Below, in pieces: positions 1 to 30,930 of a stretch of 30,930 bases of DNA (position 1 is the stretch's first letter; every line of letters starts with the position of its first letter). The translations under genes were made by a program, and so were the position numbers. The notes beneath the pieces were generated by a model. That model saw nothing but the letters and a program-made list of their open reading frames with translations. It made no database searches and was not told the DNA's origin. Source of the DNA: a virus. The stretch lies in IMG/VR virus record IMGVR_UViG_3300042352_000087, positions 1 through 30,930 of that record. One strand, given 5' to 3'.

Positions 1-431
1 AAGTATATACCAATTGGAATAAGTAACAACCACAGATATATAAAATAATTAGCTTTTTTATCTATGGTTTTTTCTTTTTTAACTACAGTTTCTTTTTTAG
101 ATTTAGAAACTTTTTTTAAAACGTTTTTATACACTTTTTCTGAAGATGTATCTACTAATACTTTATTTTGTTTTTTATACTTTAAAACAGCGTTTAAATA
201 GCTTTTACCATTAATTACAATTGGTAAACTATCTACTAAAGGTTTAATTTCTAATTCTTCTGTATTTTCAGTAATATAAACATTTTTGTTTATTGTAGAA
301 ATGCTATCTGTTTTTACAATAGCAGTACTATCTATTGAAATTTTAGTTTCTTCTTTTGAAATAGCTACTTTTCTTGAAGCACAAGATGTAATAAGTAATA
401 GACTAGATATTAATATAAGATGTTTTACCAT
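1..431 (-). CDS. Probable unimolecular spanin (u-spanin), C-terminus cut by window edge
   Basis: The frame is open from ATG at 431 to the window edge (143 visible residues, no stop), overlapping the end of the endolysin gene by 29 nt. The N-terminus is a lipoprotein signal: M-V-K-H, a hydrophobic run, then a lipobox ITSC with Cys17 as the acylated residue. A Ser/Thr/Lys/Glu-rich periplasmic stretch follows, becoming Lys-rich around 85-125. The visible end is a hydrophobic segment (about 129-143, YFIYLWLLLIPIGIY). An outer-membrane lipid anchor plus a C-terminal inner-membrane helix in one protein is the defining layout of u-spanins such as T1 gp11, which fuse the inner and outer membranes in the last step of lysis. 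The position directly after the endolysin agrees. Inference: u-spanin. An unrelated phage lipoprotein remains possible because the C-terminus is missing. Confidence 0.72.
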   Translation of the reverse strand, partial: MVKHLILISSLLLITSCASRKVAISKEETKISIDSTAIVKTDSISTINKNVYITENTEELEIKPLVDSLPIVINGKSYLNAVLKYKKQNKVLVDTSSEKVYKNVLKKVSKSKKETVVKKEKTIDKKANYFIYLWLLLIPIGIY

Positions 432-858
432 TTCTTCTAACTGCTTTAAGTATTTGTTTTCTATTCTTGCCTTTTGCATAAGAAACGTGAACCCAATCAG
501 GATTCTTATCAGTTCCAAATTCCCAAATTAATTGGTCAAATTCTATATTATCTTTTATAAAGTCAAAGATTTGTTTGTTAGTTATCTTTGTTCCATCCAT
601 ATCTATATCTAATGCTTGTCCTTTTGAATGCTGTGATGTATTTGAACCACCAACAGCTTTATTTAAAGCTAAAGAACGATAACCTGATGAAATATGTATT
701 GGAACTAAAAAGTGGTCTCTAATAGGTTGGAATACATTTAAAGCAATAGATATTAAATTATCTAAATGCTCTTTTGTAGGATTATTAGATATACCATTTC
801 TTTTAGCAGATTCACTTCTTACAACTTCAGCTAAAGTTAAATTCTTTGATAATTGCAT
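403..858 (-). CDS. Peptidase M15 family endolysin (D-Ala-D-Ala carboxypeptidase / L,D-endopeptidase type)
   Basis: This is a 151-residue protein with the zinc motif of M15/VanY-type peptidases: SSGYRS at 57-62, His77 in SQHSKGQALDID with Asp84, and His124 in WVHVSY. His77, Asp84 and His124 are the expected metal ligands. There is no signal peptide or wall-binding domain, so it is a single-domain enzyme of about the usual phage M15_3 size. Such enzymes cut peptide bonds in peptidoglycan and act as phage endolysins. It lies between three small membrane proteins (holin candidates) and a spanin-like lipoprotein, which fits a lysis cassette. With no export signal it should need a holin to reach the wall. 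The fold is clear; the exact bond cut is not. Confidence 0.9.
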   Translation of the reverse strand: MQLSKNLTLAEVVRSESAKRNGISNNPTKEHLDNLISIALNVFQPIRDHFLVPIHISSGYRSLALNKAVGGSNTSQHSKGQALDIDMDGTKITNKQIFDFIKDNIEFDQLIWEFGTDKNPDWVHVSYAKGKNRKQILKAVRRNGKTSYINI

Positions 859-859
859 A

Positions 860-1207
860 TTACTTTGTTATTGATTTAATAATTACTTGTCTAATAGCAT
901 CTACAATAGAACTTAAAAAATCATCAACTCTGAATTTATAAACTAAAAAGTCACCTATCTTTTCACCTGAAATAGCTATAATAGCAATACATACAGATTG
1001 ATAATCTTCAGGTACGCTTTTATGTACTAAACCACTAAACATCCAAGCAGCAGAAATACCAGTTACAAAAGATAGTATAACGTTTAAAATAGATAGTTTA
1101 GTTCTTTTCATTTGTACAGCTACTTTTAAGCTAATACCTAAAAAAGCAGGTAATATAATTTTAATTATAAACTGATAAAAATCAGAGTTTAAGAATCTTT
1201 CAGGCAT
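860..1207 (-). CDS. Small membrane protein, holin-like
   Basis: This 115-residue protein has hydrophobic segments at roughly 12-32 (FIIKIILPAFLGISLKVAV), 40-60 (ILNVILSFVTGISAAWMFSG) and 70-80, then a more polar C-terminus with basic and amphipathic stretches. It starts 8 nt inside the end of the preceding membrane gene and ends 1 nt before the M15 endolysin start, so the genes are probably co-translated. Position immediately before the endolysin and the small multi-pass layout fit a phage holin. I do not recognise a named holin family with certainty. With two neighbouring membrane proteins, one could be the holin and another an antiholin or pinholin. Confidence 0.65.
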   Translation of the reverse strand: MPERFLNSDFYQFIIKIILPAFLGISLKVAVQMKRTKLSILNVILSFVTGISAAWMFSGLVHKSVPEDYQSVCIAIIAISGEKIGDFLVYKFRVDDFLSSIVDAIRQVIIKSITK

Positions 1208-1508
1208 TATTATTAGATTTGAGATAGTACGCTATGGGGATAAGTACTGTTGCTATTATTTCATTTATTCCAAATTTCTGTGGGTCAAATAAAAGTTCAT
1301 CAAGTAAATTGTTTAATGTTCCACAAAACAAAAAAAATGTTAATATACTTTCTTTTGAAGTTTGTCTAATATATAAAGCTAATAAAAATATAAATAAAGC
1401 ATTACCTATGTAAAAAATATGTAATCCAGTATAATTTAAAATAGGTTGCCATAAAGAATATGTCACAATACCTACTAAAATTAATATTTTTAATAGTTTA
1501 TCTGTCAT
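1200..1508 (-). CDS. Small multi-pass membrane protein in the lysis cassette
   Basis: The protein starts M-T-D-K at ATG 1508, giving 102 residues. A TTG codon lies six codons upstream (1526), but the ATG is preferred because it gives the short overlap (11 nt) usual in this genome. Hydrophobic segments cover about 7-23, 30-47, 58-70 and 84-95, so three or four membrane passes are likely. I recognise no enzymatic motif. Its place between two other membrane genes, upstream of the endolysin, suggests a role in lysis timing (antiholin or holin partner), but that is inference from context. It could be another envelope protein. Confidence 0.6.
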   Translation of the reverse strand: MTDKLLKILILVGIVTYSLWQPILNYTGLHIFYIGNALFIFLLALYIRQTSKESILTFFLFCGTLNNLLDELLFDPQKFGINEIIATVLIPIAYYLKSNNNA

Positions 1509-1758
1509 TAGGTCTATTTCCAACAAAAGCAGATACTTCTTTTACAACACCATCACTTGGTTTATTATCAGTAAATAAGTTCTTAATCAAATAAGCTAAA
1601 CCACCTGCTAAACCTACAGATAATAATTGTTTCCAATCTAAAGTCAAAACTCCTGAACTCCATACAGATTGAATAACTACCAATGCAGGTGCTACAATAG
1701 CTACTACTAATCCTTTAGCTAAATCAAACCAATTTAATCTTAAAAAACTACTCTTCAT
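1498..1758 (-). CDS. Two-pass membrane protein, holin candidate
   Basis: This 86-residue protein has two hydrophobic segments (about 12-32, FDLAKGLVVAIVAPALVV, and 45-62, LLSVGLAGGLAYLIKNLF) joined by a short loop, with a charged C-terminal tail. This is the usual layout of class II phage holins. It overlaps the small gene before it by 11 nt and the membrane gene after it by 11 nt. The pattern of a membrane segment followed by an aLaYLiKN-like stretch is familiar from Bacteroidota phages in the same position, where it is often annotated as holin or hypothetical. Either this protein or the one at 860-1207 could form the lysis pore. Confidence 0.62.
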   Translation of the reverse strand: MKSSFLRLNWFDLAKGLVVAIVAPALVVIQSVWSSGVLTLDWKQLLSVGLAGGLAYLIKNLFTDNKPSDGVVKEVSAFVGNRPNDR

Positions 1759-1891
1759 TTTCTTCTTCTTTTGGTGTTAATACTTCTATTGCTTTAGCTA
1801 CAAATACAGCATCTTGTAATTGTAATAATCCACCTTTTTGTGCTAAATGTGCTACTTGCACTAAAATTTCAATTGCTTGTTTAGTTTCCAT
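1748..1891 (-). CDS. Small conserved protein (47 aa), start of the lysis cassette
   Basis: The frame runs from ATG at 1891 to TAG at 1748 and encodes 47 residues. The body is alternating hydrophobic and helical (METKQAIEILVQVA, then AQKGGLLQLQDAVFVAKAIEVL) and the tail is acidic (KEEENEE). It overlaps the next gene by 11 nt, as other true junctions here do. I have seen this short QAIEIL-AQKGGLL-DA pattern in Bacteroidota phages next to lysis genes, but no function is known to me. It has no membrane segment and could be a small regulator or structural peptide. The 42 nt upstream (1892-1933) hold no gene or obvious signal. Confidence 0.7.
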   Translation of the reverse strand: METKQAIEILVQVAHLAQKGGLLQLQDAVFVAKAIEVLTPKEEENEE

Positions 1892-1933
1892 AATTGTTTA
1901 TTTATTTGTTATTTTTTTTATTAAAATATAATT

Positions 1934-4027
1934 TTATGCTTTTTGTTTTAACAAATCAATTTCAGCTTTTAATTCTTTTATAGCGTTTACCATAGCTACA
2001 AATATAGCCTCTTTGTCAAGTCCTAATCTTACAACTTCTTCTTCATCTTCTGTAATTGTAAACTCGTTAATTAATTCAGGCATTATTTCTTGAACCTCTT
2101 GAGCAATAAATCCAAATTGTTTACCTTGATTTGCAGTGTCATTTATCCAATTGTAAGAAACGGGTCTTAATTGTAGTATTTCAGTAAGTCCATATTCTAA
2201 ATCTTCAATATTTTCTTTTAGACGTTCGTCTGATGGGTTTGTGTTTGTTAGTGTTCCTGCGTTTGAGTAAACCGTACCTGTGCCTAAAGTAATAATATTT
2301 ATGTTGCCACTTGGAGTGACACGCATACGTTCGGTATCGTTTTGAGTAAATACTAAAGGATGGTTACTTCTTGCTCCAATATTAACAAATCCACTAGCAT
2401 TATCCCCAGCAACTTGAGCAACTACTGAACCACTTGAAGCTAATATAAATCCGTAACTACTTCCGTTAACTTCTAAAACTCTAGCAGTACCTGTAATTGT
2501 TTGCGGACTTGTTGTTCCTATTCCTACGTTGCCTCTTAAAATAGTTGTTACAATACTGCTATTTCCTAATGTTACAGTGTTTGAACCGTGACCTACTGCA
2601 TTGTGTCCTATGACTATTTGATTGGTTTGATTGTTTGAATTTGGTCTTGTATCTGCTCCTATAAATATAGAATTGTTTGTGTTTGTAAGTGAAGAACCAT
2701 TACTAATTAAATTAGCAGAATTATTACCAATAGCAATATTAGAAGAACCACTTATGTTAAAAGGTAATGCATAATAACCTAAACCTGTATTATTATTTCC
2801 TACTGTATTTTCACCTAACGCATAATTTCCAAACGCACTATTTGTTGAACCTGTAGTGTTAGTCATTAAAGCACCAGTTCCATAAGCACTATTTACAGCA
2901 CCTGTTGTATTACTTTTTAAAGCATTGTCACCAAAAGACGCATTACTTGCTACATTACCCTTGCCATTATTCCATACTGTTAAATCAGTAGCGTTGAATT
3001 CTAAAGAACCTACAGAACCGCCACCACTTGCTGAAATTGTACCACCTGAAATAGTTATGTTAGTCCCTGCAGTAAGTACTGAACCATTAGCAGCTAATAT
3101 TTGAGCATCAGTACCACCTGATTTAATAAATGAATTGGCTGTTACATTTCCTACTGATGTTAATTTAAATTTAATTAATCCATCTATACCTTGATGCGAA
3201 ATAACGTCACCTGTTGAAGTTCCTGAAGATTTTAACACTAAACCTACACCAGTACTAGCATTGTTAATTTCTAATCCTTGACCTGTAGAATTGTTGTTAA
3301 TAAATTGTCCCCAATCTGAAGTATTATTTGTTACTATTAAAGCACTTCCAGCAACAGTTGTAAATGTTTTTATTCCTGTAATACTTTGATTTCCTGTCAA
3401 TTTAACAACAGTATTATCCAAAGCATAAGTATTTGTATCTAAACTATAAGTATTTGCCGCTGTTTTTCTTAATAGTCCACTTGTTCCTGTAAGTCCTGCA
3501 ATAGAAGTTAAATCTCCATCTAAAGGCTGTTTAGCATCTAAAGAATTTTGTAAGTCTGTTTGATTCGATAAAGTACCTGTTATTGCACCCCAAACAGCAT
3601 TATTAGAAGCTATTTCAATATAAACAGAACCACTCCAACGATAGATTTTATTATTATCTAATGTAATGTATATTTTACCCGTTTCACCAACTGTAGGTAA
3701 AGCAGCAAAATTAGCTACTTCAATAACATCATCTACAAAAGATGGTAATTGATTCGCAGGAACTTTACCATTGATTAAATCAGCTTTGTTAAATAAAGCA
3801 TTTTGTAAATCTACTTGGTCTAATATATTACCATAGATAGTTCCCCATCTTGCAAAAGAAGAACCTTTATTAATATTAACTTCAACTAAACAAGGTGTTA
3901 CATTTAAAGTAACCTCATCAGAATTATCAATTACATCAATATCTATTATTTGGTCGTTAGGTTGTGCTGTAACTTGAATATTATTTACAACTTCAGTTAC
4001 ACCTATTGTTACATCATCATCACACAT
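1934..4027 (-). CDS. Tail fibre with C-terminal S74 intramolecular chaperone
   Basis: This 697-residue protein is the probable host-binding fibre. The N-terminal part has two copies of a short fibre repeat beginning WGTIYGN and WGAITGT, each ending DLQN-L-K, and a GKIYITLDNNKIYRWSG stretch. Residues about 355-465 hold YadA-head-like repeats (NSAYGTGALMTNTTG, NSAFGNYALGENTVG, NTGLGYYAL). The last 100 residues are a peptidase S74 domain: Ser599 and Lys604 in SDERLKENI form the expected Ser/Lys dyad five residues apart, followed by FGFIAQEVQEIMPEL and a C-terminal coiled coil. In this family the domain helps fibre trimers fold and then cuts itself off. Inference: the mature fibre ends just before Ser599. 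The gene sits between a baseplate-like protein and the lysis cassette, as distal fibres usually do. Confidence 0.88.
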   Translation of the reverse strand: MCDDDVTIGVTEVVNNIQVTAQPNDQIIDIDVIDNSDEVTLNVTPCLVEVNINKGSSFARWGTIYGNILDQVDLQNALFNKADLINGKVPANQLPSFVDDVIEVANFAALPTVGETGKIYITLDNNKIYRWSGSVYIEIASNNAVWGAITGTLSNQTDLQNSLDAKQPLDGDLTSIAGLTGTSGLLRKTAANTYSLDTNTYALDNTVVKLTGNQSITGIKTFTTVAGSALIVTNNTSDWGQFINNNSTGQGLEINNASTGVGLVLKSSGTSTGDVISHQGIDGLIKFKLTSVGNVTANSFIKSGGTDAQILAANGSVLTAGTNITISGGTISASGGGSVGSLEFNATDLTVWNNGKGNVASNASFGDNALKSNTTGAVNSAYGTGALMTNTTGSTNSAFGNYALGENTVGNNNTGLGYYALPFNISGSSNIAIGNNSANLISNGSSLTNTNNSIFIGADTRPNSNNQTNQIVIGHNAVGHGSNTVTLGNSSIVTTILRGNVGIGTTSPQTITGTARVLEVNGSSYGFILASSGSVVAQVAGDNASGFVNIGARSNHPLVFTQNDTERMRVTPSGNINIITLGTGTVYSNAGTLTNTNPSDERLKENIEDLEYGLTEILQLRPVSYNWINDTANQGKQFGFIAQEVQEIMPELINEFTITEDEEEVVRLGLDKEAIFVAMVNAIKELKAEIDLLKQKA

Positions 4028-4028
4028 A

Positions 4029-4367
4029 TTATCTTGTTACTTCGTTAGTAATATTAAATCCTCCACTTACCCAAGTTTTAACAGTTCCATCAGAAAAAGT
4101 TATTTGAATGTCGTAAACATAATTATAAACTTCTATATCTATAATTTGCTTATTTATTTTAAATTCTCCGTTTGTAGCGTTCGATAAAGTAATTCCAGCC
4201 GAACCAACTGAAGTAAGATTTAAAGCAGGAGTTACATCTGAAAAATTCTTTCTTAATTGCATCTTGATAGTAGCACCTGTTAAATTAACAACTATGTTAT
4301 TAATCTTAACCTGAAAAGTGACTTCTTCAAACGTATCTCCTTTTTTATGTGTAAATTGTAAACTCAT
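4029..4367 (-). CDS. Small beta-rich baseplate/fibre-associated protein
   Basis: This is a 112-residue all-beta protein with the pattern KKGDTFEEVTFQV, then LTGATIKMQLRK, a G-I-T-L strand, YVYDIQITFSDGTVKTW and a terminal G-F-N-I-T-NEVTR. This resembles the N-terminal fold of BppU/DUF2479-type baseplate proteins that dock receptor-binding proteins to the tail. It joins the preceding coiled-coil gene by a TAATG junction and ends 1 nt before the S74 fibre. Inference: an adaptor that links the fibre to the tail tip. There is no enzymatic motif. Confidence 0.65.
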   Translation of the reverse strand: MSLQFTHKKGDTFEEVTFQVKINNIVVNLTGATIKMQLRKNFSDVTPALNLTSVGSAGITLSNATNGEFKINKQIIDIEVYNYVYDIQITFSDGTVKTWVSGGFNITNEVTR

Positions 4368-4918
4368 TATTTAAATTGTTTAAAGTTTCCGTATTTGTCT
4401 ATTAGTGCTTCTTTTCCTCTTACCATTACTACCTTGTAATCTGCAGTTTCTTCGTTTCTTGCTTTGATAGTTTCACTTTCTACTTTTTTACTTTCTATAT
4501 CTTCATAGTAAGCATCTAAAAATTCTTTTCTATCTTGCAGTTCATTTTCATATTCTGCTAAATCTTTAAATTTAGTATTTATGATTTCTTCCTGCTCGTT
4601 TACAAATACATCAAAAGACATTTTTAATTCTTCAAAAGACTCTAAAGAAATTTTTAATTCTCTTTCTTTACTTTCAATCTCAGATTGTCTTTTAAGCAAA
4701 TCTAATTTAAGCGCTTTTAAGACGTTCTTTTTATCTTGTAATAACAAATTACCTTCTTCAAGTAATTGTTCTTTAAAAGAAAGATTTTTAGCTTCTTTTT
4801 GCTGATTCAATTGTTTTTCTAAAAGATAACTTTCAAATTCGCCTAAACTTTTTTCTCTTTCGTTTAAAGCACTTAATGTTTTACCAAAAAGTGCTTTTTT
4901 TATAAAGTCTATTATCAT
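4367..4918 (-). CDS. Long coiled-coil protein upstream of the fibre genes
   Basis: This 183-residue protein is almost wholly helical. A short hydrophobic N-terminus (MIIDFIKKALFGK) is followed by about 130 residues rich in Glu, Lys and Leu with heptad spacing, and then a small C-terminal module (about 160-183) with VVMVRGKEALIDKYGNFK. I recognise no enzyme family. It could be a rod or trimerising shaft of the adhesion complex or a fibre assembly factor. The context (a large tail protein before it, the fibre adaptor after it) supports a tail or fibre role, which is inference only. Confidence 0.6.
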   Translation of the reverse strand: MIIDFIKKALFGKTLSALNEREKSLGEFESYLLEKQLNQQKEAKNLSFKEQLLEEGNLLLQDKKNVLKALKLDLLKRQSEIESKERELKISLESFEELKMSFDVFVNEQEEIINTKFKDLAEYENELQDRKEFLDAYYEDIESKKVESETIKARNEETADYKVVMVRGKEALIDKYGNFKQFK

Positions 4919-4919
4919 A

Positions 4920-7619
4920 CTATTTCAATGCTATAAATTGTGGTAATGTTAGTGGGTCTTTTTGAGTATCTATTTTCAAAATTAACTCATCTAACTTTTC
5001 ATTATTTTCTACCAATTGTGGTGCATTTGTTGCAAGTTGTATTTGGTCTCCTACATAAAACGCTTGTGTATAAGAACCTTTTAACATAGAGCTTCTACGT
5101 CTAACTCCCGAACTAACATCTCGACCTACAATATCAAAGCCACTAATACCAATAAATCGATAAGGAGCAGCATTTGTTGCTAATGTAGTCAATAGCGTTC
5201 CCGTTGCATAGTCATCAGTTGCCGTTGCCGTTGTAACTTTCCAAAGTTCATATCCTAAGTTATCTCCACCCAAAATAGAAACTTGACTATCTCCATTTGC
5301 ATCTTCAACTAAAACGTTAATAAGTTCGTTGTCAGTTGGTGTGATAGTCTTTGGTGGTGTAGCTTTCATTGCATTGTATTTAGTAGAGGAATTTACTACA
5401 ATTGACTTGTAAGTAATTGTTCCACTCGCTACACTAATAATTGAAGCGTTGTCATCTTTTAGTTTTACATTGTAATTACCAAAATCTAAATACAAACCAT
5501 CCCTTGCAACTAATTGACCTAATTTAATTCCTGTTTCAGAAAGTCTAAATACAGCAGTTGCATCGTATAATTGTGAGGTAGTTGATAAGGTAGTGTATGC
5601 ACTTGCAGTTGCAAAGTTATCAGTAATTCCGACATCTTCAGCATCTGTAATATTATACCAAACATTACCACCATTTAATACCAAAGTATCTTCCGTTCTT
5701 TTTTGTCCGTATTTTTCAGCAGCTAAAAAGTATGTTCCTGCTTCATTCGGTGCAAAGTAAACATAATAAGAACCCGCATTTACATTTGATGCAAAATATT
5801 TAGTAGTTCCATCTGCTTTAAAAATACAAAGAGAATAAGCATTACTTGGTGGGTTTAATTCCAATACGGTAGAAGTTCCTGCTGTTGTAGCATAAACAGC
5901 TGTTATTTGACCTGTTCCGTTTAGTGTAATAGTATCAAAATAAGACTCGCTAAATTTAGCACCAGCACTTACTGTAACTCCTGTATTAACTACCAAAGAC
6001 CAACCTGTAAAAGCAGTAATTCTTAAACCATTTGCAGTTAAAACATATTGACTTAAATTAGGTATAACAGCATTTGCAGCACTTGAACAATTCCAAGCCA
6101 CAACATAGTCATATAACTCGTCATAAGTAGCATTTCCTGTTATGGTTATTACTTTAGTAGTTGAATTGATTGAAAATTTAGAAGACAAAGCCAAAGCTTG
6201 TGTTTCAGTCAAAGTGACATTTGCATCTACTAATTGGTTAATCAAACCGCCTAACTTTAAATCAGTACCATTTCCCGCAGTTCCTAATGAATAGGTGTAT
6301 GGCGTATGCGTTCCATTTACTACGTTAAAACCATAGCATTTAATACCATAGTTAAAAGTAGTATAAAAGTTAGTTGGTGTTGCCGTACCATTACCTGTTG
6401 CTGAATAGGTAGCTTGTACAACCGTTGCAGTAAAAGTACTTGAAGCAGTATTCACAACAGAAGATACAATAGTTCCGTCACCACGTTGCAACACTACCGT
6501 TGTTCTAGGTTGTAAGTTAGTATAATCGTCTGAAAATTGAAAGGTTATAGGCACGTTTCCACCTGCAAATCTAAGAATAGTAACGAATGGCGTTATCACA
6601 TTTGTAAAAGTATAACTACCGTTATTTATATCGTCTATAAAAGCACCTGAACCCGTATCATTTACGATTGTTCTATTGTTTGCACTTGCTCCAAAACTTA
6701 CCGCACTTGCAGCTCTAAATATTCCTAAAGGTGTACCCGCCCCAAATTGTGGGAAACTTAAAAACGAACCTTGAAAAGCACCATTACCCCAAACTATTAA
6801 ATTAGCATTTGAATAGTCTGCCTCGTGTATTGTTTTGTATAACAAATGTCTGTCAGGATTTGAAGCCCAGTTAGCACCATTTGAAGGACTTGCACAAGCG
6901 TGATAAATTCTAGTTCCGTAAAAAGCATAACTTTTATTTGTAGCACCTGTTCCCTCTGCTCCAATAAAAAAACTTCTACGCATTGGTGAACCAATAGCAC
7001 CACCAAAGAAAAACATATGCGCCGAAGTTCCACCTGTCCCCCAAAGGTTATATTGTGGCTCTCCCGCAAGTGGATAGTTTTCGTTAGGTCTTGCAGTACA
7101 TTCTCTACTCCATACAAACGATTCTTTACTTAAACCATCATAAGACATTAATTTACCAAAAACTGCAACCCCACCATTAAAACGGAAGCCGTTAGTCATT
7201 GTAAATTGTTTGTGTTGGTCAAAAAAGCATAAAGACGTTTCACTTCCCGCAGTTCCCATTACAATATTATCTGAAACGGTTACTACGTTTGTATCAGGAG
7301 TTGTAACGGTAAATCCTGTTACTGCACTTTCGTTTGAATTTTTAGAAACTAATATTTGGTCGCCTACAACTTGCGTTGCGTACAATCCTGTTACTGGGTC
7401 TACAAATCTATTTTCTAATTCTAAAACGGTTGTTGAAGTAAATCTACGAACCCAAGCAATACCTTTAAATGCTCCTGTACTACTATGTAAAGATAACATT
7501 CTTTGATTAGCACCAAAATCGCCACTTACAAAAGTTCCAGTTCCAATTGTTACCGTTGTCGTTCCTACTGCTGAAAGTGAACGTATTGCGTATCTTCCTC
7601 CTGTTATATTTACTGGCAT
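4920..7619 (-). CDS. Large tail or adhesion structural protein (899 aa)
   Basis: The 899-residue protein is rich in Thr, Ser, Asn, Gly and Ala with short alternating beta-strands throughout, as in phage adhesins and beta-helix fibres. The first 100 residues (TGGRYAIRSLSAVGTTTVTIG) look like a virion-attachment domain. The middle contains Cys-, Trp- and Phe-rich loops (HMFFFGGAIGSPMRR). The C-terminal 50 residues end in a helix (ENNEKLDELILKIDTQ) likely to trimerise. No hydrolase motif is clear. It follows a 27-codon gene by a TAATG junction. Base composition is visibly higher in G+C than its neighbours in places (31 of 60 bases at 7021-7080), which suggests separate acquisition. Host recognition is inferred. 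Confidence 0.7.
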   Translation of the reverse strand: MPVNITGGRYAIRSLSAVGTTTVTIGTGTFVSGDFGANQRMLSLHSSTGAFKGIAWVRRFTSTTVLELENRFVDPVTGLYATQVVGDQILVSKNSNESAVTGFTVTTPDTNVVTVSDNIVMGTAGSETSLCFFDQHKQFTMTNGFRFNGGVAVFGKLMSYDGLSKESFVWSRECTARPNENYPLAGEPQYNLWGTGGTSAHMFFFGGAIGSPMRRSFFIGAEGTGATNKSYAFYGTRIYHACASPSNGANWASNPDRHLLYKTIHEADYSNANLIVWGNGAFQGSFLSFPQFGAGTPLGIFRAASAVSFGASANNRTIVNDTGSGAFIDDINNGSYTFTNVITPFVTILRFAGGNVPITFQFSDDYTNLQPRTTVVLQRGDGTIVSSVVNTASSTFTATVVQATYSATGNGTATPTNFYTTFNYGIKCYGFNVVNGTHTPYTYSLGTAGNGTDLKLGGLINQLVDANVTLTETQALALSSKFSINSTTKVITITGNATYDELYDYVVAWNCSSAANAVIPNLSQYVLTANGLRITAFTGWSLVVNTGVTVSAGAKFSESYFDTITLNGTGQITAVYATTAGTSTVLELNPPSNAYSLCIFKADGTTKYFASNVNAGSYYVYFAPNEAGTYFLAAEKYGQKRTEDTLVLNGGNVWYNITDAEDVGITDNFATASAYTTLSTTSQLYDATAVFRLSETGIKLGQLVARDGLYLDFGNYNVKLKDDNASIISVASGTITYKSIVVNSSTKYNAMKATPPKTITPTDNELINVLVEDANGDSQVSILGGDNLGYELWKVTTATATDDYATGTLLTTLATNAAPYRFIGISGFDIVGRDVSSGVRRRSSMLKGSYTQAFYVGDQIQLATNAPQLVENNEKLDELILKIDTQKDPLTLPQFIALK

Positions 7620-7702
7620 TATTTTCTATCTATTAAAAATGCTATTAAAAGCAAAAGTTTACTAATTATTTTCTTTACTATATTACCACCGTAGCCGCTC
7701 AT
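7619..7702 (-). CDS. 27-residue peptide gene, probable membrane peptide
   Basis: The frame from ATG at 7702 to TAA at 7619 encodes MSGYGGNIVKKII followed by SKLLLLIAFLI and DRK. It is joined to both neighbours by TAATG: its ATG shares one base with the stop of the 128-residue gene before it, and its stop shares one base with the start of the 899-residue gene after it. Two exact coupled junctions are unlikely by chance and fill what would otherwise be an 82-nt gap. The peptide has a Gly-rich start, basic residues and one hydrophobic helix. The function is unknown. It could be a membrane peptide, or serve only to couple translation of the large gene that follows. Confidence 0.62.
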   Translation of the reverse strand: MSGYGGNIVKKIISKLLLLIAFLIDRK

Positions 7703-8088
7703 TATACGTATGTTAAAGTTGTTCTATTATTCCATACTTGGTCAAACGCTTCGCTGCCATTTGCATATTCACTTTTTAAGATACTTCCTGTTTGTGTGTA
7801 TCTTACAATTAGCCAATTTGCATCAGCATCTACTTTACCTATTAAAGCTTTACCTACATAAAATAAAGTATCACTTACTTGGTCTAAACGTACAGTTAAT
7901 CTTTTATCTTCTGTATCTGTGTTTAAAGCTTCAATGATATCATCAAGTTGTGCTATAATAGCTACTTGATTATCTGAAGTAGCACCACCTGAAGCACCAC
8001 CACTTGCTAATGTTACTGGTAACGGATTATTGCCATCTACAGCAATTCCATCATTATTTAGTGTTACTTGTGCGGCTGTAAAACTCAT
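7702..8088 (-). CDS. Small structural protein of the head-tail/adhesion region
   Basis: This 128-residue protein has a Gly/Ser/Ala linker (about 28-38) after a short N-terminal strand region, an amphipathic helix (AIIAQLDDIIEAL) and a C-terminal beta part (ANWLIVRYTQTG through YANGSEAFDQVWNNRTTLTYV). The A-N-G-S---F--W--R--L-Y ending is familiar from Bacteroidota phage proteins near the fibre genes, where no function is assigned. Its position between the head connector and the large adhesion protein suggests a virion component. The start at 8088 follows an A-rich leader. Confidence 0.6.
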   Translation of the reverse strand: MSFTAAQVTLNNDGIAVDGNNPLPVTLASGGASGGATSDNQVAIIAQLDDIIEALNTDTEDKRLTVRLDQVSDTLFYVGKALIGKVDADANWLIVRYTQTGSILKSEYANGSEAFDQVWNNRTTLTYV

Positions 8089-8170
8089 TTTTTTTCTTTT
8101 TATTTATCTTGTTTAAGAATAATTCTAACTTTTTTTTGTTTACCTCTTTTGGCTTGTATGTTTCTTTCAT
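8054..8170 (-). CDS. Possible 38-residue lysine-rich peptide
   Basis: A frame from ATG at 8170 to TAA at 8054 encodes MKETYKPKEVNKKKLELFLNK and then a Lys/Asn-rich tail. It fills the 88-nt gap between the head connector gene and the 128-residue gene, and overlaps the latter's start by 35 nt, longer than most junctions here. The first 23 codons look protein-like; the rest may be read-through of an A-rich leader. I cannot exclude that this stretch is only an untranslated leader. Confidence 0.35.
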   Translation of the reverse strand: MKETYKPKEVNKKKLELFLNKINKKKKNEFYSRTSNTK

Positions 8171-8176
8171 AGTATT

Positions 8177-8677
8177 TTATAAAACCCAACTGACAAAATT
8201 AGCTTCAGAGTCAGGATACATATCTCCGTTTGAATTTGCATTGTATTCTGGGTATAAAGATTGTTTAAAACTCATATAATCAATAAATCTATTGGTATAG
8301 TGTTGTGCTACATCTCTTTCTTTTGCTATTAGAAAGTCTACTTCGTCTTTTTCTACGTTTGTACTGTTCTCACTATTGTGTTTATACACACCTTTGTTTG
8401 CTATTGTATATGATGCGTAAGGCAAATACTCTACCATTGCAAAGTGAATTACCATTGGTTTAATATACTTACTTAAAAGCGTTGTATATGGACTTGATAA
8501 TGTACCCGCTACTATATCATCGTTAATTTTATCATATAGTTTAGTTCCTAAATAGTTTTGAATGTGTATATCTTGTGCTATTTTAACAAACTGAATGAAT
8601 TTATCCGTATCTACGTTTCCATTCATTGCAGTATATTTAACTATATCTTCTCTTGTTACAAATAATGCTTGTGCCAT
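8177..8677 (-). CDS. Head-tail connector / head completion protein
   Basis: This is a 166-residue, largely helical protein. Key stretches are REDIVKYTAMNGNVDTDKFIQF, AQDIHIQNYLGTKLYDKI (about 50-70), and IKPMVIHFAMVEYLPYASY. The order of short helices, its size and its position just after the portal gene match the adaptor (gp6/gp15/Ad1-like) proteins that form the ring below the portal. The same A-Q-D-x-H-I-Q-x-Y-L-G-T-K-L pattern is common in Bacteroidota phages. Inference: it is a head completion ring protein. The assignment rests on pattern and context, not on a catalytic motif. Confidence 0.72.
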   Translation of the reverse strand: MAQALFVTREDIVKYTAMNGNVDTDKFIQFVKIAQDIHIQNYLGTKLYDKINDDIVAGTLSSPYTTLLSKYIKPMVIHFAMVEYLPYASYTIANKGVYKHNSENSTNVEKDEVDFLIAKERDVAQHYTNRFIDYMSFKQSLYPEYNANSNGDMYPDSEANFVSWVL

Positions 8678-8685
8678 TTATTAAA

Positions 8686-10416
8686 TTATTTAGGTAAAAA
8701 TCCCTGATTAGGCATATTAATTGGTTTTTGGTACACTTTAGGGTTGTTTGTTGGCAATATTTCACCCTCTTTTCTTGCTGTAGCAGGTGTAATTTGAGTA
8801 GCTAAAGGACTATTTACATCCTGTTTTTTACGATATGTTTCTCTGGTCCAAAAATGATGGCAAGCCCCACCGCCTTTGTATAAGAATACATCGTAAGTAT
8901 CAGAACCATTTGGTCCCCAACCCTCATTTACAGCCTGTGAACTCATACGAATTATATCTTCTTTTCTGTATAGTTTGTTAGCTGATAGCATTTTTTTACA
9001 AAAATCTCTACTATTTTCACCTATTTCTCCACTATATCTATATCTTGACTTAAATAATTCGCCATCTTGTTCAGATTTTGCATTAGGATTAGCTATACCT
9101 GTGCTTACAAACTTCCATACTTTAGAAAGTAAAGATTGTTTAGGATTATTTAAAGCTTCTAATTCAGCATCTAATTTAGCCTCTTCATCGTAATCAACTT
9201 CTCTACTATCTATTAATTCCCACTCATTTAAATCAATTTCTTCACCAAAAGCATCTAATTCTATGCTATCTAAATGTGAACTCATTTTAACACCTGTTTC
9301 TTCTTCTTTTGTTTCAGCATTCATTCCATTAACATCTACAAACTCTAAAGGTTGTATAGTTTTGAAATATAATTTTAAACTAATTTCATTAACAGCTAAA
9401 ATATCATTTAAAGCTTCTGTAATTTCTAATTGGTAAGGTTTAATTACGATATTATCAAATAACAAAGTAGCAGTTTTAATTTCATCTGCGTTATTACCTA
9501 ATCCACCACCTGTATCTCTAATTCCTAAAAGCATAGGACTTGTGATTCTATGCCCTACAATTAGTTTTTCAAAACATTCAGTACTTAAATATTCATAATG
9601 TGCAGGTGCATCATTTAAAGGTATATCTTCAATAGTAGTTTTGCTTTCTGCATTATCATTAAATGCTACAATAACTCTTTCACCTTTTGCCCCTGTTAAT
9701 TTGCTTAATACATCACGCTTTATTTTATCACGCATTTCTTCAGCAGGTACGCCATTATTAAAATTAATAACTTTTGTACCACTAAACCCGTTTTGTACAT
9801 CGTTAATTAAGTAATTAGCAATATCTTCTTCTAATTTAGCATATTCTAAAGCACCTGAATAGTCAATAGGTGTGTAATAATGAAATCCACTAATGTATGG
9901 TTTAACGATATATATTTCTACTTCGTTACCATTACCAAAACCAAATGCAGGAATACGTTTAGGTTTTTCAGATGGTTTTATTTTAGTCCAATCAGGATGA
10001 TAGTACCAAGCTTCTATTTCGCCTTTATCATTGCATTTTTCAGCACGTAAAGTATGCATAGGAAAATGTTCAATAGTTTTTACCTTTGATTTTTCCATTA
10101 CTACTTGCATAGCAGCCATACCAAGCATTTTACGCTCTAATCCTACTTTCTTTAAACAACCCTCTTTAATGATACTACGCATTTGTGCATATTCATTTGG
10201 CTTTCTATTAGAATCTAAAGCATCGATTCCTTTGCCATAAATCATATTAGTAACACCAGTTATAATAGCATTGTTTGTAGTAGAATATAAGAACCTATCT
10301 ATTAAATACTGAAAGTAGTTATTATCACTTCCGTATTCAATATAATCTGCCTTTTTGTTTTCTTGTATTACAGGACTATTATATCCTGATAATTGAACAA
10401 TTGATATATTACTCAT
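8686..10416 (-). CDS. Portal protein with C-terminal MuF-like extension
   Basis: The 576-residue protein begins with a portal-like domain: early DYIEYGSDNNYFQYLIDRF, TNNAIITGVTNMIYG, then helical and beta segments including GHRITSPMLLGIRDTGGGLG (a loop before the stem seen in many portals) at about 290-310. After about residue 450 there is a separate module, LFKSRYRYSG through FCKKMLSANKLYRKEDI, ending KGGGACHHFWTRETY (about 505-525), which resembles the MuF/minor-capsid-like modules fused to portals in Bacteroidota phages. The portal forms the 12-mer at the capsid vertex through which DNA is packaged by the terminase. It lies directly before the connector gene. Unusually, it is downstream of the major capsid gene. 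Confidence 0.82.
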   Translation of the reverse strand: MSNISIVQLSGYNSPVIQENKKADYIEYGSDNNYFQYLIDRFLYSTTNNAIITGVTNMIYGKGIDALDSNRKPNEYAQMRSIIKEGCLKKVGLERKMLGMAAMQVVMEKSKVKTIEHFPMHTLRAEKCNDKGEIEAWYYHPDWTKIKPSEKPKRIPAFGFGNGNEVEIYIVKPYISGFHYYTPIDYSGALEYAKLEEDIANYLINDVQNGFSGTKVINFNNGVPAEEMRDKIKRDVLSKLTGAKGERVIVAFNDNAESKTTIEDIPLNDAPAHYEYLSTECFEKLIVGHRITSPMLLGIRDTGGGLGNNADEIKTATLLFDNIVIKPYQLEITEALNDILAVNEISLKLYFKTIQPLEFVDVNGMNAETKEEETGVKMSSHLDSIELDAFGEEIDLNEWELIDSREVDYDEEAKLDAELEALNNPKQSLLSKVWKFVSTGIANPNAKSEQDGELFKSRYRYSGEIGENSRDFCKKMLSANKLYRKEDIIRMSSQAVNEGWGPNGSDTYDVFLYKGGGACHHFWTRETYRKKQDVNSPLATQITPATARKEGEILPTNNPKVYQKPINMPNQGFLPK

Positions 10417-10738
10417 AAATTATAAAATCGTTGTTTGTAACGTTAGCTACATATTCATCTTTGTTTACTGTATAATCTTTTAAGACTTGATTTGTACAAA
10501 AAACTCTATCTTTATATACAACCTCAACACCATTTTTAATAGTTAGATTGTAAAATGTATTCTCTTTTAAATCAAATATTTTAGAAGTAGATAAATAATA
10601 AGAATCTAATGTAAACGTTGCTGAAATAGTTTGTATTTCATTTGTCGTTTCATTTCTTAATACTATCGTATCTGCTCCATAACTTCTTGGTATGAATTTC
10701 AAAGTTTGAGCAGTACTTTGCTCTTTTAAAATAATCAT
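10409..10738 (-). CDS. Small virion-associated protein, first gene of the portal unit
   Basis: This is a 109-residue mostly beta protein (TLKFIPRSYGADTIVLRNE, FYNLTIKNG, RVFCTNQVLKDYTVNKDEYV, NDFIIYE). The F-x-P-R, FYNLTI, and FCTNQ-x-x-Y-x-V-N-x-x-x-Y signature recurs in Bacteroidota phages next to the portal gene, without a known role. Its end overlaps the portal start by 8 nt. It is the first gene after a strong terminator and paired repeats, so it probably starts a new transcript. A head or neck role is likely from context. Confidence 0.6.
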   Translation of the reverse strand: MIILKEQSTAQTLKFIPRSYGADTIVLRNETTNEIQTISATFTLDSYYLSTSKIFDLKENTFYNLTIKNGVEVVYKDRVFCTNQVLKDYTVNKDEYVANVTNNDFIIYE

Positions 10739-10779
10739 ATAATTTTTTATTTATAAATACATTAATCGTTAAATTGTTT

Positions 10780-10831
10780 TTAATGCTATATCCTTAAAAT
10801 TTAATTTTAATTTAATGCTATACCCTTAAAC
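10780..10831 (-). repeat. Paired 20-bp direct repeats, 32 bp apart, upstream of the portal unit
   Basis: On the plus strand, TTAATGCTATATCCTTAAAA at 10780-10799 recurs as TTAATGCTATACCCTTAAAC at 10812-10831 (18 of 20 identical). The copies start 32 bp apart, about three helical turns, so they face the same side of the DNA. They lie between the terminator at 10832-10858 and the ATG at 10738. No TAnnTTTG box is present. They could be tandem binding sites for an activator or two overlapping phage-specific promoters read on the minus strand (TATAGCAT core). Confidence 0.7.
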
Positions 10832-10858
10832 AAAAAAAGCAGCAACCGAAGTTACTGC
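10832..10858 (-). terminator. Rho-independent terminator with UUCG tetraloop after the tail tube gene
   Basis: Read on the minus strand, GCAGTAAC, loop TTCG, GTTGCTGC form an 8-bp stem with one G-U pair and a C(UUCG)G tetraloop, followed at once by seven T. It starts 24 nt after the tail tube stop codon. This should end transcripts coming from the capsid region and separates them from the portal unit. Confidence 0.92.
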
Positions 10859-10882
10859 CTTTCCAATCAAAAAAACAAACAA

Positions 10883-11410
10883 TTATGAACCGCTTACAAC
10901 AGTAAATCCTGCTAATGCTAAAGTAGTAGATATAAAGTTTGCAGGTGCTTGTTCTTGTGCTGATAATGTCAAAGTATATCCTGACAAATCACCCATAGCA
11001 GCTCCCGTTACAATTGTACCACCTGTTACTTCCATACCGTGTTCTAAACCTGCTAAAAAGAAGTTTCCGTTGTTATCCTCAACTACTACTTGTGGTCTAC
11101 CATAAGAAAGTAATTTGATTTGTTTGTGGTCTACAACTGATAATTTCTTTAAAGTTAAATTTAAAGTTTGTTCAAAGAATGTAGTTCCATTTTCTCTTGA
11201 AGAAGTAATTGTTTGTTCAAATGAACTATTCCCTTTCAAGTCATATTTATATGCACTAGGTGTACCTAAAACTGTAGCAATAGCATCTGTATTTGTTACA
11301 TCATAAGTTACCCCTGTCATATCACCCCAATTAACGAAATAAACTGCTTTTAGACCTCCTGTAGAGTCTTTACATTTTTCCGTTCTTCCTAATGCGATTT
11401 CACAAGCCAT
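10883..11410 (-). CDS. Major tail protein (tail tube subunit)
   Basis: This 175-residue protein has the pattern ACEIALGRTEKCKDSTGGLKA at the N-terminus, YKYDLKGNSSFEQTI, ENGTTFFEQTLNLTLKKL and GRPQVVVEDNNGNFFLAGLEHGMEVTGG. The beta-rich composition, size and the F-L-A-G-x-E-x-G-x-E-V-x-x-G-x-x-x-T-G signature match tail tube proteins of Bacteroidota siphophages. Copies stack as hexamers to form the tail tube. It lies after the major capsid gene, from which it is separated by a hairpin terminator, and before a second, stronger terminator, so it may be made from its own short transcript or by partial read-through. Confidence 0.82.
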   Translation of the reverse strand: MACEIALGRTEKCKDSTGGLKAVYFVNWGDMTGVTYDVTNTDAIATVLGTPSAYKYDLKGNSSFEQTITSSRENGTTFFEQTLNLTLKKLSVVDHKQIKLLSYGRPQVVVEDNNGNFFLAGLEHGMEVTGGTIVTGAAMGDLSGYTLTLSAQEQAPANFISTTLALAGFTVVSGS

Positions 11411-11433
11411 TTTTTATAATTTTATAAGTTAAT

Positions 11434-11466
11434 AAAAAAGGGATGGTGTTTTTTCCACCACCCCTT
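11434..11466 (-). terminator. Hairpin terminator between capsid and tail tube genes
   Basis: On the minus strand, AAGGGGTGGTG pairs with CACCATCCCTT (11 bp with one G-U) across a 7-nt loop (GAAAAAA), followed by TTTTT. It lies 22 nt after the major capsid stop and 23 nt before the tail tube ATG. It is likely a partial terminator or 3' end stabiliser that sets the ratio of capsid to tail transcript. I see no promoter between it and the tail tube gene. Confidence 0.87.
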
Positions 11467-11488
11467 AGTTTAATCTAATTGTTTAAAA

Positions 11489-12418
11489 TTACGCTGGAGT
11501 GTAAAGTACAATTTCAGAACCATATCCGTATTGAACACCTGCTGTAAATCTCATCACAATTCTTACGTTTTGTGAACCATCGATTTCAGACATATCAATA
11601 ACTTTAACTTCGTTGTGGTCAGACAATAATCCTGTACCAAAATACAAGTTAGATTTTTGTGCAGCCATCATAAAGTTGTTAGCTAATCCGTGTGCTACGA
11701 AAATTTTAACACCGTCAAAGAACAAGTCTCCAAATGCTTGGTTATTTCCTTTTCCATCGTAACCATTTGCACCTAATCCATCAGCACCAAATCCTCCTAA
11801 AGCACGTACATATGCTCTGTAAACATTTTGTGAAACGTATAAGTGTAAATCTTCTTGTCCGTAAAGTGCAGCAGGAATAGCGTCAACTACTTTACCCATT
11901 TCAGCAATTACGTTAGAAGCAGTAACAGTTGTACCTACTACATCGATAACAGTTGAATCAGCAGTAGCTAAAGTTACAAATCCATCAAATTGACCTGCAG
12001 TAGCATTAACACCTCTCCAAATAGAAATCTCGTTGTTCAAAGCAGCTTTAGCAGCTACGTGAGCTAATAAGAATTCTTGGAATGATGGAGGCAATGAATC
12101 ATAAGCAGAATATCCCATTTGGATTGCTTCCCAATCAGAACGAAAATCTTTTTTACAAAGTTGTAAATTGATTTGGAACTCTTCTGGTTGTAAAATGTTT
12201 TCTGTTAAAGTTACAGTAGATGTAGCATCAAAATCACAAGTAGCGTTTTTAACTAAATCATTAGTAGCAATTTTTTTAATTACTTCTTTGTATTTAACAT
12301 TTGGTTTAACTTCGATACCACCTTTTTCGATGGTATTAGCTGAAAGTAAAGCTGCAGAAATATATTTCCCTGCAAATTCTCCAGCATAAGTAGTCGTGAT
12401 TGAAGTCGTTGTTGGCAT
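11489..12418 (-). CDS. Major capsid protein
   Basis: This 309-residue protein is recognised by the sequence TTYAGEFAGKYISAALLSA, GGIEVKPNVKYKEVIKKI, CDFDATSTVTLTE, EFQINLQLCKKDFRSDWEA, PPSFQEFLLAHVAAKAA and WRGVNATAGQFDGF. This set is typical of HK97-fold capsid proteins from Bacteroidota phages. It assembles into the icosahedral shell around the scaffold encoded just upstream. There is no N-terminal delta domain of the HK97 type, which agrees with a separate scaffold gene. Gene spacing to the scaffold is 17 nt and it is followed by a strong hairpin, as expected for the most abundant virion protein. Confidence 0.9.
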   Translation of the reverse strand: MPTTTSITTTYAGEFAGKYISAALLSANTIEKGGIEVKPNVKYKEVIKKIATNDLVKNATCDFDATSTVTLTENILQPEEFQINLQLCKKDFRSDWEAIQMGYSAYDSLPPSFQEFLLAHVAAKAALNNEISIWRGVNATAGQFDGFVTLATADSTVIDVVGTTVTASNVIAEMGKVVDAIPAALYGQEDLHLYVSQNVYRAYVRALGGFGADGLGANGYDGKGNNQAFGDLFFDGVKIFVAHGLANNFMMAAQKSNLYFGTGLLSDHNEVKVIDMSEIDGSQNVRIVMRFTAGVQYGYGSEIVLYTPA

Positions 12419-12435
12419 AGTATTTATTTATTAGT

Positions 12436-12996
12436 TTATTTATTAAAAAGTTTAGCCATAACTCTGTCTTGAGTTGTTAGCATTCTGTTAGAACCGAATT
12501 TATGGATTTTTACATCTTTAACTTCAGGTGAATGTGTAAGTGGCTCAACACTTAATTCTACCTCTTTAGATTTTAAATCTTCATCAGTTTTGTCTTCATC
12601 ATCTTTTGATAATTTAAGACCTTTAATTTCTTCACGTAGTTTTTCAATTTCAGCAAAGAACATTTCTTTAGAAACTGATTCTACAATTCTTTTTGGAGCA
12701 GCAGGTGCAGCTTCAGCCTCAACCTCTACTTCTTCTTCAGCAGGTACTTCTTCTACCACTTCTTCTGGCATTTCAATAGATGCAATAATACCCTCTACTT
12801 CAACTTCTAAAACGTTTCCGTCTTCAAGTTTGTATTCTCCTACGGGCATTGCAATTCTATCTTCACCATTAACAATAAATACAGATTGCTGTGGTTCGAA
12901 AACTTCAGCTTCTATAACCGTACCATTGTCAAGCGACATTTGAGCAAGTTTTACCTCCATACCCAAAAGACTTTTGATTTCGTTAATTACACTCAT
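12436..12996 (-). CDS. Capsid scaffolding / assembly protein
   Basis: This 186-residue protein has three parts. Residues 1-75 form a beta-rich domain (VKLAQMSLDNGTVIEAEVFE, VFIVNGEDRIAMPVGEYKLEDG). Residues about 76-100 are a very acidic Glu/Val/Ala linker. Residues about 105-130 are a helix likely to dimerise (SKEMFFAEIEKLREEIKGLKL), followed by a short conserved tail (KVELSVEPLTHSPE and FGSNRMLTTQDRVMAKLFN). An acidic helical protein directly before the major capsid gene and after the protease is the usual place of a scaffold. The basic C-terminal tail could bind the capsid protein. The strongly skewed acidic stretch creates a long serine-rich antisense frame that is not a gene. Confidence 0.75.
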   Translation of the reverse strand: MSVINEIKSLLGMEVKLAQMSLDNGTVIEAEVFEPQQSVFIVNGEDRIAMPVGEYKLEDGNVLEVEVEGIIASIEMPEEVVEEVPAEEEVEVEAEAAPAAPKRIVESVSKEMFFAEIEKLREEIKGLKLSKDDEDKTDEDLKSKEVELSVEPLTHSPEVKDVKIHKFGSNRMLTTQDRVMAKLFNK

Positions 12997-13010
12997 TTTT
13001 AAAATATTTA

Positions 13011-13052
13011 ATTTGTTTATAAATTATAGTTATAAATATTTGTTATAAATTA
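13011..13052 (-). repeat. Short AT-rich direct repeat upstream of the scaffold gene
   Basis: On the plus strand ATTTGTTTATAAATTA (13011-13026) recurs with one base missing as ATTTGTTATAAATTA (13038-13052), 27 bp apart, in the 53-nt gap before the scaffold start. The second copy covers the stop codon of the upstream gene. It is simple AT-rich sequence, so the match may be chance, but it echoes the paired repeats at the other unit starts. Confidence 0.4.
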
Positions 13053-13253
13053 GCCGTTTGAACTAGTTATAACTCTAACCTCGCTTTGGTTGTTTACTGA
13101 AGAATTTGATTGTCCTACAGTTGTTCCAATACCTTGATTAATTGTTTCGCCTTTGCAACATTCTGAACTATACGTTCCATCTTCGCAAAGACATCCTCTT
13201 TTACCACCTTTAGGTGATGTACTCTTAATTAAATCCATAAGTTTATTTATCAT
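13050..13253 (-). CDS. Small cysteine-motif protein between protease and scaffold
   Basis: This 67-residue protein has a short helix (MINKLMDLIKS), a Gly/Lys turn and the motif GCLCEDGTYSSECCKG (about 20-35) with four Cys, then a Ser/Asn-rich tail. The C-L-C---G-T-Y-S--C-C-G motif recurs in Bacteroidota phages at this position. Four closely spaced Cys could bind a metal or form disulfides, but I know no function. The location suggests a minor head protein. Confidence 0.6.
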   Translation of the reverse strand: MINKLMDLIKSTSPKGGKRGCLCEDGTYSSECCKGETINQGIGTTVGQSNSSVNNQSEVRVITSSNG

Positions 13254-13259
13254 TTTTAG

Positions 13260-13883
13260 TTAGTATTTGTGGTTCTGTGTTCTTTGAATAAAATAAATTA
13301 CATCATATATACTTCCTGAATGTGAAGCTTTTATTTTAACTTCTAATCCATTAGTTACTACATCTTCATCTGCATAGTATTGAAAAGTTTTAGCAAATGA
13401 ATGTTCTACATCGTTTCCTTTTGGGAATGTTATAGTTTCTCTAATTCTATCGTATGGTGTACCATTACCACCTTCTAAAAATAAATCTACATATCCATTA
13501 GCGTTTGCTATCTTAGCTTTAAAAGCAATAGTTAAAACATATACATCAGCTTCAAATTCAGCATATAGTTTATTATTTTTGTAATAATCAATATCAGAAT
13601 GAATGTGATTATCTATAACGTTTCCTTTGTTATTAGGCACAACGAATGCAGCAGTAGTAAAAGCATAAGGACTTGCACTTGTGTATTGAGTTCCATCGTA
13701 TCTTGCCCAACCTAAACCCATTTTATCTGATTGTGGCGGGTAAACTCTTACTTGCTCGTTATTGAATCCCATAAATAAAGATTCATTAGTTACAAGCATA
13801 GCACCTTGTTCGATATTTACATTATCAACTTCTGATTGTAATACTTCTTGAACGTGTACTTTAAATGCTGTGTTTTTTACCAT
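13260..13883 (-). CDS. Head-region structural protein (decoration or head fibre candidate)
   Basis: The 207-residue protein joins the protease gene by TAATG. The N-terminal half carries VYPPQSDKMGLGWARYDGTQYTS and the C-terminal half (about 100-207) is a regular series of beta-strands (VYVLTIAFKAKIANANGYVDLFLEGG, KGNDVEHSFAKTFQYY, GLEVKIKASHSGSIYDVIYFIQRT) that looks like a jelly-roll. A jelly-roll protein in the capsid gene cluster fits a decoration protein or head fibre. I recognise the pattern from Bacteroidota phages but no experimentally named family. Confidence 0.55.
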   Translation of the reverse strand: MVKNTAFKVHVQEVLQSEVDNVNIEQGAMLVTNESLFMGFNNEQVRVYPPQSDKMGLGWARYDGTQYTSASPYAFTTAAFVVPNNKGNVIDNHIHSDIDYYKNNKLYAEFEADVYVLTIAFKAKIANANGYVDLFLEGGNGTPYDRIRETITFPKGNDVEHSFAKTFQYYADEDVVTNGLEVKIKASHSGSIYDVIYFIQRTQNHKY

Positions 13884-14467
13884 TACAAGTTATGCTTTAC
13901 GATTATGTATTTAATCTTTTCAATCAATTCTTGCTCTTTTTCTAATTGCAAACTCATTTCTAATTTATCAGCAAAGTAGCCTTCAATTGAAAATCCTTTG
14001 ACTTTTCCTGTCTTGACAAAATCTGTCCATATTTTATCATTGTTTACTTTCATAGAAACCATCCAAGTTCCAACAGGTGCATTTAAACCATACTTTTTAG
14101 ACTTATCCATTTCTACATCTTCAACTATCCAAGATTCAACAACTGATAAATCATTAATCTTTTTTTCGTGTTCTAATGTAGCATTGTTTTGATTGCTATT
14201 CATTAAGAATAACTCACTTGCTTTTTTTACAGTTTCATCTGAAAAGAAAATATAATATTCATCATCTCCATTGCGTCTGTAAATGTTTTTATTTGGTATT
14301 AAAGCAGCACCCATTAAGATACGCTTTTCATCATCTACTTTTGCAAGTTGTAATTGCTGATTTAGTGCTATAAAGTTTTCTTCTATTGCAGGAAATTCTA
14401 CAACAGAGATAGCTTCTACACCTGCTAAATCTTCTTTTTCATCTATAACTAATTCTACTATTCGCAT
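13883..14467 (-). CDS. XkdF-like prohead maturation protease (putative serine protease)
   Basis: This 194-residue protein has RILMGAALIPNKNIYRR (about 49-65), LEHEKKI with His100, SVVESWIVEDVEMDKSKKYG, GTWMVSMKV and KGFSIEGYF with Ser160. His100 and Ser160 sit where herpes-type prohead proteases and the Phage_XkdF domain have their catalytic His and Ser. Its role would be to cleave the scaffold and perhaps the capsid protein during maturation. It lies before the scaffold and capsid genes. The early stretch DLAGVEAISVVEFPAIEENFI is also typical of the family. The third catalytic residue cannot be assigned by eye. Confidence 0.8.
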   Translation of the reverse strand: MRIVELVIDEKEDLAGVEAISVVEFPAIEENFIALNQQLQLAKVDDEKRILMGAALIPNKNIYRRNGDDEYYIFFSDETVKKASELFLMNSNQNNATLEHEKKINDLSVVESWIVEDVEMDKSKKYGLNAPVGTWMVSMKVNNDKIWTDFVKTGKVKGFSIEGYFADKLEMSLQLEKEQELIEKIKYIIVKHNL

Positions 14468-14504
14468 TTAATTTTTATTTATAAATTATTTTTTTACTTT
14501 TTTG

Positions 14505-16064
14505 TTAACCTATTGTTGCAGTTTTAACAATATTTCTATCTAAACTTTGAGCAGTAGTAACATCATTTGATACTACAAAAGCTTTAACAGGTGCTTGGTT
14601 TCCTAATGATTGTGCTATTTGATTTTGTCCTGATGTACCTACAACGTTAAATTGTGGAGCAGCAGGTGTTACTGAAGCAGGAGAAGAACTAACACCACCA
14701 CTTGGTACAGATGCACCACCACCACCTGAATTAGGAACTTGAACTTTTAATATATTTTTAACCGCAGCAAATCCTGATAGACCTGTTGCTATTGCTTGAA
14801 CTATTGCAAACCCCGGAATTGGTACACCTGAAAACGCTCTTAATTGTCCTGCTATTGCAGCGTATGTATTAATAAGAGAAGCAGCAACAGCCAATGCTTT
14901 TCCTTTTCCTGTTTCTTTACCTACTACGTCAGAAAGTACAGCTAAAGCATTTGCACTTGCGTTTAATAGTTGTTGTTTAGCATTAAATTCTTCTTGAGCA
15001 ATTTTATTTCTTGCATCAGCAGTAAGTTTTTCATTTGCTGTCCTTTTTTCATCTTGCGCTTCTAAAGCATCGACTAATGCAGTTGCATCAGATAAAGTTT
15101 TTGCATCAGTAGCTTCTTTTTCTAAAGCGTCAGCTATTCTTTTTTCTCTATTAACATTTTCAATGCCTATAAAAAAATCACGTTCTTCTTGTGCAGCTTT
15201 TTCTCTTTGCTCTTTTGCTTTTGCGTCTGCTTCCTTTTGTGCTGCTAATCTTTTTTCGTATTCAGCTTTGTTTTTAGCAGTTATTTCTTCTTGGTGTTTT
15301 TTATTTTCTTCTGCAGCTTTTTTAGCTTCTTCAGCTCTTTTTGCAGCCTCCTCTTTTTCTGCTTTTGTAGCTCCTTTTGAAGCATCAGTAAATCTTTTAT
15401 AAGCATCAGTACCTGATTTTACTGCAGTAGCAAATGAATTCTTTAATTGTTCAACACCTTCTTTTGCTAAATCAAAATCTAATGTTAATATACCTTTCCA
15501 TATTTTTAAATAAGAGGCACCCGCTTCTTTAACAAAAGAAAATAAACCTACCAATGCAGAATAAAAACCACCTATTCCTTTTATTATAGTTGGTAAATTA
15601 GCAATTGCAAAATCTATTATAGCATTAAATAAAGGTTCTACTGCAGCAAATATACCTGCAAATAGTTTTTCAACACCAGCCAATAATGGTTGGATTTTCT
15701 TCATTGCTTTTTCATTGTTGCTAAATGCTCCAGCTAAACCTGCAACTGCAGCAACTATAATTCCAATAATAGAAGCTTTTAACGCTCCATTGAAACTTGA
15801 GAATGTTCTTTCTGCAGCACGAATACCTTGCCCTAAAGTTCCTAAAGGACCAGAAGCGTTTTCTAATTGACCTAAAAAGTCATCATTGGTTGCTTTTGCA
15901 TCACCAATAGCGTCTTCCATATCACGTATAGAAGCACTTAATTTATCAAACTCTTTAGAACCTGCAGCCGTTTCTCTTAACTGCTTTTTAAGTTCTCTTA
16001 AGTTTTTTATTGTGGGTTCAAGGTTTGTGTTTACCTGTAAATCTACTTCTACTGTCTTTGCCAT
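14505..16064 (-). CDS. Tail tape measure protein
   Basis: This 519-residue protein has an N-terminal coiled coil (TIKNLRELKKQLRETAAGSKEF), hydrophobic helices at about 95-115 and 150-175, a long Ala/Glu/Lys-rich coiled coil (about 230-375), a second hydrophobic zone (about 395-440, ALAVAASLINTYAAIAGQL) and a Gly/Ser/Pro-rich C-terminus. This is the layout of tape measure proteins that set tail length and are ejected at infection. At roughly 0.15 nm per residue it predicts a tail of about 75-80 nm, short for a siphovirus. It is the last tail gene before the protease. Confidence 0.85.
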   Translation of the reverse strand: MAKTVEVDLQVNTNLEPTIKNLRELKKQLRETAAGSKEFDKLSASIRDMEDAIGDAKATNDDFLGQLENASGPLGTLGQGIRAAERTFSSFNGALKASIIGIIVAAVAGLAGAFSNNEKAMKKIQPLLAGVEKLFAGIFAAVEPLFNAIIDFAIANLPTIIKGIGGFYSALVGLFSFVKEAGASYLKIWKGILTLDFDLAKEGVEQLKNSFATAVKSGTDAYKRFTDASKGATKAEKEEAAKRAEEAKKAAEENKKHQEEITAKNKAEYEKRLAAQKEADAKAKEQREKAAQEERDFFIGIENVNREKRIADALEKEATDAKTLSDATALVDALEAQDEKRTANEKLTADARNKIAQEEFNAKQQLLNASANALAVLSDVVGKETGKGKALAVAASLINTYAAIAGQLRAFSGVPIPGFAIVQAIATGLSGFAAVKNILKVQVPNSGGGGASVPSGGVSSSPASVTPAAPQFNVVGTSGQNQIAQSLGNQAPVKAFVVSNDVTTAQSLDRNIVKTATIG

Positions 16065-16201
16065 TTAATAAGTCTTTTAATTTGATTTATTCCTTTATCC
16101 CAACTACTTGGCAATTCGTATTTACCCTTAGCTATTTCTATTGTTTCACTTTGTCCGTAATGATTATCCATCATTAACAGATTCAATATTTCTTTTATCA
16201 T
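16049..16201 (-). CDS. Small protein (50 aa) overlapping the tape measure start
   Basis: The frame from ATG at 16201 to TAG at 16049 encodes MIKEILNLLMMDNHYGQSE, then a stretch with LPSSWDKGINQIKRLIKW and a basic end. It fills the 140-nt gap before the tape measure gene and overlaps its start by 16 nt. Sequence is protein-like with balanced composition. No family is recognised. A role in tail assembly is possible from position only. Confidence 0.55.
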   Translation of the reverse strand: MIKEILNLLMMDNHYGQSETIEIAKGKYELPSSWDKGINQIKRLIKWQRQ

Positions 16202-16204
16202 ATA

Positions 16205-16591
16205 TTATTTTCTAAATACTACATATTCAAATGATAAATTTTGTGTAAAGTTACCACCCTCTCTCACTATCAAAGCAAATCCATTTTGGTTTTTATTTCT
16301 AACAGTCCACCAACAAGTAGTATCATCACTTACATTTCCTAATGAAACTAAACTACCTGATACAATATAATCTGCAGTATCTAATGAAGAACTAAATGGT
16401 ACTGTGATTGTACTAACAGGAGCAGCAACATTCCCTACTGCAACCGTTCCTTTTGTTAAAGGTGCAGATGCTATTACACCATCTAAATAATTTAATAAAG
16501 CCGTTTCTACTTCCCTGTGTTCAGATGCTAATATTTCAGTTCCTGAAGCTAATTTAGTATCTATTAATGCTTGTACTTCTGCTTTTGTCAT
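16205..16591 (-). CDS. Small tail-tip-associated structural protein
   Basis: This 128-residue protein begins MTKAEVQALIDTKLASGTEI, then ASEHREVETALLNYLDGVI, followed by a beta-rich half (GTVAVGNVAAPVSTITVPF, CWWTVRNKNQNGFALIVRE, LSFEYVVFRK). The N-terminal pattern (KAEVQALIDTKLASGT-ILASEHREVE-ALL-YL) is very common in Bacteroidota phages, usually next to tail tip genes, with no proven function. The helical start and small beta domain suit a trimeric small fibre or tip protein. It lies between the tail tip hub and the tape measure. Confidence 0.65.
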   Translation of the reverse strand: MTKAEVQALIDTKLASGTEILASEHREVETALLNYLDGVIASAPLTKGTVAVGNVAAPVSTITVPFSSSLDTADYIVSGSLVSLGNVSDDTTCWWTVRNKNQNGFALIVREGGNFTQNLSFEYVVFRK

Positions 16592-16601
16592 TTTCTATTT
16601 A

Positions 16602-18686
16602 TTAATTTGTGTAATAATCTTCTGTGTAGTCATCATCAGAATAATCTATAAATAATGGTTCTGGTGGTAAAGGTTGTGCTACTTCTGTTCTGAAATCATT
16701 TATTAATTCTAAATCTACTTCACCGCTTGTTAAATCTATTTTCATATTATTAATAATATATCTTTTATCTCGTATAACTAATCTGTTATTTAGTTTTAAA
16801 TAAGTCAATAAACTAATAGGAAATACAGCTTTTACGTTGTACTTTCTTGACTTTAAATTATAAAGATTTTCTAAGTAAGATTGGTAATAATTAGAATATA
16901 AACTATTGGTAACTACATTTAAAGTTAAACTACTTATTTCTAAACCAAAATTTAAACTATATTGAAATCCATTTATAATAGTATCTTGCCCAAAGCAATT
17001 ATATGTAGTAGCATTTGTAGTAGTGCTACCATCACGAATATAAAAATTACAACCTAATGCAATACCTAAATCGTATAGTATAATAGGTTTTGGTATGTAT
17101 GGTTTAAAATCTGTTTTTAAAGAATAACCTACTTGCAAATTTTGTGATGTAAATTTATTAAATAGTAAATTTTCAAATGGTAATTGAATTATATATTCTC
17201 CACCGTCAGCATCTAAATCTGCTTTTAAATTTCCATACTCAAATCCTGCATTACTTAAGTAAGCAACATTCATAAAGCTTTCGCTTTTTGTATAGTTAAA
17301 ATTTATTTTATTGAATGTTTCTAATTTACTTATTTCTAAATCATCTGATATAATATGTTTTGTTACATCTACAATTTCAGCAGCATCATACCAATCTTCT
17401 AATTGTTCAATAGTATAAACATTTTCTTCATAACCTAAACAAGTTAGATTAAACATTTTTAATACACCACTAAAAAAATCTTCTACTTTAATATCTGGCA
17501 TATAATAAGATAAATCTAAACCTGAAGCTGATTGAGCTACACTTTGATTAACAAAGTAATTTTCAGTAACTGTTGTACTTGTAGAAGTAATAAAGTAAGA
17601 ACGCTCATAGTTCAAAACAGAAGTGTAACTTGCAGCAGTACCTAAAACCTCGATTGTATAATAGTAAACCCCATCATCAACAAAACTTTCTTGACCAAAA
17701 AGAAAAAATCCTGCAGCAGCTGAAGTTACATTTTGTGGTAAAGTGGTACTATAAAGAACTCCATTTCTATAAGTATTAACTTTAAACATAGTGTCGCTAC
17801 TTGGCGAAGCTGAAGTATTTATAGTTATTTTAACAATATATCTATTTGCGGTAGCACCTGATGGAATAGGAAGAGATGTTATAGTTACTTGGTTTGTTGT
17901 TAAATTTGCAACTGCAAAAGTTTCTATTCCTGAAACAGAATTAAAATCTATTCTATTATTACCACCTTTAACTGTAAATACATCTGCATTCTTTAACCAT
18001 AAAAATGCTCTTGTAAATCTTGGGTCTGTTAAGAAAGAACCATTAAAAGTTATTCCGTAATTTGATTCTATAGCTTCAAAAACCTTACTTAATCTTAATG
18101 CAGGAAATAACTCTGAAGCATTCATATAAGTTGGCAATGTAGATGATGTTATATTGTCATTACTACCAACTGTATCATTCCAAACCCTTGACGAACTAAT
18201 TAATGGGAATTTAATATCATTGTTTATTTGACCTGTAACTCTACTAACTACATCAGCTTCGCTATAAGCAAAACTATAAGCAGAATAATCTAATTCTGAT
18301 AATTTTTTTCCTGCAAAGGTGTCCTTAAGCGAAACTAAACTACCAAAGAAAGTTATAGTATAATTTTCAGGAACTCCGTTTTTAATTGTTGCTTTTTCTA
18401 ATTGTATGTTTCCATTTCTAAATGGTATAGTATCTAATTCAATATAAGCTTTCTTTCTTTTTCTTGCATCAAACCCTCCATCAATACTATTCTCATACCA
18501 GTGTGAAAAGATAGCGTTGTTATGGTCATTAGCAGGTACAGTAAAAGATTGGCTAAAGTCTGTATAAACTTTTGAAATATCAGAAGCATCTTGAACCGAA
18601 CTATTCAAAGATATTTTTTCATCATCAAATAATTCTATTCTTTTTGCTACACCGTTAATGTAAATATATATTCCTACTGTTACCAT
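16602..18686 (-). CDS. Tail tip / baseplate hub protein (Tal-like)
   Basis: The 694-residue protein starts with KVYTDFSQSFTVPANDHNNAI (about 37-58), then ARKRKKAYIELDTIPFRNG and ENYTITFFGSLVSLKD, and near the C-terminus has NLKSRKYNVKAVFPISLLTYLKLNNRLVIRDKR and NMKIDLTSGEVDLELINDF. Strand-rich ends with the N-R-L-I-R-D-K-R-Y-I-I-N-x-M pattern are common to Bacteroidota phage hub proteins. In siphoviruses a protein of this size between Dit and the tip usually closes the tail end (Tal/gp27-like). The middle (about 270-380) looks like an inserted beta-sandwich. There is no wall-hydrolase motif. It joins the preceding gene by TAATG. Confidence 0.65.
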   Translation of the reverse strand: MVTVGIYIYINGVAKRIELFDDEKISLNSSVQDASDISKVYTDFSQSFTVPANDHNNAIFSHWYENSIDGGFDARKRKKAYIELDTIPFRNGNIQLEKATIKNGVPENYTITFFGSLVSLKDTFAGKKLSELDYSAYSFAYSEADVVSRVTGQINNDIKFPLISSSRVWNDTVGSNDNITSSTLPTYMNASELFPALRLSKVFEAIESNYGITFNGSFLTDPRFTRAFLWLKNADVFTVKGGNNRIDFNSVSGIETFAVANLTTNQVTITSLPIPSGATANRYIVKITINTSASPSSDTMFKVNTYRNGVLYSTTLPQNVTSAAAGFFLFGQESFVDDGVYYYTIEVLGTAASYTSVLNYERSYFITSTSTTVTENYFVNQSVAQSASGLDLSYYMPDIKVEDFFSGVLKMFNLTCLGYEENVYTIEQLEDWYDAAEIVDVTKHIISDDLEISKLETFNKINFNYTKSESFMNVAYLSNAGFEYGNLKADLDADGGEYIIQLPFENLLFNKFTSQNLQVGYSLKTDFKPYIPKPIILYDLGIALGCNFYIRDGSTTTNATTYNCFGQDTIINGFQYSLNFGLEISSLTLNVVTNSLYSNYYQSYLENLYNLKSRKYNVKAVFPISLLTYLKLNNRLVIRDKRYIINNMKIDLTSGEVDLELINDFRTEVAQPLPPEPLFIDYSDDDYTEDYYTN

Positions 18687-19744
18687 TAAATAACGTTGTT
18701 AATTAAATTAAATGCGTAATCAAATTCTATTTCGTAATTGATGTTTCTATCTATCAAAGAAGTTTTTAAAGTTGTGCTTTGTGTTTTAACTTTAACAGGT
18801 AAACCATCTAATAAAACAACCTCACTAACTAATAAATCCTGAATCAAATCAGAATAATTTTCAGGTACAAATCCTGAACTTAGTTTAACTGATTGGTTTC
18901 CATTTACATTAAACACCTTGCTTTGTCCTTTAGACACGTTGTAATCAATTGAACTTGGTAATAAGTTATAAGCACTACCTTTTACATTTATTGTATCTAC
19001 TCGTGTCTTAAAAAACGTCAAGAACTGCCACCCACCAAAACGATTAATATAAGAACAAATTACAGGAGAATATTTAGGTTCACATATTGGTATGACTCTA
19101 TATATATATTCTGTTTCATTGTGCTTAAGAGTCAAAGTATTTCCTTTGCAGTATTTTACATTATCAATTGTTAATGGAACTTTTAGCATACCTTTAACTA
19201 CTGAAAAGAATTTAGTAGTTTCATTACGACCTCTTAAGTCTTTATAAACAGCTTCTATATCTTCTGCAGCTTCAACATCAATTAATACATTTACATAAGG
19301 CAATGCTTTATCAATATCGTATCTTATCTCTTTTGTGTTATCCGATAGTAACATAAATTGATTTGATGGATTTGTATAATTATAACCATCAGTAAAATCA
19401 GTATATCCATTAGTACCTAAATAAGTAGTAGTATCTAATAAACTATAAACACCTGTAGCAGTTTCTTTGTATCTTTTTACTTGAACATTTACCCACATAG
19501 ATGTAGAATCTAATTCAGCACTTGAATAAATAGGTGCTACATTATCTATGTACTCTTTTACAAAAGGACTAATGTTATAAATGTTTTCTAATTGTGTATC
19601 TGAAGCTTTAGGTTTACTAAATACATAAGTTGCATCTGTAGGTGCTGAACCTGTACCATTCCATAATCTAAGTTCTATTCTTGAACCAACTTGACCTTCT
19701 TCATTTATTCTTATGAAGTAAGGACTTCTTGAGTATATTATCAT
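18686..19744 (-). CDS. Tail protein, distal tail (Dit)-like candidate
   Basis: The 352-residue protein starts IYSRSPYFIRINEEGQVGSR and is beta-rich. Its C-terminal half has YINRFGGWQFLTFFKTRVD, SSIDYNVSKGQSKVFNVNG, GFVPENYSDLIQDLLVSEVVLLDG and RNINYEIEFDYAF. The R-F-G-G-W-Q-F-L-T-F-F and E-N-Y-x-x-L-I-Q-D-L-L-x-S-E signatures are familiar from Bacteroidota phages beside the hub gene. Two-domain beta proteins in this position are usually Dit, the ring that links the tail tube to the tip. This is inference from order and size. ATG overlaps the stop of the preceding gene (ATGA). Confidence 0.6.
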   Translation of the reverse strand: MIIYSRSPYFIRINEEGQVGSRIELRLWNGTGSAPTDATYVFSKPKASDTQLENIYNISPFVKEYIDNVAPIYSSAELDSTSMWVNVQVKRYKETATGVYSLLDTTTYLGTNGYTDFTDGYNYTNPSNQFMLLSDNTKEIRYDIDKALPYVNVLIDVEAAEDIEAVYKDLRGRNETTKFFSVVKGMLKVPLTIDNVKYCKGNTLTLKHNETEYIYRVIPICEPKYSPVICSYINRFGGWQFLTFFKTRVDTINVKGSAYNLLPSSIDYNVSKGQSKVFNVNGNQSVKLSSGFVPENYSDLIQDLLVSEVVLLDGLPVKVKTQSTTLKTSLIDRNINYEIEFDYAFNLINNVI

Positions 19745-20283
19745 TTTATATTTGTTAAATTAGAATCTACCATTGTATCTATATCCTGACCAAATGCCTT
19801 CATTAAATCAGTATCTATGTATTTCTTATATCCTGCTTCAAATGGTTTAGTAAAAAACAAACTTGGTTTAATTCCTTTGTGAAAAATACTGCGAGAAATT
19901 AAAAATCCTGTTTGCTCGTAACTCAAAAACTGCCCACTCTTTTTGTCTCGGAATTGAAACCCTCTCGCTCGTACCCATTTATCTATGCTTTTAGTTAAAC
20001 CACCTTTTTTACCTGAACCTGTACCAAACTTAAACGGACTATTAGGTGCTTTTAAAGAACTTGATTTACCTTTAACCCCTTGGTCTTGAAATTGACCATA
20101 TTCAGCCATAGAGAAGCCCACAATTGAATAATTATTCTCTGTGAGTATTTCTCCTTTCAAACTATTATATAGTTCCTTAGAAACGTTCTTATCGCTTTTA
20201 GATAAATTACTTCTACTTTGTTGTATAACATAATCTCTAAATCGTCTTAAGACTTGTTCAACACTTTTTAATTCTTGTGCCAT
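19741..20283 (-). CDS. Tail completion / head-tail joining protein (HK97 gp10-like candidate)
   Basis: This 180-residue basic protein has an N-terminal helix (VEQVLRRFRDYVIQQSRS), AEYGQFQDQGVKGK (about 60-73), a Pro/Gly/Lys-rich stretch, SIDKWVRARGFQFRDKKSGQF and FLISRSIFHKGIKPSLFFTKPFEAG. The Y-G-x-F-x-D-x-G signature and the terminal G-I-x-P-x-x-F-F-x-x-P pattern resemble gp10-like neck proteins. It lies between the putative tail terminator and tail tip genes. Role: closing the head-tail interface; inferred from pattern and context. Confidence 0.65.
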   Translation of the reverse strand: MAQELKSVEQVLRRFRDYVIQQSRSNLSKSDKNVSKELYNSLKGEILTENNYSIVGFSMAEYGQFQDQGVKGKSSSLKAPNSPFKFGTGSGKKGGLTKSIDKWVRARGFQFRDKKSGQFLSYEQTGFLISRSIFHKGIKPSLFFTKPFEAGYKKYIDTDLMKAFGQDIDTMVDSNLTNIK

Positions 20284-20284
20284 T

Positions 20285-20734
20285 TTAGCAAATAGTCATA
20301 TCATTATAAGTAATCAAATCAAATGTCATTGTAACACCTGCTATTTTGTTTTCAAATCTATCTACAAAATACTCTATTGTAGCGTTGCCACCTAATTCGT
20401 ATAAGTCATCAGATAAATCACCTCTTCTTGCTGATTCTAAAAATCTTGTAGCAACTGCTTCTTGTGTATTTAATACATCTTGCTCATTATCATTGCCTCT
20501 GAATATATCTTCTGTAGCTTCTTTAGATTCATCTACTATATCCATACATAAAATAGATACGTTATACTGCTTAGTGCTACCTATGTAAGAAGAACTATTT
20601 ATTATAATATGTGATAAAGGGAATATAGTTTGCTTGTTTAAATCAACTTTAAATATATCACCAATTGTAACTGTGTTTACAAATGGGTCTTTATCTAATT
20701 CTTCTTTTATTCTTGTGCTTATATCGTAATACAT
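20285..20734 (-). CDS. Tail terminator-like protein
   Basis: The 149-residue protein carries KQTIFPLSHIIINSSSYIG, NVSILCMDIVDESKEA, GNDNEQDVLNTQEAVATRFLE and a final YFVDRFENKIAGVTMTFDLI with NDMTIC at the end. This alpha/beta pattern is widely conserved in Bacteroidota phages. Its size, order of strands and place beside the gp10-like protein resemble tail terminators (gpU/gp17-like) that stop tube growth, which is inference. Its ATG shares one base with the TAA of the frame-shifted tail chaperone (TAATG), suggesting coupled translation from the shifted frame. Confidence 0.6.
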   Translation of the reverse strand: MYYDISTRIKEELDKDPFVNTVTIGDIFKVDLNKQTIFPLSHIIINSSSYIGSTKQYNVSILCMDIVDESKEATEDIFRGNDNEQDVLNTQEAVATRFLESARRGDLSDDLYELGGNATIEYFVDRFENKIAGVTMTFDLITYNDMTIC

Positions 20735-21473
20735 TATTTTTTATTTATTAGTTTCATTTCTATATCAGTCTTTTCTTTTTCAAAGCTTAAGTATGTTAAA
20801 CTTTGGTGTATTGGTAACTTGGAAACTTCATCAAACCTTCCAACGTTTCCTTGAGCAAGAGCATAGATACTTGAATACCATCCCCACCGTTTTCCGAATT
20901 GTGCTTGTTCAGAATATTCTGCACTTCCTGATTCTTCTCCAAATAATTTATCGTACTGCTTAATAAGTCGTTCCCTAAATTGTAAAAAAAAACCATAGCA
21001 CCTAATACTACATCTAAAGGTGCGTGTCGCATTACATCTGCGTAAGTAACTGAACCTTTGTATTCTTCTATATTATATTTAGTTCCTAACTTATTTGTTA
21101 TAGGTCTATATAATACAGCCATTGCATTATGCATAGTTTCCCAATCTGTAATGTAAGCATCCAAATCCATATATTCACCTGTAGACATCTCATCTAAGTT
21201 AGGTATAAATCCAAACTCTACACCACCCATTTTAAAGCGTTGTATGAAACGATTTTCTTTAGTGAATAGATTATTAATGTTTTGATTAATTTCTACTACA
21301 TCTTTGTACCTAATAGAAGCTACATCTTTTAAATCTATACCACAAAATATTTGCACCATCTTTTGTTGCAAGAATTCTGATTCTTCATTATCTTTAACTA
21401 TAGATAAAAACTTTTGATACTGTGCAAGTTTTATTTCGTTTAAAGAAGTTGGTATTGTTAATTCTATCTTCAT
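20734..21473 (-). CDS. Tail assembly chaperone, -1 frameshift fusion (GT-like), 246 aa
   Basis: Codons 1-163 are those of the unshifted gene, ending V-F-F on the T run. A one-base slip back at 20985 then continues for 83 codons (LQFRERLIKQYDKLFGEESG at the junction, QFGKRWGWYSSIYALAQGNV, RFDEVSKLPIHQSLTYLSFE, KEKTDIEMKLINKK) to TAA at 20734, which overlaps the next ATG as TAATG. The shifted segment is clearly protein-like, and the W-G-W-Y-x-x-I-Y-x-L-A-x-G-x-x-x-x-F-x-x-V-x-x-L-P pattern recurs in Bacteroidota phages after this gene. It has no start codon of its own upstream in frame near the junction. This mirrors lambda gpG/gpGT. An alternative is a homopolymer length error: ten T would give one uninterrupted 246-codon gene. 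Confidence 0.75.
20796..21473 (-). CDS. Tail assembly chaperone, unshifted product (G-like)
   Basis: This 225-residue protein starts IELTIPTSLNEIKLAQYQKF and has FKMGGVEFGFIPNLDEMSTGEYMDLDAY in the middle (split here: GVEFGFIPNLDEMSTGEY at 84-101) and HNAMAVLYRPI at 115-125. The P-T-S-L-N-E-I-x-L-x-Q-Y-Q and E-F-G-F-I-P-N-L-x-x-M-x-x-G-E-Y-x-D-L-D signatures recur in Bacteroidota phages at the head of the tail operon. From residue 164 on, the same DNA also encodes a second protein-like frame (see the shifted product). It is the first gene after a terminator and paired repeats, so it likely starts the late transcript. G/GT-type chaperones wrap the tape measure before tube assembly. The role is inferred. 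Confidence 0.75.
   Translation of the reverse strand: MKIELTIPTSLNEIKLAQYQKFLSIVKDNEESEFLQQKMVQIFCGIDLKDVASIRYKDVVEINQNINNLFTKENRFIQRFKMGGVEFGFIPNLDEMSTGEYMDLDAYITDWETMHNAMAVLYRPITNKLGTKYNIEEYKGSVTYADVMRHAPLDVVLGAMVFFYNLGNDLLSSTINYLEKNQEVQNILNKHNSENGGDGIQVSMLLLKETLEGLMKFPSYQYTKV
20985..20991 (-). promoter_or_regulatory. Slippery heptamer T_TTT_TTT for -1 frameshifting
   Basis: Nine T in a row (minus strand, 20992-20984) lie across codons GTT TTT TTT TAC. The zero frame places a heptamer T TTT TTT at 20991-20985, which satisfies X_XXY_YYZ. Slipping back one base reads TTA CAA next. I see no obvious strong stem-loop or internal ribosome site within the following 40 nt, so slippage may depend on the long T run itself. 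Confidence 0.72.
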
Positions 21474-21520
21474 TTTGTTTTGTTTTAGTTATTAATAAAT
21501 TAATTACGTTATTGTATTAA

Positions 21521-21573
21521 GTGATTTATATTTAAGACATAATGTATTGTTTTGTGTTAAATATAAGACATAA
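21521..21573 (-). repeat. Paired imperfect direct repeats, 31 bp apart, upstream of the tail operon
   Basis: On the plus strand GTGATTTATATTTAAGACAT plus AA (21521-21542) is echoed by GTGTTAAATATAAGACATAA (21554-21573). The shared core AAGACATAA starts at 21534 and 21565, 31 bp apart. The pair lies between the terminator at 21572-21599 and the ATG at 21473, the same arrangement as the repeats at 10780-10831 although the sequence differs. They may be operator or phage-specific promoter sites. The rest of this 172-nt gap (21474-21645) is AT-rich and holds no gene. Confidence 0.6.
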
Positions 21574-21599
21574 AAAAAAGCTACCATTTCTGATAGCTT
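21572..21599 (-). terminator. Rho-independent terminator closing the three-gene mini-operon
   Basis: On the minus strand AAGCTATC and GGTAGCTT form an 8-bp stem with one G-U pair around a 6-nt loop (AGAAAT), followed by TTTTTT and more. It starts 47 nt after the zinc-finger gene stop and ends upstream of the tail operon, so it isolates the small genes from the late genes. Confidence 0.92.
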
Positions 21600-21645
21600 A
21601 AATAAGAATTAAAATCTGTTCTATTGGGAAGATATTTAATTACAG

Positions 21646-21759
21646 TTAATCTTCATCTGCTCTTTCACATTGCTTATCGCAATATGTTTTTTCGCAAGGT
21701 TCACCACAAAACCTGCATTCGTTTTCAGGATATTCGTTTTGATAATCGTAGTATTCCAT
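21646..21759 (-). CDS. 37-residue zinc-finger peptide
   Basis: The frame from ATG at 21759 to TAA at 21646 encodes an acidic N-terminus (MEYYDYQNEYPENE) then CRFCGEPCEKTYCDKQC and an acidic end. Cys15, Cys18, Cys28 and Cys32 form a CxxC-x9-CxxxC set with the C-R-F-C-G and Y-C-D-x-x-C turns of treble-clef or zinc-ribbon knuckles; a fifth Cys is at 22. It follows the 66-residue gene by 2 nt and is the last gene before the terminator. Metal binding is strongly suggested. The target (nucleic acid or protein) is unknown. Confidence 0.72.
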   Translation of the reverse strand: MEYYDYQNEYPENECRFCGEPCEKTYCDKQCERADED

Positions 21760-21761
21760 AG

Positions 21762-21962
21762 TTATATCATTATATATAATTTGTGATAAAAAGAAACTTT
21801 ATATTTGTATCTATAAAATTTACTATATTCAGTTTTTAAATTTTCTATTGATATTATTGAAACATCCTCAAAAGATTCTTTTACTGTATTTATAAATTCT
21901 ATCAGCTCTAAATCAGAACGTTTTTCAAATTCACTTTTAACTTCTATTCTTAATCCTGACAT
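21762..21962 (-). CDS. Hypothetical 66-residue protein of the mini-operon
   Basis: The protein has an N-terminal strand (GLRIEVKSEFEKRS), an acidic helix (LELIEFINTVKESFEDVSII) and a basic, aromatic C-terminus (YSKFYRYKYKVSFYHKLYIM). I recognise no family. It sits 2 nt from the zinc-finger gene and 2 nt from the acidic 59-residue gene, so the three are very likely co-expressed from the TAnnTTTG promoter at 22179. The mixed charge layout suggests a small binding protein, which is speculation. Confidence 0.65.
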   Translation of the reverse strand: MSGLRIEVKSEFEKRSDLELIEFINTVKESFEDVSIISIENLKTEYSKFYRYKYKVSFYHKLYIMI

Positions 21963-21964
21963 AA

Positions 21965-22144
21965 TTAATAATTATCACAGTTATTTATTAGCCAATTTTC
22001 AAACTCTTTTTTCATTAAATCAAAATCAAAGTCTAAAGATAAAATTTGTTTTTCTCTTGGATTATAAAAATCACTACAATCATCTGACATTAATAATAAT
22101 TCGTTTGCGAAATCTTCTTTTGAAATTGTGTTTAAGTTTATCAT
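21965..22144 (-). CDS. Acidic 59-residue protein, first gene of the mini-operon
   Basis: The frame from ATG at 22144 to TAA at 21965 encodes a protein with about 16 Asp/Glu against about 5 Lys/Arg (MINLNTISKEDFANELLLMS, then SLDFDFDLMKKEFENWLINN). It is the first frame after the promoter at 22179-22208, with a leader of about 30 nt ending in A-rich sequence. No family is recognised. Small acidic phage proteins made from their own promoter are sometimes inhibitors of host proteins, including DNA mimics, but nothing here proves it. Confidence 0.65.
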   Translation of the reverse strand: MINLNTISKEDFANELLLMSDDCSDFYNPREKQILSLDFDFDLMKKEFENWLINNCDNY

Positions 22145-22178
22145 AGCTTTGTTTTTTTTATTTGTTGTTATCTGAGTA

Positions 22179-22229
22179 CAAATATACGCTACTTATTAAC
22201 AATACAAAACTATTTACAAATTTTAACAA
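22179..22229 (-). promoter_or_regulatory. Bacteroidota-type promoter for the mini-operon
   Basis: On the minus strand TATATTTG (22186-22179) matches the -7 box TAnnTTTG, with TTTG (22208-22205) 18 nt upstream as the -33 element. Upstream of that is TTGTTAAAATTTGTAAATAG (22229-22210), which is nearly the same as the element upstream of the promoter at 26496. The ATG of the 59-residue gene lies 35 nt downstream. Confidence 0.8.
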
Positions 22230-22240
22230 AACTTTAACAT

Positions 22241-22390
22241 TTAAACTTTCAAATAAGCTGATGCAATTAAATACATCTGCTGCATCTTTTTTATTTCACC
22301 TATGTTTCTTGGTAAGTTAATATTTACTTCTACATTCTTAACGTGATGTATGTAGCATTGTATAGTTGCTATTATTTGTCCGTAACTCAT
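22241..22390 (-). CDS. Small protein (49 aa) after the large terminase
   Basis: The frame from ATG at 22390 to TAA at 22241 starts 2 nt after the terminase stop. It encodes MSYGQIIATIQCYIHHVKNV, then VNINLPRNIGEIKKMQQMY and a short hydrophobic end. The spacing and balanced composition support a real gene at the end of the terminase transcript. No function is recognised. I see no clear hairpin terminator between it and the promoter that follows. Confidence 0.58.
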   Translation of the reverse strand: MSYGQIIATIQCYIHHVKNVEVNINLPRNIGEIKKMQQMYLIASAYLKV

Positions 22391-22392
22391 AT

Positions 22393-23559
22393 CTAATAAA
22401 CGTAATAAGTTCCCTTATTGGGATTTTCTAACTGTGAAGTGATTGCATAACGCATTGCATCTATTGCGTGATTATAAGCATCTATAGGTTTATTTAGCTT
22501 GTTACCTTGTTTATCAGTCATCCAAATGTAATTCCTTAATTCATTGATTAAATTCTTACTTCTTGATGTAACGTAAACTTTATTCTGATTGATTAAATTA
22601 AGACCATATACGATACTATCTCTACCTTTACTAACAGGTAACACATTATGACCATAACTATTCAACTCAGCTATTGATTTAGGTTCAGCACTATCTGCGT
22701 AAACTATATCTTGTACATCATTTGTTTTAAGTAAATCACTAATATCTGAATTAAGCAATCCTTTTTGATATATCAACTCATCAAATATATAAGCATCATT
22801 GTATTTGTACATAGCTATTAAAGATGTAGGGTCATTACTATATCCCCAATCCATTCCGTAACAAAGTAGTCTTGCTTCTTCAGGTAGATTAATCTCTTGC
22901 CAATCAGGAATACATACACCTTCTAAAGAACCTGTTAAACCTAATCCGTATACTTGCCACCAATTCGCCCAATAAGCAGATGTCTTTGCTTTTTCTTTTG
23001 CTGATTCTATTTCTTTTACAATAGTTTCAGGTAGTGCTTCATTATCTAAATAAGTCAATGTAATAAAGTCTACATCTTCTTGATTAATGATTTCTCTATC
23101 TACCCAAAATAAACTTGATGGATTATAATCTAACCATATCTCACCTGATGTTCTAATAGCTAATTGATAGTATGAATCAAAGTCTACATTGTTACACTCA
23201 TTAACGTATAATACATTTCTTCTTGCACCTCTTAACTTATCAGGTTGGTCTACAGAAAAGAATTCAATATAACTACCATTGCCGAATGTATATTTAAGTG
23301 TACTCTTATTAAATTGATTATCGTTATATCTACCAAGTGCCATCATTATCTTTAAGAAGTCTTTTAATGCACCTCTACGTAAATGTGGTATAGATTCAGA
23401 TACAACACTAATCTCTAAGTTAGGTGTCTTAATTGCTCTGTCAATAAGTATAGGGAGAATACTAAATGTCTTTGATGCACTTGTACCTCCCCTTACTACC
23501 TTAATACGCTTTTTAAGACGTAATAACTTCTTTAAAGCTGTAGTTACTATAAATTCCAT
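22393..23559 (-). CDS. terL: Terminase large subunit (DNA packaging ATPase-nuclease)
   Basis: The 388-residue protein has a Walker A variant GGTSASKT (24-31), Walker B VLYVNE (116-121) ending in the catalytic Glu, and a coupling-motif-like stretch near 135-150. The nuclease half has Asp237 in YGMDWGYSNDP, Asp289 in YADSAEPKSI and Asp367 in DAYNHAIDAMRY, the usual RuvC-like metal ligands. It pumps DNA into proheads through the portal and cuts concatemers. The size and motifs fit the PBSX-type TerL family. It follows the small subunit by 9 nt. Unusually it belongs to the replication-side transcript and is not directly joined to portal and capsid genes. Confidence 0.95.
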   Translation of the reverse strand: MEFIVTTALKKLLRLKKRIKVVRGGTSASKTFSILPILIDRAIKTPNLEISVVSESIPHLRRGALKDFLKIMMALGRYNDNQFNKSTLKYTFGNGSYIEFFSVDQPDKLRGARRNVLYVNECNNVDFDSYYQLAIRTSGEIWLDYNPSSLFWVDREIINQEDVDFITLTYLDNEALPETIVKEIESAKEKAKTSAYWANWWQVYGLGLTGSLEGVCIPDWQEINLPEEARLLCYGMDWGYSNDPTSLIAMYKYNDAYIFDELIYQKGLLNSDISDLLKTNDVQDIVYADSAEPKSIAELNSYGHNVLPVSKGRDSIVYGLNLINQNKVYVTSRSKNLINELRNYIWMTDKQGNKLNKPIDAYNHAIDAMRYAITSQLENPNKGTYYVY

Positions 23560-23568
23560 TATCGTTTA

Positions 23569-23829
23569 TTAGATGTCACCTAAATCGTTTAAATCAAATA
23601 TAGGTTGCTCAGTTGTAAGAGTTACATCTTTTGTTTCTCTTGGTTTACCTGCATAGTAGTTATAGAACAACTGTGTGAATTTAAAATCACCTTTCTCTAA
23701 TCCTTTTTCTAATGCAGCAAATGCTAATGGTTCTAATGGTGATAACTTTTCTATTAAAGCTATTTCTTCTGCTTTAGGCTTTCTACCTGCACCATCTCTT
23801 TTTCCACCTGCTTTACTTTTATTTTCCAT
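23569..23829 (-). CDS. terS: Terminase small subunit
   Basis: The 86-residue protein begins with a basic tail (MENKSKAGGKRDGAGRKPKA), then a helical core (EIALIEKLSPLEPLAFAALEKG, DFKFTQLFYNYYAGKPRE) and an acidic end (FDLNDLGDI). The G-K-R-x-G-A-G-R-K-P start and the F-T-Q-L-F-Y-N-Y-Y-A-G-K-P helix are typical of small terminases from Bacteroidota phages. It should recognise viral DNA and load the large subunit. It lies 9 nt before terL. It is shorter than many small terminases but complete. Confidence 0.82.
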   Translation of the reverse strand: MENKSKAGGKRDGAGRKPKAEEIALIEKLSPLEPLAFAALEKGLEKGDFKFTQLFYNYYAGKPRETKDVTLTTEQPIFDLNDLGDI

Positions 23830-23878
23830 TTGAAATAATTTGTTTATTCAAAGTGATAATAAATAATTTTAATAGTTG

Positions 23879-24133
23879 TTAAAGCTTTTCTATTTCTTGT
23901 TTAACTTCTTGCCAAAATTTAGCATTTTCAGTTACATATTCTTTTGAATCGTCTGCATATTTTATAATTCCCCACAATACTTCATTAACTGCTATTAATG
24001 CACACTGTCTTGCTTGTTTACCTATAACAGAAGTACTCCAATACAAAAATGAATCTTTACCTCTATAATATCCAAAACCATCTATATCCAAATACTTATC
24101 GAATAATTCTCTTGCTTTTTCTTCAGGTGTCAT
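23879..24133 (-). CDS. Conserved small phage protein (84 aa)
   Basis: The protein starts MTPEEKARELFDKYLDIDG and has GKQARQCALIAVNEVLWGII and ENAKFWQEVKQEIEKL. The pattern T-P-x-E-K-A-x-E-L-x-x-K followed by K-Q-x-A-L-I-A-V-x-E and W-x-x-V-K-x-E-I is very common in Bacteroidota phages and prophages. No function is known to me. It is helical and soluble, upstream of the terminase genes in the same transcript. The 45-nt gap after it contains no clear promoter. Confidence 0.72.
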   Translation of the reverse strand: MTPEEKARELFDKYLDIDGFGYYRGKDSFLYWSTSVIGKQARQCALIAVNEVLWGIIKYADDSKEYVTENAKFWQEVKQEIEKL

Positions 24134-24144
24134 AATTAATTATT

Positions 24145-24504
24145 TTAGTTATTTATTATTTCAAACATTTCTTTAAACCTATGTTCTATATCAGAACGTA
24201 ATACAGTCATTAGATGGCTTCGTGTTAAATTATTATCATAAGCACATTCGTAAGTGCTATTGTATATTTTACCATCAGCTTTTCTTTTGATTAAAGTTCT
24301 ATTAGGTTGGCATAGTGTTTTAATATCTGATTCCATTTGCAAGTCATCTAATACTATTTTCTTTGTTTTATACTTTGCACCATTCTTAATAGATTCTAAT
24401 AGTTTAAAATCTTCTTCTTTCCATTGTGGTCTTGGTAAATCCCATAGGTAAATAGTATTATTATTCGCTTCCTGCAATATCTTGCTTATTTCTGAGTTTT
24501 TCAT
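24145..24504 (-). CDS. Hypothetical protein with NUMOD1-like C-terminus
   Basis: The 119-residue protein has an N-terminal part with TIYLWDLPRPQWKEEDFKLL and a central basic strand region. The last 40 residues (DGKIYNSTYECAYDNNLTRS, then HLMTVLRSDIEHRFKEMF) resemble the G-K-I-Y-x-S-x-x-x-A-A-x-x-N-N-x-S-x-x-x-L DNA-binding module NUMOD1, found in homing nucleases and phage regulators. There is no nuclease domain, so a DNA-binding or regulatory role is possible. Its ATG overlaps the stop of the preceding gene as ATGA. Confidence 0.6.
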   Translation of the reverse strand: MKNSEISKILQEANNNTIYLWDLPRPQWKEEDFKLLESIKNGAKYKTKKIVLDDLQMESDIKTLCQPNRTLIKRKADGKIYNSTYECAYDNNLTRSHLMTVLRSDIEHRFKEMFEIINN

Positions 24505-24680
24505 AAGTCATCTTTTAAATCATCAGCTAATTCTATTATAGCTCTATCAATTGTATTAGGTTGGAATGAAGCACTAACTAATAATCCTTTAAATATATCT
24601 AAGTATTCAAATATATCTAAATCATCATTAGGTGTCTCTATTGTGTACTTCTTGTTGTATGTTTCTAACTGTAGTTTCAT
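24501..24680 (-). CDS. Small conserved protein (59 aa)
   Basis: The frame from ATG at 24680 to TGA at 24501 encodes MKLQLETYNKKYTIETPNDD, then DIFEYLDIFKGLLVSASFQP and an acidic helix (AIIELADDLKDDL). It ends in an ATGA overlap with the next gene and starts 4 nt after the DnaA-like gene stop. The pattern, a short strand pair followed by D-x-x-E-x-L-D-I-F-K-G-L-L-V-S-A-x-F, recurs in Bacteroidota phages as an unassigned protein. No catalytic residues are evident. Confidence 0.75.
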   Translation of the reverse strand: MKLQLETYNKKYTIETPNDDLDIFEYLDIFKGLLVSASFQPNTIDRAIIELADDLKDDL

Positions 24681-24684
24681 AATG

Positions 24685-25182
24685 TTATAGTCTAATGTTT
24701 TTATTCATTGAATAGAATGCTTCTAATCGTAAAGTGATTAACTCGTGTTGTTCAGTTCCTTTAGTATCTCTTAAAAGGTTTTCTAATTGTTCTATTATTG
24801 TAAATTCGTATCTTGGTCTATTACGCTCTTGCTCTAAACTATTTTCTAAATCAAAGATTCTTTTCTTTAAATCTATAGTTTGCATCTTAGTCAAGTCTAC
24901 AGGTTCTTGTGACTCACCTACTAAATGTAATATGTTATTCTTTATATCTTCTAACTTAGGATTGTATTTCTCATAGTAGGGATAGTTTTTAAGTGAATGT
25001 ATTACTGTAGCGTGATTCTTATTTAAAAAATTTGCTATTCTTTGTAAAGACATCTTTGGGTATAGCTTTTTAATTATGTAGAAGTATAATGCCCTTGCTT
25101 CTATTATTTCTCGCTTCCTGCACTCTTGTGTTATGTCTACTGCTAATTCTTGATTGATTAAATCTATTATCTTATTTTCCAT
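24685..25182 (-). CDS. DnaA domain IV-like DNA-binding protein with coiled-coil tail
   Basis: The 165-residue protein has ARALYFYIIKKLYPKMSLQR (29-48) and IANFLNKNHATVIHSLKNY (49-67). This matches the C-terminal domain IV of DnaA, including the signature loop (normally D-H-S-T-V, here N-H-A-T-V) that contacts the DnaA box. There is no AAA+ domain. The rest (about 90-165) is a probable coiled coil (DLKKRIFDLENSLEQERNRP) and helical tail. Inference: it binds DnaA-box-like sites in phage or host DNA, as an initiator or a competitor of host DnaA. It lies 3 nt after the nuclease gene. Confidence 0.78.
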   Translation of the reverse strand: MENKIIDLINQELAVDITQECRKREIIEARALYFYIIKKLYPKMSLQRIANFLNKNHATVIHSLKNYPYYEKYNPKLEDIKNNILHLVGESQEPVDLTKMQTIDLKKRIFDLENSLEQERNRPRYEFTIIEQLENLLRDTKGTEQHELITLRLEAFYSMNKNIRL

Positions 25183-25185
25183 ATC

Positions 25186-25956
25186 TTATAATATTCCTCT
25201 TAATACATATTGATTTAAATCTACTTCATCATTGCTAAAGAAATATTTATAGTTAGCAATACCTTGTTCAAGTTTGTCTTTACCTCTTTGATAAAAGTCA
25301 TCACTACATTCAAAGATACCAATATCTAAACTACCTTTGTCAATACATACAAATATAAATTCATCTACTCCAAACATTTCTTTATACATATAAGCTTGTA
25401 AGTCGTAAGAGTATTTATCTGCTGAATATCTAAATTCATTTAATCCTGTAGTAGTTTTTAAATCTATTATTTGATTGCCTCTTAAAATATCTGCTTTGGC
25501 TCTAAATGGTATTCCATCTATCATTGCTACTTCGGGTATTTCAAACTGTGCTTTAGAAAAGTAACTTGTAGCTTCATTGTTCTTTAGTATTGCATCTGCT
25601 AATCTTTCAGCATCTCTTAATTCGTTTGTAGTATAAACGTTTTGATGTTCTTCTACTGCAAGTTTGTATTCTTTTGCTGCTTTAGTTTTACAATCTACAA
25701 AAGTAAATGTATCAATCTTATTAGGTTCTAATATAAGTGTATGGAATAGTTTACCATCTCTTAATGGTTGCGTTTCAGCTTGACCATACTTTGTAACATA
25801 CTTATATGTTTTAGGTGATTTAAGCACCATTTTAAGACTTGAAGAAGATAATGCTTGTTTCCCTAAGTAACCATAGTAAAAATCATCATCGTACATATTA
25901 TCTAATAGTTCTTGTTTGTCCCAAATCTTGTTATCGAATGTTTTAATTTTTTCCAT
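25186..25956 (-). CDS. RecE/Cas4-like PD-(D/E)XK exonuclease
   Basis: The 256-residue protein has ALSSSSLKMVLKSPKTY (35-51), DGKLFHTLILEP (68-79) with His72, PEVAMIDGIPFRAKADIL (141-158) with Asp156, IIDLKTTT (163-170) with Asp165 and Lys167, and YDLQAYMY (184-191) with Gln187. This set (H, D, D-x-K, Q-x-x-x-Y) is that of the PDDEXK family containing phage exodeoxyribonuclease VIII (DUF3799) and Cas4/AddB-type nucleases. The likely role is processing DNA ends for recombination or replication. I see no single-strand annealing protein next to it in this window. No iron-sulfur Cys cluster is present. Confidence 0.85.
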   Translation of the reverse strand: MEKIKTFDNKIWDKQELLDNMYDDDFYYGYLGKQALSSSSLKMVLKSPKTYKYVTKYGQAETQPLRDGKLFHTLILEPNKIDTFTFVDCKTKAAKEYKLAVEEHQNVYTTNELRDAERLADAILKNNEATSYFSKAQFEIPEVAMIDGIPFRAKADILRGNQIIDLKTTTGLNEFRYSADKYSYDLQAYMYKEMFGVDEFIFVCIDKGSLDIGIFECSDDFYQRGKDKLEQGIANYKYFFSNDEVDLNQYVLRGIL

Positions 25957-25969
25957 ATCTTATTTGTTT

Positions 25970-26134
25970 TTAAATTGTTACTAATGTTATTGCAAAGCAC
26001 ATAAAAAATATTCTTGTGTGATTTTTACCATTTACTTTGTAAGTTGGGAATTTCTTAAAACCTAACCATTGTCTATGAATTTCTATTCTCATAACTTTTA
26101 TTTCTTTTTCTTGTTTGTTAATTTTGTCTTGCAT
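25970..26134 (-). CDS. Small protein (54 aa) with C-terminal hydrophobic segment
   Basis: The frame runs from ATG at 26134 to TAA at 25970 and overlaps the preceding gene by 17 nt. A second ATG at 26092 would give 40 residues and no overlap. It reads MQDKINKQEKEIKVM, then a basic aromatic stretch (HRQWLGFKKFPTYKVNGKNH) and a hydrophobic end (IFFMCFAITLVTI) that could be a membrane segment. Function is unknown. It sits 13 nt before the exonuclease start. Confidence 0.6.
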   Translation of the reverse strand: MQDKINKQEKEIKVMRIEIHRQWLGFKKFPTYKVNGKNHTRIFFMCFAITLVTI

Positions 26135-26309
26135 CTTGTATAATTAAGTTATAAATGTAATAATAAGTTTGTTTATCTCTTTCTATTGAATCTACTATAT
26201 ATAACATTTGTTCGTCTGTAGCTTTAAAATATATTGAATAAGCTTTTTGCTGTTCTCTTTCTAAAGTTTCTATAATAGATAATATCTTTATTGTGGCATC
26301 TTCATTCAT
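26118..26309 (-). CDS. Hypothetical protein (63 aa)
   Basis: The 63-residue protein is helical (IKILSIIETLEREQQKAYSI, then QMLYIVDSIERDKQTYYYIY), rich in Tyr and Ile, and looks like a small coiled coil. It overlaps the 56-residue gene by 8 nt (ATGAATGA). It resembles its upstream neighbour in size and helical layout. No family is recognised. Confidence 0.62.
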   Translation of the reverse strand: MNEDATIKILSIIETLEREQQKAYSIYFKATDEQMLYIVDSIERDKQTYYYIYNLIIQDARQN

Positions 26310-26472
26310 TTATTATTTGTTGTATTTGTTTATAATACGCATCTGATTCATTCCAATCATTTAGCAATGCTTCAGCTACTTTTGTTAGTTCTCTTTCGAT
26401 GTAAGTTATATCAGCATTTTTGGCTAAATAAATACATCTGTTTAATGATTCAATAATTTCTTGCTTTTCCAT
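26302..26472 (-). CDS. Small helical protein (56 aa), first gene of the recombination-terminase unit
   Basis: The frame from ATG at 26472 to TGA at 26302 encodes MEKQEIIESLNRCIYLAKNA, then YIERELTKVAEALLNDWNES and a Tyr/Gln-rich end. The ATG lies 24 nt after the TATATTTG box at 26496, so it should be the first gene of the transcript running to the terminase. No function is recognised. Confidence 0.68.
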   Translation of the reverse strand: MEKQEIIESLNRCIYLAKNADITYIERELTKVAEALLNDWNESDAYYKQIQQIINE

Positions 26473-26495
26473 AGTATTTGTTTTAATTGGTTAAG

Positions 26496-26547
26496 CAAAT
26501 ATAAACAACTTATTTACACTGTGCAAGTATTAACAAAATTTTAACAA
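26496..26547 (-). promoter_or_regulatory. Bacteroidota-type promoter for the recombination-terminase unit
   Basis: On the minus strand TATATTTG (26503-26496) matches the -7 box TAnnTTTG, with TTG (26526-26524) 20 nt upstream. Next to the -33 element is TTGTTAAAATTTTGTTAATA (26547-26528), almost the same as the element at the 22179 promoter. It lies directly downstream of the terminator at 26550-26574, a clean boundary between two operons. Confidence 0.78.
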
Positions 26548-26549
26548 AT

Positions 26550-26574
26550 AAAAAAGGATAGCTAATTGCTACCC
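26550..26574 (-). terminator. Rho-independent terminator of the first operon
   Basis: On the minus strand GGGTAGC and GCTATCC form a 7-bp stem with one G-U pair around AATTA, followed by six T. The stop codon TAG of the 42-residue gene lies within the stem-loop, so termination is tied to the end of that gene. Confidence 0.88.
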
Positions 26575-26690
26575 TCTAATTTTTGTTTTATAATCTTTCT
26601 ATATACTGCATTTACTCTTTCGCTATTCAATCCTCTATTATAGTTGAACTTCATAATGCGTTGTATTCTTTGTAGTGCTGATTGTTTCAT
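26562..26690 (-). CDS. Small basic protein (42 aa), last gene of the first operon
   Basis: The frame from ATG at 26690 to TAG at 26562 starts in an ATGA overlap with the MazG-like gene. It encodes MKQSALQRIQRIMKFNYNRG, then LNSERVNAVYRKIIKQK and a short end. It is basic and helical (net positive), which suits a nucleic-acid-binding peptide, though no family is recognised. Its stop codon is inside the terminator hairpin. Confidence 0.68.
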   Translation of the reverse strand: MKQSALQRIQRIMKFNYNRGLNSERVNAVYRKIIKQKLEGSN

Positions 26691-26911
26691 AGTCTCTTAA
26701 GTTTTTCTAAATACAAAATTAAATCCATTGCTTCTTCCTGTGCGTGTTGAATCCAATCTTGTTTTGTTAAATCTTCTCTATCTAATGTAGTATTGTATTT
26801 CTTTATTCCTACTTCACTACGTTGTTTAAACTTATTAATTACTGATTGCACTACACTATCTTTTACTTGTGTATCAATCCATTCTGACATTGTATCTTTT
26901 ACTTGATTCAT
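26687..26911 (-). CDS. MazG-like small protein
   Basis: The 74-residue protein has INKFKQRSEVGIKKYNTTLD, then REDLTKQDWIQHAQEEAMDLILYLEKL (split here: DWIQHAQEEAMDLILYLEKL at 52-71). The K-Y-x-T-T-L-D-R-x-D-L and H-A-Q-E-E-A-M-D pattern is very common in phages. The E-E-A-M-D helix resembles one metal-binding helix of MazG/dUTPase-like NTP pyrophosphohydrolases. At 74 residues it has only part of a MazG fold, so an active enzyme would need to be an oligomer. Role in nucleotide metabolism is inferred. ATGA overlaps link it to both neighbours. Confidence 0.65.
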   Translation of the reverse strand: MNQVKDTMSEWIDTQVKDSVVQSVINKFKQRSEVGIKKYNTTLDREDLTKQDWIQHAQEEAMDLILYLEKLKRL

Positions 26912-27162
26912 AATAATTTGCTTTGGTTCTTATATAATTCCATTATCTTTTTTGTTGCTTCGTATTCGCTGAAGTCTATTTTCTTGTTGTTTTCTTTTAA
27001 GTAAATTATATTCTTGTAATCAGTTGGAATATACTTTACGATGTAGAATCTTTTATTAGTGTTAGCTTCTAATGAATAACAAACATTCTTTTTAACGCAA
27101 TACACCATTGCTTCTACTTCTGTGTAATGTGGTGAATATATTTCTATTTTCTTCTTAGCCAT
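26908..27162 (-). CDS. Hypothetical protein (84 aa)
   Basis: The basic 84-residue protein has KIEIYSPHYTEVEAMVYCVK, KRFYIVKYIPTDYKNIIYL and a helical, Lys-rich end (EYEATKKIMELYKNQSKLL). Its start overlaps the previous gene by 8 nt and its end overlaps the MazG-like gene by ATGA. The order beta-beta-helix suggests a small alpha/beta fold. I do not recognise a family. Confidence 0.62.
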   Translation of the reverse strand: MAKKKIEIYSPHYTEVEAMVYCVKKNVCYSLEANTNKRFYIVKYIPTDYKNIIYLKENNKKIDFSEYEATKKIMELYKNQSKLL

Positions 27163-27514
27163 CGATTCTTAAAAAATCTGCAGAACCATATTCCAAGAAC
27201 CAATCTTTGTTCTCTTTATACTTTTCAATCACTGCGTTAATCATTACAAGTTCATCCAAGTCTGAAGTAGTTAATTTTAAAACTATATCTTCAATACTTC
27301 TTAAGATGTTAGTAGTCATTTCTGCATCTGCTTCATATATCTTTCTGTATTCATCAAAAACAGTTGTTTCCAAGTGACTATTCACTTTATTAAGTAAGTG
27401 CTTTAAAGCACCGTTATATTGCTTTGTGAAGCGTAAATTCTCATTACATTCTAAAAGTAACTGTGATAGAAGTACACTCTTTAAATATTCTAATTGTATT
27501 GGATTATCTTTCAT
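27155..27514 (-). CDS. Hypothetical helical protein (119 aa)
   Basis: The 119-residue protein is predicted helical over most of its length (LEYLKSVLLSQLLLECNENL, TNILRSIEDIVLKLTTSDLD, LVMINAVIEKYKENKDWFLE). No catalytic motif is seen. It starts within the end of the 58-residue gene (11 nt overlap). It may pair with that protein; the function is unknown. Confidence 0.62.
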   Translation of the reverse strand: MKDNPIQLEYLKSVLLSQLLLECNENLRFTKQYNGALKHLLNKVNSHLETTVFDEYRKIYEADAEMTTNILRSIEDIVLKLTTSDLDELVMINAVIEKYKENKDWFLEYGSADFLRIDG

Positions 27515-27680
27515 ATTTGCTATTTAATACGTTGGTTATTATTTCTTTTATCTTACCTTCAGGTATTGATTTTGATTCTAATAATTGTTTCACATCTTGC
27601 TTTAAAACTTTATCAAAACTATTTAAGTTTACCTGCGCTATATGTTCTTCATCAGCATATAACATTATTTTAATTTTCAT
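27504..27680 (-). CDS. Small protein (58 aa)
   Basis: The frame from ATG at 27680 to TAA at 27504 starts in an ATGA overlap with the nuclease-like gene and ends 11 nt inside the next gene. It encodes MKIKIMLYADEEHIAQVNLN, then SFDKVLKQDVKQLLESKSIP and a helical end (IKEIITNVLNSKYER). The tight overlaps and protein-like sequence support a real gene that fills an otherwise 162-nt gap. No family is recognised. Confidence 0.72.
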   Translation of the reverse strand: MKIKIMLYADEEHIAQVNLNSFDKVLKQDVKQLLESKSIPEGKIKEIITNVLNSKYER

Positions 27681-28069
27681 AATTTTAATGCTTGATTAAT
27701 TTCTAAATAGGCTACTTCTTTTTCTACTCTTTGATTATTATAGAATTGTGTTGTAGCTGGATTTCTTGTGTTTGTTTCAAATGTTGGTTCTATCCTATGT
27801 AAGTTAAAACTAAATACTCCTTTTGGTGTTGAGTTAATATATATTGGAATATCTAAATGCTTTTCACATTCTTCAATCATTGCTATATATTTTTTCTTTT
27901 CAAGTAGAAGTGTATCAAAGTGTCGTGTCCTACATTTTAGCTCTATTCTGTGTCCTGTGGCGGGACTGTAACAATCCCACCTTGACATCTGATTTTTAGA
28001 CTTAACTAAATCAAAGTAAACTTTTTCTTTTAGATAGTTAAATAAATCTATTTCTTTCCAATTATTCAT
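27677..28069 (-). CDS. PD-(D/E)XK nuclease-like protein
   Basis: The 130-residue protein has SRWDCYSPATGHRIELKCRT (29-48) followed by HFDTLLLEKKKYIAMI. The D32---(G-H)-R-I-E43-L-K45 spacing, then a second Lys-rich helix, is that of PD-(D/E)XK nucleases, where Asp and E-x-K bind metal. The C-terminal half (PIYINSTPKGVFSFNLHRI) supplies further strands as in VRR-NUC and resolvase-like folds. The likely role is cutting or resolving DNA during phage replication. The exact substrate is unknown. It overlaps the Cys-rich gene before it by 8 nt. Confidence 0.62.
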   Translation of the reverse strand: MNNWKEIDLFNYLKEKVYFDLVKSKNQMSRWDCYSPATGHRIELKCRTRHFDTLLLEKKKYIAMIEECEKHLDIPIYINSTPKGVFSFNLHRIEPTFETNTRNPATTQFYNNQRVEKEVAYLEINQALKL

Positions 28070-28445
28070 TTACTTCGTATTCGTTGAATACTTTTCTTAA
28101 ATCATTGATAATATCCCTCCAACAAGAAGCACAATTACTATCATCTAATTTAACTTCAAACACTCTTAAATAAATACCTTGTAGCTGCCATTGTTCATTT
28201 GGTGTTAAACTACCTTTTTGTGGTGACATATAAGGTTTTAAAGCTTCATAATCTGATTCTGTTAAACAATTAACTGTTCTTCTATACGGAACTAATTTGT
28301 TTAACTTTTCTTTTCTTGCATCGCAATTACAATCTAATCCAGTTGCTTTGCTGAATACTTCAACTACTTTTTTAATTCCTGTAACTTCTGTAATTCTTTC
28401 TACAGTGTCACCTAATCCTTGTGGTTTTTTTCTTGGTCTTCCCAT
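28062..28445 (-). CDS. Conserved cysteine-containing phage protein (127 aa)
   Basis: The protein begins MGRPRKKPQGLGDTVERITE, a basic AT-hook-like R-x-R-K-K tail, then TGIKKVVEVFSKATGLDCNC with DARKEKLNKLVPYRR. The C-N-C-D-x-R-K-E-K-L-N-K-L-x-P-Y motif is frequent in Bacteroidota phages. Later Cys (NCLTESDYEAL, SNCASCWRDI) could complete a metal site. Role unknown; DNA binding is possible. It follows the sigma-like gene by TAATG. Confidence 0.68.
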   Translation of the reverse strand: MGRPRKKPQGLGDTVERITEVTGIKKVVEVFSKATGLDCNCDARKEKLNKLVPYRRTVNCLTESDYEALKPYMSPQKGSLTPNEQWQLQGIYLRVFEVKLDDSNCASCWRDIINDLRKVFNEYEVNE

Positions 28446-28984
28446 TAGTACATCATATTATAATCGTTAGTAATATAGTCCTGATAATCTTTCTCGAACT
28501 TTTCTTTTAAAATAATCTTGTAATTCTTAATTGAATTGAATATTGAAATTAAACTTATATTAGTTTCTTTTGCTATATCTCGCATACTTAAATCAGTATC
28601 TCTGTATAGTTTAAATAGCTTTCTATCGTACCAATCCCAATTCTTTATTTCTTCATCAATTAACAAACAGATGTCATTATAAGCTTTATGTTCTTCTATA
28701 TTAGAATCATCAAATAATTCCCATTGGTCATCAAAGTTTACTTTATTAACCTTTTTCTTTTTGTTGTAGTATTGATAAAACAAAGAACGTAATGTGAAGT
28801 ACATATAACCTTTTCTTACTTCACCTTGTATGTCTAAAAGCTTATCTGCATCTGCATATTTATACAAAGCAATATAACTTTCTTGGACTATGTCTTCAGC
28901 ATAATCATACTCACCGAATGTATGGATTACTTTTACCCATTCATCGTGATGCTGTGCTACTTTAGCTAACCATTGGTTATTCAT
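28445..28984 (-). CDS. Sigma-70-family (ECF-like) RNA polymerase sigma factor
   Basis: The 179-residue protein has a region-2-like stretch (EYDYAEDIVQESYIALYKYA at 25-44, then GYMYFTLRSLFYQYYNKKKK) and a region-4 helix-turn-helix (LSMRDIAKETNISLISIFNS at 132-151, followed by IKNYKIILKEKF). Region 3 and region 1.1 are absent, as in ECF factors. D-x-V-Q-E-S/A-x-x-x-L is the core-binding signature. It would direct host RNA polymerase to phage-specific promoters, perhaps those of the late genes, which lack the TAnnTTTG box. This link is inference. Similar proteins are known from Cellulophaga and Flavobacterium phages. Confidence 0.78.
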   Translation of the reverse strand: MNNQWLAKVAQHHDEWVKVIHTFGEYDYAEDIVQESYIALYKYADADKLLDIQGEVRKGYMYFTLRSLFYQYYNKKKKVNKVNFDDQWELFDDSNIEEHKAYNDICLLIDEEIKNWDWYDRKLFKLYRDTDLSMRDIAKETNISLISIFNSIKNYKIILKEKFEKDYQDYITNDYNMMY

Positions 28985-29186
28985 AAGTTTGCCAAGTAAA
29001 AGTAAAAGCTACAAATAACATAAGAACCTGTACTGTGTGATAAACTTGATTTTCATCTTGCTCTCTATCGTATAAAGAACCAAGCATTACTCCCATTATA
29101 GGACTTATAATCAATTCACCGTTGAACTGCTGCATTGCTAATACACTAAAGTAAAGCAATAATAAAAAAATAAAAATTGTAATCAT
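28977..29186 (-). CDS. Small two-pass membrane protein (69 aa)
   Basis: The 69-residue protein has hydrophobic segments at about 1-18 (MITIFIFLLLLYFSVLAM) and 52-64 (VLMLFVAFTFTW) with a polar middle (YDREQDENQ). It joins its upstream neighbour by TAATG and overlaps the sigma-like gene by 8 nt. It lies far from the lysis genes, so a holin role is less likely than superinfection exclusion or an early membrane function, both speculative. Confidence 0.65.
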   Translation of the reverse strand: MITIFIFLLLLYFSVLAMQQFNGELIISPIMGVMLGSLYDREQDENQVYHTVQVLMLFVAFTFTWQTYE

Positions 29187-29485
29187 TACATATATAATTT
29201 ACCGTTAATAATAGCTTCTTTCTTCTCTGATTCTATTGGTCTAACTTGTAATTTAATATTAATGTGTGTAAGGTTTGTATCTTGGTCGTATATTTCTTTT
29301 ACTGCTTCTGCAATTTCAGTAAAGTGTATTTCGTTTTCTAATTCTAAAAGCTTTTCAATTTGGTCTAATCTTAAAATAATACTTTGAGTTAAAGAATAAA
29401 CAGTTGGATTATCGCAATATAATAAACCAGTCTTTGTAGCTGCGTTTTTAAGTTCTTGTGTTTGGTTTAATATTGTAGTTCTCAT
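29186..29485 (-). CDS. Hypothetical helical protein (99 aa)
   Basis: The protein starts M-R-T-T at ATG 29485; a TTG two codons upstream is less likely. It has helices (ILNQTQELKNAATKTGLLYC, SIILRLDQIEKLLELENEIH) and a C-terminal strand region (NLTHINIKLQVRPIESEKKE). No family is recognised. It ends in TAATG with the membrane protein gene. A TATATTTG sequence lies only 3 nt before the ATG and is probably not its promoter. Confidence 0.62.
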   Translation of the reverse strand: MRTTILNQTQELKNAATKTGLLYCDNPTVYSLTQSIILRLDQIEKLLELENEIHFTEIAEAVKEIYDQDTNLTHINIKLQVRPIESEKKEAIINGKLYM

Positions 29486-29507
29486 TTTCAAATATAATTA
29501 AAAGTTA

Positions 29508-30377
29508 TTAACAATCTATAAAGCTAAAAATGTGTTCAATTATTGGTAAAGTCCAACCATCACCTAAAAGACTTGCAGCGTGATTTCTTGTAAGTATATC
29601 ACAATAATCATCAGGGAATCCTTGTAATCTACATAATTCTATTTTATTTAAAATTCTTACATTTTGATTTGGTTTAAATTCAGGGTTGTCAAATACTAAA
29701 TTAATCATACCAAGTTCAGTATATCTTTTATATAATTTATCTTTATTTACTAATTGTCTTTCTTCACTTTCCAATATAGCTCTTGCTTTTTTTCTATCTG
29801 TATATCCTGAAGTCAAAACATCTTGAAATAATAAACCTTTATCTTTAGGTTGTGGAATATCAGTTATTAAATCACCGAACATACCATCTTGTCTTGTTCT
29901 TATATTACTCCAATAATACCTATCCCTTGATGCAGCTACTACTAATTCAGAATTAAACCTAACAGGATAAACTCCTAATGCTCTTGACATAATTCCAATA
30001 TCTAATTTATTTGCACTTCCTACATTTTCCTGAAAAAATAATACATTAGGATTAAAAGATTTAATATGTTCTAATATTTCAACAAATGTGAAAAATAGAC
30101 TTGATTTTTTACCTTCAATTCCCGCGCGTTTTCCTGCTGCTGATAAATCTTGACAAGGTGAACCTGATAAAACTAAATCAATACTTTTCCAATCTATATC
30201 CCATTCTTGCCATTTAGTAACATCACCAACTTGTATAGTATCAGGAAAATGGTATTGTGTTAATTCTATAGCGTATGGTTTAATCTCGCTTGAATAATAT
30301 TTATTTACTTTAATGCCTACATTTTCTAATGCTTGGCGCCCCGTATTCATTCCGTTAAATAGTGATAGTACATTCAT
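29508..30377 (-). CDS. DNA (cytosine-5) methyltransferase
   Basis: The 289-residue enzyme has motif I VLSLFNGMNTGRQAL (3-17), motif IV SGSPCQDLSAAGKR (71-84) with catalytic Cys75, motif VI FQENVGS (115-121), motif VIII ASRDRYYWSNI (149-159), motif IX LCRLQGFPDDY (248-258) and motif X ASLLGDGWTLPII (268-280). These transfer a methyl group from S-adenosylmethionine to C5 of cytosine. The target-recognition region between VIII and IX is short. No restriction nuclease partner is visible in the window, so it looks like an orphan enzyme that protects phage DNA from host restriction. It starts 2 nt after the ATPase gene. Confidence 0.93.
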   Translation of the reverse strand: MNVLSLFNGMNTGRQALENVGIKVNKYYSSEIKPYAIELTQYHFPDTIQVGDVTKWQEWDIDWKSIDLVLSGSPCQDLSAAGKRAGIEGKKSSLFFTFVEILEHIKSFNPNVLFFQENVGSANKLDIGIMSRALGVYPVRFNSELVVAASRDRYYWSNIRTRQDGMFGDLITDIPQPKDKGLLFQDVLTSGYTDRKKARAILESEERQLVNKDKLYKRYTELGMINLVFDNPEFKPNQNVRILNKIELCRLQGFPDDYCDILTRNHAASLLGDGWTLPIIEHIFSFIDC

Positions 30378-30379
30378 AA

Positions 30380-30930
30380 TTAAAATACTCCTTTTAATGG
30401 GTCGTAAACTGCTCCAACTACTTGTGGCAATCCAAAATTATTAACTGTAAAGCTAAAATCTTCAAATGATGCGTTTCTACTTCTTTTACATTTAACTGTT
30501 ACCCAATCTTTGTTTACTGTGTTTAGTTCTAATTGTATTTGTGTTTCTGTTTTCTTTTCTAAGAATGAGCCTAAATGTCCTGTAGGTTTATCTGAACCGA
30601 AATTAGAGTGTATAACCGTAATTATATTACAATTTAACTCTTTAGTCCATTTCATTAGTTTTTGTACAACTGCGCTGCTTTCTTCTATGTTATTAGCATC
30701 ACTACATAAATCAGCAATACCATCTATAATTACCATTCCAATATTTTTTCCTTCTAACTTTTTATATAAAACGTGTTCTATAAATTGGATTCTTTCTTTA
30801 TAATCTAATTGTCTTAAAGCATAAGTATGATATTTAGATGTATCTATCTTTGCCATCTCTAAAGGTCTTTTAAACACCATTTGACAGTGAAAGTTTGATT
30901 GCTCTGTATCAAAGTGTATTAAATGATTAT
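30380..30930 (-). CDS. RecA/DnaB-fold ATPase (RepA/RadA-like helicase), N-terminus cut by window edge
   Basis: The frame is open to the window end; the 166 codons from ATG 30880 are preceded in frame by LIHFDTEQSNFHCQ, so the gene begins outside the window. The F-D-T-E-Q-S segment, Walker B VIIDGIADLC, and a sensor strand NIITVIHSNF followed by GHLGSFLEKKTETQIQL match the C-terminal half of RecA-like ATPases of the RepA/RadA type used as phage helicases or recombination ATPases. The Walker A must lie in the missing part. Its place at the head of the DNA metabolism genes supports a replication role. Exact class (helicase versus recombinase) is not decidable here. Confidence 0.8.
   Translation of the reverse strand, partial: NHLIHFDTEQSNFHCQMVFKRPLEMAKIDTSKYHTYALRQLDYKERIQFIEHVLYKKLEGKNIGMVIIDGIADLCSDANNIEESSAVVQKLMKWTKELNCNIITVIHSNFGSDKPTGHLGSFLEKKTETQIQLELNTVNKDWVTVKCKRSRNASFEDFSFTVNNFGLPQVVGAVYDPLKGVF

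Follow-up and report, generated by a model that had tools for sequence, protein, structure and literature searches.

The window, by which we mean the whole stretch of DNA analysed, is a virus contig of 30,930 bases, and all positions given here refer to it. The recoded gene lies on the minus strand, downstream of the terminase gene and upstream of a probable tape-measure gene on the same strand (Table 1). At the run of nine T the zero-frame codons are GTT TTT TTT TAC, which places T_TTT_TTT in register at codons 161–163. A shift of one base back at this point enters a second reading which begins LQFRERLIKQYDKLFGEESGSAEYSEQAQFGKRWGWYSSIYALAQGNV, continues for 83 residues and ends at a TAA (20736–20734) that runs into the ATG of the next gene; the full -1 product is 246 amino acids long, its last 83 residues coming from the -1 frame. 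The stretch NYLEKNQEVQNILNK is unique to the end of the 225-residue form, and WGWYSSIYALAQGNVGR is unique to the end of the 246-residue form. The window's -1 frame opens with 50 codons free of ATG, GTG and TTG, and the zero frame stays open beyond the run, leaving 186 nt that are read in both frames. The in-register run, the 83-codon frame closing in a TAATG overlap, the lack of a nearby start and the two-frame stretch had all been put forward in the original prediction, and each is confirmed here.

Table 1. Features of the recoded locus and neighbouring genes in the window.
Feature	Position	Strand	Remarks
Zero-frame gene, 225 aa	20796–21473	minus	shared N-terminal domain (codons 1–163) and 62-codon tail after the run; kept in relatives
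Slippage run, T9 (A9 on the plus strand)	20984–20992	minus	T_TTT_TTT heptamer in register at 20991–20985
-1 frame C-terminal domain, 83 aa + stop	20734–20985	minus	entered only via the shift; WGWY motif in relatives
Dual-coded stretch, 62 zero-frame codons	20799–20984	minus	third-position change, codon-redraw and pairwise similarity tests
Next gene, 149 aa	20285–20734	minus	phrog_30964; ATG overlaps the -1 stop as TAATG
Structural-module gene, 180 aa	19741–20283	minus	phrog_29822, E = 8e-25; tblastn 34% to P12024L; order as in P12024L/S
Probable tail tape-measure protein	14505–16064	minus	phrog_9483 (tail length tape measure), E = 9e-11; weak NCBIfam RcGTA tape measure
Terminase large subunit	22393–23559	minus	precedes the recoded gene, immediately so in P12024L/S

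The order of genes following the recoded gene is common to the window and the cultured phages P12024L and P12024S. By eye, minus-strand positions of approximately 21570–21600, upstream of the recoded gene, look like an intrinsic terminator, with a hairpin and then eight T, and this putative terminator suggests that the recoded gene opens a new transcript. Elsewhere, the window encodes an 899-aa protein in the late-gene region (4920–7619) with no PHROG or Pfam match, a tail-fibre-like protein (1934–4027) with a C-terminal endosialidase-type chaperone domain (Peptidase_S74), and a C-5 cytosine DNA methylase (29508–30377, PF00145).

Relatives of the gene were collected in several searches. The first scan yielded 79 viral contigs, 31–98% identical, and wherever the locus was of sufficient length T_TTT_TTT stood at the equivalent codon, with a zero frame of 203–225 codons and a -1 frame of 244–250 codons. 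A further 80 loci came from an alignment search and 78 new ones, at greater distance, from a third search; scanning genomes contributed four loci from Bacteroidota MAGs (Flavobacterium, Winogradskyella twice, Bacteroidetes). Among the first sets, every one of the 149 complete loci had the heptamer in register and both the zero frame and the -1 domain open, while the distant and MAG loci carried the run in every case reaching the site and WGWY in the -1 frame in nearly all that were long enough. Aligning homologous loci had been proposed as a check on the original prediction, and it came out in its favour: of the 309 distinct relatives long enough to include the site, all 309 have the run at the same codon position. 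The run was 9 T long in 275 of these and 10 T in 34, with no exception, and runs of at least nine T are rare elsewhere in these loci (58 in 1.92 Mb). The columns of the run showed zero substitutions over a tree of length 7.5 (79 sequences).

An independent scan was keyed on the -1 domain motif F..[KR]WGWY alone, hence the zero frame played no part in selection. All 120 loci found in this way had the shared N-terminal domain out of frame together with T_TTT_TTT; none was fused, in keeping with the two separate frames first proposed, and 119 were at -1. In the sole exception, L362, the zero-type tail and the -1 domain are each displaced by one, which looks like a homopolymer miscount of one T in the run. 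The only cultured relatives found were the Nonlabens (Persicivirga) phages P12024L and P12024S, in which the site is CTT TTT TTT TAT, the -1 frame reads FRERL...KWGWY... and gp40 and gp41 are annotated as separate genes. A tblastn search of the -1 domain against cultured phages returned no match, though these two carry the domain by inspection. Further out there may be fused, single-frame relatives, as several BFVD proteins of 226–267 aa (A0A516L611, A0A516L5A8, A0A6J5N0W0, A0A6J5SVK3 and others) are similar to the shared domain as well as to the -1 domain. Flavobacterium phage 6H was a fold match (R9VW65, 5e-5), and its gp10 region showed no clear matching site.

On this comparative evidence the arrangement is a real expression switch, kept in more than 300 related phages, and not a sequencing error. 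We consider it probable that one gene is read as two proteins via slippage at the T9 run, with both ends functional. Most readings would give the unshifted 225-aa protein, made of the 163-aa shared domain and its own 62-aa tail, and a minority would slip one position into the -1 frame to give the 246-aa protein with a different C-terminal domain of 83 aa, an order of abundance that we infer. In 125 of the 149 complete loci the stop codon of the -1 reading shares bases with the ATG that opens the following gene (TAATG or ATGA type), hence only shifted readings terminate at the next start, and translational coupling at this point would favour them.

The length of the run bears on which machine slips. 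Six codon registers, with approximately 15 register changes on the tree, all give 9–10 T, never 7–8 and never 11 or more (309 loci); elsewhere in the same loci runs of 7–8 T outnumber runs of 9 (384 vs 54). Where the codon before the TTT codons supplies only one T (nine loci, approximately four clades), this is always offset by at least two more T or by a third TTT, compensating registers which rest on few lineages. Seven T suffice for tandem tRNA slippage, and a length that is always 9–10 T and never 7–8 is at least as compatible with RNA-polymerase slippage as with ribosomal slippage. Part of the rule comes from the proteins encoded: a T at run position 9 is also demanded by the -1 residue (Leu/Phe) and positions 1–2 mostly by a Val/Leu/Ile codon, hence amino-acid constraint accounts for much of the run length. 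Transcriptional slippage calls for a tract of some nine or more A or T, and such a tract is present in 309 of 309 loci. A review reports that nine A or T are enough for efficient slippage by the bacterial polymerase in vivo, and gives its hybrid as 9–10 bp (PMC5009743); under polymerase slippage part of the mRNA would carry an extra U.

Classical -1 programmed ribosomal frameshifting on U_UUU_UUU would make the same two products, and we give it somewhat less than an even chance. An X_XXY_YYZ heptamer stands in the zero-frame register in every complete locus (149/149), although any T9 run contains one. The lambda-type chaperone cases in the same review, including lambda G/GT itself, are ribosomal, and a low efficiency would be enough, as lambda's product ratio of 30:1 shows (PMC5009743); P2 E/E' is likewise annotated as a -1 translational frameshift. 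However, the 7–8 T runs that would be sufficient for a ribosome are never seen in the 309 loci, the registers vary while the length holds, and U_UUU_UUU is reported to be only weakly shifty in E. coli, far less so than A_AAA_AAG (PMC5009743). Furthermore, folding for RNA stem-loops detected no conserved downstream structure (single fold z = -0.88; pooled mean z = +0.15 to +0.2 in a set of 35 diverse loci). In the ribosomes of the host class, Bacteroidia, the anti-Shine-Dalgarno is occluded (PMC8710568), which makes Shine-Dalgarno stimulators doubtful, although prfB frameshifting is still common there. We therefore slightly favour RNA-polymerase slippage on 9–10 T over -1 ribosomal slippage, which is a lean, and the two may act together. 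The programmed -1 ribosomal frameshift originally proposed thus stands as a conserved and selected -1 recoding, while the length rule and the lack of detected structure weigh slightly against its ribosomal part.

To judge how far the open zero frame follows from the -1 protein, the latter was held fixed while its codons were drawn afresh following the codon usage of the window. The zero frame stayed open for at least 62 codons in 0.6% of redraws for the window, and comparable openness was reached in 0.01–0.9% for most distinct relatives; it was not unusual in L079 (37 codons, 56% of draws) or P12024L (25 codons, 20%). Permuting the codons within each gene gave weaker values, 0.07–10% outside L079 and P12024L. 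In the third frame the median open length is 2 codons.

Substitutions were also counted per codon position on trees. In the window's close group, third positions of the -1 frame changed 0.94 times per site in the overlap vs 3.19 in the -1-only tail, and those of the zero frame 0.81 times in the overlap vs 3.4–3.5 upstream. The corresponding values were 0.93 vs 1.89 and 0.71 vs 1.8–2.0 in group C of the relatives, and the tail of group B was too invariant to inform on the -1 side. Across 79 sequences with equal overlap, with shared ancestry only partly allowed for in the p values, the counts were 5.18 vs 9.30 for -1 third positions (p = 0.0025) and 5.16 vs 12.52 for zero-frame third positions (p = 1.6e-8). 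Similarity of the zero-frame tails in distant pairs, set against a null in which only the -1 protein is constrained, was matched by at most 9 of 2000 draws in seven of ten pairs, and by 37 and 78 of 2000 draws in two more. In the remaining pair, the window and L147, the zero tails were no more alike than the -1 protein forces.

Together, the third-position, redraw, similarity and third-frame results indicate that, for most of the family, the long overlap is genuine and kept by selection acting on both downstream frames, and that the 186 nt of the window are dual-coded, as the two-frame reading in the original prediction implied. The overlap is shorter in P12024L and L079, and the case for selection is confined to the rest of the family. 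The recoding could be real with only the long product mattering, the zero-frame tail being a by-product of the -1 protein sequence; this would suit the short zero-frame tails of ordinary openness in L079 and P12024L, and the window–L147 pair. We regard this as unlikely, since change at -1 third positions is held down within the overlap and rises again past the zero-frame stop, openness exceeds chance in the closer groups and zero-tail similarity lies above the null in most pairs. A zero frame open by chance was rejected by the same three tests (codon redraw, third positions and pairwise similarity).

Two independent overlapping genes, the second with its own start codon, is how P12024L gp41 is annotated, but this arrangement was rejected and is very improbable for the family, as 127 of the 149 complete loci lack ATG, GTG and TTG up to codon 50 of the -1 frame and the conserved -1 residues start right after the run. 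Least credible of all is a sequencing or assembly error hiding a true run of ten T and a single 246-codon gene, the alternative raised with the original prediction: homopolymers are error-prone and L362 appears to carry such a miscount, but the -1 relation is kept in more than 300 independent contigs and in the cultured P12024L/S, loci that do have ten T still require the -1 shift, the zero-frame tail is under selection, and the single ten-T gene was rejected with 0 of 120 motif-selected loci fused and 119 at -1.

What the two proteins do is suggested by the design and position of the gene, from which a G/GT-type tail-assembly chaperone pair is, with reasonable confidence, the likeliest role. 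In G/GT chaperones the long product binds the tail-tube protein, both products bind the tape measure and neither is found in the virion; their gene habitually sits between the major tail protein and tape-measure genes. As in that class, the comparative evidence points to two products from a single gene, with the -1 shift coming late in the first frame. Five ORFs separate the recoded gene from the tape-measure gene, and no tail-tube gene was identified directly upstream; by its size and location, 10883–11410 is a conjectural candidate for that gene. This position is a habit and not decisive for function, yet its absence lowers the claim to chaperone membership. The only family match of the zero-frame protein is phrog_32199, of unknown function, and neither product had a match in Pfam or NCBIfam, in PDB sequence and fold searches, or to lambda G/T, P2 E or HK97 gp13. 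A 'tail protein' family, phrog_166, was weakly matched by 9 of 71 family members (best 1.1e-4), and fold matches in BFVD were to unnamed phage proteins and, at E = 0.4 only, to a 'tail assembly chaperone'. AlphaFold models are mainly helical, with a pLDDT of 82.8 for the 225-aa form (below 50 in its last ten residues) and 79.6 for the -1 domain, and the slip site falls inside helix 153–180 of the zero-frame model. The original assignment to a G/GT-type tail chaperone is thus made plausible by the two-product design and the place upstream of the tape measure, but not shown by sequence or fold, and the gene does not adjoin the tape measure; the pair would work like G/GT, as a putative member of the chaperone class.

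Frameshifted tail chaperones are a textbook case of recoding, and lambda gpG/gpGT is the closest in layout: a short and a longer -1 product share an N-terminal part, the shift signal comes late in the gene, and the gene lies upstream of the tape measure on the same strand. Lambda differs in its site, GGGAAAG, which is followed by 5 zero-frame codons where the window has a run of 9–10 T and 62 dual-coded codons, in that T adjoins the tape-measure gene, which in the window is approximately 4.7 kb downstream, and in having no sequence similarity. P2 E and E+E' (-1 frameshift at TTTTTTG) also have a T-rich site, two products and a place upstream of the tape measure; they differ in having six T instead of 9–10, 6 zero-frame codons after the site and no sequence similarity. 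The length past the slip site is therefore unusual, as originally noted, in a comparison among chaperones that comprises lambda G and P2 E only.

Outside phage tails, Thermus dnaX has a run of nine and a product ratio set by mRNA heterogeneity (PMC5009743). Transcriptional slippage in Thermus dnaX and in Shigella spa13 and mxiE differs in lying outside a phage tail module. Tentatively, and at rather less than even odds, RNA-polymerase slippage on an obligatory 9–10 T, in place of ribosomal slippage, may set the ratio of two tail-assembly proteins across this clade of Bacteroidota phages, with fully dual-coded ends of 62 and 83 residues. Both alternative ends being long and selected, the short form probably has its own task, and since the run is 9 or 10 T in more than 300 phages, whether ribosome or polymerase slips can be tested directly.

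The nearest described system is gp40–gp41 of P12024L/S (phrog_32199), which shares the T9 run, a -1 domain with WGWY (WSWY in P12024S) and the following genes. P12024L differs in its zero-frame tail of 25 codons and in that gp41 is annotated as a separate gene and the recoding is unannotated; in the open-licence literature we found no paper describing recoding in a phrog_32199-type gene. Recognising the recoding would also correct the annotation of such genes, in which the second half is missing or called a separate gene, as in P12024L/S. In P12024L, gp41 is annotated as a separate 55-aa gene (L081, 4528–4695), and the same gene is present in L082; judging by comparison, P12024L gp41 and its L082 counterpart are the C-terminal part of the -1 recoded product of gp40.
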